Source: Polytrichum commune
Taxonomy: Eukaryota; Streptophyta; Polytrichopsida; Polytrichales; Polytrichaceae
Direction: 5' to 3'
Assembly (NCBI GenBank): GCA_950295325.1
Contig: OX485806.1
Location: 36,146,001 to 36,210,000 of the forward strand
Length of the DNA: 64,000 bases
Translations under genes and position numbers: made by a program
Notes under the pieces: model-generated
The model's database searches: none
The model's input: the letters and a program-made list of their open reading frames with translations, nothing else
What the model was told of the DNA's origin: nothing
Part shown: piece by piece, positions 1-64,000 of the stretch
How the letters are laid out: each line of letters starts with the position of its first letter
How positions within the stretch are numbered: the stretch's first letter is position 1

Positions 1-894
1 GGGAATAATATTGGGATGAACAATGTTTCATGCAAATATTATCGGGATGAACAATGATTCTTGCACATAGTGTCAAGAGTATATATCCACCCAAATTTCC
101 AAGTTCAGCTTGAATGTATGAATAGTAAACAAATATTCTCACTTTGTTCAAGGGGCACACAAAATATATCTAACATATCCCAGGGTCAAGAAACCGACCC
201 ACATGATTGAATAATGTTACGTTGCACTAAAAAGACAATTTAAAAACCAACATTCCACCTATTCCACACTCAGAATCGCAATGAGGGCATCTCTTACCCA
301 CCTCATAAAAAATATGCTTACCCCTCTCATTTGCTAACCGCCACAACTTTGTGGAAATTTGACCGAAGGAAAGTGACTTTCTTCTAATCTCTATAATTGT
401 GCCATTTCATTTGGATGACAACATGATGGGACTTTTTGGTAGATGGTGATAGCTTGTTGTCTAGCAAGGTTCTTCTCACCTAGATACAAACTAACTTGGA
501 AAGAGTTTGATGAAGACCTCATGTCATACTAGTCATGATGAAGAAAGAATACACAACTAATATAAATATGCAAAAAAACCATCAAGGAAAATGGGCCTCT
601 TGGGTATTAAGAGCTATGTCTTTTTTATAGGGTTCGTCTACATAATCATCTTTCAAGTTAAGCTTGTTGGACTACACCCCTTACTCAAATTATTCAATTC
701 ATCTTGTAAAGTTGTCCGAATCGTAAAACTCATCAATCACAAGTGCAAAATATGCATTGACCAATTTCACATATTTTAGGGTCAACTAAACCTTAACTAT
801 TCGTAGATCCATGAGGTCTTGTGCAATCACAAATGTTTCCTTTCTCATAGGATGTCAAATGCACATTTTTATTCCAAAGTCTAAATATAGTTCC
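1..894. other. AT-rich stretch, nothing recognised
   Basis: I see no coding frame longer than about 60 codons with recognisable content. The first 60 bases hold a short imperfect direct duplication (the motif atcgggatgaacaatg recurs about 40 bases apart). No structural RNA or transposon end was identified. Confidence 0.4.
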
Positions 895-1080
895 GATTCA
901 GCTAATAGTTACAGATGAACTGATTAAGTTTGAGAAATAACCGGTTGAAGTTCAAGTTGAAGTTTGGGAAAATTACCCATCATTTAGGAGGAATATATGG
1001 AATAAACATCAAATTAGTAAGGGAAAACCGGAGGTCACAACATGTAACCGGTTGGACTTGGAAACACTAGGATCCTTACC
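895..1080 (+). repeat. GGTT-rich dispersed repeat, copy 1
   Basis: This matches a family with copies at 8345-8560, 30365-30814, 36543-37620 and 42088-42298. Shared landmarks in order are GTTACAGATGAAC, GAGTTTGAGAAATAACCGG, a GGAAAATTACC block, an AACATGTAACCGGTTG block and ACACTAGGAT. Other copies show that the family has inverted ends, so this is probably one arm of a non-autonomous DNA element. No coding capacity is visible. Confidence 0.65.
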
Positions 1081-1232
1081 CTATCCATTTCAAATTTCGA
1101 CCTCAAATTTATGAATATATAATATAATATGGAGTAAAACATTGAGGCCGATGTTCAAACTTGTAAGTGATTGTGGAAATAACTGAAATTGAGTACCGAT
1201 TTGATAAAATTTGGAATGTACAATAGTAAACT

Positions 1233-1729
1233 CATGGGTAGATCACTCTAAGGCATTTTTGTGCACCACGTGCGGCTGGGGGTTTATTGTTTTGGGGCTA
1301 TTTATCTTCAAGGGATGAATTAAAGCCTCTCTATAATTACTTAAATTTTAAAAATGGCCCATTTGTTTGCACCCTTTCATTACTTATATTGTCCAAGTCA
1401 CTGCAATTTTTTGTACTCTATATTCCTTTTAAGTAATTTTGGATAGACGGAAATCCTAATTAGCATCCATCCCCGTGAGTCCTAAACCCATTTACATACC
1501 ATACTAAACATACCTTCTAGGATCCTTATCTTCAGCCCCTATATTAATTTTACAAAAAAATAATGGCCCACGTTTTATGTCCATCTAACTTACTTATAAT
1601 GGGATTGTCTACATTTAATGGCCCCTTCATTATTTGGAATTCCTTTATAATTTTTATTTCAAATGATTTTAATCCTCTCTATATTATGCCGCACGTCGTT
1701 TTTAAAATGCACTAAGTGATCTACCCGTG
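1233..1729. mobile_element. hAT-like MITE with 8-bp target-site duplication
   Basis: The 497-bp element begins CATGGGTAGATCACT and ends with AGTGATCTACCCGTG. The inverted similarity runs inward about 45 bases, through a GCATTTT block and a CACGTGCGGC / GACGTGCGGC block. Both sides carry the same octamer AGTAAACT (1225-1232 and 1730-1737). An 8-bp duplication and a CA..TG end fit hAT-type non-autonomous elements. There is no ORF. The superfamily call rests on duplication length and end bases only. Confidence 0.7.
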
Positions 1730-2118
1730 AGTAAACTATGTTTCATATCTCATGTAAGGAATTTGGATTTCTCATTTTCATTTTCATTTCTGTTTTTCAA
1801 ATTTAATCTTTTTAATTTATGTGGAATTATAAGGTACGAGCCTCCAATTCTGTTAGGAACCCAATTCAACACATCAATATTATTCTAAAGGATAAAAAAA
1901 AATTATATATATATATGTATGTGCAACTAGGTTGCCTCTTTACCAATGGTCATCACATCTGGCCCGAATTAGATTACAAAGCTCATAAGTTTGTCTTTGC
2001 ATCCGTATAGCAACCACACTACAAGTAGAAAACTGTAACTACAATAGTAAATGCTCAAAATAATGTGAAATGTTAGTAAATTAGTGTGGGCCAACCTTAT
2101 TGCAGGAAATAATTGTGA

Positions 2119-2336
2119 GGAAATAATTGCATATAAGCATACCTCTCATCCATTCAACATGAAGACTTGACCTCCTATATATTTATAGTCGATCAATGAG
2201 GCCTAGATTAATTTGGGATCTATAAAACTTAACCGGCGTCAAAACAAATAATAGTATATTAAATTACCAAGATACATACTATTCCAGGGCTTTTCTCTTG
2301 GATGAATGAGAGATACGCTCATATGCAATTATTCCC
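2119..2336. mobile_element. MITE with about 35-bp terminal inverted repeats
   Basis: The left end GGAAATAATTGCATATAAGC followed by a CTCTCATCCAT block is mirrored at the right end (ATGAATGAGAG, then GCTCATATGCAATTATTCCC). A related pair lies around 9215-9447. No clear target-site duplication was found, so the exact borders are approximate. Confidence 0.55.
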
Positions 2337-2629
2337 TCTCTCTCCATATCATCATAGCTCCTTCTCACATTTACACAATATCATAACCTAGTGTATACAA
2401 ATAACGGCCTAAATTTCGTGAATATGGATCTCAATTTGCAATGATTTGATTATGGCAACAAAGTGAACCTATCACATATTATGCTTTATGATAATAAGAG
2501 CAAGCCCAGTCACTCGTGCACCGACTTGTGGAATTGTCACATGGGGGGTTTGAATGCTGACTCATCACACATGGGCCTTCAAAACTTTTGGCCCAAGTTT
2601 GTTCCGCGGAGACTCCAATTATCCTCCGT

Positions 2630-2632
<3 letters not shown>

Positions 2633-2665
<33 letters not shown>
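2633..2665 (+). repeat. (CT)n microsatellite
   Basis: About 16 uninterrupted CT dinucleotides. A separate run of 12 G lies at 2826-2837. Confidence 0.95.
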
Positions 2666-2667
<2 letters not shown>

Positions 2668-3927
2668 ACCGTCTTCTACTAAATGTAAGCTACTCTAAAC
2701 AAATATATCTTGTTCGTGGCACACTTTATCACAAAGAACCAAGCCCTTGACCTCCATTACTTAAGGTGAGAAAGGAATATATAAGGTAAGAATAAGGATC
2801 ATTTTTGTTTTTTATGGTTGACCTTGGGGGGGGGGGGTAGCTTGAATGGCTAGTTGTGGTAGGTGGACATATCAATACTTAATGTATAAGGGTGTTGTTT
2901 GGTTTGTTCTTCATGTTTTCCAACTTCCACCAATTAGATATACACAATGAAACTTGTCCTTCGTTAACAAATTATACTATGAATCGGGACTACCTTGATT
3001 TGGTTACCAAAAGTGCATGTTTGTTAATTCCTCAATTGAATGCACAAGTCCTCCCACTTGTGTTCAAAATTCAAAGTTTCAACTAAAATCTACTAAAAAA
3101 TTTCTAGAGCAAGTTCTTGTAGGTGCATTGGGATAGCTGGATGCCTCCCCTATAACCGAGGGAGCTTTACCCGGTTTGTAAGAAAAACTTTGGTTATTTG
3201 GTAAAGTCAGGTGAGGAGGGGGCATTATTACCCTTAGCAATTTCTATCACAATTATGCGGTGGAATTTGATACTATTGCCAAGAAAAAAACAAATGTGCC
3301 AAGCAGCTTGGTGACAAAACATCCAAAGTTCCGAAAACAAAAGTGTAAGCCGGCTTGTTGACAACAAAACATCCAAAGATCTGGGGTCGAGCCGTGATTT
3401 GTGCCTGATTTGTGTGATTTGCGGAGTCAAAAGTAGCCTATGAAGAGGGAACACGGGCATGTGGTAAGCATGTGGGTTTGAGTTTTGGTGGGTGGAGACC
3501 TGATTACGTCTCACACAAGGTGAAACACATCAAAGGGAAATTGAAAAATGCAACCGGCAAATCATACTTTTGGGCCCATCACAAGCCCTAATAATATCCT
3601 ACATACCACCAAACTCTTAACAACAATTTGGTAACGAATATGGAAATGTCCAATCAGATTAATGCACGGGCCAAGTCATCATGTGCAGTCTAATAAGTGC
3701 ACTCATCATAAGACATGCATGTGTAATTTGTTTTCTTTTTTTATTCGGACTCCTACATTTGTGTGTTGTGTGGTTAGGTGTCACTACCAATAGATGAGTC
3801 CTTGGCAACTGTCCTGTGTCACTAGAATAAATATTAAAATCTATCATAGTGGTTAAATTGTAGATTTTGTAGTGACGCATGTCAATTATCATGGACTCAT
3901 ATGCTTGCAGTGTGTGAATCTACGAAT

Positions 3928-4375
3928 TAGATTACCTTCATCTCAAGGATTCTCTCCCTTCCGAATGTGAATTGTATTAAAATCAACCATTGACACTATC
4001 CTAAGGCAAAGTCGTTGTTTTTTATGGCACATTAAATCATAGGCTTGTTATTGAAATTGGTTGGTGGTTGATTAACCCTAGAGATGGCAAGTTATGCTAC
4101 TTTTGCTCTTACAATGTAGTTGAAAACGAGAGATGATTTATGTTGGAGCATTCCTCTGGAACTTCATTAGAGCTAGGTTTCTTGCCCTATTTCAAAATGT
4201 TGTAGTACTAGGCAAGCTCAAGTCTTCCTTCGAATTGGGCCAACAACGATGATATTCGCCTTTATCTCACAGAGAGCCATTGCGCTCCTATACTCCATGT
4301 TATTAGCTTTTGTGCTACTATCTTGATGTAATACTTCAAGTCCCATAAGCCTTTTGGCTTCTTGGATTTTGTGAG
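3928..4375 (+). pseudogene. LINE 3' fragment (family of the 51-53 kb LINE)
   Basis: The DNA aligns by eye with the 3' part of the LINE at 52415-52860. It keeps the CTCAAGGATT segment, the block around TGCTACTTTTGCTCTTACAA (the CHFCSYN-like Cys motif in better copies), a decayed HFVLECPL segment, TATCTCACAGAG, and the final CCTTTTGGCTTCTTGGA. The frame is broken by stops and indels. It represents the C-terminal zinc-knuckle-like tail after the reverse transcriptase, plus the 3' end. It is 5'-truncated and not functional. Confidence 0.65.
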
Positions 4376-5575
4376 GCATCCTAGTTGGTTACTAAATTTT
4401 CAACGTGTTTGCACAGTTGTTGATACTTAACCGTAGGCTAGTGCATGACCACATGTTATCATTACATGCTCCAACAACGTCCGGGTTTAGCCTACAAATT
4501 GGACCCATGCATACCATTGGTGGGGCTTGGAAAGCCCTTCCAAGATGGAATAGCTTGGGTATATTGTGGTTCAACTCTCAACTCTACAAGACAATCAAGT
4601 ATCAATACCTCACATACTTTGACGAAATAGAATCTTAGCTTCAACAATTTCTATAAAAAGTCATGTATTTTGTAAGAAAGTAGTTTTAATCATGAGATTC
4701 ATAATTTATGAAGCTCATATAAGGTAGATGAGGCTAGTCGGTTAGCTTCCTTAATCGAACACCTATTTTTGGCTTTTAATCAGTAGTAGATTCACCGTAA
4801 TTTGGTGGATGGATAATACATGTTGATTTAGCCGCCACCTTAATGATATTTGGGTTAGTCACCTTCGCAAAATTCAAACTACTCCCACCATGGGCTATAA
4901 TTAGGAGTGCTACCCATTGAGCCCTAACACGCTTGATTATTATGGGCGAGATGGGCAAATCAAGAGGCTGCAACTTGGGCAAATTAGGAGGCGGCATGTG
5001 GTTATGAGGTGTTGACACAACTTGTACCATGGGCATTTTATAATGAAAAGCCAATTCGGCAACATTTTATCTTAGCCATGACCACTTTAGAGACATGACA
5101 CAATCAATATTGGCATGAAACTTGGTTTTTAATTGGCAAATGACCCATGTAGAATCTACGCCGTCCACTTACATAACATTGAATGATGGAAGAGTTCCCC
5201 CCTATAACATCAAATTGGGATTCATAGAATCTTTGATTCCAAAACCTAGATCAACACCTTCCTCAACTTTGATTTCAAGGATGTCAAATTCTTTGGTCAT
5301 GATTTCGTAATTGCCAACATGCTCAAGCTTCTAATGCTCAAATCCATTGGCTGGAAGATTCCACATGGCCTCATCTACCTTAGAGTGAGCGTGTGGGACA
5401 TACAATGGAACTAGCTAGTCCCCTCTAATTTAGGGATTGGCTACTTGATTTAGCACCCCTTTGTGCTAGCGTGTAGTGTACAACATGTGATCATGCTCCT
5501 TACTACTACAAACAATGAGGTTGCACTCATGTATGGAATACAATATGCACGGCATAGTGGCTATGTGGGCCCCGC
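4376..5575. other. Unclassified stretch
   Basis: Short open frames of 60-92 codons occur on both strands (for example 4405-4638 plus and 4776-5054 minus). They lack recognisable domains, codon bias or homologous partners in the window. I do not call genes here. Confidence 0.3.
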
Positions 5576-5587
5576 AAAACCCCCATC

Positions 5588-7649
5588 ATTTTTTATTTTT
5601 TTGAGACAAAAGGGCAACACAGCTAGTGCCAAGATGAATAAAACCAAGAAAAACATGCCCTCATCGAGGGGAGGCGGGGCCCCTCGGGCACGAGACACCA
5701 CCACGTAAAAAGAAACAAACGACCGACCACCACCAAGGACAACCCACCCAACCCACCAAGCCAAGGACCACCCCCAAACCACCCGGTCAACACCCAAGAG
5801 AGGGCTTGCCCATCTACCTAATTTGTCTTTTCCAATTCCACTCAATATGCAAATTGTGCCTTCTACAAACCACATTCCTAGCTCCCCCGGTTTTGTCTAA
5901 GCCTTGAAGCATGGCCGCCGTTGAGAAGGTGCTAATCTTAATTTGTTCAAAGACTCGTTGCCACGCCGTTTTGGCATAAATGATAAGCTCGTCCCAAATC
6001 CGTTGCTTGACCTTAGACTCATGCCATTGTTCATGGTTAAAGACTTTATAATTACGTTCGATCCAAATGGTCTAGAGTGTAGTGCCTCTAAGGAGGTGCC
6101 AAATTTTGATCATTTTGCCATTATTTTTGGGAATTCTTTCCCCGAACAAAACTTGCTTCCAATTGAAGCTATCATAATTGCCCATTCTAACCCCGCAAAG
6201 TTCATGCATAATGAACGTGGCCCATCTCCATGCCCGCCTCGCCTGGATGCAATCCCAAAATTTGTGTTTGACCGACTCACTAGTATTAGGGAGGCAAAAC
6301 ACACATTGCTTAGAGATTGAGGCCAGTGCAATGCGAGCCCTCCACTCATTGATGGCAACAACTTTGTGCCAAATTGACCACATAAACATGGCTTCTTTTC
6401 CGGACCGGAGCATATCCCATACTTGCGACCAATAGAACCTATAGTTACCCGGTAGGTAGCCTTGCCATTTATCTGCCACGCGAATGGTGTCCAGGTTCCT
6501 ATTAATGATAGAGTCGCGACCATCCTTAGTAGTGTAGTCAAGCAAATGACCTCCATCAATCCATTGCCATCGATCCGGGTCCCATCCGAGGGTGGCTAAT
6601 TTGCCGTAGAAGAAAATTATTTCCTCTTTTTCTCCCGTCCTTTTTGGACCCTTGATTGGTGTGAATAATTTTCACCTTGTGAAAGAAACCCGCCATCTCT
6701 CCAAGGGAGTGTTCCCATTCCTTAAGGCAACGTGAGTGGGTGCTGACTGTGAAACATTGCACCAGGATAGGCAACGTAAGATTATGCCATTGCAAACATG
6801 CAGGTGCGAAATCCGTGTCACATTGGAAAACAAAGTTTGGATATTTTTCACCATCAATGTAGAACCCGAGCCATTGTCCGGGATGGGCGGTGTCCTCGTT
6901 GGCGTCCAAGAGGTGGCGCCATTATCTAGAGGTCTTATTAGTCAATTCCTCCTAGTCTCCCCAACTTCGTTGTTATGAGGCTAAATTTCTCTTGCGTTCT
7001 CTCCCAGTTAAGAAGGTTTTATTGTGTACTATCCCAGATGTCATTAACGCACCGAATTCTTTTGCGATAAAGGTGGATGCCTTTAGTGTAGGCGAACCCC
7101 TTATTGAGTAGTTCCACTCCATCCAATCACCAAATGTTTGAGTGCAATGATTCCATCCGGGTGTGAGGCGGGTATTGATAAAGTCCTTTAACCATAACCT
7201 TCCAGGCTTTACTAATATGGCCCCATACCTTGGATCATGGGAATCCTTGATGCAATTTGCTTGTAAACCAATCAAGGCTAACCTCCAGCTACGTCCTCTC
7301 TGTGGGTTGAACCTTGCCAATCAATACCTAAGCATGAGTTGGAGGTTAGATTCGCCCAGTTCCATTGCCTTTACAATCCACTTGCACAGGAGACTAGTTT
7401 TAGCTGCCTCTGGGTCCACTAGTCCTAGACCACCATATTTCTTCTTTAAGCAACATTCTCTCCAACTTACTTTAGTTCGGGTAAGTTGCTCCTTCCTTGA
7501 CCATTAGTAATTGCGAATTGCACCTTTAATTTTGCTTAAGATTCTGTTACATCCTCCCCAAACTGTGATGAAGAACCAAATGATGGTTAGTAACACCTAA
7601 TTTCATATTACTGCTCTGCCATCTAGTGAAAGTTTCATTGTACTCCAGT
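5588..7649 (-). pseudogene. 5'-truncated L1-type LINE (post-RT region, zf-RVT, 3' UTR)
   Basis: Reading the minus strand from 7649, broken frames give the region after the reverse transcriptase domain: YWSTMKLSLDGRAVI, then VSWRECCLKKKYGGLGL, then LARFNPQRGRSWRL. Next comes a reverse-transcriptase zinc-binding domain (zf-RVT) in the open frame 6545-6072, with AINEWRARIALA, CVFC, ESVKHKFWDC and ARRAWRWA. The 3' UTR ends in TGTCTC plus an A-rich tail. The flanks repeat a 12-mer with one mismatch: AAAACCCCCATC at 5576-5587 and AAAACCCTCATC at 7650-7661. This fits target-primed insertion with 5' truncation. The endonuclease and polymerase core are absent. Stops and frameshifts make it a dead copy. 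Confidence 0.85.
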
Positions 7650-7661
7650 AAAACCCTCATC

Positions 7662-8344
7662 GTCGCCGTGGCTCAGTCGCGATCGTTGACGTAGTGTGGC
7701 GATAGAATTGACGAGGAAAAGAAATCATGCATTTGATTCTTAACACATTTGCCGTTGGCTTTTCAGCCGTCTGCCTGCTGTGTCAAAAAAAAGAAGTAAA
7801 AACATCATGCACGGCAGCTTCAATTGATGACAACATCCAGACATTCTGGAGCCTGCAATAGAATGATTGAATGCAATCTGGCAAGTTATGAGGGACCAGG
7901 GGCGTGTGCCAAACACATGGTGTGCGGACACAGACAGGGATTCAAAGCATACCTCGGGGAGGGAGGTCTATACAAATATTAGCACATTTCCTACCTTTTA
8001 TAAAGAGGTTCGAATTTTTTTCTTCTTCATTTTACTTTGGAAGCTACCAAAAGCCAGTTCTTTCTTTCCTCAGCTAAATTCTTACATTTATCTTCACCAA
8101 TTGGTAATTTTCTTAGTTTTTAAATTTTACTTCAGTAATTTTCCGAACTTATGTATAGTAAGTTGGCTTTTTGTATTTTTTTGTATTTTTTTTTTATAAA
8201 AGAAAACTGGTGCTATGCTTTTAAGGGGGTGAATATGTGTTGGAAGAAATCTCAAGTATCCATGGAAGGAGTTGAATCTTGGGCCAAGGATGTAGCCTTT
8301 GAAAAATATATGAATCCAAAGAGGGTGAATCAATGAATAGGGAG
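7662..8344. other. Unclassified stretch
   Basis: This is AT-rich DNA between the LINE and the next dispersed repeat. T-rich tracts lie near 8010-8200. No gene is supported. Confidence 0.3.
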
Positions 8345-8560
8345 AACGGACCGCTAGTTACAGATGAACCGGTTGAGTTTGGGGAGATAACCGTTTCAAG
8401 TTCAGGTTTTCAGAAAAATTACCAATCATTTTAAAGGAAAGTATGGAATATACCTCGTATTAATAAAGAAAATTGAAAGATCAAAACATGTAACCAATTG
8501 GACTTTGAAACACTAGGATTTTGACTGCTTGTGCCCAAAAATCTCCCTGGACATTTTTAT
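8345..8560 (+). repeat. GGTT-rich dispersed repeat, copy 2
   Basis: This has the same order of landmarks as copy 1: GTTACAGATGAACCGGTTGA, GAGATAACCG, AAAATTACCAATCATTT, AACATGTAACCA, AAACACTAGGAT, and CCCAAAAATCTCCC at the distal end. It lies in the same orientation as copy 1. Confidence 0.65.
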
Positions 8561-8937
8561 ACAGTTTTTACAGGTTGCTTAGTACAACCCTAATCGGCCC
8601 AATGACAACAAAACCAACCATAAATTAGCCTCCATTGTCTTTGGCCTTATGACTCTAATATTACTATGGTAAAATTTTCAGCCCTATCCCTAATCCCTTT
8701 GGCTACTTGCCTATAAAAACTTACTCTCGGTAAATATCCCAAACTATGATGCCTTAACTAGCCATATTGCCAGTCTATTCTCCCTTGAACCGGTTGATTT
8801 CTAACCTTGTTAATTTTACATCGGTACTTCATCCCAATCATTTCAAACTCGTTCAGAAATCTCCAATTTTTTTTTGCTAGCTCGTAACTTAACCTTGGTA
8901 CTCCCTGTACATTGCCTGGACCTGGCCGATGATGGAT

Positions 8938-9003
8938 GAAGATTACTATTTATGCTCCAATTGTACTTTAATGTACCTCGAGTCTCATAGGGCATGGGGT
9001 TCA
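8938..9003 (+). repeat. Inverted partner of 35296-35372
   Basis: The segment running through GCTCCAATTGTACTTTAATG and CCTCGAGTCTCATAGGGCAT to the GGGGTTC end is the reverse complement, with a few changes, of the segment at about 35296-35372. This shows an unclassified dispersed repeat present in both orientations. Confidence 0.6.
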
Positions 9004-9214
9004 AGGGGTCTAAATGTAGACTCATTTGTTGTGGATGGAATGGCTCCAATATGAACAAGTTTGGTAGATGTTGAGGGTTGATTCATTCCAATTATACTCC
9101 ATTAGGTGTATTCACAATTTTTGATGTCGTTTTAGAAGTGTTTAATTTTTTTTTTAAAAACACATGAAGACCGTGGACTAGTTCTCTCCATTTTCACCTT
9201 CCTAATGGATGGGT

Positions 9215-9447
9215 TTACATAGAAACTATGAATCCATGGCTCTCTCATCCATTCAACAAAACCATCCTAAAATGGTAATTGGAGTCTCAAGGCCACTTTA
9301 AATAGTTGGTTTCACATTTGAATTACCTTCAAACATCTAAAATGCTTTGGTGGGCGACATTCGAGATCGATCAACATACTTACTAGGGGCATCTTATCAA
9401 CATGGATGGATGAGAGGTACACTCATATGCACCAATTTTCTCTTGCC
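9215..9447. mobile_element. MITE-like inverted pair related to 2119-2336
   Basis: CTCTCATCCATTCAACA near 9240 faces GGATGGATGAGAGGTACACT near 9400. The outer bases (CTCATATGCACCAATTTTC) resemble the ends of the 2.1-kb MITE. The borders are approximate. Confidence 0.4.
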
Positions 9448-9559
9448 ATGCTAGTCTGTCTAGTAAAATTATCTTCCCTATGAGTTTATGGTTAGTGCAT
9501 TGTAGTTAGTTCAATCCTAGTTCTCACTAAACATAATCAAAGCAGAGCCCAACATTTTC

Positions 9560-9990
9560 CTTTTTAATTGCACCCATACCCAGACCATGCCCATCAACAG
9601 TGACCTATGCCCACCCATGCCCACCCATAGCATGACATGTGCGCACCCATGCCCACCCATGCCCACACATAGCATGACATGTGCCCACCCATGCCATTCA
9701 AATTGCGCCCATGTATTCAAAAATTGTGTAATGTGTATTGTGTAATTGTGTAATGTGTCTTGTATGATTGTGTAATTGTGCCCCACCCATGCCCACCCAT
9801 GCCCACCCATTATAATATCAAACCCATGCCCACCCATGAACAATAATATCGCAGTCATGCCCACCCATGCCCACCCATGAACAATAATATCGCAGCCATG
9901 CCCACCCATGAACAATAATATTGCACCCATGCCCACCCAAAACCCATGGGCATGGGTGGGTATGGGCATGGGCATGGGTATGGGCACCCA
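9560..9990. repeat. CCCACCCATG minisatellite with terminal foldback
   Basis: CATGCCCACCCATGCCCACC-type units of about 10 bases dominate, broken by GAACAATAATATCGCAG-type spacers and by a TGTGTAATTGTG-type simple repeat at 9725-9780. Near 9935-9990 the polarity flips to GGGCATGGGTGGGTATGGGC, so the array can fold on itself. The minus strand is open for 156 codons only because the repeat lacks stops. I do not regard that as a gene. Confidence 0.85.
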
Positions 9991-11608
9991 ATGTAGGGCT
10001 CTGAATCAAAGTCTCTACTGCTACACTAGATTGTCCCATTAGTGTGAACTGCATTCATGTCCCACCATGAGCAAATCTCTTGTTTAAGATAAATGTGGGC
10101 CACATTGAATTATCTGTATGAAATTGATGTGAGTAACTATTTTATTTATTGCTACATGTATCCTTGAACTATGTTGTTATAAAACTATGTCCTTTTGGCG
10201 AAAAAAACTCCATGACAACCAAAGGGAAGATCCAAAGTCTTGAACCCACATCATTCCCACCCTAACTAGACAACTAGAGTGACCCTCATTGATTTTCTCA
10301 CATGTGGTTATTGGATAACTTAACCTAATTGTGGGGTCCAACATGTAAGAAAGATAAATTTCCAAATTATAAGGAGTTCTCAATGTTTTCACTTTCAGCT
10401 CAGATGGTTGCCATGAATCCTTACCCCCAATAAAGCCAGTTTGGTTTCCTAATACCTATTGAGGGCAATAGTGAGAAAAAAACTCTTCTATAAGTGGGTT
10501 TCTAATTCATCCCAAATTAAACTCATAAAAATAATTCAGAGTCCTTGATCCAAATTTAGACATTACTTCATGAAAAGTAGCAATCATAGCTCTAAACTAC
10601 ACTATATATTGTATTTAATGCCTTGAATTCTATTTGTCTTGCTCAACACTAATCATAAACAACTCGTGTTGTGTCACCAACACTCAATGTAAACCTAACA
10701 TTATTTGTCATTCCTTGTAAAAGAAAATTAGGGCATTATAGATTTATAATGTTGCAATTAATGTCAATGTCGAGGCCACCTTCAACCCTCAGCAACTTAG
10801 ACGGTGTAACCCGCTGCTGACCGGTTTACATGGACACTACACTTATCTAAATTAACTTTTGAAGGTGTTTCCTCTTGGATGAATCTGCTCTTTGCATCCT
10901 CATGAAGTCATTGACCCAAGATTGCAAGTTTATGTTCCCCGAAATCTAATATTAAGGTGTTCCTAAAAACCTAGTTCCTAATCACCTATTATATCTTGCA
11001 TCTTTCATGGTTTGAATGACTAGCAAGATATACTTATCCCAATCCGGAATGTTGTATTAAAGTCTCTTTCTAAATCTTTAAGGAGAAAGTAGCCTAAGCT
11101 TTTAAGCTTATGTTCCCCGAAATCCTAATGTCGAGGTTAAGTGTTGTGAACATAAAGAGTGCTTTTGCAATCAATGTAATGGTATCAAAACATTCTTCAA
11201 TTTCATTTCCAATTCTAAATCCTCATTCAAAGTTCACAATCACATTACTTTGAGTGTTTTCATTAACAATCCATTGCAATGCCTTTAAAGGTGAAAGTTG
11301 ACTACTTGATGGTCTTCAACTTCTCTTTTCTCGAATGATGGCTTTGAAATTCTCTTAATGTCTTCATTCTTCTAAAGCTCCTTTTTGTCTGGTTTTCCTT
11401 TGTATTCTAATCATGAGAGTTCAATTAATCCTTGAACATTCCTAAATTCCTTTCTCTAATCTCCCTAATCTCTTGAGTGCTTCGGTCTCGGATTCGTTAC
11501 GCAATCTCCTTAGTCTTCATATGGCTTTTGGATTTTGTCAATCTCTTAGTATGTTAGCTTTTGATATCTTGACATCTCCTTAATCCAAAAGGGGGCCTTA
11601 GACCTTAG
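9991..11608. other. Unclassified stretch
   Basis: No domain-bearing frame was found. The phrase TTATGTTCCCCGAAATC occurs twice (about 10932 and 11108), hinting at a decayed direct repeat. Confidence 0.3.
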
Positions 11609-11639
11609 TTAGAAAACTCTTTTAGGCCTTGGTCTAAAA

Positions 11640-11699
11640 GAGCTTTCGATCTTGCGGGGCCTTGGTCTTGAGCTTTCGATCTTGCGGGGCCTTGGTCTT
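11640..11699 (+). repeat. 30-bp tandem repeat, two perfect units
   Basis: The 30-base unit starting GAGCTTTCGATCTTGCGGGG occurs twice back to back (11640-11669 and 11670-11699), and a decayed third unit follows. The surrounding minus-strand frame (11609-11863) reads RPRPRKIESS repeatedly. It is not recognisable as a known protein. Confidence 0.85.
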
Positions 11700-11863
11700 G
11701 AGCTCTCGGTCCTCTGGTCCCACGGGTCCTCAGTCTCCCATTCTTGAAACAAGGCCTTTTGTGTCTTCAAGTCTTTATTGTAGCCTCTGATTTGAAAATA
11801 TCTTGGAAGGGCCTTCAAGTTCTCTAGTCTTCTCGGCCACTGGGACCACGGTCCCACAGTCAC

Positions 11864-13630
11864 ACGGGCCCTCAGCCGTACGGTTCTTTTATGGCCTCTC
11901 GTCTTCTATCTTCTCGTCTAAGACTAGGTGCTCTTGAGAAAAAGTCTTCAAGTTCTCGTTCCCAAGGTCTCGCGGGCCCTCAGTCCCGCGAGCCTTCAAG
12001 ACTCGAAAACTCCGAATGAATGTCCAAGTCTCTTTAGAGGATTTACAAAGGGGGCTAGGGAGAACTTAACCCTCTAAGGATTAACCCTTTGATGTTCTCA
12101 TTCCCCCTTCGTATTTCTAAGAGATATACTTGATCTTCAAGTTCTTTCGGCCTTTAGTTATTTCCGTCTTGAGAGCTATCTAGAATTTTAGAATTTCCTA
12201 AGGTTCATAAGAACCTTAGTTCATTCGTTCTTGTGAATTTCTTGGCCGCGATCATTTTCTTCTTAACGATAGTTTTCTTCAATTTCCGTCGTTCGGAAAT
12301 TCTTCGCGGCAATCGTTCTTGCAAAGGGGTCTTGTGGTGCTCTAGGTCTTCGTTAAAACGCTCCCGATAATGCTCCTCTTGACGCTCACGTTGGATTGTT
12401 GAAATGAATAATGAGGTGCTATAGGGGTCCGTAGTGCCCCCTTTATATAGGTTTTGAAATCTTATAATCGGTTGATTTAGCGGTTAGGTGTGGCCCCTAA
12501 TGCCAAATGTCTAATTAGGCTAATTTTAGTCTAAATCAAGTCTGCAGTCTAAATATAGGTCTGCCGAATCTATTTACAGAACTCACACGTGCTAAATATA
12601 GATGTTCGTGAGAATTAGATTGTTTGCAATTCCTTCTATTTCCTAGATGTGCCGTGCAATTTCGGTTATCCTCTATAACCCCCCCGTTCATCCAAAGTTT
12701 GTTCATTCACTGTGCAACGGAAATGTTAATCAAATTCATCCAAAATTGGCCGTCCATAAGTCTTTTCATATATCTCCCAAAGGGCATTGTTTGAGCGTAC
12801 TAATCCCCACCCTAGGGTGGCCAAGTGTTCACTAAGTCTAAGCCTAGGTTACTTAATAGCTCAAAACGTCCCCTCTTAGTACCCCTAAACCCTAATTTCG
12901 TGTGTCTCTTCATCTCCTTCCCCGGAGCCGCCCATGTCACCTCGCCGGCTCCTGTCCACGTCATAAATACCCGGCTATAAAGGGTCCTCAGCCAGGTCCT
13001 CGCTTCTACCTGCTCCCGGCCTTGACGAGCTGTAGTCGCTCCCCTTGCGACACCTGTCCTGGTCCTCTTCCTGGTCCTCTCGGTGACCTCTCTCGGCTCT
13101 GTCTGCGGCCCGGTGCCGCTCTGCCTCCCGAGCTTGCTTGGTTCTGTTGCCGGGACTGTTCACCGTTCCCGTTCGAGTATGTTCTCTCTCTCATTCCTCC
13201 ATGTCCTCGAATTCTTGTTCCTCCATTTTGGGTACACAGTCAATTACTAAGTGGTTTTTCATCCAACTTTTTCAATCATCCATGACAATATTTCATTGCA
13301 GAGTTGTTAAGATGCTAGACATACCAAACTTTTTTTCAACAACTGCCATGGATCTCATTCAAACGTCAACCATCCACAACAATTTTTGTAAACCTTTTCA
13401 CAAAAGGTGTCATTAGAAAAGTTGCCATAGTGACATAAAATACCACTGTTTCCCCTCCCCGGAGAGAGGGAGAATTATTGTATACAAGTGTACATCTCAT
13501 TCATCTAACATAATAACTTGGAACTAGTATGCAGTCTAAAGGTTATTTTGTTTTGATTCATTCGACACTGGAATTAGCTTCAAAGACCCTAAATATGTCT
13601 CATCAAAGTCATCTGAAATAAAATGACAAC
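11864..13630. other. CT-rich unclassified region, possible LTR-like DNA
   Basis: The plus strand is rich in CT. On the minus strand, CTATATAAAG (12441-12450) followed by GGGGCACTACGGACC resembles a retrotransposon-type core promoter. A GC-rich island at 12900-13160 carries a 127-codon plus-strand frame (12902-13285) that is proline- and cysteine-rich and unlike any family I know. I found no LTR ends, so this remains unassigned. Confidence 0.25.
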
Positions 13631-13639
13631 AAACACAAA

Positions 13640-14340
13640 TTACAAATTACAAATTATATTAACAAATACAAATTATATATATTTTTGGATTCTAGATAAT
13701 TCATCATAATTCTGGAAGATGTAATGAATTTTTTTTAAAAGGACAATTACCAACCACATAGTCATAACTAACCGTTTGTCGTAGTTATGAGTTTGTAATG
13801 TCTCATCAATTAATTCACATGAAGATTTCATAATTCTACAAATGTATATTTATTTTTTAAGGATAAAATATTTAATTCCATCAAATATATTCTATAAAAT
13901 CAATTCAAAGTACCATAAAATGGGACTAAAATATTAACACAAAATTATCGTTCAAAATTTCAATTTAATTAATTAAATGTGCATTAAAATGATATATTCA
14001 AGTGTGTTTTATTTATTAATTAAAAATATATCAAAATTGTATATAAAAAAATCAATTATAAACTTAGATATATTTCACCAAAATAACACCAAAATCCACC
14101 ATAGAAATTTACTCTATATACACCAAAACTTCACAAAAAATATATTTATATATTCATAGTTGGATAAAATGATTTTTCCATTAACATCATCCAATATTAG
14201 AAAATAACTGGTAGAGCTCTTGTTCCAAACTACTTACTACCATCCTAAACGTGCCTAAACTAGAGTCTTCAATATCCCACACTTTCATAATTATGAATCA
14301 TGACAACTTACTTCTCAAACTTAAGGTGATTTCTTAATGA
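13640..14340 (+). repeat. About 700-bp dispersed repeat, copy 1
   Basis: It aligns in the same orientation with 54775-55430. Shared blocks include TTGGATTCTAGATAAT, ACAATTACCAACCACATA, GTAGTTATGAGTTTGTAATG, GTACCATAAAA, CATTAACATCATCCAATATT / CACTAACATCATTTGATATT and AACTACTTACTACCATCCTA. It is AT-rich and non-coding, with short indels between copies. The element type is unknown. Confidence 0.75.
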
Positions 14341-14504
14341 TATCAAGTTTGAGAAGTGAGTTGCTACTTCTCAAACTTAAGGTCATTGCTTAATGATTCA
14401 ATATTTTTTTAGATTCTTTAAAACTTTTCAAATCTATGGATTTGAATAAAAAAGGTTTCCAAGTTATCTAACCTGCCTAAACGGATCATGTATTAGAACA
14501 ACTT

Positions 14505-14540
14505 TGCAAATTTCTGTAGGTTGCAAATTTCTGTAGGTTG
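14505..14540 (+). repeat. 17-bp tandem duplication
   Basis: The unit CAAATTTCTGTAGGTTG is present twice in tandem. Confidence 0.8.
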
Positions 14541-14751
14541 CAAATGAAATTATTATTTTGTGAAAATAAAAAGTAGACTCTTCATAGTTTTCTCAGGACT
14601 AAACAAATGACTTTTTGTCGTCAGATTGCATGGTCGTTCAAAGGAGTATTGAGAGTTCAGTTTTTGCAAAGGTGATGAAATGAAAGATCAATCATGGACT
14701 GCTCCCAATCTTTATGGCTTTCCAGCTTTGCAGAATATGGCACGATTATTC

Positions 14752-14900
14752 TTTTTTCTTCTTCTTTTTTTGAGACAGATGGCCAACACAATTAACGGCA
14801 AATGAATAAAACCAAGAAAGACACGGCCTCACCGAGGGGAGGCGGGCCCCTCGGACACGAGACACCGCATTTCAAAACAAACAAACAACCGACCACGTAA
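14752..14900 (-). mobile_element. L1 LINE 3'-end fragment
   Basis: This matches the 3' UTR of the LINE at 5588-7649: ACGAGACACC, GAGGGGAGGCGG, AATAAAACCAAGAAAG and TTTTTTGAGACA in plus-strand order. Read on the minus strand it ends in TGTCTC plus an A-rich tail. It is a severely 5'-truncated insertion. Confidence 0.75.
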
Positions 14901-15027
14901 TTATGTCCTGAAATAGAATATGGCCTGATTAATCTGACTGTTGATAGAATCGTGTCCAGCACCGTCTCCATATACGACCTTCACTGTGTAAACCTGTGTT
15001 GCATATCCATGAGATCCAAGGCTGATA

Positions 15028-15515
15028 CAGTCCACCCTCGATAAATGTTACACTTATAAACGTTAACTCATTATATTTGTTAACAAAATTGTACTCCCCT
15101 CATATTGCTAACTACAATGTTAACTATGTTAAATGTTAACAATAATTTACTCCCATGTTTGTTAATTTGCCACTTATAAATGTTAACCTACGAAATACAT
15201 CCAATATTGTGTGATGACATCCATTACATTGGCTCACAACCTTTCAAAGTGGCAAAAGCCACCAAATTTGACTTTTGTGATCAAATTATTCATTTGGACT
15301 ATATTGATTCTTATTTTATTTTATAAAAATAAAAGATTGATTTGATACACATATTTTATATATGATAATTTTGCAAAAGTCTCCCTCCATAATTGTAATG
15401 AATTTATATTTATTAAGCATTCAAAAAGCTCCCTTCATAACTGTTACAATGTTAACTCACTATAAATGTTAAGAAAATTTTACTCTAGAGCCTAACATTT
15501 ATAGAGGGTGGACTG
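15028..15515. mobile_element. Pogo-like Tc1/mariner MITE with TA duplication
   Basis: The 488-bp element has near-perfect 23-bp terminal inverted repeats starting CAGTCCACCCTC (22 of 23 bases match) and is flanked by TA at 15026-15027 and 15516-15517. Subterminal regions repeat a TGTTAAC-type motif. The ends resemble those of the transposase-bearing pogo-like element at 39529 (TAGTCCAACCTTGTTAATAC). This is a likely deletion derivative or relative mobilised by the same kind of transposase. Confidence 0.85.
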
Positions 15516-15764
15516 TATCCACTTTTATATATAGTGGTTAATGATGGCACCTTTCGTGTTTCCTATGTAAGTACACGAATGCCAATCCATGACAGAGTGA
15601 CAGTGTGAACAGGGGCGGGGGGTGGATGCTAGCTAAATTCAGGGGAGAGATTTGTCTTTTTTAGTATTTGTTATTTATAGCCCTCCTGGCCCCTGGGGAA
15701 GAATGGACAACATCTGATGGAGGATTCCTACCATATAAACTCGTCTTGGGGTCTAGATATGGCT

Positions 15765-15772
15765 TATAAATA
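15765..15772 (+). promoter_or_regulatory. TATA box candidate
   Basis: TATAAATA followed by GAGAG matches the plant TATA consensus and lies 163 bases upstream of the first ATG of the ORF at 15928. No functional evidence is available. Confidence 0.5.
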
Positions 15773-15927
15773 GAGAGTATGAATTCAGGCGTCTTCCTGT
15801 TCAGTGGCACTTCCTGTTGTGTCTTCTGAGTAGGCTGGCTTCAAGGGGAGGTTCTTGAGTGGGTGAGTGACATATGAGTGATTTTCACCAGCAGCGCCGA
15901 CGTTGATCATCGATAATTGATCCAAAT

Positions 15928-16209
15928 ATGGGTGCAGCTCAGGCAGTTCAAGCTGCGGGCGATGGCGGAGTTGGAGACAATGGCAACGTGAACGCTGTCT
16001 ATGGAACAGCTCCGGCCGATCATCAACCCACTATCCAGGCAAGAGGAGCTGTACGCGTACACATTCATCAGCCGGTGCCTCCTCAGTTGGCACTGGAGTT
16101 TCTGTCTTCCATGCCAGATGAAAGCAGATCAAGTTTGGCTGAATTGGGGTCACCTGCGTACCGGTGGCCTTCCGTCGCCGAGCGACGTCCCTCCCAGGGA
16201 TCGGCCTAG
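15928..16209 (+). CDS. Small hypothetical protein, paralogue of 43.4-kb gene
   Basis: This 93-codon frame shares clear protein similarity with the minus-strand ORF at 43029-43454: DNGNVNA, then IQARGAVRVHIHQPVPPQLA, then SSMPDESRSS, ELGSPAYRWPSV. No known domain is recognised. DNA similarity extends upstream (CACCAGCAGCGCCGACGTT) and past the stop (GATCGGCCTAGTC), so a whole locus was duplicated. Aligned with the 43-kb copy, that copy's start codon (ATGGATCAAAATATGG) is ATT here (ATTGATCCAAATATGG), so translation would have to begin at the next in-frame ATG, 15928. Only one copy of the 24-residue repeat is present. It could be a gene, a decayed gene or a captured fragment. Confidence 0.5.
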   Translation: MGAAQAVQAAGDGGVGDNGNVNAVYGTAPADHQPTIQARGAVRVHIHQPVPPQLALEFLSSMPDESRSSLAELGSPAYRWPSVAERRPSQGSA

Positions 16210-17406
16210 TCGAGTATTTGAAGAAGTGTTCTTTGCAGTATTTGGAGAAGGACAAGCTTCGACAACCTTAGATCGCATTGTTTGTGGGATCGTGCAATCT
16301 TTAGAGAGTGTTTAGAGCTGCTGTTGGGCGGGTGATCTGCTTCAGGGGAATTTTTGGGCGCTTCATGGAGCGTGATCTACAGCTGCTTTGAAACTTTGGC
16401 AGCAGTCTCAATTTCGCTGCAGGTGCTTTTTGTGACATATGTATATATGTATGTATACACCTAGTAACATTCTTGTAGTTTCTGTAAATTTTACAGATTC
16501 AGCTGTGAAGGTTGAATCAGTGGGCTCATCAAAACGGAATCAAAACTATGCAGTATCTGTTGTTGATCCACATAACTCGACCTTTTGAGCTAGCCCTGCG
16601 CTGCTTCTTTCTTCCTTCTTCCCCTTCTGATCTCGATGGTTGTGGATTCAGTTTTGTGGCTTCATGCAATATCCTTTCTACATTTCAGTCAATACCGGCA
16701 AGTGAAAGAGGGTTAATCTACAGACTACTTGGGGGTAGTGTGATTACAAGGGTGTAATAATGAGATATAATAAGTAGATTATGGCGGCGACGAAGTTTCT
16801 ACCCTAGCTTGCAAGTTTGAGCATCCGAATTAGAGACTCACTAATCTGCCTCCGAAAGCACGTGCTGTGCAGATCGGAGGAAGGGGTGTTACTGTCTATG
16901 TGGGAAGGGGTGGTACTGTTTACGAATGTCCTTTGAAGAAACTGGCATTCAAGATTCTGCAAGAACCTTATATTTGATTAAGAATCTTGCAGCAGAAATT
17001 AGGCAGAGTCTATCTAAGAATACTGTCACAATATTCTTATCCCTTGAATTATAACTGTCACGTGGATCATCTTTAAAACTGAAGAGTTCTCTCTAGTAAT
17101 TGGTGTCAAAGCATATTGCAGTGTTTGACATAGACCACAATAGTCTTTGTCTTATTCCTGGCTTGATGTGCTTGCATGTTTGCAAATTGGAGTTTTATTG
17201 GAGCTTACAGCTGCTTCTCTGTACAATTAGGTTTCAATTAACTCCCAACTTTTCCTTCGAGTGTAGAGGAATCTGTGGACAGAATCATTATGCATGGACT
17301 TGATCTTGGATTGCTGAATGCTTCGATCTCTCCATCGGTCTATTAGTACTAATAACATGCTATTGTAGTCTAACTTGCCTCCGATATTGATCCTGGTTGT
17401 TGGGTG
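16210..17406. other. Downstream region of the 15.9-kb gene, unclassified
   Basis: Similarity to the 43-kb copy continues for roughly 50-60 bases past the stop, then fades. There is a T-rich stretch with a plausible acceptor (TTTTACAG, about 16490) but no convincing second exon. Confidence 0.3.
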
Positions 17407-17913
17407 CAGGGTTTTGCCCGGGGTGGCAACTAGTGCAAAATAATTTGTAATAGATAATCCATCCATATTATCCTTGTACATTCATACCAAAGACTGATTC
17501 TACAGAACTTAGAATGGAGTAATGTAGTGCACATTGAGACAGTCCATAATAAATAATAATATTTTAATTTGAACATGTCTATGTATTATAATACATGAAT
17601 AATTTGAAAATAATGTGGACTTTCTCTTGAATAGGGGGGCTTGTTCATAATCTGGTATCCATCATACCTAATTATAACTTATATAATCTACAAAACATTG
17701 AAGATAATCCAGATTATTTTGGCTTGTAAGCCCTAACCCTAGCTCTCTTCCCGACTTCTCTCCCGCTTCTCTTTTGAAACTCTTGAATCCATATAATTTG
17801 AAACATAATCTAAATTATATGTACGATTATGTGCACATAATATATGCCTTTGTGAAATTTTTGGATGAGCCCCCTATAATTATTTGTTTGAGTTGCCACC
17901 CCGGGGGGTTTTG
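17407..17913. mobile_element. Possible TIR element
   Basis: GGTTTTGCCCGGGGTGGCAA near the left border faces AGTTGCCACCCCGGGGGGTT at the right. The arms are about 20 bases with one or two mismatches and 500 bases apart. Inside, GGGGGCTTGTTCATAATCTGG (17636) and CCAGATTATTTTGGCTTG (17710) suggest a second, smaller inverted pair. No target duplication was resolved. Confidence 0.4.
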
Positions 17914-18431
17914 TTCTTCCTCACTGAACAAACTTCAACTAGGGGATAGATTTTAAGTTGTCATCACAGACAGTTATGGCTAGTGGATTATGTTACCTGG
18001 TTAGCAATCACAAATAAGAAAGATTAGGACGTCAAGTTGCAGAATCCAAGTAGAGATGCAAAAGTTATAAGAGGCCATAGTGAAGGTTAATTTGCAAAGA
18101 TTTTCAGTTTGGGGTTTGAGGGTAACAATTGCAAAGATTTTGCGTTAGGGAATGTTAGGAGTCAACTCAGTTGAATGCTGCTATTTGTTGAGATATATGA
18201 ATACCTAAAGTCCAATAAAGTTGCACACATGCTGGGTTGTTGCATCTAAAAAACATTTACTGGATCTGGCAGAGGGGCTCTTGTTTACATCACAGGGTCT
18301 GATCTCATGTCATTTGATCGTGGTTTAGTTAAAGATAATTGACAAAAAGCTGGTGTGGCCTGGAAGTTGATATTCAAGGAATGCCGTGAGGTTTCCAGTT
18401 TGGCTTATCTGTTCATGCTCGGCTTTTCTGT

Positions 18432-18596
18432 ACCATATAATCCATGCACAAGTTTAATATGAGTTTTGTGTTTCATTTCTATATTTTTGGATTAACCTCT
18501 TGGATTTGAACCGGCCTTTCAACTGAAGGGTTGAAATTTGAGAGCCCTTCAAAACGAAACTCGTATGAGGACTTCAATCTTGAACATTGTCTGTTT
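18432..18596 (+). mobile_element. hAT element right-end fragment
   Basis: This matches the last 175 bases of the hAT element at 22155-23707: CACAAGTTTAATATGAGTTT, a GAACCGGCCTTTCAAC block, AGAGCCCTTCAAAACGAAAC and CTTCAATCTTGAACATTG. The transposase part is absent. Confidence 0.75.
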
Positions 18597-18930
18597 GAGT
18601 AGTGCAGTGCAAAGAGACTTAGATCCAATCTGCCCGGAACAACTTAAAGAGCCTGAGTAATGTGGCCAACACTTGTAGGTTTCAGATTCTTTAGTGGACG
18701 CATGGAAGTCTAGCGGCCGTGTCCACGGCCCTCCACATTTTATTGGACCGCCATCATGTAATTGAATAGTGGCTTGTGCTTAACTACATATGAACACCTC
18801 AGACCCATTATTATCTCGAATCTAGTGGACGAGCGGCCTACATGAAAAATCACCCTTAACCAACACTTTAAACTATTGCACGTACACATGGCTATGTGGC
18901 TATGTGGTTATTATTAAAAAAAATAGCCGG

Positions 18931-18952
18931 AATATATATATATATATATATA
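18931..18952 (+). repeat. (AT)n microsatellite
   Basis: About 11 AT dinucleotides. Confidence 0.9.
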
Positions 18953-19432
18953 GAATACTCAAAGCCATCCCCTTCAGCTACAGCACCGAGCATCATGTCC
19001 CCATGTATCAACCTACTAGTCTAATAACTCTCGACCCCCAAGGCCAACGTACTAACCCTATCTAGTTCAAAGCTAGCCCCCTTGGCTTTGTGGGCCTCCC
19101 TCCTTGGCAGCAAATTGAACCTTGGATACTAACTCGTATTTTCAACATTTATTGCCACTAAGATAACTAAAACTTACTATCAAATACAAGTAATTTATTA
19201 TAAATGATATCTTCCATTAACGTATATGGGTCTTAAATGGTTACAATAATGCATGCCAAATGGTGAGAATGTAGTTCAACAAAAGTCTACAAACTAACCT
19301 AATATATCTTCTAGAGTTTAGGGTTTATTTTGTGATTAAGGTACAACTAGAGTTTAGGATGACATACTTTCCAATCAATTGCACATACAAGGTTGGAAAC
19401 ATACCTTGACCATCGGAGTGAGGCAATAACTT

Positions 19433-20277
19433 TTGCAGTGGGTTTTATCACAGTATGATGATGCTCCATTGAAAGACTTAGGGAAGGTGGTGCTCAACAT
19501 TAGACATGCTATCGTGTGCAGTTATGAAGTATGGAGTGAGTTGGATGCACAAATAGTCAATAATTGTTGGAGGATGGTGCGTATACTACTTGCAACACGG
19601 AATGATCATTTTGCCCTAGTTGATGAAAGAGAGAAGAATATAATGCAAGAAGAATCAGATGAACTTGGTGCTTTGATTTCAAAATTTCGATTGGGTGATG
19701 AAGACATGTCAATCGAGACTTACATTTAGATGGAAATGGAAGAGATTACTGAGCTAGAGTTGAGTACTAATGAGTTGGTGGATGATGCTTTGGGAATCAA
19801 TTATGCACAAGGCTTTGATCTTGATGTTGATCTACATTTAGTAGATGTGGATGATGCTCCACCTATAGTATATTTTAGTGATGCTAAACGTCATGCATCA
19901 TTGTTGTCTAATTTCTTATTAGACAACTCTTTACATTTTGGTGTTAATAAAGTTATTAGTTTTCAAAAGCTAGTAGGAAATTTAGATAAGATGACAATTG
20001 CTAACTTGGGTAGGTAACACGGTCATAGATCTTTGAACTCTTATTTCAAGAGTTCTTGAGAATATTAGTACTTGTTGGAGCTATAATTTATTATTATATA
20101 CAATATATATTGCTCAAACTCGTTGTATATATTTTAAAGCTCATATTGCTTATGTTTTTGTATTCCCTCGATAGTACGACAATTTTACGAGATTTGTCAT
20201 ATTAACGAGAAGATGACACCTCGATAATACGACATTTTTGTGTTTCCCAAACGTGTCATACTAAAGAGGGAGAACAT
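19433..20277 (+). pseudogene. Pogo-like transposase C-terminal remnant with 3' end
   Basis: Two adjacent frames (19433-19729 and 19730-20017) read through what was probably one ORF. The first has IVNNCWRMVRIL, fitting the C-terminal part of DDE_1 transposases (pogo/Tigger type: I.NCWR...I), followed by acidic residues. The second has DAKRHASLLSNFLLDNSLHF and FQKLVGNLDKMTIANLGR. An in-frame stop separates them. The non-coding 3' end repeats TACGACA-type motifs and stops at AGAGGGAGAACAT before a TA (20278-20279). The same block recurs at 39898-40292. The N-terminal DNA-binding and catalytic parts are missing. Confidence 0.65.
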
Positions 20278-20389
20278 TAGGCTCCTACAATGGATATAGT
20301 TAAACAGCACTTTGCTACTACTTTTATGCGTTTGACTAAAAACTTTATGGTTTTAGTATACCCGGAGCATATTTCCCATATACTTGATT

Positions 20390-21180
20390 GTGCTTGCTCC
20401 CTTTTGAGACTTGGTAATGTCAAGGTCGGCCTTTCTCTTCTCTTTTTCTTGAGCCACCTCCTATCGTATGTCTTGCTTGTGTTCTAGAGCGGCTATGTAT
20501 TCATTGCTACTCATAAATATAGACTTAGAATAATCTATACAAGGTGTGTCACAGCTCCTTTGAGGACTGGACACCATTTGTGGAAGGGCCAAAAACAATG
20601 TCAACCTTAACGTTGCATTTGAATCAACCCCATCCAACACTTGTGAAATCCTAAATTCCTCATTGGTATCTGCCCTCCATTCCCCTACCCCCCATTTCCA
20701 CACCTTGCATTGTGTCCCCCTCATCATCTCTCAATGCCACCATTTATTGAGTTCCGCCTTCTTGAGATTATTTTATCTTTTCGTCAAGCACCTCCTCAAA
20801 ACACTTTGTTTGGCCAAAATCATCATCCATGGTGGTCTAATGTAAAGGCCAAATACATGTAGCAGGAAACTTTCCTAATGTTTGCTAGAGTCATGGACAA
20901 CGACACCCAATTGGCTAGGTCTCCCATCATTGCACCCTTACCCTTATTTCTAAGGGTCCAAAAATCTCGGTATTTCCTAAATGCCATCTTAAACAACTTG
21001 AAAATAATCACATCTAGGGGTTGGATGGCATGGATGTGTGGTTGGGAATTGGTTGAATTAGGGCCCTGTGTGAAATGGTAAGTCCCAACTCTAATGCTCT
21101 CAATGGCTACGATTGTATGAATTGACCTCAAGTGAAATGCAAGGAAATATTTTTTTCTAAAAAATTCCAAGAAGTAAAAA
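20390..21180 (-). pseudogene. Second pogo-like DDE_1 transposase remnant
   Basis: On the minus strand the frame 21170-20823 contains HIHAIQPLDVIIFKLFK, FRKYRDFWTLRNKGKGAM, LANWVSLSMTLANIRKVSC and a final LD. This corresponds to the third catalytic segment and following helix of plant pogo-like DDE_1 transposases (QPLDV...FK...NKG..LA.WVS). The frame 20727-20461 continues with SQVLDGV and EYIAALEHKQ, then charged residues typical of the C-terminal coiled tail. The 5' part is lost where the element meets the 3' end of a LINE fragment at about 21182. It is dead. Confidence 0.7.
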
Positions 21181-21181
21181 A

Positions 21182-22142
21182 AAAAACATCATGATGGTTG
21201 CAAACCAACTAATTCTCTAGTGTGGCAGAGTGCAATAGACGCCATGAGATAGAGGCTAATGTCAACTTAGTGGTCCGATTTAAAGAAAGACTTGAGGCTC
21301 CCTAAGACTACATTCTCAAATAATGATGGAAACTTATTTCTACAAGGGACGTTCCAATACAAAATGTGCCTCATTTTCAACTGCATTATAAGAGCAAAAG
21401 TGGCATAGTCTAGCACACCCTAAACTCCGCAATATCAACCTCCATAACATCTCCCACCCTCTAATATCCCAAAACCCTAGTGAACGGGTGTTCGTAGTTC
21501 AAATTTCACTCCTTATTGTCATACTTCTCTCTTGTATATCATGAAACTTGTCATTAAAGCAAACCACCAAAGAAGTCAACCCGCACCCTCACATTGCACC
21601 ATGTGTCAATATGTGGAGTGTCTTCTTCTTCTTCTTCTTCTTGAATGTTGGTGCATGCATCTGCCACATTGCCCGGGATGGCCAAGTGGAGTGGACCACA
21701 CTAGCGTAGATAACGGGAGAACGAATTCAAAATTTCCTCACATCTCCTTTGTGTCATTCCATAATGTCACATGATTACACCAATTCCATAGTATCAGATG
21801 CATCCATGTTAACACTACAAAACTCCGTAATATCACGTGCACTTTGGTTGCCACAGGTGTGATACTACGGACTTTAGAGTGTATCTCTAGAGATAGGAAT
21901 AGTTGACCATCGACCAATTCCATAGCTAATTTATTATTTGAGGTGCGGTAAGCAACAATGATCTTGGGTTGTGGTGGTGTCAATGATTGCTTCAAGTACA
22001 GTTCACATTTGTAGTTGAGAAAATCCTTGGGGTGGAGATAATCTAGTTTATTCCGTGAGAGATGGAAAGAGTTCCACTCTTTAGCAAGAAAGGCATGCTT
22101 TATATCATCGTATACTATTTTAGAGAGTAGTTGGGTTGTCAA
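21182..22142 (-). pseudogene. LINE C-terminal fragment split by a MITE
   Basis: The minus strand starts with KEWNSFHLSRNKLDYLHPKDF, then LYLKQSLTPPQ and VAYRTSNNKLAMEL (22142-21883). Beyond a 466-bp MITE it resumes with RLCHFCSYNAVENEAHFVLE (about 21413-21350), and decays to 21182. The same order is seen in the plus-strand LINE at 51-53 kb. These are the zinc-knuckle-like C-terminal sequences after the RT. No polymerase core is left. Confidence 0.75.
21416..21881. mobile_element. CACTCTAAA-type MITE inside a LINE
   Basis: The ends are CACCCTAAACTCCG (plus) and, on the minus strand, CACTCTAAAGTCCGTAGTAT, giving imperfect inverted repeats of about 20 bases. Related copies are 42544-42772 and a truncated one from 26300. 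The dinucleotide TA precedes the CACTCTAAA end in all three copies, which hints at TA-targeted Tc1/mariner-like insertion. The flanking LINE sequence reads across the insertion. Confidence 0.7.
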
Positions 22143-22154
22143 GTGACTTGGGAC

Positions 22155-23707
22155 CAGTGTTCAAGATTGAAGTCTTCAATGCCCTTCAAACGCGATTTGG
22201 CCCTTCAAAATATACCTCTCTCAAAACAGCCCTTCAAAATGCAACCCCAAACTCAAAATGAAAACTTCACTTGACGTCCTCAAAATTTTTACACCCGTCA
22301 ACACTGTAGCGCTACAGTGACGAGGAGGTCGCTACAGTGACAACCTCAACACCTAGCAAATGATTCATTCAACATCGATCTGACTTGGAATTCAACTTTT
22401 TAGGTCTTGCAAAAGATTGGAATCCAACCCTTTCTTTGGTAAGCATTGAGTCAGTGTTGTAGTGTGATGTGATTCAATCAATGTGAAATCAGTGCTGATT
22501 TGGGTGAGATGGTTATCCCGTGGCTTGGTCATGGAGAGATTGGTATTTTGTATGCCTGCAATTTTAGAAATTTGGGAGGTTGAAGAACCCACATGGTACA
22601 AGGATCTAACTTCTCTTCAGTTCCAATTTTTCATTCACATGCTAGCTGATATATTATCAGAGTTGAATAAGGTCAATCGCAAGTTTCAGTTTGATCTTGT
22701 AGATATCACTAGCATAGCTTCTATGATTGATGTAACAATCAGCTTGTTTCGTAGACACTATCTGGGTGTAAGTTTTGGCCTGACAACCAAACACCTAGGA
22801 AAGTTTCTCCGCGAGGTGGTACCCAATGGGCAGATATTGTATGTTGATAGTTTTGGGTGCGAAAAAATGCATATCTTGCATTATGATTCCATGCCCGAGT
22901 GTGACGTAGGAGGCTCATTGGAGGCATGCATCATGTTGGGGAGGCAGTATGTGCAGAAGATCATCGATTCACTCAATGATCGATTTCCTGACTTGTCCAT
23001 TTTCAATGCGGCCCGGCTTTTTAGCCCGAAGCACTATCCCGTAGATGAATTGGACAGAGGGACATTAACGGAACAGTGGTTGAACCGGTTGGTGACACAT
23101 TTCCGTTGGAGCGATGACCTTGTTAATCAATGCAATGCGGAATTGCTAGAATTCGTGGAGATGTTATGTTCCGTTTGTGAACGCCGAAGTATGCAAGAAG
23201 CTTGGGTTTTTTGTGGCAATGACCGGGAGCTCATGATTAATTGGCCAACTATGATGTCGCTATGGCAAGCCATACTTGTGATCCCAACTAGCACTGCTGT
23301 TTGTGAGCGTGGTTTTTCAAAGCAAAATTGGGTTAAGAGTGAAAGGAGAACTAGACTCAACCTTGACACACTAGATGCTTTAATGAGGGTTAGTCTAAAT
23401 GGGTTAGGAGTTGAATTCATGGATTGGGATAGTATTTTTGAATCTTGGAAAATTGGCACAAGAACCAACAAGCGTAGGGCATTATCACTAGAAGAGGTGG
23501 AGTTAGATGGTTGATTCTTAATTCTTCACATTGTATTGGAAGCATGCACCATATAAATCATGCATAAGTTTAATATGAGTTTTTTATATTTTATTTCTAT
23601 ATTACTGAATTGACGTCTTGAATTTGAACTAGCCCTTCAACCGAAGGGCTCAAATTTTAGAGCCCTTCAAAATGAAACTCATATGAGGGCTTCAATCTTG
23701 AACACTG
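22155..23707 (+). mobile_element. hAT element with both ends and 8-bp duplication
   Basis: The element starts CAGTGTTCAAGATTGAAG and ends with its inverted copy CTTCAATCTTGAACACTG. A perfect 8-bp duplication CTTGGGAC flanks it (22147-22154 and 23708-23715). Subterminal CCCTTCAA motifs repeat on both sides, as expected for transposase binding sites in hAT elements. At 1553 bp it is much shorter than autonomous hATs and keeps only the C-terminal transposase region. Confidence 0.92.
22483..23514 (+). CDS. hAT transposase, C-terminal part (ZNF862/DUF4371-like)
   Basis: This 343-codon frame is the longest in the window. Residues about 45-110 (LADILSELNKVNRKFQFDL...ISLFRRHYLG) resemble the middle of ZNF862/DUF4371-type hAT proteins. 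Residues about 250-310 form the hAT C-terminal dimerisation region: NWPTMMSLWQAILVIPTSTA, then VCERGFSKQNWVKSERRTRL. The N-terminal BED zinc finger and the early DDE catalytic residues are absent, so it should not be able to transpose the element. The given start is merely the first ATG; the ancestral start lay upstream in sequence now deleted. A decayed homologue is at 31445-32962. It could be expressed as a fragment, but there is no evidence for that. Confidence 0.8.
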   Translation: MKSVLIWVRWLSRGLVMERLVFCMPAILEIWEVEEPTWYKDLTSLQFQFFIHMLADILSELNKVNRKFQFDLVDITSIASMIDVTISLFRRHYLGVSFGLTTKHLGKFLREVVPNGQILYVDSFGCEKMHILHYDSMPECDVGGSLEACIMLGRQYVQKIIDSLNDRFPDLSIFNAARLFSPKHYPVDELDRGTLTEQWLNRLVTHFRWSDDLVNQCNAELLEFVEMLCSVCERRSMQEAWVFCGNDRELMINWPTMMSLWQAILVIPTSTAVCERGFSKQNWVKSERRTRLNLDTLDALMRVSLNGLGVEFMDWDSIFESWKIGTRTNKRRALSLEEVELDG

Positions 23708-23715
23708 CTTGGGAC

Positions 23716-25032
23716 TTAGGACTTGGGACCCGTGTGGATTGGCCTCATAGAACATATACAATATGCAACAAGTACATGGTTTACACATACAGCCTCCACG
23801 TGAGCATGCCTCATAGAACATATACTTAGGACTTGGGACCCATGTGAACCGGCATTATATGGAATCAAATGAATTCTCTAGATCAAGGCATGGGGTTTAA
23901 TTGATGAAATCAGAAACATGAATGAGGGCGAGGTTCCATGTACCAGTCCCGGTCCATTTTCTGAAAAATAAATGGGTGGGTGGGTGGGAAAATAATGGTG
24001 CCATCCCCCTCACCCAAGGACTGGTACCCCACATGGATGGGTGTCCCGTATTGTACATTTTGCAAGGACATCGCTAAAGGACGGGTCGTTTTAACGGTCA
24101 AGAGAAGGACATGTGCCAGTTAGAGAGCTCTGGTGACCAGATTGGCCGGTCACCTTGGGTACTATAGGCCATATTGTTCTTCAAGTCCTTTCTTTTTAGA
24201 GGTACACTCAGGGCCTCTTGCGGTATAGTGATACACTTTTGTGAAGGGCAAGGTACACATCAATCACTTGCATGAGATTTTGCAAGTGTGATGTAATATT
24301 AGTGCTAATTATTATTCTATTGAATTTATTACAATGCATGAAAAATTGTGTATCTCATGATGTTTTCAAGAATTTGGATTTTCAAAATAAAGTAAAATAA
24401 AATAAAATAAAATGTGATAGTAAGTGTTGGGTTTAATTTAAAAAAATCAAAGACTATTCAAATGTATCAAAAATCACTTAGAAACAACGAACAATCACAA
24501 TTTCAACTCAAAGTAAAACATATAAATATTTACATATTTCTATAGATGATATCGGTATCAACCTATGGACACCCAAGAACACATAATTTGGAATTCATTC
24601 GATAAATTCATGTGCAAATCAAATATCAAAAGTTAAATGATGATGACCTTCATTACCAGTCACCTTCATAAATTGTGATATCTTATCACTCACCAAATTT
24701 GGGGGGAAAATAGGAAATCGAAATAAACCAACACCCCACATAGAAGTAACCCTCCATTAAATGGGTTACATCACCCATTTTTTGATGATGTCACCCGTTT
24801 CTCAGCCATTGAAAAAATGGACCGGGCACTGTACATGGAACTTGGCCTTGATACGGGGGAGAACTTTAATATTTTTGTTACATCCTTCCCACATGAATAT
24901 GATCCTTTGCGACCTACCTCATAATTTCACTATTGTGATGATACTCAAGAATTACTTGGTAATGTTAGTTTATTTGTTTCATATTGAGGGTAATGTAAGC
25001 CCTTTAGATCAAGGCATGTGAACAAACTAATT
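23716..25032. other. Unclassified stretch with short repeats
   Basis: CCTCATAGAACATATAC occurs twice (23745 and 23812), each near an ACTTGGGACCC motif. A GGTCCATTTTxTG block appears in opposite orientations near 23950 and 24810. A TAAAA-type simple repeat lies at 24389-24412. No gene is supported. Confidence 0.35.
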
Positions 25033-25628
25033 TATCTCCACCTCAAGGATTTTCTCAAATACGAATGTGACTTGTACTTGAGGTAATTATTGACACCACC
25101 ACAAATCATAGACTTGCCATCAAAATTAGATGGTGGTCAACTGGTTCTATCTCTAGAGTTAATAGATTATGTTACTTTTGCTCTTATCATGAAATTGAAA
25201 ATGAGGCACGCTTTGTGTTGGAGTGTCCCCCATAAGATCCCATTAAAGATAAGTTTCAATCACTATAGTAGAGGCACCTATTCCTGGTCATAACTCCATC
25301 AACAATCTATAGGGTACCAAAATTTTGATAAGGTTGGAACCAATAGTATCAGGACACACGTCGTGATTTTGAGTGCGAAAGTAAGGAGGAATGAGCCATT
25401 AAAATGTGCAATTATGGCAAACTCTATACATTGGTAATATGTTTGGACCAACTTTTGGCTTCAAAAATTCATAGTAATTTCAATTTAAGAAATAAAATTA
25501 TTGAAAAAATTGTAGTCCTTTTGATTCTATCTTCCTAGATGGGAAAAAATTGCACCGCTTTATACTTCTCCAAATCTAGCACCGAATCTCTTAAGTGATT
25601 CATTATGGGCACCTCTACTCTACTTTAG

Positions 25629-25696
25629 ACCTTGGACAACTAGCCAACTAGCATCACCTAGCTAAATAGTTGCCCACATACTTAGTTGTCCAAGGT
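25629..25696. repeat. Small hairpin with 14-bp perfect arms
   Basis: ACCTTGGACAACTA (25629-25642) and its exact reverse complement (25683-25696) enclose a 40-base loop that is itself rich in CTAGC/GCTA motifs. Confidence 0.85.
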
Positions 25697-25700
25697 TTGA

Positions 25701-25955
25701 TCACTATATTCGTTAATTTGGGACTTTTTTGGTATTTTGAGACAGTTACAAATAGAAGAATATGGATAAAATCACATAGATATTGGAGAATGTTGTAAGA
25801 TGCAAATACTTTGAAGCGGGTGTTCATATCAAGAACCCAATTAAGAACTCATATCAAGATGGTTTAGGTAGGATGACCCAAACATTAGACCATGTTGTTG
25901 TGGTCTATATATTAATTTGAGACAAGAGAAAGTCTCAAATTAACGAATATAATGA
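25701..25955. mobile_element. Short MITE (255 bp)
   Basis: TCACTATATTCGTTAATTTG at the left faces CAAATTAACGAATATAATGA at the right. The arms are about 25 bases with two or three mismatches. It lies inside the insertion that splits the LINE fragment. Confidence 0.6.
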
Positions 25956-26299
25956 TTTTGCTCTATTTGAGAACGTAGTATTAGGAAGTCTCAAGTCTTT
26001 CTTTCAATTAGACCATCAAGTTGATATCAACCTCACAGAGGCTACTGCACTCTGCTACTCTGCCACTCTAGGGAATTAATCAATTTGACACCACCTTGAT
26101 GTATCTTTAGTCCCACAACCTTTCGGCTTCTTGGACTTTAAAATCGATTTCAAATCATTAAGTCAATGAGAAACCTGATATGCTTGGGCTAAAATTATAG
26201 ATGCTATAGATTGGCGGAAAGGTACAAGTTTAATATGGTATGGTATTATGCGACAACCTTGGATTCTATTTTCAGATGCCCTAATTATAGAATAAATTA

Positions 26300-26420
26300 C
26301 ACTCTAAATTCCGTAAGATCACGCTCATGGCAACCAAAATTGCATGTGATATTAACGACTTATGTAGTATTAACATGGATGCATGTTTAAGAGAATTAGG
26401 GTAGCATGTGACATTATGGA
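26300..26420 (+). mobile_element. Truncated CACTCTAAA-type MITE
   Basis: It begins TA-CACTCTAAATTCCGTAAG and shares the GGCAACC and CATGTGACATTATGGAACA blocks with 21416-21881 and 42544-42772. No matching right end was seen. Confidence 0.55.
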
Positions 26421-27059
26421 ACAACACAAAGTTAATTATTAAAATCATTGACTTTAATGAAAATTATTACAATGATGACAACATGATATGTGTGAATGTG
26501 TGATTTGAGATATTTAATGGTTTATTTTAATATCAAAACCCATGATATATGAGAGAGACACGTAACAAAAAGAGTGAGATTTAAATTAAGAACATCCATT
26601 CCCTAGGCCTTTAGGCTATAAGAGGAGTGAAGAAAGAAAAGAAAAAGAAAAAATAACACCCGTATCTTTGTACCAGCGTGAATGCGAGCCCGTTGGCCAT
26701 ACATTGATCACGGTATTCCGTGATGCAATGTGCGGTTTTATGCCTCCTTTGGGGAGGTGGGCTCTGAGGAGGGGCACAAGTAATCTAGTTTAGTTAGGGG
26801 GAGGTACATGTTTTTGTTTGTTGTCTAGTTTTCTCTTATTTAGTACTAGATAGGTAAGGTATTTGATGGCCTTATGATGTATGTTTTTCATAAGATTTTT
26901 GATGCTTGATTTTGGGATTTTTAGTTTTGTGAGATTATCAATGCAGTGTTCGTGTATGGCTCCTCTTACTCCTGCTGTGATGGTGATGAGGGGGTTGGTA
27001 TTCCAACCGTTATTTTGGATTGTGCTATTTAATGGGTCATATTTGGCGTGTTTGTGCGT

Positions 27060-27294
27060 CACTAGAAGAAAGCTTGTCCATTTCAACCGGCCTTGCGACT
27101 TGGCCATTGCGACTCATGCTAGGAAAATGCATAAAAAAATATCAATATGATTGTCAATTGGAGTATTTTAGTTAGTCATTATCCAAAACCTCCGGGTGGA
27201 CAACCACAAAGAGATTTTTTTATGCATTTTCCTAGCATGAGTCGCAATGGCCAAGTCGCAAGGCCGGTTGAAATGGACAAGCTTTCTTCTAGTG
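27060..27294. mobile_element. CACTA MITE, 81-bp perfect TIRs
   Basis: The ends are CACTAGAAGAAAGC and its reverse complement. The two 81-bp arms (27060-27140 and 27214-27294) are identical, with a 73-base spacer. The trinucleotide CGT flanks both sides (27057-27059 and 27295-27297). A CACTA start plus a 3-bp duplication is diagnostic of the CACTA (En/Spm, CMC) superfamily. Identical arms suggest a recent insertion. Open frames crossing each arm on both strands are artefacts. Confidence 0.9.
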
Positions 27295-27466
27295 CGTGAT
27301 GGCTTGTTCAGGGAATCTATCATGGCAGTATGTAAATTCAATGAATTGTATCGTGTGTTTAGGTGATGGTGATATAGGTGGTTGTGTTTGGTTTGGGGCT
27401 CCAATCACACATAAGATGTCTGGTCTTAGCTTAGCTTGGCATTGGCATGGTTTTAGGTGACATGTG

Positions 27467-29641
27467 TGTGAGCCAAATTTTTGGTCATTTCAATTCAACT
27501 ATAGGCTTATAGTTCAATTCGGATGGAGTCATCCAATAGGATGAATATAGTTAAACCATAGGCTAGGAAGTTACCACTATAGTCACGGCCATAGAAGGGC
27601 CTAGTTAGGCGGTTATTGTAACTATCATCTTCCTTCCCTCCCCGCCAAGCTAAGAGGGCCGGCGAAGAGGGAGGATGTAGACATTTCCAGATAATTGTTG
27701 AGCGCATTGTAGAACTATAGGCGTGTCTCCCTCATCACCGAGAGCGGGCGAGGACAATTGTTGAACCATTTTCCCTTTTTGAGTAAACACCGCAATGATT
27801 GCGGGTTACCCTATTTGTGAAAGTATATTGTTATTCAAGAATGAAAGTTGATCGGAGAACTATGATTCAGTGAAACTATCTTCTGATTGAGTGAGTAATA
27901 CGAGATGTGACATTGTTGATTATTGTTGAAGTTGCCTTCTTTGGATAGAGAGATGGCGAGTAAGGACGTGCATAACGAGCGAGAGTGAATATGAATTTGG
28001 ATGTGAGCGAGGAAAATAGAGTGTGAGACATAACTGATGAAAATGACGTGAAACACAATTGCCTGTTGTTGTGATTGCAATATGCAAAGATCGTAATTGT
28101 GAGAGAACTCGAGCGAATCAGAGCAATAAGAGTGAGTTGTTGAGAAATGATGAGTGCGAATTAAACCAGAGGGATGGTTGAATTATCTCAGAGAGGGATA
28201 GATAACATGGACGAGAGATAGAAATCAGTAAGGAAGTGAGTGATAATTGAGTAATCTGAGGGGAATGAAGAAGGCAATGTAGAAATCAAGAGCGAAAACT
28301 ATTATCAGTCGAAGTGGAATATTGTGTCACTATTGCCTAAGTGCAAATTCTAGAACATAGTTGAGCCTACCGAAATGATGAATATTGTGATACAAGCGAA
28401 CTATAGTATGAGTGAGAAGCATATCTAGTATGAGAGGCAGTCATTGAGTGGTCAGAACCTCAAGGATGAGGGATTAAGTGGAACTATGGGCAGAGGATCC
28501 CATTGACGTTGGCGCATACGCAGAATCCTTGGCCGAAGAAGGTGGAAGTTAAGGAAAGGAAGTGAGGAAAAACTATTGTCTCCCTGTGAGAGGGTGAATT
28601 AAGAGTGACAAGAGAGAAAGGTTGAAGAGATAAGGCCTGAGAGAGGCAAACCCTGGGAAAGGGAGGAGGAAGACCATGTGTCAGGCCGAGAGTTAAACTA
28701 TTGGCTATAGTTAAGCCTGAGATAGGCATTGAGAGGAAAGGTGTAAGGCCAAAGGCCAGTCCACAAGGAGGAATGATTATCGTTAGCCTGAGAGAAGCAG
28801 GAAGAGTTAAATGAACATAGTTCAGCCACAAGAGATCATAGTTGAACCTGAGATTTAGGCTGATAGAATTATCATTTGAGGAGTGAGTTTAAGGAGAGGT
28901 TCTCAATCAATTGAAGTGATGAGGAATCACTTCTGATCAATTGATTAGGGAAGAAATCGAGGGATGTGAGAGAGAGAGATTAAAGGAATGTAAGATATCA
29001 TTAACTTTGGATTATCAAGGGGACCTAGGCATAAGTTAATTGGATCTTTATTAAGTTTTGATTGTTAAGTAGTCAAGAGATAAGATCTTTGAGTATGAAA
29101 GGTGAATTAATCCAATCAACTATTATCTTGTGTGTTACCCTGGTTGTTGTTGTTGCAGGTTGTGCAGGGCGACCAAGATTATAGCTTGACTGATAATGGT
29201 TAATTGCATAAGTTGTGAGTAATGATTAAATCTGGAATTAATGAATGAACAATTGTTTTGTATTGGAATTAACATTGACCAAGTAATAAAGGAATTCCTT
29301 TGAATTGAAGATGCATTGGCCAATGGTTATCAAAGACAATTGTGATACTCAAAGACTATTGTTCTCGAAAGACTATTGTTATACAAAATCTCATGGCGAG
29401 ATGGAAACTACATCTTACTGACACACATACCCCACTGAACGAGACACAGTGAGAGGAAACCAAGAGAGAAAAGGAGAGTAAAAGACATACCAGTCATGTT
29501 CTAGAGTGAATATAGCAAACCTTTGGTCTAATTAATGAATTATGAAGTGACAAATGCCTGTAATAAACACCAGTTAAGTCTTCCTTGAGAGTCTGTACCC
29601 TGGGTTTTGGGTTATTTAAGTGAGAGCAAAAACTAACTACA
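27467..29641. mobile_element. Probable solo LTR (2175 bp) with 5-bp duplication
   Basis: The insert starts TGTGAGCC and ends CTAACTACA, giving TG..CA termini, and is flanked by ATGTG on both sides (27462-27466 and 29642-29646). It lies within a LINE codon string that rejoins in frame when the insert and one ATGTG are removed. I see no gag or pol frames inside, and 28100-29000 is strongly purine-rich (GAGAG/AGGAAG). A long solo LTR is the simplest reading; a non-coding LTR-type element such as a LARD remnant is possible. TG and CA do not settle orientation. Confidence 0.75.
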
Positions 29642-30364
29642 ATGTGCATTGGAGTAGCCATTCTGGTATTGTTTGTTATTGTGGCTGGTTATTGAGGTGG
29701 CCTGCATTGGTCAGTGTGAAGAACCTAGTGTTTTTGTTGGCTTGTAGTGTTTGAGTGATGAGGTGTACTGCTTTGTAATGCCTTGCGATTCTGAGTCCTT
29801 TAAGGTATGGGTGTTCACATGTAGATAGTAAATGGGGCCACGTGTCACGTTCGTTTTCATGGCATAGTGTGCAGTTGGGATTCTGGTATGTGATAGGCCA
29901 AAATATGTTTTTCATGTGGTTGCCCATGTATTGGGCATACTTGAATTTTAGTGTTTGGGTGATTTGGGTATCTGGCACTTTCTCGTTTTGCCAAAAGTGG
30001 TTGGAGAGCTTCTGATTTATTTGGAAATTTGATATCCATTTGTCTACGTATGGGAATTTATGTTTGGCGAGGATTGTTTCTCGGTTTCCATGTTCTTTGG
30101 TTATGAATGTACGTAGGTTACGGATGGCTCCATCGTGTGTGGCTGTTGGACAGCTGGCTAGCCAGTATGGCTATAAGAGGAGTGACAATTAACAAGGTTG
30201 ACATTACGGAGTTTAGTTTGGTTGCCACCCTGAGCATACTATGTCTACTAAGTATTGAAATAAAGGGGTCACAAATTAGCTTGAATCATGTTGTTCATAG
30301 AACCAACAAGGTTGTGGCTGGGTCACATGGGGTTTTCAAGCCCAGTATTTTCTGAACCCCCTAT

Positions 30365-30814
30365 TTTCAGTGCCCAGGAAGTTTTCGGGCAGAGTCGGTC
30401 AAGATCCTGGTAATTCTAAACCAGCTGGTTACATGTTGACATCTTCCAATTTTCGTTCATTCATTTCGGGTATATTCTATAGATTCCTCTAAGAATGGTA
30501 ATTCTCCTGAAGTATCGAACTTCAACCCTCCGATCAGGGAGAACCGGCAGTTAGTTACAGATGAACCACTTGAGTTTGAGAAATAACCCGTTGAAGTTCA
30601 AGATTGCAGGAAAATTACCGATCGTTTAGAGGAATTTATAGAATATACCCCAATTTAATAAAGGAAAACTGAAGGATGTCAACATGGAACCGGTTGAACT
30701 TGCAAACAATAGGATCTCAACCAATTATGTCCAAAAATCTCCCCGATCACTGCTTCAACCGGTTATTTCTCAAACTCAACCGGCTCATCTGTAACTAACC
30801 GCCGGTTCTCCCCA
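30365..30814. mobile_element. GGTT-rich family, head-to-head pair
   Basis: Segment 30536-30750 is a forward copy (GGGAGAACCGGCAGTTAGTT to CCAAAAATCTCCCCGATC). Segment 30365-30530 is an inverted copy of its inner part. Segment 30753-30814 is an inverted copy of its first 60 bases (ending CGCCGGTTCTCCCC), so 30536-30814 has about 60-bp terminal inverted repeats. It is non-coding. The target duplication is not resolved. Confidence 0.7.
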
Positions 30815-31444
30815 GACATAGCCCCCCCCCCCAAAATAGAACATCTACCAAGTTTCAAGAGCGGCCACTCATGAAACTCAAGGGATCAGGATCAGTGTAT
30901 ATGTTTGACAAAGTTTTTGCAAGCTTTTCACATTTGACACGCAAAAACTTGCACAAAAAAAAGTGCATGTCAATTGACATGCACAATTTAGAAGTTGACA
31001 CGTATTGTGACTTGTGAAGAAAAAAAAACACACGTCATTTGACACACTAGAAATTGAAATGACACGTATACTAGACAACTTAAGTATTATAAATTTTAGC
31101 TCAAGTATCCGGAAAACATAAACCATAACAGTAGGAGAACTTCCTACACTCACTTACATACTTAAGTTCAGCTTTGTTCTTACAATTTCTTTGTAACCGG
31201 GAGCTGAGATGGTGATTAGAGATAGAGAGACTAATTGGGAATGAATGAATTATCTGTGGGGGCACAAGGCGAGGCAAATATTTGGTGGTGCAAGAAGCCA
31301 TAGTCAGAGTTTTATGCATCCCAAGACATTTAATCAACCTTCTGTCATGGACGACTTCCAAATCCAACCCGATGTTGTCATTGTGGTGTGCAATATTGGA
31401 ATTTTTATGAGAAATATTAAAACATATCAGTGATGGACTTTTAA

Positions 31445-32962
31445 TAGAGGCACAATCCTCCCCATTTTATTATTTGATGATAGACGAGGCCACTGATCGA
31501 ACTCTTGAACAACATTTAATCATTTGTGTAGTTTATTTATCAAACAATGGGAAAGGACCTCATGTTACACAATTTGTTGAGCTTTTGGCTCTTCGAGATG
31601 GTATAGTAGAATCTATGTATCAGGTGGTCACTAGACTATTGCAGAATATGCATTGGATGACTCTCAACCAAATAGCTTTAGCCACTGATGAGGCTTCTAG
31701 TATGACGGGACACTATACAAACTAGCAACTAGAATGTGTGTAGAGGTTCCAACTTTCATAAATGTGCATTGTATTGCGCATCGTGAAGATTTAGTTGCAG
31801 AAGATGCAGCTAGAGCTTTTCCAAAGTTTCAATTTTGGACCATTTTGCCAACAAAGTTTATGAGTGGGTGGGCCATAGTACAAATCGATGCAACGAGTTG
31901 AAACGATTGTTAAAGGATGTATTTGAAGAAGATTATGTAGTGGTTTTACAAATTCATATAGTACAGTGGTTTTCTTGAGGTAATGTTATGACCCGCTTAC
32001 TACAGTGCGTACCAACATTATTGGAATTTTTCAAAGTTGAAGAGTTGCATTGGTATGAGATCATGTGCTCTTTAAATTTAATTTTTACTTGAACTTGCTT
32101 GTGGATGTTTTACAAAAGTTGAATAAATTGAATATCAAATTCAAATACAATATGGTTGGTATCAGAACTATTAGTATAACCATCGATATCACTATTTCAA
32201 TTTTATCACGTTATTTTTTATACAGGATTGGACCTATGTTTGGTCGTACATGCAAGAATTTGGGAAATTCTTGAGGGAGTATGCAAAAAATCTTCAATTG
32301 AGTTATAAAAACAATACATAAGATCGTATTGTTCATGCATTGGCAACTAATGGGCCCAATGAACTACAACAATGCATGTTATTGGGTGCATCTTATGTGC
32401 AAAGAGTTGTTTATGCTTTGAATGATTGTTTCCCAGACCTTCCAGTATTCAATGCAACCAAACTTTTTAGCCCTTGTAATTATCCAAACGATGATAGTGA
32501 ATGAGTCACAAATACCGAATTGTGGCTAGAAAGGATAATTTTGAAGTTTCAATTTACTAAAGAAGAAACTGGCATGTGTAAAGGTGAACTCCTGGAATTT
32601 ACGGAAACACTTCGACATGGGTGTGAGAACAAAACGATATTTGAGGCTTGGCGCATATGTGGTAGCAGTTTGGAATGGCACACAAATTGGCCTAAACTTA
32701 TGTAACTTTGGCAAAAAATTATACTCATTCCATCAAGTATAGCTATTTGCAAGAGAGGATTTTACAAACAAAATGCAATCAAAAGCCACTTGTGGAATAG
32801 GTTGAACTTGAAGACCCTTGATGCTCTTATGCGGGTTTCTCTTTGTGGGCTACCATCTTCGACATTAGGAGAAACATGCAAGACCGAAGGATACTTACGC
32901 TCGATTGATGGTTATTTTGTTACAAATAAAGATTGCATTTTGATTATTCAAAATATTATTTA
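31445..32962 (+). pseudogene. Decayed hAT transposase (DUF4371 plus hAT dimerisation)
   Basis: Frame 31474-31725 gives MIDEATDRTLEQHLIICVVY...LATDEASSMTG, matching the DUF4371 catalytic segment that includes the first DDE Asp (DE.TD) and the D.A..M.G motif. A frameshift leads to INVHCIAHREDLV (about 31755-31800), the expected HC.AH motif. The middle region (32065-32274) and a C-terminal WQKIILIPSSIAICKRGF...NRLNLKTLDALMRVSL (about 32708-32860) parallel the protein at 22483-23514. Several stops and frameshifts make it non-functional. It is older than the 22-kb copy but keeps more of the N-terminal half. Confidence 0.8.
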
Positions 32963-32999
32963 ATATTGTGTAATCCAAAATTGAGGTGAAATTTTAGAA

Positions 33000-33278
33000 A
33001 AAAATGTTTATATCAATTGACATACATTTTCGTTCTTGAAAACCTCACATGACACTTTGGATTTGAAGTTGAACGTCAAATGAAATTCATCAAACATACA
33101 CACTAATCAGGGTGGTGGCTATCGGCTGCCACGGCCAAGGGAGCCTGCAAAAAGTATTTTAAAACAATTGGGGGCAGTGTGTATGCTTAACAAATGTCAT
33201 TTGACTTTCAACTACAAATCCAAAGTGTCATGTGACGTTTTCAAAAACAACAATCAATGTCAATTGACATCTACATTT
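33000..33278. repeat. Inverted repeat beside hAT right arm
   Basis: Segments 33000-33105 and 33175-33278 are reverse complements with some mismatches; ACATGACACTTTGGATTTG is the core. The 70-base tip (GGTGGTGGCTATCGGCTGCC...GCCTGCAAAAAGTATTTTAA) is related in reverse orientation to 41750-41820. Confidence 0.75.
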
Positions 33279-33494
33279 TTTTTTTGAAATGTCACCTCAA
33301 TGTCACATGCCTAGAAGTATGTGTCATTTCAATCTCATGTGTCAATTGAGGTGTGGTTTTTTCCCTCACAAGTCGCACACACTATATGTCTAATTCTAAA
33401 TTGAGTGTGTCGATTGATGTGCATTTTTTCTTGTGCAAGTTTTAGCGTGTCAAATGTCACAAACTTGTAAATACTTTGTAAAAAATACACCATG

Positions 33495-34196
33495 ATTGGG
33501 GCCCCGAGTAGTGTTGATTCTTGAAGGTTGCAGTCCACAAGGTTGACGCTGATATTGCAAGAGCATGCTCACATGTTGTACACCAAATGCTAACATAAAG
33601 GGGTCCTACTAAATCACGTAACAATATTTTAGAGGGGACTAGTAGTCGCACTACATGTAACACACATTCACTTTATATGATAAGATTTATAAATTGTGGA
33701 TTCCATGATCAGAATCAATATCTTATAATACACAAGGCTTTACATAGAAGTAGTGGAAGCTAAAGTTTTATTTGGTCAGAGATTGTAATGTATTTATAGT
33801 TGTTTTTCTTATGGAGGAGTTGAAAGCGAAGCCACAATATACCCAAGTTATTTTGACCCAAGAGGCCTTTCCGGGTCCTGTTGTTATCATTACTAATAGG
33901 CTAACTACTATTATAATGATAACATGCCTAATTGCTATTGTAATGATAACAAGTGGTCATGCTCTAAGCCTTGAAAGCTCCATTTCCGATTGGAGTAGAA
34001 AATAGATGTTTCTACCAATACAAGAGGGACCAACCTTGAAACCAAGCTCCTCAAGATGAGGCACATGTTAAGGCCAAACCTCTTTTACCTGGGCCCACAA
34101 ACTAGGTTCCGTAACTAGTATTTTTGAACATGCATGGCCTTTCACATGTCATTTTGTCATCAATTTGTCATCAATTTGTCATCAAATTTTTTTTCA
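33495..34196. other. Unclassified stretch
   Basis: An ATTGCTATTGTAATGATAAC-type short repeat lies near 33905-33950 and repeated ATCAATTTGTC units at 34155-34185. No gene was seen. Confidence 0.3.
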
Positions 34197-34224
34197 AGTG
34201 GGCCCTCTCTCTAGACTACTAGGC
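34197..34224 (+). repeat. 28-bp inverted repeat, left arm
   Basis: AGTGGGCCCTCTCTCTAGAC...TAGGC is the exact reverse complement of 35390-35417. The pair brackets the L1 fragment and may mark the ends of a 1.2-kb unit. Confidence 0.85.
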
Positions 34225-34253
34225 ATCAATTTGTCATCAATTTGTCTAGTAGT

Positions 34254-34280
34254 CTATAGACATCAAATTGATGTCTATAG
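34254..34280. repeat. 27-bp palindrome
   Basis: CTATAGACATCAA, a single A, then the exact reverse complement TTGATGTCTATAG. Confidence 0.9.
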
Positions 34281-34868
34281 ATTTTCATCGCATGTTGCTT
34301 AAAGGAATAGATGAGGGGGCCATTACATGAGGGAATCACCAGGGGGCTTATTAGCCTATCCCTAAAGAAGAGGATTCCATAGGTCTTAATTACTGGAGAC
34401 CAATTACTTTATTAACATCCAACTACAAAATCTTCACCAAAGTTTTACAACTTAGGCTTCAACCTATTTTGAGAGATGTGATTAGCCCGGAACAAATTGC
34501 ATTCCTCCCACTACGGTTCATCTTAGACAACATAGTTTTAACCCAAGAAACACTACATTGGGCCAAGGCATCGAAACAACACACGGTGTTCCTAAACTAG
34601 ACTTTTCTAAGGCATATGACAAGGTATTATGGAGGTTCCTTTTTAGCATAATGCAGAAAATGAATATTTGCGAAAAAATCATTCAATGGGTTAGGCTACT
34701 GTTTGAGAACGCCTTGGAATATGTTCAAAAATATGCATGGAATCTTATGTGGCGGTGTTTCGCGTCCAAGGGGCCCCGCCTCCCCTTGAAGTGGGCATGT
34801 TTTCTTGGTTTTTAATTCATGGGCGTTGGCTCGGTTGGCCTTCTGTCTCAAAAAAAATTTAAAAAAAT
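34281..34868 (+). pseudogene. L1 LINE: RT N-terminal fragment joined to 3' end
   Basis: Broken frames read HRMLLKGIDEGAIT, LNYWRPITLLTSNYKIFTKV, then LRDVISPEQIAFLPLRFILD and LDFSKAYDKVLW (about 34595-34630). These are the fingers and first catalytic block of an L1 reverse transcriptase (FSKAYD carries the first Asp). Around 34740 the coding sequence stops abruptly and the L1 3' UTR follows (GGGGCCCCGCCTCCCC...TGTCTCAAAAAAAA), so the YADD half and zf-RVT domain are deleted. This is an internally deleted copy. Confidence 0.8.
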
Positions 34869-35134
34869 GCATGAAATCTAGATATTATGGATAAACTTGA
34901 ATGAAATTTATGATTAATAAATAGCCAAAAATATAACAAAAACTTCACGGACTGTACGCATGGCCAACAAAATAGCAAGACAGCACTGTGGCCCACAAAT
35001 TCAATGGTGGCCCAAATGACAAAATGGCTCAATGGCGGTCCAAAATAACCGTGGTCTGGACAACACAACTGATAATTGTGTTCATCGCAAGTGTACAAAA
35101 GAATCATAATCTCTACTTGTGACAGCCAACGCCA

Positions 35135-35280
35135 AATGAATTAAGAGCCTCATCTTGGCTTTGGCTGCATTGACGTTCTGTCTCAAAAAAAGAAAAAGAA
35201 GAAGAAAGAAGTAAAAAAGAAGAAGAATTAAGAACCATGAAAAACACGGCCACATTGAGGGGATGTGGTCAAGTGGGGTG
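35135..35280. mobile_element. Mirrored L1 3'-end fragments
   Basis: AACGCCAAATGAATTAAGAG...TGACGTTCTGTCTCAAAAAA resembles an L1 3' end on the plus strand. Just downstream, ATGAAAAACACGGCCACATT followed by GAGGGG resembles the same UTR on the minus strand. Both are degraded. Confidence 0.4.
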
Positions 35281-35295
35281 GGGCAGAGAGTTGGA

Positions 35296-35372
35296 GACCC
35301 CACGAACCCCATGCCCCATGAGACTCGAGGTACATTGAAGTACAATTGGAGCATAAATATATAGTAGTAATC
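35296..35372 (-). repeat. Inverted partner of 8938-9003
   Basis: GCCCCATGAGACTCGAGGTA and GAAGTACAATTGGAGCATAA match the reverse complement of the 8.9-kb segment. Confidence 0.6.
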
Positions 35373-35389
35373 TTCTTCATCCGCCGTTG

Positions 35390-35417
35390 GCCTAGTAGTC
35401 TAGAGAGAGGGCCCACT
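35390..35417 (-). repeat. 28-bp inverted repeat, right arm
   Basis: Exact reverse complement of 34197-34224. Confidence 0.85.
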
Positions 35418-36449
35418 CTAAAATCGCTCTCAGGGTTTGGGAGATTTTTGAGCTCAACCAGCTAAAATTTGCCCCTTCACAACTTCTACCGGTTTTTCCA
35501 CGATTTAACCAGTTGCAAACTTGTTGCCATTGATTTGGTGCGGCCAATATCCCATATTTTTTTTTCAAGTGCCGGCTAATTTCCTCTCCATTATAATGAC
35601 AACTCGCCAAAAACTTGGGCATTGATAAGTAAGCCAATTTCCAATGTAGAAAAATTATATCTACAAACAATATACACCATTCAACAACAACGTCCAAAGA
35701 ACATATCAACATACAACAATAATATGTAATGATATCAACATCCAACAACAATTATCAACAATTCATTACATACAAGAAACAACAACAATGATCAACAATT
35801 TATCCATAGCAAGAGTTGAATCTGAAATAACCCATCAACATGTTGATGGCCATGGATTTATTCTTCTATCATACCTAGGTCTTAAAACCTCATATTAGAT
35901 TTGAGGCCATAACATGAGAAAAGAGTAACCTAACATACCATACTATATACAAAAATGAAATTCATCAACTGTTAGAGTCAAAATCAACAGTATCATCTTC
36001 ACCTTCAAGAGGAAAACACCCTAAAAGGTATCTATGTGGATGTGAAAACAACCATCTAAACTTTGTAGAGTTCCTTCGTAAAGCTATGGCTTCCATTAGT
36101 ACGTTATCAAGATCACCACAAAGATCTTTCATGGACACACGCACAATACATTTTAAACGCTAGCCTTCAACAATGAAGCAAAAGCTTCGCCTGTCTGCCA
36201 TTCACCAAATCGCTACAAGCCTACAATGAACACATAACCTAAACCCTAGAACTAGATGATATCCGGCCCTAGATGAATCAAACCGGATGAACTCCACCTA
36301 TTTCACAATTTGTCTAAGTAAAAATCCTCCTCCTCAAAATGGTTGCTGGTTGAAATCCGTTATTTTTTTTAAAAGCATTGGTTTCACATCCTCCACTTTC
36401 CCAATTCAACTGGACTTTTCACAAAACCAACCGGCCGTCATTACACTAA
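35418..36449. other. Unclassified stretch
   Basis: CAACAA-rich DNA at 35680-35800. No coding frame with recognisable content. Confidence 0.3.
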
Positions 36450-37249
36450 TAGGCCCCCCACACATACTGGTGGTGGGCGGCAGTGAACGGGCGAACACCA
36501 TTCACTGCCACCAGTATGTGTGGGCGTGTTCGCCTGTACCAAAGGGAGGCTGGACATGTAATTGGCTTGAGTCTGAGAAATAACCAAGGTGAAGTTTAAT
36601 CCGTCGAGCGGTTAGGTACAGATGAACAAGTTGAGTTTGAGAATTAACCAGGTTGAGGTTCGAGAACTAGTGGTTAGGCATAGATGAACGAGTTGAGTTT
36701 GAGATTTAACAAATTTCAAGTTCGAGAATTGGCAGTTAGGTATAATGAACGAGTTTAGTTTGAGATTTAACCAAGTTGAAGTTCGAGATTTCAAGATAAT
36801 TACCAATCATTTTCGGTGAATCTATGGAATATGTCTAATATAAATAAAAGAAATACCAAAAGATGGCAACATGTCAAACTAAACTTACTAAACAAAGCTT
36901 ACTATGTGGAATTACACAATGCTATATCTATTTACTGTACATCTCATGTTTTACCAACAAATGTTAAATTGATAGTTTGGACATTATAAAACATTGACAA
37001 CTTTACTTGGTAGAATTTTATTTCATTAGTAAAAGGATATAGCACCTTGTAAATCCAAATAGTAAGTCACACTAAATATCATATTTGACTAATTGTCCAT
37101 GGAGATTTTTTTGGCATGATCGGTTAAATTTCTATTCTTTCCAAGTCCGATTGGTTACATGTTGCATGAACTTTCGGTTTTTTCTTTATTAATTCGAGGT
37201 ATGTACTCTATATTCCTCTAGAACGCTTGATAAGTTTGGTGATGTCTTG

Positions 37250-37620
37250 TTCAACCGGCTTATTTCTCGAATTCACCGGTTCATATTTGTGACTTAAGGT
37301 ACAAAATTATTGTGAAGTCTCGAACTTCAAGCAGGTTATTTCTCAAACTCACCAGTTCATCTTTGTAACTTAAGGTACAAAATTATCGTGAAGTCTCGAA
37401 GTGCAATTGGGTTATTTCTCGAACTCACCATTTCATCTTTGTAACTTAAAGTACAAAATTATCGTGAAGTCTCGAACTTCAAGTGGGTTATTTCTCAAAC
37501 TCACCGGTTCATCTTTGTAACTTAAGGTACCAAATTATCGTCGAGTCTCGAACTTCAACCGGGTTATTTCTCAAAATCAACTAGTGCATCTCTTTGTAAC
37601 TTTAGGTACCAAATTCTCCT
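37250..37620 (-). repeat. Subterminal tandem repeat, about five 77-bp units
   Basis: Each unit holds GAAGTCTCGAACTTCAA, GGTTATTTCTCAAACTCACC, TTCATCTTTGTAACTTAAGG and TACAAAATTATC. The opposite arm at 36550-36800 carries four related shorter units. Confidence 0.85.
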
Positions 37621-37769
37621 AAGAGCGTCCCCACCAGACCGGGTATGGGGCATGCCAACGCCAAAAATGGGGCATCCCGGGTTCTTAGGTGGCGGTACCT
37701 ACATAAATTAAGCCCTACCAATGTCTGGTCCCCCATAATTTAGAACCGGCCCGGGTATGGTAAAGGGGA

Positions 37770-38945
37770 GACGTTAAAGTTCCCCCCACAAACTTATAGG
37801 GGAGGTAGATTCGGGCAGGGGCAGCCGCCTGGCCAAAAATTCCAGATTTTCTGGACCCGACCGTAAATTGCTGCCCACCTGCCTGATTTCGGAAAAACCA
37901 TTGCCCTTGCATTCTTGAAGGCCACTTATCCACAAATCCCATATTGAGTGCACTTCACCTTCAAGGTCCAAAATCCAATATGTATGTTCACTTCCATTGA
38001 GTAAATAAGCAATTGACTCAGATTTCATTTTCAAAACGAAACCGTCAATAAAGCATGTAAATAACTAGGAAGTCAAAAATATTATAAAACCCTCATTAGC
38101 ACCGAGGTTATGATTTTTGTGACTTGCCATTGCAAGGGTCTTTGTCATTCTAAAATGGAAATAAATTTAGTGGTTTAAAATTAGTATGTTAAATATTATA
38201 GTCTTTTAGTTAATACTTTCTACTTTCACAAAGTTTTCATACGCATTTAAACTAATTAAGTGCGATTGAATGTAATTAAGTCTAGTTAATTCAGATTAAT
38301 CCTAATTAATGATAAAATATACTTACTAGAATTAATCATAATTAATTCTAATAAGTCTATTTTATTATTAATAAGGCTTAATTCATTTGGTAAGCATACA
38401 TTCTGATTTAATTGGGCTTAATTAGTATTAACCAGGATTAATTAGACTTAAATACATTGAATTACACAACTAGTTTAAATTCATATTAATTCTTTGTGAA
38501 AGTAGAAGGTATTAACTCGATTATAATACCTAACATACTAAAAATAAAACAGAAAAATTATGTTCCATATTAAGAATGACAAAGACCCTTTCAATGGCAA
38601 GTCACAAAAATCATAACCTCAGTGCTAATGAGGGTTTTATAATATTTTTGACTTCCAAGTGATTTCCATACTTTAATGGCCGTTTCACTTTGGAAATGAA
38701 ATCCGAGTCAATTGCTTATTTACTCAATGGAAGTGAAGATATATATTGGATTTTGGACCTTGAAGGTGAAGTGCACTCAATATGGGATTTGTGGATAAGT
38801 GGCCTTCAAGAATGCAAGGGCAATGCTTTTTTCGAAATCGGGCGGGCGGGCAACAGCTTACGGTTGGGTCCAAAAAATCTGGAATTTATGGCCCGGCAGC
38901 TGCCCCTACCTGAATCTACCTCCTCTATAAGTTTGTGGGGGGCAC
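37770..38945. repeat. 1.2-kb near-palindrome
   Basis: The two halves meet near 38360 in a TTAATTA-rich centre. Landmarks mirrored across it include CACAAAGTTTTCATACGC / AATTCTTTGTGAAAGTAG, AAGGGTCTTTGTCATTCT / AGAATGACAAAGACCCTT and AACTTATAGGGGAGGTAGAT / ATCTACCTCCTCTATAAGTT. Identity appears lower in the centre and higher in the outer 500 bases. Confidence 0.85.
37774..38034 (-). CDS. Mirrored hypothetical ORF, left arm (86 aa)
   Basis: This minus-strand frame matches the plus-strand frame at 38690-38950 at 70 of 86 residues with no indel. It contains SESIAYLLNGSE, YWILDLEGEVHSIWDLWISG and ARRLPLPEST. I recognise no domain. Outside the arms nothing supports a gene, so it may be open by chance and mirrored because the DNA arms are mirrored. 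The lack of stops and frameshifts in both arms despite 16 residue changes is the only hint of constraint. Confidence 0.3.
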   Translation of the reverse strand: MKMKSESIAYLLNGSEHTYWILDLEGEVHSIWDLWISGLQECKGNGFSEIRQVGSNLRSGPENLEFLARRLPLPESTSPISLWGEL

Positions 38946-38950
38946 TTTAA
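38690..38950 (+). CDS. Mirrored hypothetical ORF, right arm (86 aa)
   Basis: This is the partner of 37774-38034. The start ATG, length and stop are at equivalent positions. Differences cluster in the segment NAFFEIGRAGNSLRLGPK. Function unknown; it may be only a mirrored by-product of the palindrome. Confidence 0.3.
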   Translation: MEMKSESIAYLLNGSEDIYWILDLEGEVHSIWDLWISGLQECKGNAFFEIGRAGNSLRLGPKNLEFMARQLPLPESTSSISLWGAL

Positions 38951-39528
38951 CGTCCCCCTATAATAAAGACCTTCCCCCGCCATAAATGGTTCATATAACG
39001 GCCCGCCAAGAGATTACTTTAATATCAGATACTCCGATATCCTACTTTATCCCATGTCAGATAATAGGTGTCGTTGTCTTAGGGCCGCTTTACACTACGG
39101 TGGAGAAGTGCACCGGTCAGTCAAGAATTTTCGCCCAAGACATGGTTGTCTGAGGCGGGGGATGGTATGCCGGAGAAGATGAAAAGACAATAAAATAATG
39201 CTTGAAGAAGTCTTGACCGGCCGTAGTGTAACCACCTAGAGGAGAAGTGTATTGGACAAACTTCACCAAGAGGAGAAGTCCACCGTACTACTTCACAAAA
39301 CGGTCAAAGCCGGCCATAGTAGAAACCTTACCCCCTAAATGACCATTGTATTGATATTTAAACAATTTAATTGATAAAAAAATAAAATGTATATGGCAAT
39401 GTTTTAGAACTTCTTTCATGACAATAATTTATTTGAAAATGTTCCACCTCTATAATACATCCAAATTAAGGTAAATAAGTAGGTAACATTATCTTCTTAT
39501 TGATTCCTAAAGAAATAACATGTTGGTA

Positions 39529-40292
39529 TAGTCCAACCTTGTTAATACGACACTCGTTTATACGACACCCTCAATATTACGACACATTTTTACGAGACGA
39601 AAATTTTTAGTTCAAAACTCCCTCTTTTATTTGACTACAACACTCGATAGTGCAATATATAGAATCTCCGTTTTGTCATATTATAGAGGTAGTTAATGCT
39701 AGAATTCCTTTCATCTGCAATGTACATCTAAAATACATCCATCTTCACTTGGGAACCACTTGGGAACTTCACTTATTATTGGGAACTTAATGATAATTAG
39801 GGTTACTAGTGTAGGATGGACATGGTTAGGGTGAGGGTGGCCTCATGCCTAGTATGTTGCCTTGTACACGGGTGATATAGTATCACCAGTATCTTGATGC
39901 TAAACGTCATGCATCATTGTAGTCTAGTTTCTTATTAGAGAACTCTTTATATTTTGGTATTAATGAAATGATTAGTTTCCAAAAGTTAGATGGGAATTTA
40001 GATAAGATGAGAGTTGCTAACTTGGGTAGGCAACACCAAAGATCTTTGGACTCTTATTTGAAGAGTTCTTGAGAATATTTGTAATTGTTTGGAGTTATAA
40101 GTTATTATTTCATACCATCTATATTGCTTAAACTCGTTGTATATATTTTTAAGCTCATATTACTTATGTTTTCATATTCCCTCAATAATATGACAACTTT
40201 ACGTCATTTTTCATATTAATGAGAAGACGATAACTCAATAATACGACTTTTTTTGGATTACCCAAAAATGTCATACTAAAGAGGGAGAAAAA
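39529..40292 (+). mobile_element. Pogo-like element with internal deletion
   Basis: It starts TAGTCCAACCTTGTTAATAC just after TA (39527-39528), with TACGACAC motifs repeated subterminally. It ends AGAGGGAGAAAAA before TA (40293-40294). The 3' half (39898-40292) is homologous to 19880-20277 and encodes the transposase tail (DAKRHASL, FQKLDGNLDKM, QHQRSLDSYLKSS) up to a stop near 40071. The catalytic region is deleted. It is nested in Harbinger-like element 2. Confidence 0.75.
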
Positions 40293-40309
40293 TAATGCAA
40301 AGATTTCTC

Positions 40310-40690
40310 TCGGGCTATCACCCCCCCCTTACCTTCATAACCACGTGCGATAAAAGTTTGCTACCCTATATTATATGCCATATATAATTTAATTTGTTTT
40401 TCTACACATGCATAATCATTGATAATATCTTTTGTATATTTTTTGAAATTTTTAGGCATCTTAATTTTTGTAGTAAAATTTTCAAGTCAATTTTGCGCCA
40501 ATATTTTATTTTTATTTTTAAAAATCATCAAATTTGGTTATTATTTGTTTACTATGTAATAGATACTGTGTATATTTACTCATGAAAAAAAATTGATAAA
40601 ATTTTGACCCATTTTGGTGACGCTATATGTAAAAAATAGATTTGTTTTATCGCACGTGGTGTTCAACTTGATAATGAAGTGCATCCCCCC
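40310..40690 (+). repeat. 380-bp dispersed repeat, copy 1
   Basis: It is homologous to 53525-53904: CATAACCACGTG, GATAAAAGTTTGCTACCCTA, TTTTGACCCATTTTGGTGA, ATCGCACGTGGTGTTCAACT. ACCACGTGCGATAAAA at the left faces ATCGCACGTGGT at the right, giving subterminal inverted motifs. This is MITE-like. Confidence 0.75.
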
Positions 40691-41297
40691 AAGAGATTTC
40701 TCTAAGGAAGAAATATATTATTGAAGTTGGAGTTCTCCGGAGGCCAAGTTTCTTGTCTGAGGCTTTGAGGTTGCCCAAGAAACTTGACCTCCGCAGAACT
40801 CCCCTTGGAAAAAGTGTGGCCACGTTGCCAACCATGTCATTATTTCATCCATGTACAAAGTTCTCCACCAAAGGACTCTTGGCCGTAGTGTAAACCACCA
40901 CCGGACAAGAGTGTCACTCTCGGCCAATCAAATTTCATAATTCCCCTAGAATTCTTGACCGGAGGACTTCTCCACCGTAGTGTAAAGCGGCCCTTATTGA
41001 TTGCTTCCTAATTATACCAGGGGTATGCCTAGGCTTTGGTGGGCTTTGACTCAAGATGAATTGCTGCTCAAGATGAAGGGCTCCCCAAAGGTATAAAATA
41101 TTATATACTCTATTTGGCGTGTACCCGATCTGGTGGAGATGCTCTAAAGTCTCAAACTCCAAGCGGATTATTTCTCAAAATCAACCAATTCATGTGAAAC
41201 TAACCGCCGATTCTCCTTGGTTCTCGTGCACACATACTGGTGGCAATGAACGGAGTATGCCCGTTCACTGCTGCCCACCACCAGTATGTGTGGGCGG

Positions 41298-41705
41298 GTC
41301 AGGCACCACGGGCCTTGGCTTGGTGGTTAGGGCTCATGACCCCCAATGAGGAGGTTGTGGGTTCCATTCCCCATGCTGGCGTGGTGCTCACCACCTTAGT
41401 CCACCCAACTATGGTGGGGGGTCCTTGGACCTTGTTGTATGGGTACCTCAAAGCCCTTTGGGGGGATACCATGTCCGGTATCTTCAAGGCACTAGTGGCT
41501 AGCTAGGAACTAGTATGGTGTGTCACTATAGTGCCCATCCTCGAAAGGGGAGAGTAGTATTGCCTCAATGTCCCCTTGTCCGGTGGGCATCGGGTCATTG
41601 ACATTACGAACGGACACTTTATTCACGCCGGCCCCTTCAAAGGGACCGGAGTTTCTATCTATCTGGGCGGGTCTCCAAATAATTTTTTTTTTAAAAAAAG
41701 AAAAA
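41298..41705 (+). mobile_element. tRNA-derived SINE with 15-bp target-site duplication
   Basis: The 408-bp element starts GTCAGGCACCACGGG. TGGCTTGGTGG (about 41325-41335) fits a Pol III A box, and GGTTCCATTCC (about 41361-41371) fits a B box, at tRNA-like spacing. The 3' end is A-rich (AAAAAAAGAAAAA) after a T tract. A perfect duplication AGTATGTGTGGGCGG flanks it (41283-41297 and 41706-41720). The insertion lies in the terminal hairpin of the foldback element. The body beyond the tRNA-like head is long for a plant SINE. Confidence 0.85.
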
Positions 41706-41739
41706 AGTATGTGTGGGCGGCCTATATAAGACAGCCTAT

Positions 41740-41830
41740 ATAAGACAATGGAAAATCTAGGATTTAAAATACTTTCTGCAGGCTCCCCCCGCCGCGGCAG
41801 CCTGCAGCCGCCACCCTGATTGATTCTGTC
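41740..41830 (-). repeat. Short repeat shared with 33107-33177
   Basis: In reverse orientation it reads CAGGGTGGCGGCTGCAGGCT, then GGGAGCCTGCAGAAAGTATT and TTAAA, closely matching the hairpin tip at 33.1 kb. A CAGGG end is typical of hAT ends, but no partner end is visible. Confidence 0.55.
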
Positions 41831-42087
41831 TGCGGTACCGCACCCCTGCCTTTCAGGAGCAGCCGTTCGGCTTCTGCCAAGTGTCATTGTCCACCTTGTA
41901 AGAACATCATTGGCTGGTTTCCGAGTCATTCAGGCGACCAGTCAGGTTCCTAATATTGGATCTGCATAGAATAGGGGGAGCAGCCGTTGTTTATTGTAGA
42001 TTTTCAGAAAATACAAGGGGGGTTTCAGAAACTACCAGAGGTTCACAATTTGGGGGGCTTGAAACCCCCCTGCGAACCAGTGATCGG

Positions 42088-42298
42088 GGAGATTTTTGGG
42101 CATAAATCGGTTGAGATCCTAGTGTTTGCAAGTCCAGCCGGCTACATGTTGACATCCTCGGTTTTCCTTTATAAAAGTGGGGTATGTTCTATAAATTCCT
42201 CTAAAATGATTGGTAATTTTCATGTAGTCTTGAACTTCAACCGGTTATTTCTCCAACTCAACTAGTTTATCTGTAACTAACTGCCGGTTCTCCTTGAT
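42088..42298 (-). repeat. GGTT-rich dispersed repeat, reverse copy
   Basis: Reverse orientation, from GGAGATTTTTGGGCATAAAT through CCGGCTACATGTTGACATCC to CTGTAACTAACTGCCGGTTC and TCC. It spans the whole single arm seen at 30536-30750. Confidence 0.75.
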
Positions 42299-42325
42299 CA
42301 TAGCTTCGAACCTGTCACAAGCATT

Positions 42326-42456
42326 CTACGTGGCATTGTCTCGCGCCCGAGGTGTCATGCCTCCCCTTGGTGAAGGCATGTTTTTTCTCTTGGTTTTATT
42401 AATTTGGCGCTGGTTGCATTGGCCTTTTGTCTCAAAAAAAAAACAAAAAAAAACCA
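42326..42456 (+). mobile_element. 131-bp L1 LINE tail with perfect 13-bp duplication
   Basis: Contains TCTCGCGCCCGAGGTGTCAT, GCCTCCCCTTGGTGAAGGCA, TGGCCTTTTGTCTC and an A-rich tail. TGTCACAAGCATT flanks both sides (42313-42325 and 42457-42469). It is an extremely 5'-truncated retroposition event. Confidence 0.9.
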
Positions 42457-42543
42457 TGTCACAAGCATTTGGGTTCAATGAACAACATGATTCAAGCTTT
42501 ATTTGAATACATAGTAGACAAAGTATGATTAGGATAGCAACTA

Positions 42544-42772
42544 CACTCTAAACTTTGTAAACCACCAAAGATTTCAAACCACAAACTTGCACACATCACG
42601 ATGTCATCATTGTAATTATTGTCATTATAGCAATGTTGAGTCTGTGATGTTCCATAATGTCACATGCTACCCTAATTCTTTTTTATCACGCATCCATGTT
42701 AACACTACATAACTCCTTAATATCATGTGCATTTTTGGTTGCCAAAAGCATGATTTTATGGAGTTTAGAGTG
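42544..42772. mobile_element. CACTCTAAA-type MITE
   Basis: The left end CACTCTAAACTTTGTA and the reversed right end CACTCTAAACTCCATA flank 229 bases, with TA before the left end. The interior shares the CCATAATGTCACATGCTACC and GGTTGCCAAAAGCATGATTT blocks with the copies at 21.4 and 26.3 kb. Confidence 0.7.
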
Positions 42773-43028
42773 AACTTAAGTCTATTATTAGGGTAACTTG
42801 ATATAGAATCCAAGGTTGTTGCATAATACCATACCATGTTAAACTTGTACCTATCTATTGGACCAGAAGGACAATCGTGAAGTCATGACCAGAATATGCC
42901 TTCCTACTTCCGATCAGACAGTGTCCTCTCCTCCCTCGTATTCTTAAAGCTGCAAAGAACACTGACCCCAAGAGCTTCAAGTACTTGACTAGGCCGATCA
43001 CTGGGTAGGCCGATCATTTGGCAGGACG

Positions 43029-43454
43029 TCACCGGTTGACAGAAGGCCATAGGTATTCAGGGGACCCCAATTTGGCCGCACTCGATCTGCTTACATCTGG
43101 CATGGAAGCTAGAAAGTCCTGTGCCAAATGAGGAGGCACTGGGTGATGAATGTGTACGCCTACAACTCCTCTTGCCTGTATATTGAATCGATGAACTACC
43201 GGAGCTGCTGCACGGGCGGCGATCACGTTGCCATTGTCTGCAACTCCGCGAACGTCTGCAGCTCGAACTGCTGGAGCTGCTGCACGAGCGGCGTTGATGT
43301 TGCCATTGTCTGCAACTCCGCGAACGCCTGCAGCTCGAACTGCTGGAGCTGCTGCACGAGCGGCGTTGATGTTGCCATTGTCTGCACCTCTGCAATCTAC
43401 GATATTTTCATCCTCACCTCCTCTTGCCACTTCTGCATCCATATTTTGATCCAT
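43029..43454 (-). CDS. Hypothetical protein with 24-residue repeats
   Basis: This 141-codon frame starts MDQNMDAEVARGGEDENI. Residues about 25-95 consist of 24-residue units of the type DNGNINAARAAAPAVRAAGV plus RGVA, with two complete DNA units (43217-43288 and 43289-43360) and a partial third. The C-terminal part IQARGVVGVHIHHPVPPHLA, MPDVSRSS, LGSPEYLWPSV matches the 15.9-kb ORF. It is Ala-rich and low-complexity in the middle. No known domain is recognised. Similarity to the other locus extends past both ends of the frame, including a CACCAGCAGCGCCGACGTT leader, supporting a duplicated locus with repeat expansion here. It reads away from a 397-bp tandem array that lies upstream of it. Reading frame and start are preserved, so this copy is the better candidate gene of the pair. 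Confidence 0.55.
   Translation of the reverse strand: MDQNMDAEVARGGEDENIVDCRGADNGNINAARAAAPAVRAAGVRGVADNGNINAARAAAPAVRAADVRGVADNGNVIAARAAAPVVHRFNIQARGVVGVHIHHPVPPHLAQDFLASMPDVSRSSAAKLGSPEYLWPSVNR
43217..43398 (-). repeat. 72-bp in-frame tandem repeat
   Basis: Two full 72-base units and a partial third. The two full units differ at only a few positions (GATCAC versus GTTGAT at the start). Being a multiple of three, the expansion keeps the frame open. Confidence 0.95.
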
Positions 43455-44131
43455 GCTCGATGATAACGTCGGCGCTGCTGGTGACCTGCATGAGGGACAT
43501 GAAAATCAGTAATATCTCACCTACTCAATCGCAGTTCATTTCAAGCACTCTACAAGAGTGAAGATGTCAATTGTGTAGTTCGAGGGCACAATTAGAATTG
43601 TGGTTGCTATTGGAAACGAGCTCATAAAAGCGACATGACAACTCCAACAAGGAGATTCAGCTCCACCCAATTCACGGTTCGATCGGATACTCGTCTCAGT
43701 GGTCTCACCTCGACATACACAACACAATACCTGGCGGCTCGATCACCCAAACTTCCCAGGCAACACAACCAACTGCCTCACCTACGATCACTCTCCAACA
43801 ACACAAAATTCTCGCACCACCACTCAAATTTGAGACAGTCTCGCATTCACCAGTTAATCATCAGCCTATTGAATGTGTTCCTCGCTACGTCAAAGATTAT
43901 GGGGAGAGGACCCCAGCAGTTACTGATGGGAGAGGAGACCCAAACAGCAACTGATTGCACGCGACTCAAGATCATGCCTCGGTGTCTGTGTCGATGTTTG
44001 TTATATATTCGTCGAGGGGACGTCCTGTAGCGCGATGACATCACCTTTTCTTCTTAGGCCGTCGCGATTCTCCCATCCCAGAAATTCGCTGAATAAACTC
44101 AGACTTGCAAATTCAGACTAAATCCTGACGA
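43455..44131 (-). other. Upstream region of the 43.4-kb gene
   Basis: On the minus strand TATATAAC (about 44003-44010) is a possible TATA box roughly 550 bases from the ATG. The segment near 43810 (TTCTCGCACCACCACTCAA) also occurs inside the 397-bp monomers, hinting that the array grew from flanking DNA of this gene. Confidence 0.3.
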
Positions 44132-46704
44132 CGATGTTAATGCAGATCGCCAATTCGACGAACCACTCTGCGATTCTTTCAAGACACTAAGATTTCTGCG
44201 CAGGTAGTGGGTTAACCTAACATGCGTGTCCATGGAGTAGTTTGTGAGCACTAGATTGGCTGCACTTTTTTGACGCGCTGTGATGTATGCCAGACCTCTC
44301 TGTGCGGTGGTCCGTGGTGCGCACGACGGCCCCAGCACAGATTTCTCGCACCAACACTCAACTGTCGAGGTTGCGAGTTCACAAACACAAAACCTCGCTC
44401 CTATCAACTGTGCGAGGGGGGACGCTAACCCTCCCGACAAGGAAATTCAGGTTTCCTCACACCCATTTACCTGGGGACCATTACATGGGGAAAGGAGGTG
44501 GATGTGTTGATGAACTTGTAACTGAGAGCGATGTTAATGCAGATCGCCAATTCGACGAACCACTCTGCGATTCTTTCAAGACACTAAGGTTTCTGCGCAG
44601 GTAGTGGGTTAACCTAACATGCGTGTCCATGGAGTAGTTTGTGAGCACTAGATTGGCTGCACTTTTTTGACGCGCTGTGATGTATGCCAGACCTCTCTGT
44701 GCGTTGGTCCGTGGTGCGCACGACGGCCCCAGCACAGATTTCTCGCACCAACACTCAACTGTCGAGGTTGCGAGTCCACAAACACAAAACCTCGCTCCTA
44801 TCAACTGTGCGAGGGGGGACGCTAACCCTCCCGACAAGGAAATTCAGGTTTCCTCACACCCATTTACCTGGGGACCATTACATGGGGAAAGGAGGTGGAT
44901 GTGTTGATGAACTTGTAACTGAGAGCGATGTTAATGCAGATCGCCAATTCGACGAACCACTCTGCGATTCTTTCAAGACACTAAGGTTTCTGCGCAGGTA
45001 GTGGGTTAACCTAACATGCGTGTCCATGGAGTAGTTTGTGAGCACTAGATTGGCTGCACTTTTTTGACGCGCTGTGATGTATGCCAGACCTCTCTGTGCG
45101 TTGGTCCGTGGTGCGCACGACGGCCCCAGCACAGATTTCTCGCACCAACACTCAACTGTCGAGGTTGCGAGTCCACAAACACAAAACCTCGCTCCTATCA
45201 ACTGTGCGAGGGGGGACGCTAACCCTCCCGACAAGGAAATTCAGGTTTCCTCACACCCATTTACCTGGGGACAATTACATGGGGAAAGGAGGTGGATGTG
45301 TTGATGAACTTGTAACTGAGAGCGATGTTAATGCAGATCGCCAATTCGAGGAACCACTCTGCGATTCTTCCAAGACACTAAGGTTTCTGCGCAGGTAGTG
45401 GGTTAACCTAACATGGGTGTCCATGGAGTAGTTTGTGAGCACTAGATTGGCTGCACTTTTTTGACGCGCTGTGATGTATGCCAGACCTCTCTGTGCGGTG
45501 GTCCGTGGTGCGCACGACGGCCCCAGCACAGATTTCTCGCACCACCACTCAACTGTCGAGGTTGCGAGTCCACAAACACAAAACCTCGCTCCTATCAACT
45601 GTGCGAGGGGGGACGCTAACCCTCCCAACAAGGAAATTCAGGTTTCCTCACACCCATTTACCTGGGGACAATTACATGGGGAAAGGAGGTGGATGTGTTG
45701 ATGAACTTGTAACTGAGAGCGATGTTAATGCAGATCGCCAATTCGACGAACCACTCTGCGATTCTTCCAAGACACTAAGGTTTGTGCGCAGGTAGTGGGT
45801 TAACCTAACATGCGTGTCCATGGAGTAGTTTGCGAGCACTAGATTGGCTGCACTTTTTTGACGCGCTGTGATGTATGCCAGACCTCTCTGTGCGGTGGTC
45901 CGTGGTGCGCACTACGGCCCCAGCACAGATTTCTCGCACCACCACTCAACTGTCGAGGTTGCGAGTCCACAAACACAAAACCTCGCTCCTATCAACTGTG
46001 CGAGGGGGGACGCTAACCCTCCCAACAAGGAAATTCAGGTTTCCTCACCCATTTACCTGGGGACAATTACATGGGGAAAGGAGGTGGATGTGTTGATGAA
46101 CTTGTAACTGAGAGCGATGTTAATGCAGATCGCCAATTCGACGAACCACTCTGCGATTCTTTCAAGACACTAAGATTTCTGCGCAGGTACTGGGTTAACC
46201 TTACATGCGTGTCCATGGAGTAGTTTGTGAGCACTAGATTGGCTGCACTTTTTTGACGCGCTGTGATGTATGCCAGACCTCTCTGTGCGTTGGTCCGTGG
46301 TGCGCACGACGGCCCCAGCACAGATTTCTCGCACCAACACTCAACTGTCGAGGTTGCGAGTCCACAAACACAAAACCTCGCTCCTATCAACTGTGCGAGG
46401 GGGGACGCTAACCCTCCCGACAAGGAAATTCAGGTTTCCTCACACCCATTTACCTGGGGACAATTACATGGGGAAAGGAGGTGGATGTGTTGATGAACTT
46501 GTAACTGAGAGCGATGTTAATGCAGATCGCCAATTCGACGAACCACTCTGCGATTCTTTCAAGACACTAAGATTTCTGCGCAGGTAGTGGGTTAACCTAA
46601 CATGCGTGTCCATGGAGTAGTTTGCGAGCACTAGATTGGCTGCACTTTTTTGACGCGCTGTGATGTATGCCAGTCCTCTCTGTGCGGTGGTCCGTGGTGC
46701 GCAC
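44132..46704 (+). repeat. 397-bp tandem array, about 6.5 copies
   Basis: Anchored on GATGTTAATGCAGATCGCC, units start at 44132, 44529, 44926, 45323, 45720, 46115 and 46512 (partial). Five units are 397 bases and one is 395, through loss of two bases in CACACCC. Copies differ at only a handful of sites (GCGGTGG/GCGTTGG, CACCAACAC/CACCACCAC). Because 397 is not a multiple of three, the open frames of 105-118 codons on both strands restart in each monomer and do not form one protein. I treat them as repeat artefacts. Confidence 0.95.
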
Positions 46705-46960
46705 CGGTGGTCATGATTTTGCTCATGGTGAAACCGAACCGGAACACGGCAACAGGAACAGCGGCTAACATGGTTCTCGATCGAGAAGGTTTAGAGCACT
46801 AGATTTGCCAGTACTTTGTTAACGCGCTGTGATGTATGCCACTCTTATCTGTGCGGTGGCCCGTGGTGCGCATCGGAGGTCATGATTTTGCTCATGGTGA
46901 CACCGAACCGGAACACGGCCATATGAACAGCGGGGGGAGAGCGGACAGGAACAGGAATGA
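46626..46960 (+). repeat. 169-bp degenerate duplication at array edge
   Basis: GAGCACTAGATT...GTGATGTATGCCA...CGTGGTGCGCA followed by GTCATGATTTTGCTCATGGT and ACCGAACCGGAACACGGC occurs at 46626 and again at 46795. The first half is monomer sequence and the second half is new. Confidence 0.85.
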
Positions 46961-47085
46961 TTCAAGAAGTCGGGACTAATCAGTGGGTGGGTGCGGAGGG
47001 AGGAGCATGCGGAGCGGAACCAGGTGAGATGTCTGAGTTACCAGAGTGGGAGCACACAGGTACTAGCGGCGATGTCACGGGGGAG

Positions 47086-47911
47086 GGAGGACAGACAGAG
47101 CTCGAAACTTGGATGAACTTGTCGCCCATCAAGAGGGCTGGCTGACCAGAAACGAAACATTGAAGAAATGAGGGAATAAGGCAAGGCAATTACCTCGGAG
47201 GATGAAGAGACCGAGGAAGAAGGAGGAGGAGGAGAGGAGTGAGGAAAAGAGAGGGCGTACCCACAGAGGAGGCGGCCGTTGGCAAGAGCGGAAGGCTTGG
47301 GTGCTGAGGCTGCGTTGAGTGTGAGATTGGCTCCGTTGAGTGTGAGTAGCTCCGCTTGAGTGTGAGAGTGGTTCCGGCGGGGAAGAATGCGGAGCGGGTC
47401 CCCGAGGCCGGGGGGGGGGGGGAACGGAGCGCGGGTCCCGAGGCGGATGGGGGGGGGGGAACCTCCGGGGACGGGTCCCCCGAGGCGGGGGGGGGGAGGG
47501 AGGACAGACAGAGCTCGAAACTTGGATGAACTTGTCGCCCATCAAGAGGGCTGGCTGACCAGAAACGAAACATTGAAGAAATGAGGGAATAAGGCAAGGC
47601 AATTACCTCGGAGGATGAAGAGACTGAGGAAGAAGGAGGAGGAGGAGAGGAGTGAGGAAAAGAGAGGGCATACCCACAGAGGAGGCGGCCGTCGGCAAGA
47701 GCGGACGGCTGGGGTGCTGAGGCTGCGTTGAGTGTGAGATTGGCTCTGTTGAGTGTGAGAGTGGTTCCGGGGGGGAAGAATGCGGAGCGGGTCCCTGAGG
47801 CCGGGGGGGGGGGAACGGAGCGCGGGTCCCGACGCGGATGGGGGGGAACTCCGGGGACGGGTCCCCCGAGGCGGGGGGGAACGAAGCGGGTCCCCGAGGC
47901 CGGAGGCTAGG
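47086..47911 (+). repeat. 413-bp tandem duplication with G-rich core
   Basis: GGAGGGAGGACAGACAGAGC, ACTTGGATGAACTTGTCGCC and the AGAGGAGTGAGGAAAAGAGA block occur at 47086-47345 and again 413 bases later. Between and after them lie G runs of 7-12 separated by short spacers (47409-47498, 47803-47880). The 157- and 219-codon minus-strand frames here are proline-rich artefacts of the poly-C strand. Confidence 0.9.
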
Positions 47912-48171
47912 GGAAGGTAACAGCGAGGAAGTGGTCTCCAGAAGAGTAGAAAACACATCTACTCGTCTGCAAAGAGTACAAGTACCCCCTGGGAGGGCTA
48001 GGGCTCCCAGGGTGGGGTAAATCAAGTGTACGGTGGTTCCTTGGAGGCAAGGGTTTAGGCATCCAAATAGGAACGAGTGTATGTGTTGGTTCGCAGGACC
48101 CCCCAAAATGAAGTGAAATGAACAAACGAGTAGAGTCGAGTATGGGAGCGTTAGAGCACGAAACAAGATTC

Positions 48172-48245
48172 GATGGCTAAGTGAGTGGACAAATTCCCCA
48201 CCTGACAGTGCAATGGAATTAGTCGGGAGTTCATACCTAGGATTG
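48172..48245 (+). ncRNA. Possible tRNA-derived SINE head
   Basis: TGGCTAAGTGAG resembles a Pol III A box, and AGTTCATACCT about 45 bases downstream resembles a B box. No tail or flanking duplication was found, and no tRNA cloverleaf is evident. Confidence 0.2.
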
Positions 48246-49672
48246 GAATCACCTAACCCCACTCTTTGTGTGTCACCAGAGGTAACTCCTAAGACCCAAC
48301 TTTATCCAAATGACAATAAAGGAAAATTTACAATGGCATCCTACCTAGCATAGGACTTGACAGTCCCACCTCATCACAAGTGACTAGGGGCAGGGATGGG
48401 AACAATGAGCCTAAATAGGGACAAGTTGCACTACTAGTTAACATACCCATCCACAATAGTGCTACCAGCCTCGTGGCCCTGGGGAAGCATGTTTTAGCCG
48501 TGGGGAACATACAAACTTAATAAAAACACACGTTTAAAAGAAATTAGATTACAATTTCAAATTGTATCAACTACTCTAATATACTCAATACTCAACACAA
48601 TTAGAGGGACTTGTGTATTCATTTAATGCAGCAGGAACTTATACGTACTTCCATTTATTTTCATAACTAATTCAAGGAAAATCCGAATTTTGTTGGTGAT
48701 TCATCATAGATTTGCTAATGCAACACAAATTTCAAGATATAAATATGATCAATAGAAGATGGAGATAAAAAAAAATTGACTAAATAACACCCACATACCT
48801 TATTCAAACAAAATCCCTCCTTTTTCCTTTTCTTTTTTTTTCTTTCCCCTCCCCCCTGGAAAGACTTATAGGTGGGGGAATAGCAACCGTCGTGCCTAGA
48901 TGCCACACTATAAGGATAAGGAGGGTTAGATCCTAAAGTATGTGGGTGTTATTCAATATCTTTTCTTAATTGGACACCTTATGAATGTGTGAGGATCAAA
49001 GGAGAAACACCATATAAGCATGTGTTTACAAGAGATTGGATTTCTTCAAGTTTTGTTAACTACTCCACACTTAATTGTGAACATAATTAGGAGGACCTAT
49101 GTATTCAAACAAGGAAACAACAAACATGCAATTTTGATAACCATAAGTAAATATAGGAGGTATGATTTTTGCCAATTCTTCCTTGTAGATTTGCTAGTAC
49201 AACACTTTTATTTATTTTTAATTTTAATTTTTGTTGACATGATTGGTAGAAGTTATAGAACATAAAAATAAATTAGATGACACCCACATATCTTAGTCAA
49301 CACCTCCCATTTGACAAGAGCCCAAGAGGCTTGTCATTAGATATCATATTTCTGTGTTGATTATATCAAAAGGGTCTTAAATGACCTACAACAAATGATA
49401 CTTAGCCACATGTCTCCTTTGAATTATTTAAATTGAGAGGTGCAATCACGTAGGCCCCTTCTTACTTGCAGTGCCAACATTCAACTGGCATGACATGGTT
49501 ATTTGTATTGAGTGCCTTATACACTATTTGTCAAGGGCCTAGCTTAGTTGCCTAGAGGCCTACAAATGTCACGTTTGCTATTTGTCAATATGATGTCCAA
49601 TATTTGTCAATATTAGTTAACTTATTGGCATTTGTCACAACACATTGGGGTACTTGAAATGATATTCAACGA
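48246..49672. other. Unclassified AT-rich stretch with weak duplication
   Basis: AATAACACCCACATACCTTA (48783) faces GTATGTGGGTGTTATTCAAT (48938), a hairpin of about 20-base arms. Parts of 48545-48800 and 49020-49310 look like a decayed direct repeat (TGTATTCA, TAGATTTGCTA, GACACCCACAT). No gene. Confidence 0.4.
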
Positions 49673-50424
49673 GGGGCCATTCACGATCAGGGTACTACTT
49701 TCGGGACAAAGGACTTAAGGACTTTGTCGCATTGATCTTGGTTTTTATCATGATTTACTATTATTTGATCAATAAATTTTACATAAATAAGTAGATAGTT
49801 CATAAGCTTTATCAAGAAAGATTTTTATTATTATTTAATAATCACCCTAAACCCTAAACCCTAGGCCACATCAGTGGCATTTTTTTGCTATTTAGGTGTG
49901 CATTGGTGGTCAATTATTTCCTGTTATGTATCTTGGTACCTTGGTAAAAGTGTCATGTGTCCATTCATATAATTTTTTTGTCCAATTCTAATACTAGACG
50001 TTCCTTTTACGTGTGGCCGTGAGTATATGTATGTTTGGACATGTTTGGTGCCACATGTAGAGTTGGGCAATTGCTATTCAACACATATTTGGTTCTATTG
50101 GTACACACTTGAACGATGAGTGTGAGGAAAAAATTTGGGATCGTTTCGATTGATTTTTGTTGTCCTTTTCATTTCTTGATCCTAAGGTGAACAATTAAGA
50201 CAGCACTCCTGAATGTCCTTTAAGGAATCAAAAGGATATCTTAGATGATCCTATTCCTTCTAAATTAACTTTGTCAGTGTACTCGATATGGAGTATGAAA
50301 TGTAGGTATGATCCAAAATATGCTTCACAATACAAATCTAAGCATACCAAGCATGTGAAGTTATCCAAAAAAATCCGTTTTCCGTTAGACGGCCAAAAGT
50401 AGTACCCTAACCGTGAATGGCCCC
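49673..50424. mobile_element. 752-bp TIR element
   Basis: GGGGCCATTCACGATCAGGG plus TACTACTTT at the left is matched by the reversed right end GGGGCCATTCACGGTTAGGG plus TACTACTTTT, about 30 bases with two mismatches. The interior has a short CCCTAAACCCTAAACCCTAG stretch (49851-49870) and no ORF of note. No convincing target duplication. Confidence 0.75.
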
Positions 50425-51170
50425 ACTCACAAACATGTTCTTTGGGACCATGTTTTCTACTCGTGAATTCTACCATGTTTTTTACCATGCGATTTCTAGA
50501 TTCTGAAAACTTAAACTCATGTTAGCTTATATTCATCCCTTTGTAGAATGACATCATAAATGTTGTTGTAATGTGTGGTGTTGGAACCATGTTGGAAGTG
50601 CATGAGAGAGACTTGAATTTAATTCTATCCTCCCATGCTCCCGTATGGAGACATGTACAAGACTTGTTTTGATGGATTCTACCTATACTGATTCAATTAG
50701 CCAAATTTCATTATTGCATTTTAGAACATGACGTCTAAAATTGCCAACATATTAGGTCTTAAACCTTCTATCTTAGATCATCTTACATCTCAAAAATAAG
50801 TTGGGACTTTCAAGAGGTATGAACTAAAAGCCGCAACATGGGTTCAAGGTACTCACTAGACATTAATATGTAGGAAACAAGGAAGTCATGTCCGGGGTCA
50901 AATGTACATTGGCAATTGATTCTACCTGCAACAAAATTTGGAGCATACTTCAAATTTATATATGTAAAGTCGTCCATTATGAAGGAAGCATATTAACCTT
51001 TTATTTTGGTTCAACCCAATTCTCTTCTTTTGGGTGAGTCAATTTTTGGTTTTAGTGCATTAGAATATAAATTTACCACAATGGAAAATGAATTTGAGAG
51101 AATGGCCATCATTGTTGTGAAGGACTTGGAATTGGAAACCATGGCTATGTTTCAAAGAAAATAATTAGTC
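50425..51170. other. Unclassified stretch, possibly upstream LINE sequence
   Basis: It may include decayed LINE sequence leading into the reverse transcriptase remnant, but I cannot show it. Confidence 0.25.
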
Positions 51171-52870
51171 GATGGTGGAATTGAAAGGGGTCGGAACGAG
51201 AGGACAAGCATACTTTAGGGAAGGTAGATCCACTTTGGACCACACCCTCATATTGCATACTTAATTATACAAGAAGTATTTGGACATTGATGTCTCTATT
51301 CTTGTTTGTTGATGTCAAAAAAGGTTTTGACATAGTCCCATGTGACAAGCTTTGGGCATGCCTCCAACGATTTGGTGAACCACCTCATTTACAACATGTT
51401 GTAAAAACCATGTATATTGCAATCTACACAAAAGTTCAAATAAATGGCGACACACATGGTGAAGTAATGTTCAACATTGGTGTTAAACAAGGATGTCCCC
51501 TCTACTGTTTGGCTAGTATATTGATGAACTTGAAACATATTTGGACGAGATTGATGGAGATTATTTCTGTTTAAATAACATATTGGCTGCCATTCTTTTT
51601 TATGTTGACGTTGTTCTTCTACTCTCTAAATTTGGAGCATGCCTACAATGACTTTTTAACAAGCTATATGAAATTTGCACTTCTTCTAGCCTTAAAGTCA
51701 ATTAAATTAAGACTAAATTATGATATTCGACTGCAACCAAAGAAATTAAACCATGAGGCATTTTATTTAAACAAGGACCCATTGAGATAACCCATGAATA
51801 CAAATACCTTGAAAATGATTTTCATTCACATGGCTACTTTGAGCCATCTAGTGAAAGGTGAAGAATTTGCAGGTATGAAGGCCTTGATGGGCACTTTAAG
51901 GAAAAGATTAGTAGTTGGAGTCACACGTTGGGAATTCAAATCCCATCTATTCAAGGCTTTGGTGCTTCCAACTTTCACATATGGCATTGAAATTTGGGGA
52001 GGTGACTTGAGAATCCCTCGTCATGAGGTTTTGGAGAGGGGCACGAAGATGCATATGATGTCTCACATCAAAGTGCGTTCTTCGACTACCTATCATATTT
52101 TGTTGGTTGAATTTGGAGTACTTCCCATAGAATTACACGCTCTCAAGCCCACTATAAGCTTTCAACAACATCTCACCCTCCTATGCCCCTCTTGGTTAGT
52201 GAGTAAAGTAGCCTCGTTTTCCTGATACTTGACCAAACATGGATTTAACATCTAGCACATATCAACAACCATGTGGAAGAAATCATGGGGTCTATCTCAT
52301 TGGGATGCCCAAGACAACCCAACCACATCTAAAAAAGCATATGATGATAGCAAGGAGGCCTCTTTGCTAAGGAGTGGAACTCTTTCCATCTCTCGGGGAA
52401 GAAACTAGATTACCTCCTCCACCTCAAGGATTTCTCAAATACGAATATGAATTATACTTTAAAGCAACCATTGACTCCACCACAATGCAATATCAATGTT
52501 GCTTACCGCACCTTGAACCATAGATTAGCCATTCAAACTGGCCAATGATCCACTATCCCTATCTCTAGATATACTACACTATGCCACTTTTGCTCCTATA
52601 ATTCATTAAAAATGAGGCACATTTCGTGTTCGAATGTCCCCTATATAAGCCCATTAGAGATAACTTTCCATCACCATTTGAAACTATAATCCTAGGGAGC
52701 CTTAAATCTTTCTTTTTATTGGACCACCAAGTCGACATTAGCCTCTATCTCACAGAGGCTATTGCACTCCGACACTTTAGAGAATTAGGTGATTTGAAAC
52801 CATCCATCATGATGTACTTTCAATCCCATTAGCCTTTTTGGCTTCTTAAACTTTAAAAATCAATTTCATC
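51171..52870 (+). pseudogene. LINE with RT remnants and Cys/His tail
   Basis: Frames in order: REGRSTLDHTLILHT (about 51215-51262), then 51287-51574 with LFVDVKKGFDIVPCDKLW (first catalytic Asp block) and GVKQGCPLY, then a decayed YADD block (DVVLLSKFGACLQ, about 51608-51640). Next is 51794-52225 with MKALMGTLRKR, FKALVLPTFTYGIEIWGGDL and VRSSTTYHILLVEFG. Then come KEWNSFHL...KKLDYL, VAYRTLNHRLAIQT, CHFCSYN and the frame 52626-52832 with FECPLYKPIRDNFPSP and LYLTEAIALRH. Multiple stops and frameshifts separate these. The endonuclease is not seen. It is the best reference copy in the window for the fragments at 3.9, 21.2-22.1 and 25.0-26.2 kb. Confidence 0.85.
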
Positions 52871-53524
52871 TCATTGATTAAATAGATTAGACCAATCTAT
52901 ACGAGAACTTCCGCATGTCAGAGCCCCTAAGTGGCCTTTACTCCTTATTTAAATAAATAAAAGATGTAGGTCACACAAGAAAATGGAAGAGTGTAAGATG
53001 ATCATGTAGTTTAAATGCCTTATAAACTGATTTATGATCCGTCCAATACGTTCCTATCCATCCGGACTCACAACCAATAAGAATTTCATTAGTTCATGGG
53101 TGCAAGCATGGTAAAGTGGACCCAAAAAATGCTCTAGTAAATGAAATCCATCATTTTTTGGCTAAAGGCCTCAAAGTAGTAGCAAATTGTTGTTTAATTA
53201 TAAATTTTTCCATGATGACCTTTATTGTTGTGTTAAATACTCAAATGGAGAATATCAAGTTGAGATTCTCAAAACTTAACATTAAAAGTGATGCTCAAAA
53301 GCAATTGGTTGAATTTTGTTTTGGATGTAAATTTCATGACCTTAGATATTTTGAAGTTGATTTTTTTTTTCATATATCTTGAATATATATGAAAATTGAG
53401 GGCATCATCACAAAACTTTGTAGAAGACCATCAATATTTTATTTTATTTTATTATTTTCAAAAATAGACAATTACTTGTTCAATATCATCTACTTGCACA
53501 CCATTTGCACCTCAGGGCAATCAC
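52871..53524. other. Unclassified stretch
   Basis: One 88-codon frame (53116-53382) without recognisable content; AT-rich elsewhere. Confidence 0.3.
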
Positions 53525-53904
53525 ACCCCCTTACGTTTCATAACCACGTGTGATAAAAGTTTGCTACCCTATTATATGCCATAGATAATTTTAAAATTTA
53601 TGATATTTTTTCTACATATACATAACCATTGTTAATATATTTAGTATATTGTTTTGAGATTTTTTAATCATCTTCATTTTTGTAGTAATTGTTTTAGTTC
53701 AATTTTGCGTCATTCTAGTTAGAAACGGTATGTTTTATAAAAAACACAAAGCATCAAATTTGGTAGTATGCAATAGATATCATGTATATCTACTCATGAA
53801 TAAATTTGATAGAATTTTGACCCGTTTTGGTGATGCTTTATGTAAAAAGTAGATTTTTTTTATCGCACGTGGTGTTCAACTTGACAATGGAGTGCACCCC
53901 CCAT
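53525..53904 (+). repeat. 380-bp dispersed repeat, copy 2
   Basis: Partner of 40310-40690, same orientation, with CATAACCACGTGTGATAAAA at the left and ATCGCACGTGGTGTTCAACT at the right. Confidence 0.75.
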
Positions 53905-54774
53905 GATTTGCACTATCTTCTTAATAGTAGACTTTTCTTGGAATTTTTTTTGTCATCATAAATTGCTTGGCTTTGTAGATCAATATTTTTAAAATGTTTA
54001 TGAATTCTTTCTTCACAAAACTCAAAGTTAGTGTATAGTTTTGAATCACTTTCAGCTAAACCTACGCAAGGATCAACAATTGTCCACTTTATTGTGTTTG
54101 CACCCCCATATATGATCCAATTATGAATCAAAGGTTGTTGTGGACCCTGAAAAAATAATCTCAAAGTTATAATGTTTCATATAATTCCAAAATTTTAGAT
54201 TTAGGAAATACATTCAACTTTGAAGTCTCCTATAAAAATTGTAGGACAAGTACGTGAAACATTAACACATATTTTATTTAGAGTGTGAAAAGAATTCACC
54301 TAAGTGCATTTAGGGGGTTTATATAGAGCTAGAGATGCAATGCTTTTTAAGTGTTCAAAATAAACGAAGTGGCAATGAACTTGGCACCATTATGTTTGTA
54401 AACTTCATGATAAGATTAAATTCATAGTTTTATCATACATCATCATTGTATTGTGTTTATTGTAACAAGATCACATTTTAATTTTTTTTGACATCTATCA
54501 ATTATGATCAATTTGTTGAATCTTGTTCACCTTTATGCGAGTTTCATTGAGGCATATTATGTGGGAGAATTGACGATTAAGATCTTACCTTATATCAGCA
54601 TGATCTTGTTGTAAAGATCGAGTATTCAAAGCACTACACCAATGGAATGTGTTCCTCTAAAGTGTTTAAGGATGGGAACACTTAATTTATATTTAGCTCA
54701 TGATTGTAGCCTTTTCATATCATCGACGACCAATTGGTCAACTTGAAAGTTTCTGGATTAGAGTCGCTTCAACA
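53905..54774. other. Unclassified AT-rich stretch
   Basis: Nothing recognisable on either strand beyond a minus-strand frame of 83 codons (54164-53913). Confidence 0.3.
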
Positions 54775-54953
54775 AAAACAAATTATATTTTGTTTGGATT
54801 CTAGATAATGCATCATAATTTTAGAAAATATAATGAAATTGATTTTTTTTAAGACAATTACCAACCACATAATCATAACCAACCGTTTGTGGTAGTTATG
54901 AGTTTGTAATGTCTCATCAATTAATTCACATGAAGATTTCATAATTATCCAAA

Positions 54954-54993
<40 letters not shown>

Positions 54994-55430
54994 GAATTCC
55001 ATCAAATGTGTTATATAAAATAAAATCAAAGTACCATAAAAGGGACTAAAATATTTAATTATCTTAGAAATTTCAATTCAATCAACTAAGTGTGGATTGT
55101 TATGATATCTTCAAATGGATTCTATTTCTTGGTTAAAAATATATCACAATGTTTTTCAAAAACATCAAATATGAACTTAATTATATTTCATCAAAATAAC
55201 ACCAAAAATTAAATTTACCACATATACACCAAAAATTCACAAAAAGTATATTTATATATTCATAGTTCCACATAATGATTTTTCCACTAACATCATTTGA
55301 TATTAGGTATAACCGGTAGAGCTCTTGTCCCAAACTACTTACTACCATCCTAAACTAGAGTCTTCGACATCCCACGCTTTCATGGATATGATTCATGACA
55401 ACTTACTTCTCAGACTTAATGTCACTGTTA
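54775..55430 (+). repeat. About 700-bp dispersed repeat, copy 2
   Basis: Partner of 13640-14340. This copy has an expanded (TA)n tract at 54957-54991 where the other has a short T/A tract. Confidence 0.75.
54957..54991 (+). repeat. (TA)n microsatellite
   Basis: About 17 TA dinucleotides inside the 700-bp repeat copy. Confidence 0.9.
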
Positions 55431-56832
55431 CTTCTAGCCATAAGGTCTTGTAAACCCAAGTGAATGTGTAAACCTTGCCTTAAGGCATGGCCCAATAAAG
55501 CCTAAGCTTAAATCTCGACTGACCAAAAAACCCTCCAAGTCAACAAGATACACATTGGACGGCTTCTCCTTATGGCTGCAGATCCAAGTGTCAGCAATTG
55601 TAGCGTCTAGTTAGCAACTAACGTAGGATCCACACCGGGGGAGCTTGTAGCAAATAGTTAACAAACAATTGGGGGCCTAGGCCATGTTGAATGTTATTGG
55701 CAAGATAATGGTTTTTGTTTTTCTAGAACAAAGGAGGTGCAAGGCCACCTTGCTAGTTTTTCCGTCAAGTAGAGAGAAGATTTCACGGCCAAGAATTGAA
55801 CCACCATTCATGCTATTCGGTTATGGGTACCTCTCCACTATCATCTGGTAGTTTAGGATCATCTCAAACCATAGTGGGGCTTTTCACATAGCCCCGGCAG
55901 TGTTCACCCATGATTTGATGCAAAATTTGATACAAAAGACACCTACCGCTGTCTAAGCCAACTTGTAGCCATTGTAGTGTAACCAAACTTTAGAAATAGG
56001 TGCAAGGCTGCAACAAAATATGCAGATCATCTTGAGTATTTTCACCGATTCTTCTTTGAACACCAAAGGATTGTAGACATACAACATGAGATCAATATGC
56101 CCATCGAAGTGAACAAAAGAAAGTGCTGGCAATCAACATGTAAAGAAATTCTTACCCTTTTATTTTTTTATTTTTTTATCTATATGCCCAAACGCAGAAT
56201 CATAAAGCCCTCCAAGATTCCAAGTCCATGGCTCCTACTGAAAGGAGGCCATTGCATGGACGGCAAACAATAATAATATGCGTGGGTAACCCTTTTCGGC
56301 TGATGGTTGTAGAGTGGGTGGAAGCGCAGATCTGGGAACGCTCAAGTGGGAACATAGTTTTCAATGGAGTTTCATCTAGGAACTCCATTGGGAACTATGT
56401 TCCCGATTAAACGCCCATGGAGGCGCTCTCTTTCTCTCTTTGAATAACTTTGAAGGGTGTGATTTCCATACAAGTTGTAAAGTGTGTTGATGGCTACTGG
56501 ATGCGGGTACTAGATCTTGTGGTGCATGATCTTGAAACATGCGTTTAGCAAGAGATGGTTAGCAAGCAGTTTTGAACCAAGGGCATAGCCACTTTTCCTC
56601 ATGATTTTTGGAACTCATATGAGTACCTTATTCATTGTAAAAGTGAAGATTGTCATGTGCAGTAAATGGTCATGGAAGTCCCTCAATTATGTTGATTACT
56701 GTGACTAGAATGGTGATTACAATCGAACACGCGGTCTAATCTCTTTCATGACATGTCTATTCAATGTCCGTTCTTGGAGCCACACCAAACCACATACCAA
56801 CAAAGGTTTTCCATGGAGAGAGGGGACTATTA
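55431..56832. other. Unclassified stretch with a hairpin
   Basis: Near 56350-56405, GGGAACATAGTTTTCAATGG faces CCATTGGGAACTATGTTCCC, a hairpin with near-20-base arms. No gene is supported. Confidence 0.35.
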
Positions 56833-56970
56833 CCAGGGCCACACCAGCAATCCCAGCAGCTCCAGTAAACAGAAACGGTAGCTCTAGTCGTCTTGAAATT
56901 CCAGCCCTGTATTCCCGGAGAATGTAGGGCTGGTGTTTCTGGCTGGGCCTACCGGTGTGGCCCTGGGATG
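56833..56970. mobile_element. Short foldback (about 138 bp)
   Basis: CCAGGGCCACACC near 56837 faces GGTGTGGCCCTGG near 56966, with further pairing (CCCAGCAGC / GGCTGGGCC, CAGAAAC / GTTTCTG) toward a second small hairpin in the centre (CCAGCCCTG..AGGGCTGG). This is a MITE-like hairpin just upstream of the 57.2-kb gene. Confidence 0.55.
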
Positions 56971-57029
56971 AAGCACCTCCTGGCCTCCTTTTTGCGAGGG
57001 CGAAAGCCTCAGCCGAGCGAAGGCGCCTC

Positions 57030-57070
57030 GAAGCTTCCCTCATCCGGTCCCTCATCCGGTCCCTCATCCG
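57030..57070 (+). repeat. 12-bp triplicated motif
   Basis: TCCCTCATCCGG occurs three times in tandem, about 160 bases upstream of the candidate start at 57230. Confidence 0.85.
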
Positions 57071-57229
57071 GGCAAGATGGCCCGCTCCCGGTTCCTGGGA
57101 ACCGCCAATTGCCGGTCTCTAGTGTGATATGGCGAAGTAATTCAGCTGGAGCGGCGAGCTTTTGTTGTTCGCCATTTCATCCTCTTTCTCGCCGAGGGGC
57201 AATCCTAACCTGTGACTGTAGTCTTCATC

Positions 57230-60216
57230 ATGTCGCTGCGAATGAATCCCTCCCCATTGGGGGCAATCGATTACGATAGCCACTCAGGCTCTTCAAGTTC
57301 GTCGATCACGACGAGCGACGACGTCGATGCAGGTCTCGCGCACGACGAGGCAACTCTGTCTGATCCGCAGCCAGCGGTAAATGCTGCACGAGCTAACAAC
57401 AACATAGATGATGTTGTTATTGTTTCCGAAGTCCGCGAAGAACCGCAGTGCGAGATAACTGTGGTTGAACCTGATCGACCACATCACGCAGCTCATGGGG
57501 TGCAGCAGCAACAATCTGCTGACCTTCAGGTACAGCCATGGCCAGTTATCCTCGAGTACTTGTAGAATTCCTTTGTTCATCGCTGCTTTCTTTTTTCAGA
57601 TATTTGTTTTACTTCACTCGAATCTTCACGTGTACAACTCCTAATTGCTATAATGCCAAAGGCATCAGAGCAGCCTTGAAGTTGTTTGCGTTCAGAAGCG
57701 GAGCGGGAGGCAGGTGATATATCATTGACATTCCTCTGAGCCTTCATGCGGGTTGAATTTCTTATCTTTTTGATCGGTCTTATCACTTATCCCAGGACTT
57801 GATTCGGAGTTGGTGGTCTCTGGACATGCCTGCTTTATTCTTCTTTTCGTATCTCCAGGATCGGTAATGGGCATGATTCGGTGCGTCGAAGTGGTCGGCG
57901 TGTTAGGAGGCCCGGAAGTCTTGTTCATCGCTTCTTTTTGTTTTGCAGACCTTAGGAAATGAGAGGAGGATTCATCTTCTGCCACGACGACCTCTTTTTT
58001 TTGTTAGCCCGAATCTTCACGTGTACACCCAATTCTGCCATATTGCCAAAGGCATCAGAGCAGCGTCGAGGTTGTCCACGTTTGGTAGCGGATCAGGAAG
58101 CAGGCAGATGATCGGTGACATTAATCTCCTCTTACAGGATGAATCAGTAATATTTTAAGTTTGGTTACATCACTTTATCCTGCAGTATCCGAGTCGGTGG
58201 TTTCTGTGAATGCCTGCTTGTTTCTATTTTGTGGATCGGCGTGTAAGGAAGCCCAGAATACTTGAACTGCTTTCTTATGTCCCTGCTTATGGTTCTGCAG
58301 TTCATAGGAAGTTAGAGGAGGATTCCTCTTCTGCATGTCACCTCGCTTTCTTCTTTTTCCGAATCTTCACGTGCACAACTCTATCCTGCCATGCCAAAGG
58401 CATCAGAGCAACTTCGAGCTGTTCACGTTTAAAAGCGGATCATGAGGCAGGCAGATGATCATTGACATTAATCTTCTCTTGCAGGATGGATTACTAGTCT
58501 TTTAAATTTGGTTTCATCACTTAACCCAGTAGTTACGGAATCGGTGGTTTCCATCAATGCCTGGTTGTGTCTGTATTGTACCTCCAGGATCGGTTCATTC
58601 GAACTAAAAGGCAATTGGTGATGGGCCTGATCTGGTGCGCCGAAGCGGTCGGCGAGTTAGGAGGCCGAGAACGTAGTACTTGAATTGCTCGGTTTCATCA
58701 CTTAACCTAGTAGTCAAGGACTCGGCGGTTTCCGTCAATGCCTGCTTGTTTCTGTTTAGTATCTCCAGAATGGTTCATTGGAAGTAGGGCCTGATATTCC
58801 GGTGCGTCGAAGTGGTCGGCGAGTAAGGAGGCCCAGAACTGAGTACTTGAATTGCTTTGTTCCCTACTCTTGGTTCCGGAAATCGTAGAATTCGTCTTAT
58901 GTAACGACAAGCACCCCCTCCCCCCAAATCCCATATTTCCAATTCTTCACGTCATGGACAGCTTCGAGCTTGTTCAAGTTTGGAAGCGGATCATGAGGCA
59001 GGCAGTTGAACATTAATATTAATCTTCTCTTGCAGGACGAATCGATAACCCTTTAGACTTGGTTTCATCACTGAACTCCGTAGTTTACGAGTCGGCCGAT
59101 GGTTGCTGTCGATGCTGCTTGTTTCTTTTTGTATCCCAGGGAAAGGGAGGCTCCAGGATCGGGTACATAGACGAATGGGCACTCGGTAATAGGCATGATC
59201 CGGTGCGTCGGAGTGGTCGGCGAGTCGGGAGCCCAGTTAGAGGATAATCTTTCGTTGCTTATTTAATCCGACTTTCGGCTCTTCGGCCATTGGAAGAAGA
59301 GGAATCATCTTACGTCACGATCTTCTTTTCTTCTCCAATCTTCACGTGCACAGCTTATTCCTGCCATGCCAAAGGCATCAGATCAGCTTCGAAGTTGTTC
59401 ATGTTTGGAAGCGGGTCAGGAGCAAGGCAGATGCATTGAAAATTTTCTAGTCATGCAGGATAAAGAATTATTTTTCTTTTATGTTAAATCGCTTAACCCA
59501 GTAGCTTCGGAGTCGGTGGAATATTCTGTCTTGAATGCCTGCCTGCCTCGACTCCTTTTGTTACCTAGAGCCTCCATGTCGATTGTAGCGAGTTGTCTGA
59601 AGCCGTCTGGATTCCTATCATCCTCGGATGGTCAGCAACTAGTGAGGGGCCCCAGAAATCACCGCTTTGTTTCCTACTTTTGATTCCGCAGAGCATAGAC
59701 GAAGAAGACGACCATCTTCTTCTTATTTAGTTTTCCCGAATCTTCAAGATCACAGCTAATTATCCTCCCATGCCATAGATAGGCACATCAGAGCTTCCAG
59801 GTTGTTTACGTTTGGAAGCGGATCAGGAGCTAGGTAGGCAGATCATTGCCATGCATTCTTCTACTCATGCAGGAATTACCAATCTTTTGAGTTTGGTTTC
59901 ACTTAATCCTGTGCAGCTGCAGCAAAACCAAGCTCCTCCTCCTCAGGATCGACTAGCACCTCCAATTACACCGCAGACTGCTGCAGCCGCAACAGATGTG
60001 CACTTTGTTGCAGGAGCCGGTATCCAAGTTGCAGCTGGCGCGGGTCACGTCCCGTGGCAGACCAGGATCCAGAATCAGGTGCGTGGGCTGGGCGCAAGCG
60101 GCAACGAGCCCGCCGATCAGGATTCGGTGCGTCGAAGCGGTACTCGCCAAATTCGAAGACCACGAAAGTTTCTGGATTGTGTAGTACCCTACTTCTGCTC
60201 CCGCAAATCACATTAG
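57230..60216 (+). CDS. Candidate two-exon gene, unknown small protein (199 aa)
   Basis: Proposed exon 1 is 57230-57529: ATGTCGCTGCGAATGAATCC, 100 codons ending CTTCAG before GTACAG, a strong donor. Proposed exon 2 is 59917-60216, after TTAATCCTGTGCAG, ending in TAG. Both junctions are phase 0. Exon 1 encodes a Ser- and Asp/Glu-rich acidic stretch (SGSSSSSITTSDDVD, VVIVSEVREEPQ) and Gln repeats. Exon 2 encodes a Gln/Pro/Ala-rich start (QLQQNQAPPPQDR), then TRIQNQVRGLGASG and a basic end SVRRSGTRQIRRPRKF. The basic RRSG.R..RRP motif could contact nucleic acid or act as a localisation signal, but no domain is recognised. Codon use is GC-richer than the surroundings. The 2.4-kb intron is a degenerate tandem array. 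It could be a host gene, a captured gene or a pseudogene. Confidence 0.45.
57600..59880 (+). repeat. Degenerate tandem array inside intron, six units
   Basis: The anchor AATCTTCACGTG(T/C)ACA and variants lie at about 57626, 58013, 58365, 58944, 59338 and 59740. GCCAAAGGCATCAGAGCAGC, GGAAGCGGATCAGGAGGCAG, CTTCTCTTGCAGGATGAATC and TTGGTTTCATCACTTAACCC recur in order. A sub-unit GGTGCGTCGAAGTGGTCGGC followed by GAGGCCCAGAA lies at about 57876, 58632, 58799 and 59200, and matches the last exon at 60126 (GGTGCGTCGAAGCGGTACTC). Spacing is 350-400 bases, except one interval of about 580 that holds an extra half-unit. Each unit has an acceptor-like TTGCAG. Confidence 0.85.
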
Positions 60217-61121
60217 GGAAGAAGAGGACACGAGATCACAAATTCGCGACCAGTTCCTGATCTGAAGTTTGCCGAATCCTCACAAGTAGGAGCCTGATTG
60301 ACATTCCCCTCCATCGATTTTGGGTATATTCCGCCATTCCGCAGTGGCGGAAATCTTATGCAAAAAGTTTCATCCCGATTGGGTCTCATCTCGTCATCCA
60401 TTTGGTGATGTTAGTAAGGTTGAAAGTTTGTTTTCAATCATCTACCCCGCCCATTATACGTTCACATATGTACTAGGTTCTCATTCACATTGCCACGTGA
60501 ATGGTTGATAGTTTTTTGGATAGCTCATACAAAGGCCGATATCATATCCGTTCGGTTGGATGCTCAAAAATACCTATAAATTGAACAAGTCGTAAATTAT
60601 CTCTCTTAGAAACAATGATTTGAGATCAATTTTGAGGAGAATGGTGCTTAGGGATTTAGGGGTTAAACATATTGACCATATATGCTTCACTGACCTATGA
60701 ATAAATCACCTTCCTTTCTTTTTGAGATATTTCTTACTACTGAATAAAAATCTATGTAAACAAACCAGTTTTTATGCAATGTCAGGATTCATTGGATGTA
60801 AATAGGTTTGTATGTTACCACACAATTCATAAAATGAGCACTTGCTTACCTCCAACATGGTTTTGTTATGGCATTTGCCTTTCCCAGTGACTTCAAAAAT
60901 GGTGTCCATTCTAGGTAACTCGATACACCTTAGGTCATTCCTTACATTGCGAACCACACTAAATATGATATTTAGTTTCATATGGTATTTTTTGTCACTA
61001 TGGTAACTGTTTGGATGACGCTTCTTATGAATAAGTGAACAAATAGTGTCATGGATGATGGATGAGTTCATCCATTGGCCAAAACCCTACCTTCTCTTGT
61101 CAGCAACTTGTGATGAAATCT
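60217..61121. other. Unclassified region
   Basis: The only notable feature is ACTAAATATGATATTTAGT at about 60957-60975, the core of the palindrome at 61122-61156. Confidence 0.35.
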
Positions 61122-61156
61122 CCTGCTACACTAAATATGATATTTAGTGTAGCAGG
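61122..61156. repeat. 35-bp perfect palindrome with 1-base centre
   Basis: CCTGCTACACTAAATAT, a G, then the exact reverse complement. Its inner 19 bases also occur about 160 bases upstream. Confidence 0.95.
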
Positions 61157-61305
61157 ATGCTTGTTTAGTATGTAAATTATTTTTGGGTGGCAGGCCGATG
61201 AATGTCAATCTTTGTTCTCCTTAAGATTTTGGAAGAGAATGTTGCTCCAGATTACTATATATATATTCATGTTTATTACTGTGTGTTGCCTCGAAATTCT
61301 GTCAA

Positions 61306-61605
61306 ATGGAAACATTTTCTATGAGCCCTTATGTAATGTGGGCACTTCCAACTCCACAAACAACGAATGACCAGGGCGTCAAATTGGCTCATCCAGTTAG
61401 CGATTGCGATTCATGCAGAGTGTCATTTCAAGTTTTAGAATTGAAGTTGAGATGCAAAAGATGTAGGAGGTCAAGGTGGAGATTTTATGATCCATTTCTC
61501 AAAAGAGGTCACGTAGACCCTCCCGATTGTTGTGCTGAGATTTTATTTGTTGCTTTGTTGCATGCACATCTAGTACCATCTCATGCAAGAGCACTAATTG
61601 CTTAG
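61306..61605 (+). CDS. Weak hypothetical ORF (99 aa)
   Basis: A 99-codon frame with a Cys-rich patch (CDSCRVSFQVLELKLRCKRC, residues about 36-55) followed by a basic run (RRSRWR). C..C...C..C spacing could suggest a metal site, but no family fits and no supporting context exists. It may be chance. Confidence 0.2.
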   Translation: METFSMSPYVMWALPTPQTTNDQGVKLAHPVSDCDSCRVSFQVLELKLRCKRCRRSRWRFYDPFLKRGHVDPPDCCAEILFVALLHAHLVPSHARALIA

Positions 61606-62899
61606 GCTTGTAAACATGTTGACTATTGACCTAGTATGGTTTATAAATTTTTAGCACGACTAACACATCATTGAAGCTAAGGCAATAATAGCATCTAAAT
61701 GTCAACTTTGTCTTTAAACTTTAAGGACCCCTTTTCTACATCTGCCTTTACTTCATAATTCTTGTTGGTCTTTTTACATGTACACACCAGAGAAAAACAA
61801 TACCTCTCCCTTATGTATACTATGTACACCAATGCCTCAAACAATACCCCTTTCTACACTCACATTACTTTGGACTCGTATTCAAAGAGTCCACCCTTTG
61901 GGTACTCATCGTCACTAACACGTGTCATTTTGGTGTTCATTCTTAATACAACAAGTTAAGTTACCAAAAAAAGTATATGGACCTAAAACACAAGCTTTTG
62001 GCTCAGAACCCATGATATGAAATATGCAATGCATGTGAGATGTTTAGCTGTATTATAATCTCAAGGATCCAATTCCTTGTTGTGTGGTTCATGTAAAGAT
62101 GCAACTCTGGACCCAAAGCATTGTCATTGTGAGGTGGGGTGGCATTGTGTGTCAAGTCCTATGGTTCTGGGTTGGGTGACTCAGTGAGTTCCTCATGGTA
62201 GTGGAAGCACCAATGGCCAGTCATAGAATCACAAAGTGTATCGTGTACAGTTGTGGTTCGTTTAGCCACTTCCATGCAATAAGCTTTGGTTGTCAGAGTT
62301 CAAGGGGTTTCTCTGTCCCCTAAAATTTAGCCATTTCTTTCCATGGTGTTTGTTTTTCAGACGGTCGCCACATTCTTCAGTCAGGTGACGCTGCTGTTGT
62401 TAGTCACTCTTTCAAGATTCCAACTTGCAGGCGCATAGGAAGCTCATGTTTCTATCTCACCTGCTATGAAAGTGATCCTAAATCCTGCCAGACAGATAAC
62501 TTATTACCCATTGTGCCAACATAATTAAGCTGTTGAAGTCATTGGTAAAGTAAGGCAACTTCAATGGTGTAGGTGTTAACCTGGAAGACAATCACCTGTG
62601 CCATGAGCTATAGAAATTTATCTCCGAGTCTCTTGTTGGAAGGTTTGGCCGGTAATTGTATATCTTGGATATCTATGTTGACCAAACACTATGATGAATA
62701 TGTCTATGATATATCTATGACAAATATATCTATGATGAATGGTGCCCACATGTGTGTTTAGCTCTTAAAACTCATTTTTTAGTGGTGTGGATTTCTTTTA
62801 TCAATTATTCGAATACATAAACAGAGTGTGATTGTTAGTTTAGGTGGGAATTACTTTAGGAGCATACAAGTAAGCTTTTGGTTAGTTAGTAGGGGGGGA
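61606..62899. other. Unclassified region
   Basis: Short frames only. TCTATGATATATCTATGACA-type short repeats lie at 62700-62740. Confidence 0.3.
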
Positions 62900-64000
62900 A
62901 GATTGTTGGGAAGCGTTATGGGGAAGGGAAGCCAATCCTTGGGCTAAGTTAGGTAGCTGGGTTTTATTTGGTTGAGTTAGGTGTGGGGGCTGTTTGTTTT
63001 AGGGGGGTGGTGACTGTTACCTAGGAAAACAGGGAGGAAGAGTCGGAGGAGGGGAGGCTACCTCGGCAGCGCAGATCATCACCACTCTCTCTCTCTCTTC
63101 GGCGGCAGGGGATCCAAGGTTGGTTTTGAGTAATGGCTGGGTTGGACTGCCGAAAAAATGCAATGTAGGTGGCAGGCAATCGATCTTGGAATCAAGATCG
63201 GAATCAAGGGGTGGGCTAACGGCATGAATGTTGGGCTCAAGGTTGAGCGTTCTCTGAAGAAGGAATTTGCGGCATCCTGGTGGTGCCGGATGGGGGAGCC
63301 ATGCTGAAGCCTCTTGGCTGGTCCAGCTAAATGCGAGCGGCTAATTCAATTTGGGCGAAGGCAGAAGTGAGCTCACACTCAGGAGGTTGAAAACGGGGAA
63401 GGAAGTTGCGGCATTTAGCTGCTCAAAAACAAGGACTTCGCCGAAATTGATAGCCAGTGAAACGAAGAGCGTCTGAATCCGAAGGGAGGGGTCTCAAATC
63501 ACCGAGGCGGCAGGTGGATCCTTGCTTAAGCGGTAGCTGCGGCAGAAAAGGTGTCGCGCACCTCTCCATGAGGAGTGCCCGAAACACCATGGGCACAAGG
63601 GGGACCCCGGAGTGACACCCGGGACTTGTGGCGCCGTTGGTGAGAGGGCCCAAGTGATCCTAGTGTGGGTGGGGGCCCCGGGCGTTGGGAACGCCTCCCA
63701 CCCACGAAGACTAGGAGGCACAAGGGTAAGGCCATCAGCTATGCGTAGCTCATGGCGTGGTGATTCTAAAATGCTCAAGAACACCTCAATCGGAGGTGTG
63801 AGCTAGGAGTTATGGCCATTTGAGTGGGGCGCTCTCCCGGGACAGCGCCCTGGTACAGCAGTGCCTGGGAGTGATTCCCGGGACTGCCAAGGTTCAAACA
63901 GGCATGACTTCGTCAATACTTGCCTGATTGGGGCAAGTGAGGAGTCCATCGGCATCTACGTGAAGCGTAGATGAAGATGGACTGGTTGGTTGTTAGTATC
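62900..64000. other. GC-richer end of window, unclassified
   Basis: GC content rises after about 62900. A (CT)n tract lies at 63081-63098. Small inverted motifs such as GGCGTTGGGAACGCC (63672) and TACGTGAAGCGTA (63958) occur. The sequence could be an LTR or untranslated leader continuing past the window, but no end or coding frame proves it. Confidence 0.25.

What the first reader, a model, noticed from the sequence alone, without database searches (positions are those of the whole stretch)
36452..41722. Four-deep nest of DNA transposons with a SINE in the outer hairpin
The foldback-like element (TA flanks) holds Harbinger-like element 1 (TAA duplication at 37620 and 41145). That holds Harbinger-like element 2 (TTA duplication at 39079 and 40994), which holds a deleted pogo-like element (TA at 39527 and 40293). 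A SINE with a 15-bp duplication sits in the right terminal hairpin of the outermost element. Each layer's duplication is directly visible, so insertion order can be read without dating.
Basis: partly seen in the sequence, partly recalled or inferred. Interest (0 to 1): 0.85.

Follow-up and report, generated by a model that had tools for sequence, protein, structure and literature searches.

The report
Nested DNA transposons in a plant-like genome
A stack of short jumping elements lies inside one another here, but the innermost one arrived already packed inside its carrier, and the outermost "element" is two broken ones fused together, so the layers do not simply record the order of events.

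Summary
The duplications named in the finding are real, and genomic copies confirm most borders. Harb1 is a Tourist-like MITE of about 0.4 kb with TAA/TTA duplications (11 of 13 aligned copies). It sits in an element, "Y", whose fetched copies lack it (11 of 11). Harb2 sits in Harb1, whose copies lack it (13 of 14 loci uninterrupted; the 14th lacks that half). The SINE has the claimed 15-bp duplication.

Three things change the reading. (1) The pogo-like piece is not a fourth local insertion. It is built into the Harb2 family: a 22-base pattern across the junction has 151 matches, control 0, and no pogo-free Harb2 was found among the 39 other places scored. (2) The outermost "foldback" is a fusion of two truncated, oppositely oriented elements, X and Y, found nowhere else among the places scored; its flanks do not come from one site. 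(3) Two insertions were missed: a 1.2-kb palindrome in Harb1 and a 384-bp MITE built into Harb2.

The static nest is real and richer than stated, but depth is not local insertion order. It is a well-resolved example of a known kind.

The parts
36013..36449 (+). F: repeated MITE-like family, right part; its last ~24 bp are missing here
   Evidence: 35 of 40 matches of w36300-36900 are F copies ending at w36448-36451. 8 of these 35 fetched (7 distinct, L027 and L028 are identical); all go on with an ATACCGGTTCT-like sequence absent here. Left border not determined.
36452..36879 (+). X: left end of an X element (TA before it, hairpin end), truncated on its right
   Evidence: copies L029-L032
36880..36892 (.). 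13-bp filler at the X/Y join, resembling the first bases of the adjoining Y part
   Evidence: join absent in the other places scored
36893..37622 (+). Y: internal part of a Y element with 76-bp subrepeats; left part missing (335-508 bp in the 10 copies where the left end was found, mostly ~380)
37620..37622 (+). TAA, left duplication of Harb1
37623..41144 (+). Harb1: ~0.4-kb Tourist-like MITE, interrupted by two inserts (own pieces 37623-37764, 38968-39078, 40997-41144)
   Evidence: copies L018, L020, L051-L060
37756..37764 (+). TATGGTAAA, left duplication of the palindrome
   Evidence: uninterrupted site reads TATAGTAAA in 11 of 14 Harb1 loci
37765..38958 (.).
   Evidence: self-complementary at 84% over 1.2 kb; family copies; 9-bp repeats matching at 8/9 or better in 9 of 16 copies, three of these shifted by eye
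38959..38967 (+). TATAATAAA, right duplication of the palindrome
39079..39081 (+). TTA, left duplication of Harb2
39082..40993 (+). Harb2: composite PIF/Harbinger-like non-autonomous element carrying two other elements
   Evidence: 28 of 39 other scored places full length at 88-94%
39529..40292 (+). pogo-like internal-deletion derivative, built into the Harb2 family
   Evidence: matches both ends of the L101 element, one frame of which hits DDE_1 at 2.8e-10; junction pattern 151 times
40310..40693 (+). second captured MITE, between 9-bp direct repeats AGATTTCTC at 40301-40309 and 40694-40702
   Evidence: solo relative at w53515-53906
40994..40996 (+). TTA, right duplication of Harb2
41145..41147 (+). 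TAA, right duplication of Harb1
41148..41722 (+). Y: right end with terminal hairpin, interrupted by the SINE
41283..41297 (+). left SINE duplication AGTATGTGTGGGCGG
41298..41705 (+). SINE with T/A-rich tail
   Evidence: 39 of 39 other scored places match about w41301-41664 at 97-99%
41706..41720 (+). right SINE duplication AGTATGTGTGGGCGG
   Evidence: site uninterrupted in 10 of 11 Y loci, L003 diverges there

Best explanation
This is a cluster of non-autonomous DNA transposons plus one SINE, with this likely history. An F element received an X element, and a separate Y element lay elsewhere. A break-and-repair event deleted X's right part, F's end and Y's left part, and joined X to Y with a short filler (inferred). 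Harb1 inserted into Y. The MULE-like palindrome and the already composite Harb2 each inserted into Harb1. A SINE inserted into Y's terminal hairpin. Harb2 had captured a deleted pogo-like element and a second MITE in the ancestor of the copies seen, and moved with them as one unit, presumably by a PIF/Harbinger-type transposase supplied in trans. Shown: uninterrupted sites in copies, the shared Harb2/pogo junction, an X/Y join seen only here. Inferred: the deletion mechanism, the transposase that moved each layer, the relative ages.
For: Harb1 site uninterrupted in 11 of 11 Y loci. Palindrome site uninterrupted in 14 of 14 Harb1 loci and Harb2 site in 13 of 14, the 14th (L019) lacking that half. 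Harb1 has identical TAA or TTA flanks in 11 of 13 aligned copies; Harb2 has identical 3-bp flanks in 8 of 15. 39 of 39 other scored places for Harb2 span the pogo left border. A pogo-less joined query found only half-matches ending at that border, 39 of 39 others. The junction pattern has 151 matches, the window included, control 0. The 16 embedded pogo segments form one clade apart from 4 free ones (FastTree support 0.756 as read after rerooting). The window's pogo segment is no closer to consensus than its carrier: K2P 0.034 versus 0.028 and 0.017. X/Y join seen only here. X's right end is like Y's left end reversed, and that end type has no significant match in the window. F copies and three paralogs of the right flank carry adjoining sequence that is missing at this place.
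Against: Only the 40 best candidates of each whole-genome DNA search are scored, so a rare or diverged pogo-free Harb2, or a second copy of the X/Y fusion, could be missed. The 151 pattern matches were not each checked to lie in Harb2. 7 of 15 Harb2 copies lack matching 3-bp flanks. 10 of 11 Y loci read TGA, not TAA, at the Harb1 site; only L004 reads TAA. Divergence from consensus does not rank inner layers as nesting demands: the palindrome (0.057) looks older than Harb1 (0.036) that holds it, and the second MITE in the window's Harb2 (0.080) looks older than the rest of Harb2, so these distances are too rough for dating. No Harbinger element with these ends was found (16 loci looked at, of 150 scored). 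The deletion model for X/Y was not tested with reads or a second individual.
Confidence: 0.85

Rival explanations
1. One reading: four successive local insertions, pogo last, into one intact foldback element with TA duplications.
For: All duplications named are present, and the inner borders are real element borders.
Against: Pogo is at the same place in 39 of 39 other Harb2 places scored, with 151 junction matches. The outer left and right parts come from two subfamilies and the join was seen only here.
Confidence: 0.03
2. The outer X/Y chimera is a genuine mobile foldback formed by template switching during gap repair, which then inserted at the TA in F as one unit.
For: Both outer ends are TA-flanked and inverted to each other (69 nt, 90%). 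A short filler resembling adjacent Y sequence sits at the join, as template switching could leave.
Against: The sequence to the right is not the rest of F: 8 of 8 fetched F loci (7 distinct) have another continuation. The right flank is paralogous to segments that have other DNA upstream. No second copy among the places scored (0 of 39).
Confidence: 0.08
3. The X/Y join, and so the outer structure, is an assembly error between two repeat copies.
For: Both sides are repeats and the join was seen only once in the assembly. No reads were available here.
Against: The join has a 13-bp filler resembling adjoining sequence, which a collapsed repeat would not be expected to produce (inference).
Confidence: 0.04

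Closest known systems
Tourist / PIF-Harbinger MITEs and elements (Medicago MtPH families, PMC2213677, passages seen)
   Same: 3-bp target duplication, TIRs, deletion-derived copies; nested insertions and ~60-bp tandem repeats described there
   Different: Harb2 here amplified with two foreign elements inside; in the passages seen, nested insertions are described for single long elements
MER6 composite MITE carrying a V-SINE domain (PMC6887750, outline and abstract seen)
   Same: part of one mobile element inside a MITE, spread by the carrier
   Different: MER6 is mariner-derived in mammals with a SINE part; here a Harbinger-like carrier holds a pogo derivative and a 9-bp-repeat MITE in a plant-like genome
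pogo-like elements of plants (Lemi1/Emigrant, recalled)
   Same: TA duplication; related longer copies with a DDE_1 match
   Different: in the window it lies inside Harb2 as cargo; free relatives exist elsewhere
Mutator-like elements with long inverted repeats (recalled)
   Same: about 9-bp target duplications, arms of nearly 600 bp
   Different: no transposase link was tested
Foldback elements (recalled)
   Same: hairpin ends and subrepeats in X and Y
   Different: TA duplications in X and Y, rather than the 9 bp recalled for foldback elements
Nest-resolving annotation, REANNOTATE (PMC2672092, passages seen)
   Same: reads insertion order from nesting
   Different: here nesting level and local insertion order part ways

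Membership tests
PIF/Harbinger (Harb1) | 3-bp TWA target duplication | tested here: met
   11 of 13 aligned copies with identical TAA or TTA; L017 and L057 lack an intact right end
PIF/Harbinger (Harb2) | 3-bp TWA target duplication | tested here: inconclusive
   TTA in the window; identical 3 bp in 8 of 15 others, of which 5 are TAA/TTA and 3 are TCA/TGA; 7 of 15 do not match
PIF/Harbinger (Harb1, Harb2) | shares TIRs with an element encoding a DDE_Tnp_4 transposase | tested here: inconclusive
   PF13359 is abundant (150 of 150 scored matches over cut-off); only 4-mismatch (once 3-mismatch) TIR-like strings in the 16 loci fetched, each ~3.5 kb
pogo-like (39529-40292) | related longer elements encode a DDE_1 transposase | tested here: met
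   one frame of L101 hits PF03184 at 2.8e-10; the Harb2 segment matches both ends of that element at 85-88%
pogo-like (39529-40292) | TA target duplication | tested here: met
   TA on both sides in the window and around the L101 element
Mutator-like (37765-38958) | ~9-bp target duplication | tested here: met
   16 other copies: 6 match at 8/9 or 9/9 by script, 3 more (L037, L039, L077) at 9/9 after a 1-2 base shift by eye, L075 at 7/9; L033 and L078 no match; the script misplaced the ends of L034, L035, L079, L080 and of the window copy. Random pairs: 5 of 5000 reach 8, 0 reach 9. Window copy 7/9 by eye
Mutator-like (37765-38958) | shares ends with an element encoding a MULE transposase | not tested
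SINE | target duplication of variable length, tail, many copies | tested here: met
   15-bp duplication and T/A-rich tail; 39 other places at 97-99%
SINE | Pol III A and B boxes | tested here: inconclusive
   A- and B-box-like strings seen by eye near 41310-41370; consensus recalled, no program run
Foldback element (outer unit) | one unit with two ends of one element and a duplicated site | tested here: not met
   left end X, right end Y, flanks not from one site

The most novel reading that the evidence does not exclude
Harb2 is a composite MITE that carries the ends of three transposon types (Harbinger-like, pogo-like and a 9-bp-repeat MITE) and reached roughly 150 copies as one unit. The inner ends may still bind their own transposases, giving the family extra chances of mobilisation or of excision repair.
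Probability: 0.1. Interest if true: 0.55.

Novelty: new member of a known kind. Interest (0 to 1): 0.33.

Why it matters
Nests are used to order transposon activity. This locus shows, with copy evidence, two ways the simple reading can fail: an inner element that arrived as cargo, and an outer element made by fusion. It also offers a composite family for asking whether internal foreign ends affect a MITE's mobility.

Tried and rejected
A pogo-less Harb2 was sought with a joined query; none among the 39 other places scored. The paralogs L081 and L082 were fetched as possible empty sites for the outer unit; they show that upstream sequence is missing at this place but hold no clean empty site. 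Order by divergence was tried; it fits Y oldest and SINE youngest but not the order of the inner layers. X as the host of Y, with w42073-42303 as X's other half, was rejected: that stretch is a dispersed repeat and X's right terminus has no match there. Pfam on two window pogo frames and two palindrome frames gave nothing above cut-off, and a PDB search of one of these frames gave nothing below E 0.69. Harb1/Harb2 ends were not convincingly found in 16 DDE_Tnp_4 loci. Paper searches gave few relevant papers; one on MITE Tracker was seen in passages (PMC6171319). Jiang and Wessler 2001 on nested MITEs is recalled, not seen.

Rows dropped before counts: L019 was left out of the Harb1 alignment because it holds only the left half (it was included). 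L002 was left out of the Y alignment because it holds two copies (included). L037-L040 were left out of the palindrome distances. The alignments shown drop columns absent from the window, so they could not show insertions in copies; one search was run on the raw sequences to check the uninterrupted sites.
Full report
Setting. The window is part of contig C4 of an unnamed 408-Mb genome in 64 contigs, of which C1-C7 are 42-78 Mb long. Plant origin is inferred from the element types, not shown.

Check of the observation. The inverted repeats relied on are there: 69 nt at 90% for the outer hairpins and 39 nt at 95% for Harb2.

Harb1. Copies L018 and L020 run w37620-37765, then w38959-39081, then w40995 onward without interruption. 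On the raw sequence of 14 fetched loci, the palindrome site is uninterrupted in 14 and the Harb2 site in 13; the 14th, L019, lacks that half. Of 13 aligned copies, 11 have identical TAA or TTA flanks. A search with the left end scored 40 other places, none of which runs on into the palindrome.

The missed palindrome. w37765-38958 is self-complementary at 84% over 1.2 kb and has a family of copies. Of 16 fetched copies, 6 have 8- or 9-of-9 direct repeats at their ends by script and 3 more after a shift of one or two bases by eye; one has 7 of 9, and for the other 6 the script misplaced the ends (4) or found no match (2). Random pairs reached 8 in 5 of 5000 trials and 9 in none, without the shift by eye. 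The window copy, read by eye, has TATGGTAAA / TATAATAAA; the uninterrupted site reads TATAGTAAA in 11 of 14 Harb1 loci. This fits a Mutator-like element; no transposase link was tested.

Harb2 and its cargo. Of 39 other scored places, 28 match the whole element in one alignment at 88-94%, and 39 span the pogo left border; none runs on into Harb1. Because that query contains the pogo, I also searched with a pogo-less join: 39 of 39 other hits stop at the border. A 22-base pattern across the junction has 151 matches with up to two mismatches, the window included, against none for the reversed control; I did not check each match for its surroundings. The segment is an internal-deletion derivative: it matches the two ends of an element in L101 over 335 and 404 bp at 85-88%, and a reading frame of that element hits DDE_1 with E = 2.8e-10. 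The 16 embedded segments form one clade apart from 4 free ones, with moderate support (0.756). In the window copy the pogo segment (K2P 0.034) is no closer to consensus than the carrier's left (0.028) and right (0.017) parts. A second captured element lies at 40310-40693 between 9-bp repeats AGATTTCTC; similar repeats surround it in the Harb2 copies printed, and it has a solo relative at w53515-53906. In the window this second element is the most diverged part of Harb2 (0.080), which I cannot explain.

The outer unit. Loci with w36893-37620 continue directly into w41144-41297 in 11 of 11, so Harb1 is an insertion in this family, Y. The target reads TAA in L004 and TGA in the other 10. Y elements begin GCCTCCCCACACC and end in the hairpin GTATGTGTGGGCGGCC, with TA on both sides in 6 of 11 loci. 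The left part of the window's outer unit, w36452-36879, belongs to X (L029-L032), whose left end resembles Y's right end reversed and whose right end resembles Y's left end reversed. The window therefore has the same end type twice; the other end type has only short, non-significant matches in the window (best E 0.088). No other scored place joins X to Y: 0 of 40 and 0 of 39. A 13-bp filler at the join resembles the next bases of Y, as end-joining repair often leaves (recalled). Left of X lies F; the 8 fetched F loci (7 distinct) continue with about 24 bases that are missing right of Y. Right of Y, three paralogs, one of them inverted in this same window at 33 kb, share upstream sequence that is missing here. 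The simplest account is a deletion that fused two elements.

SINE. The duplication is exact. The site is uninterrupted in 10 of 11 Y loci. Identity to 39 of 39 other scored places is 97-99%, so the family looks young.

Ages. K2P to consensus: Y 0.067, palindrome 0.057, X 0.038 (four copies only), Harb2 0.038, Harb1 0.036, SINE 0.017. This agrees with Y oldest and SINE youngest. It disagrees with nesting for the palindrome versus Harb1, so I do not use it for the inner order.

Known background. Nested and composite MITEs are known. Passages of PMC2213677 describe nested insertions in Medicago Harbinger elements. The abstract of PMC6887750 describes a MITE that carried a SINE domain. Passages of PMC2672092 use nesting to order insertions. 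I saw no paper on this family in seven searches, which cover only openly licensed papers and did not use this family's sequence.

Verdict. The nest is real, richer than described and partly misread. It is a new example of a known kind.

Noticed in passing
window 44132-46704: Tandem array of a ~397-bp unit, about 6.5 copies at about 98% identity.
   Followed up: no
window 19428-20280: 3' part of a longer pogo-like element with short open frames; 39 of 39 other main places scored match only from w19428 or further right, so the window copy seems cut there.
   Followed up: partly
window 42074-42307: Dispersed ~230-bp repeat with relatives at w30532, w8327 and w906; apparently absent from paralog L082.
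   Followed up: partly
window 33105-33898: Inverted paralog of the right flank; further paralogs L081 and L082 lie about 77 kb and 154 kb from that flank on C4.
   Followed up: partly
window 37774-38064 (-) and 38663-38950 (+): Both arms of the palindrome hold a similar ~95-aa open frame; no Pfam match above cut-off.
   Followed up: partly
window 40310-40693: The second MITE in the window's Harb2 is unusually diverged from the family (K2P 0.080, other copies' mean 0.057).
   Followed up: no
window 41720-41747: GCCTATATAAGACA occurs twice in tandem across the right end of Y.
   Followed up: no
L002: Two Y elements tail to tail a few bases apart, showing that such elements do land next to each other.
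   Followed up: no
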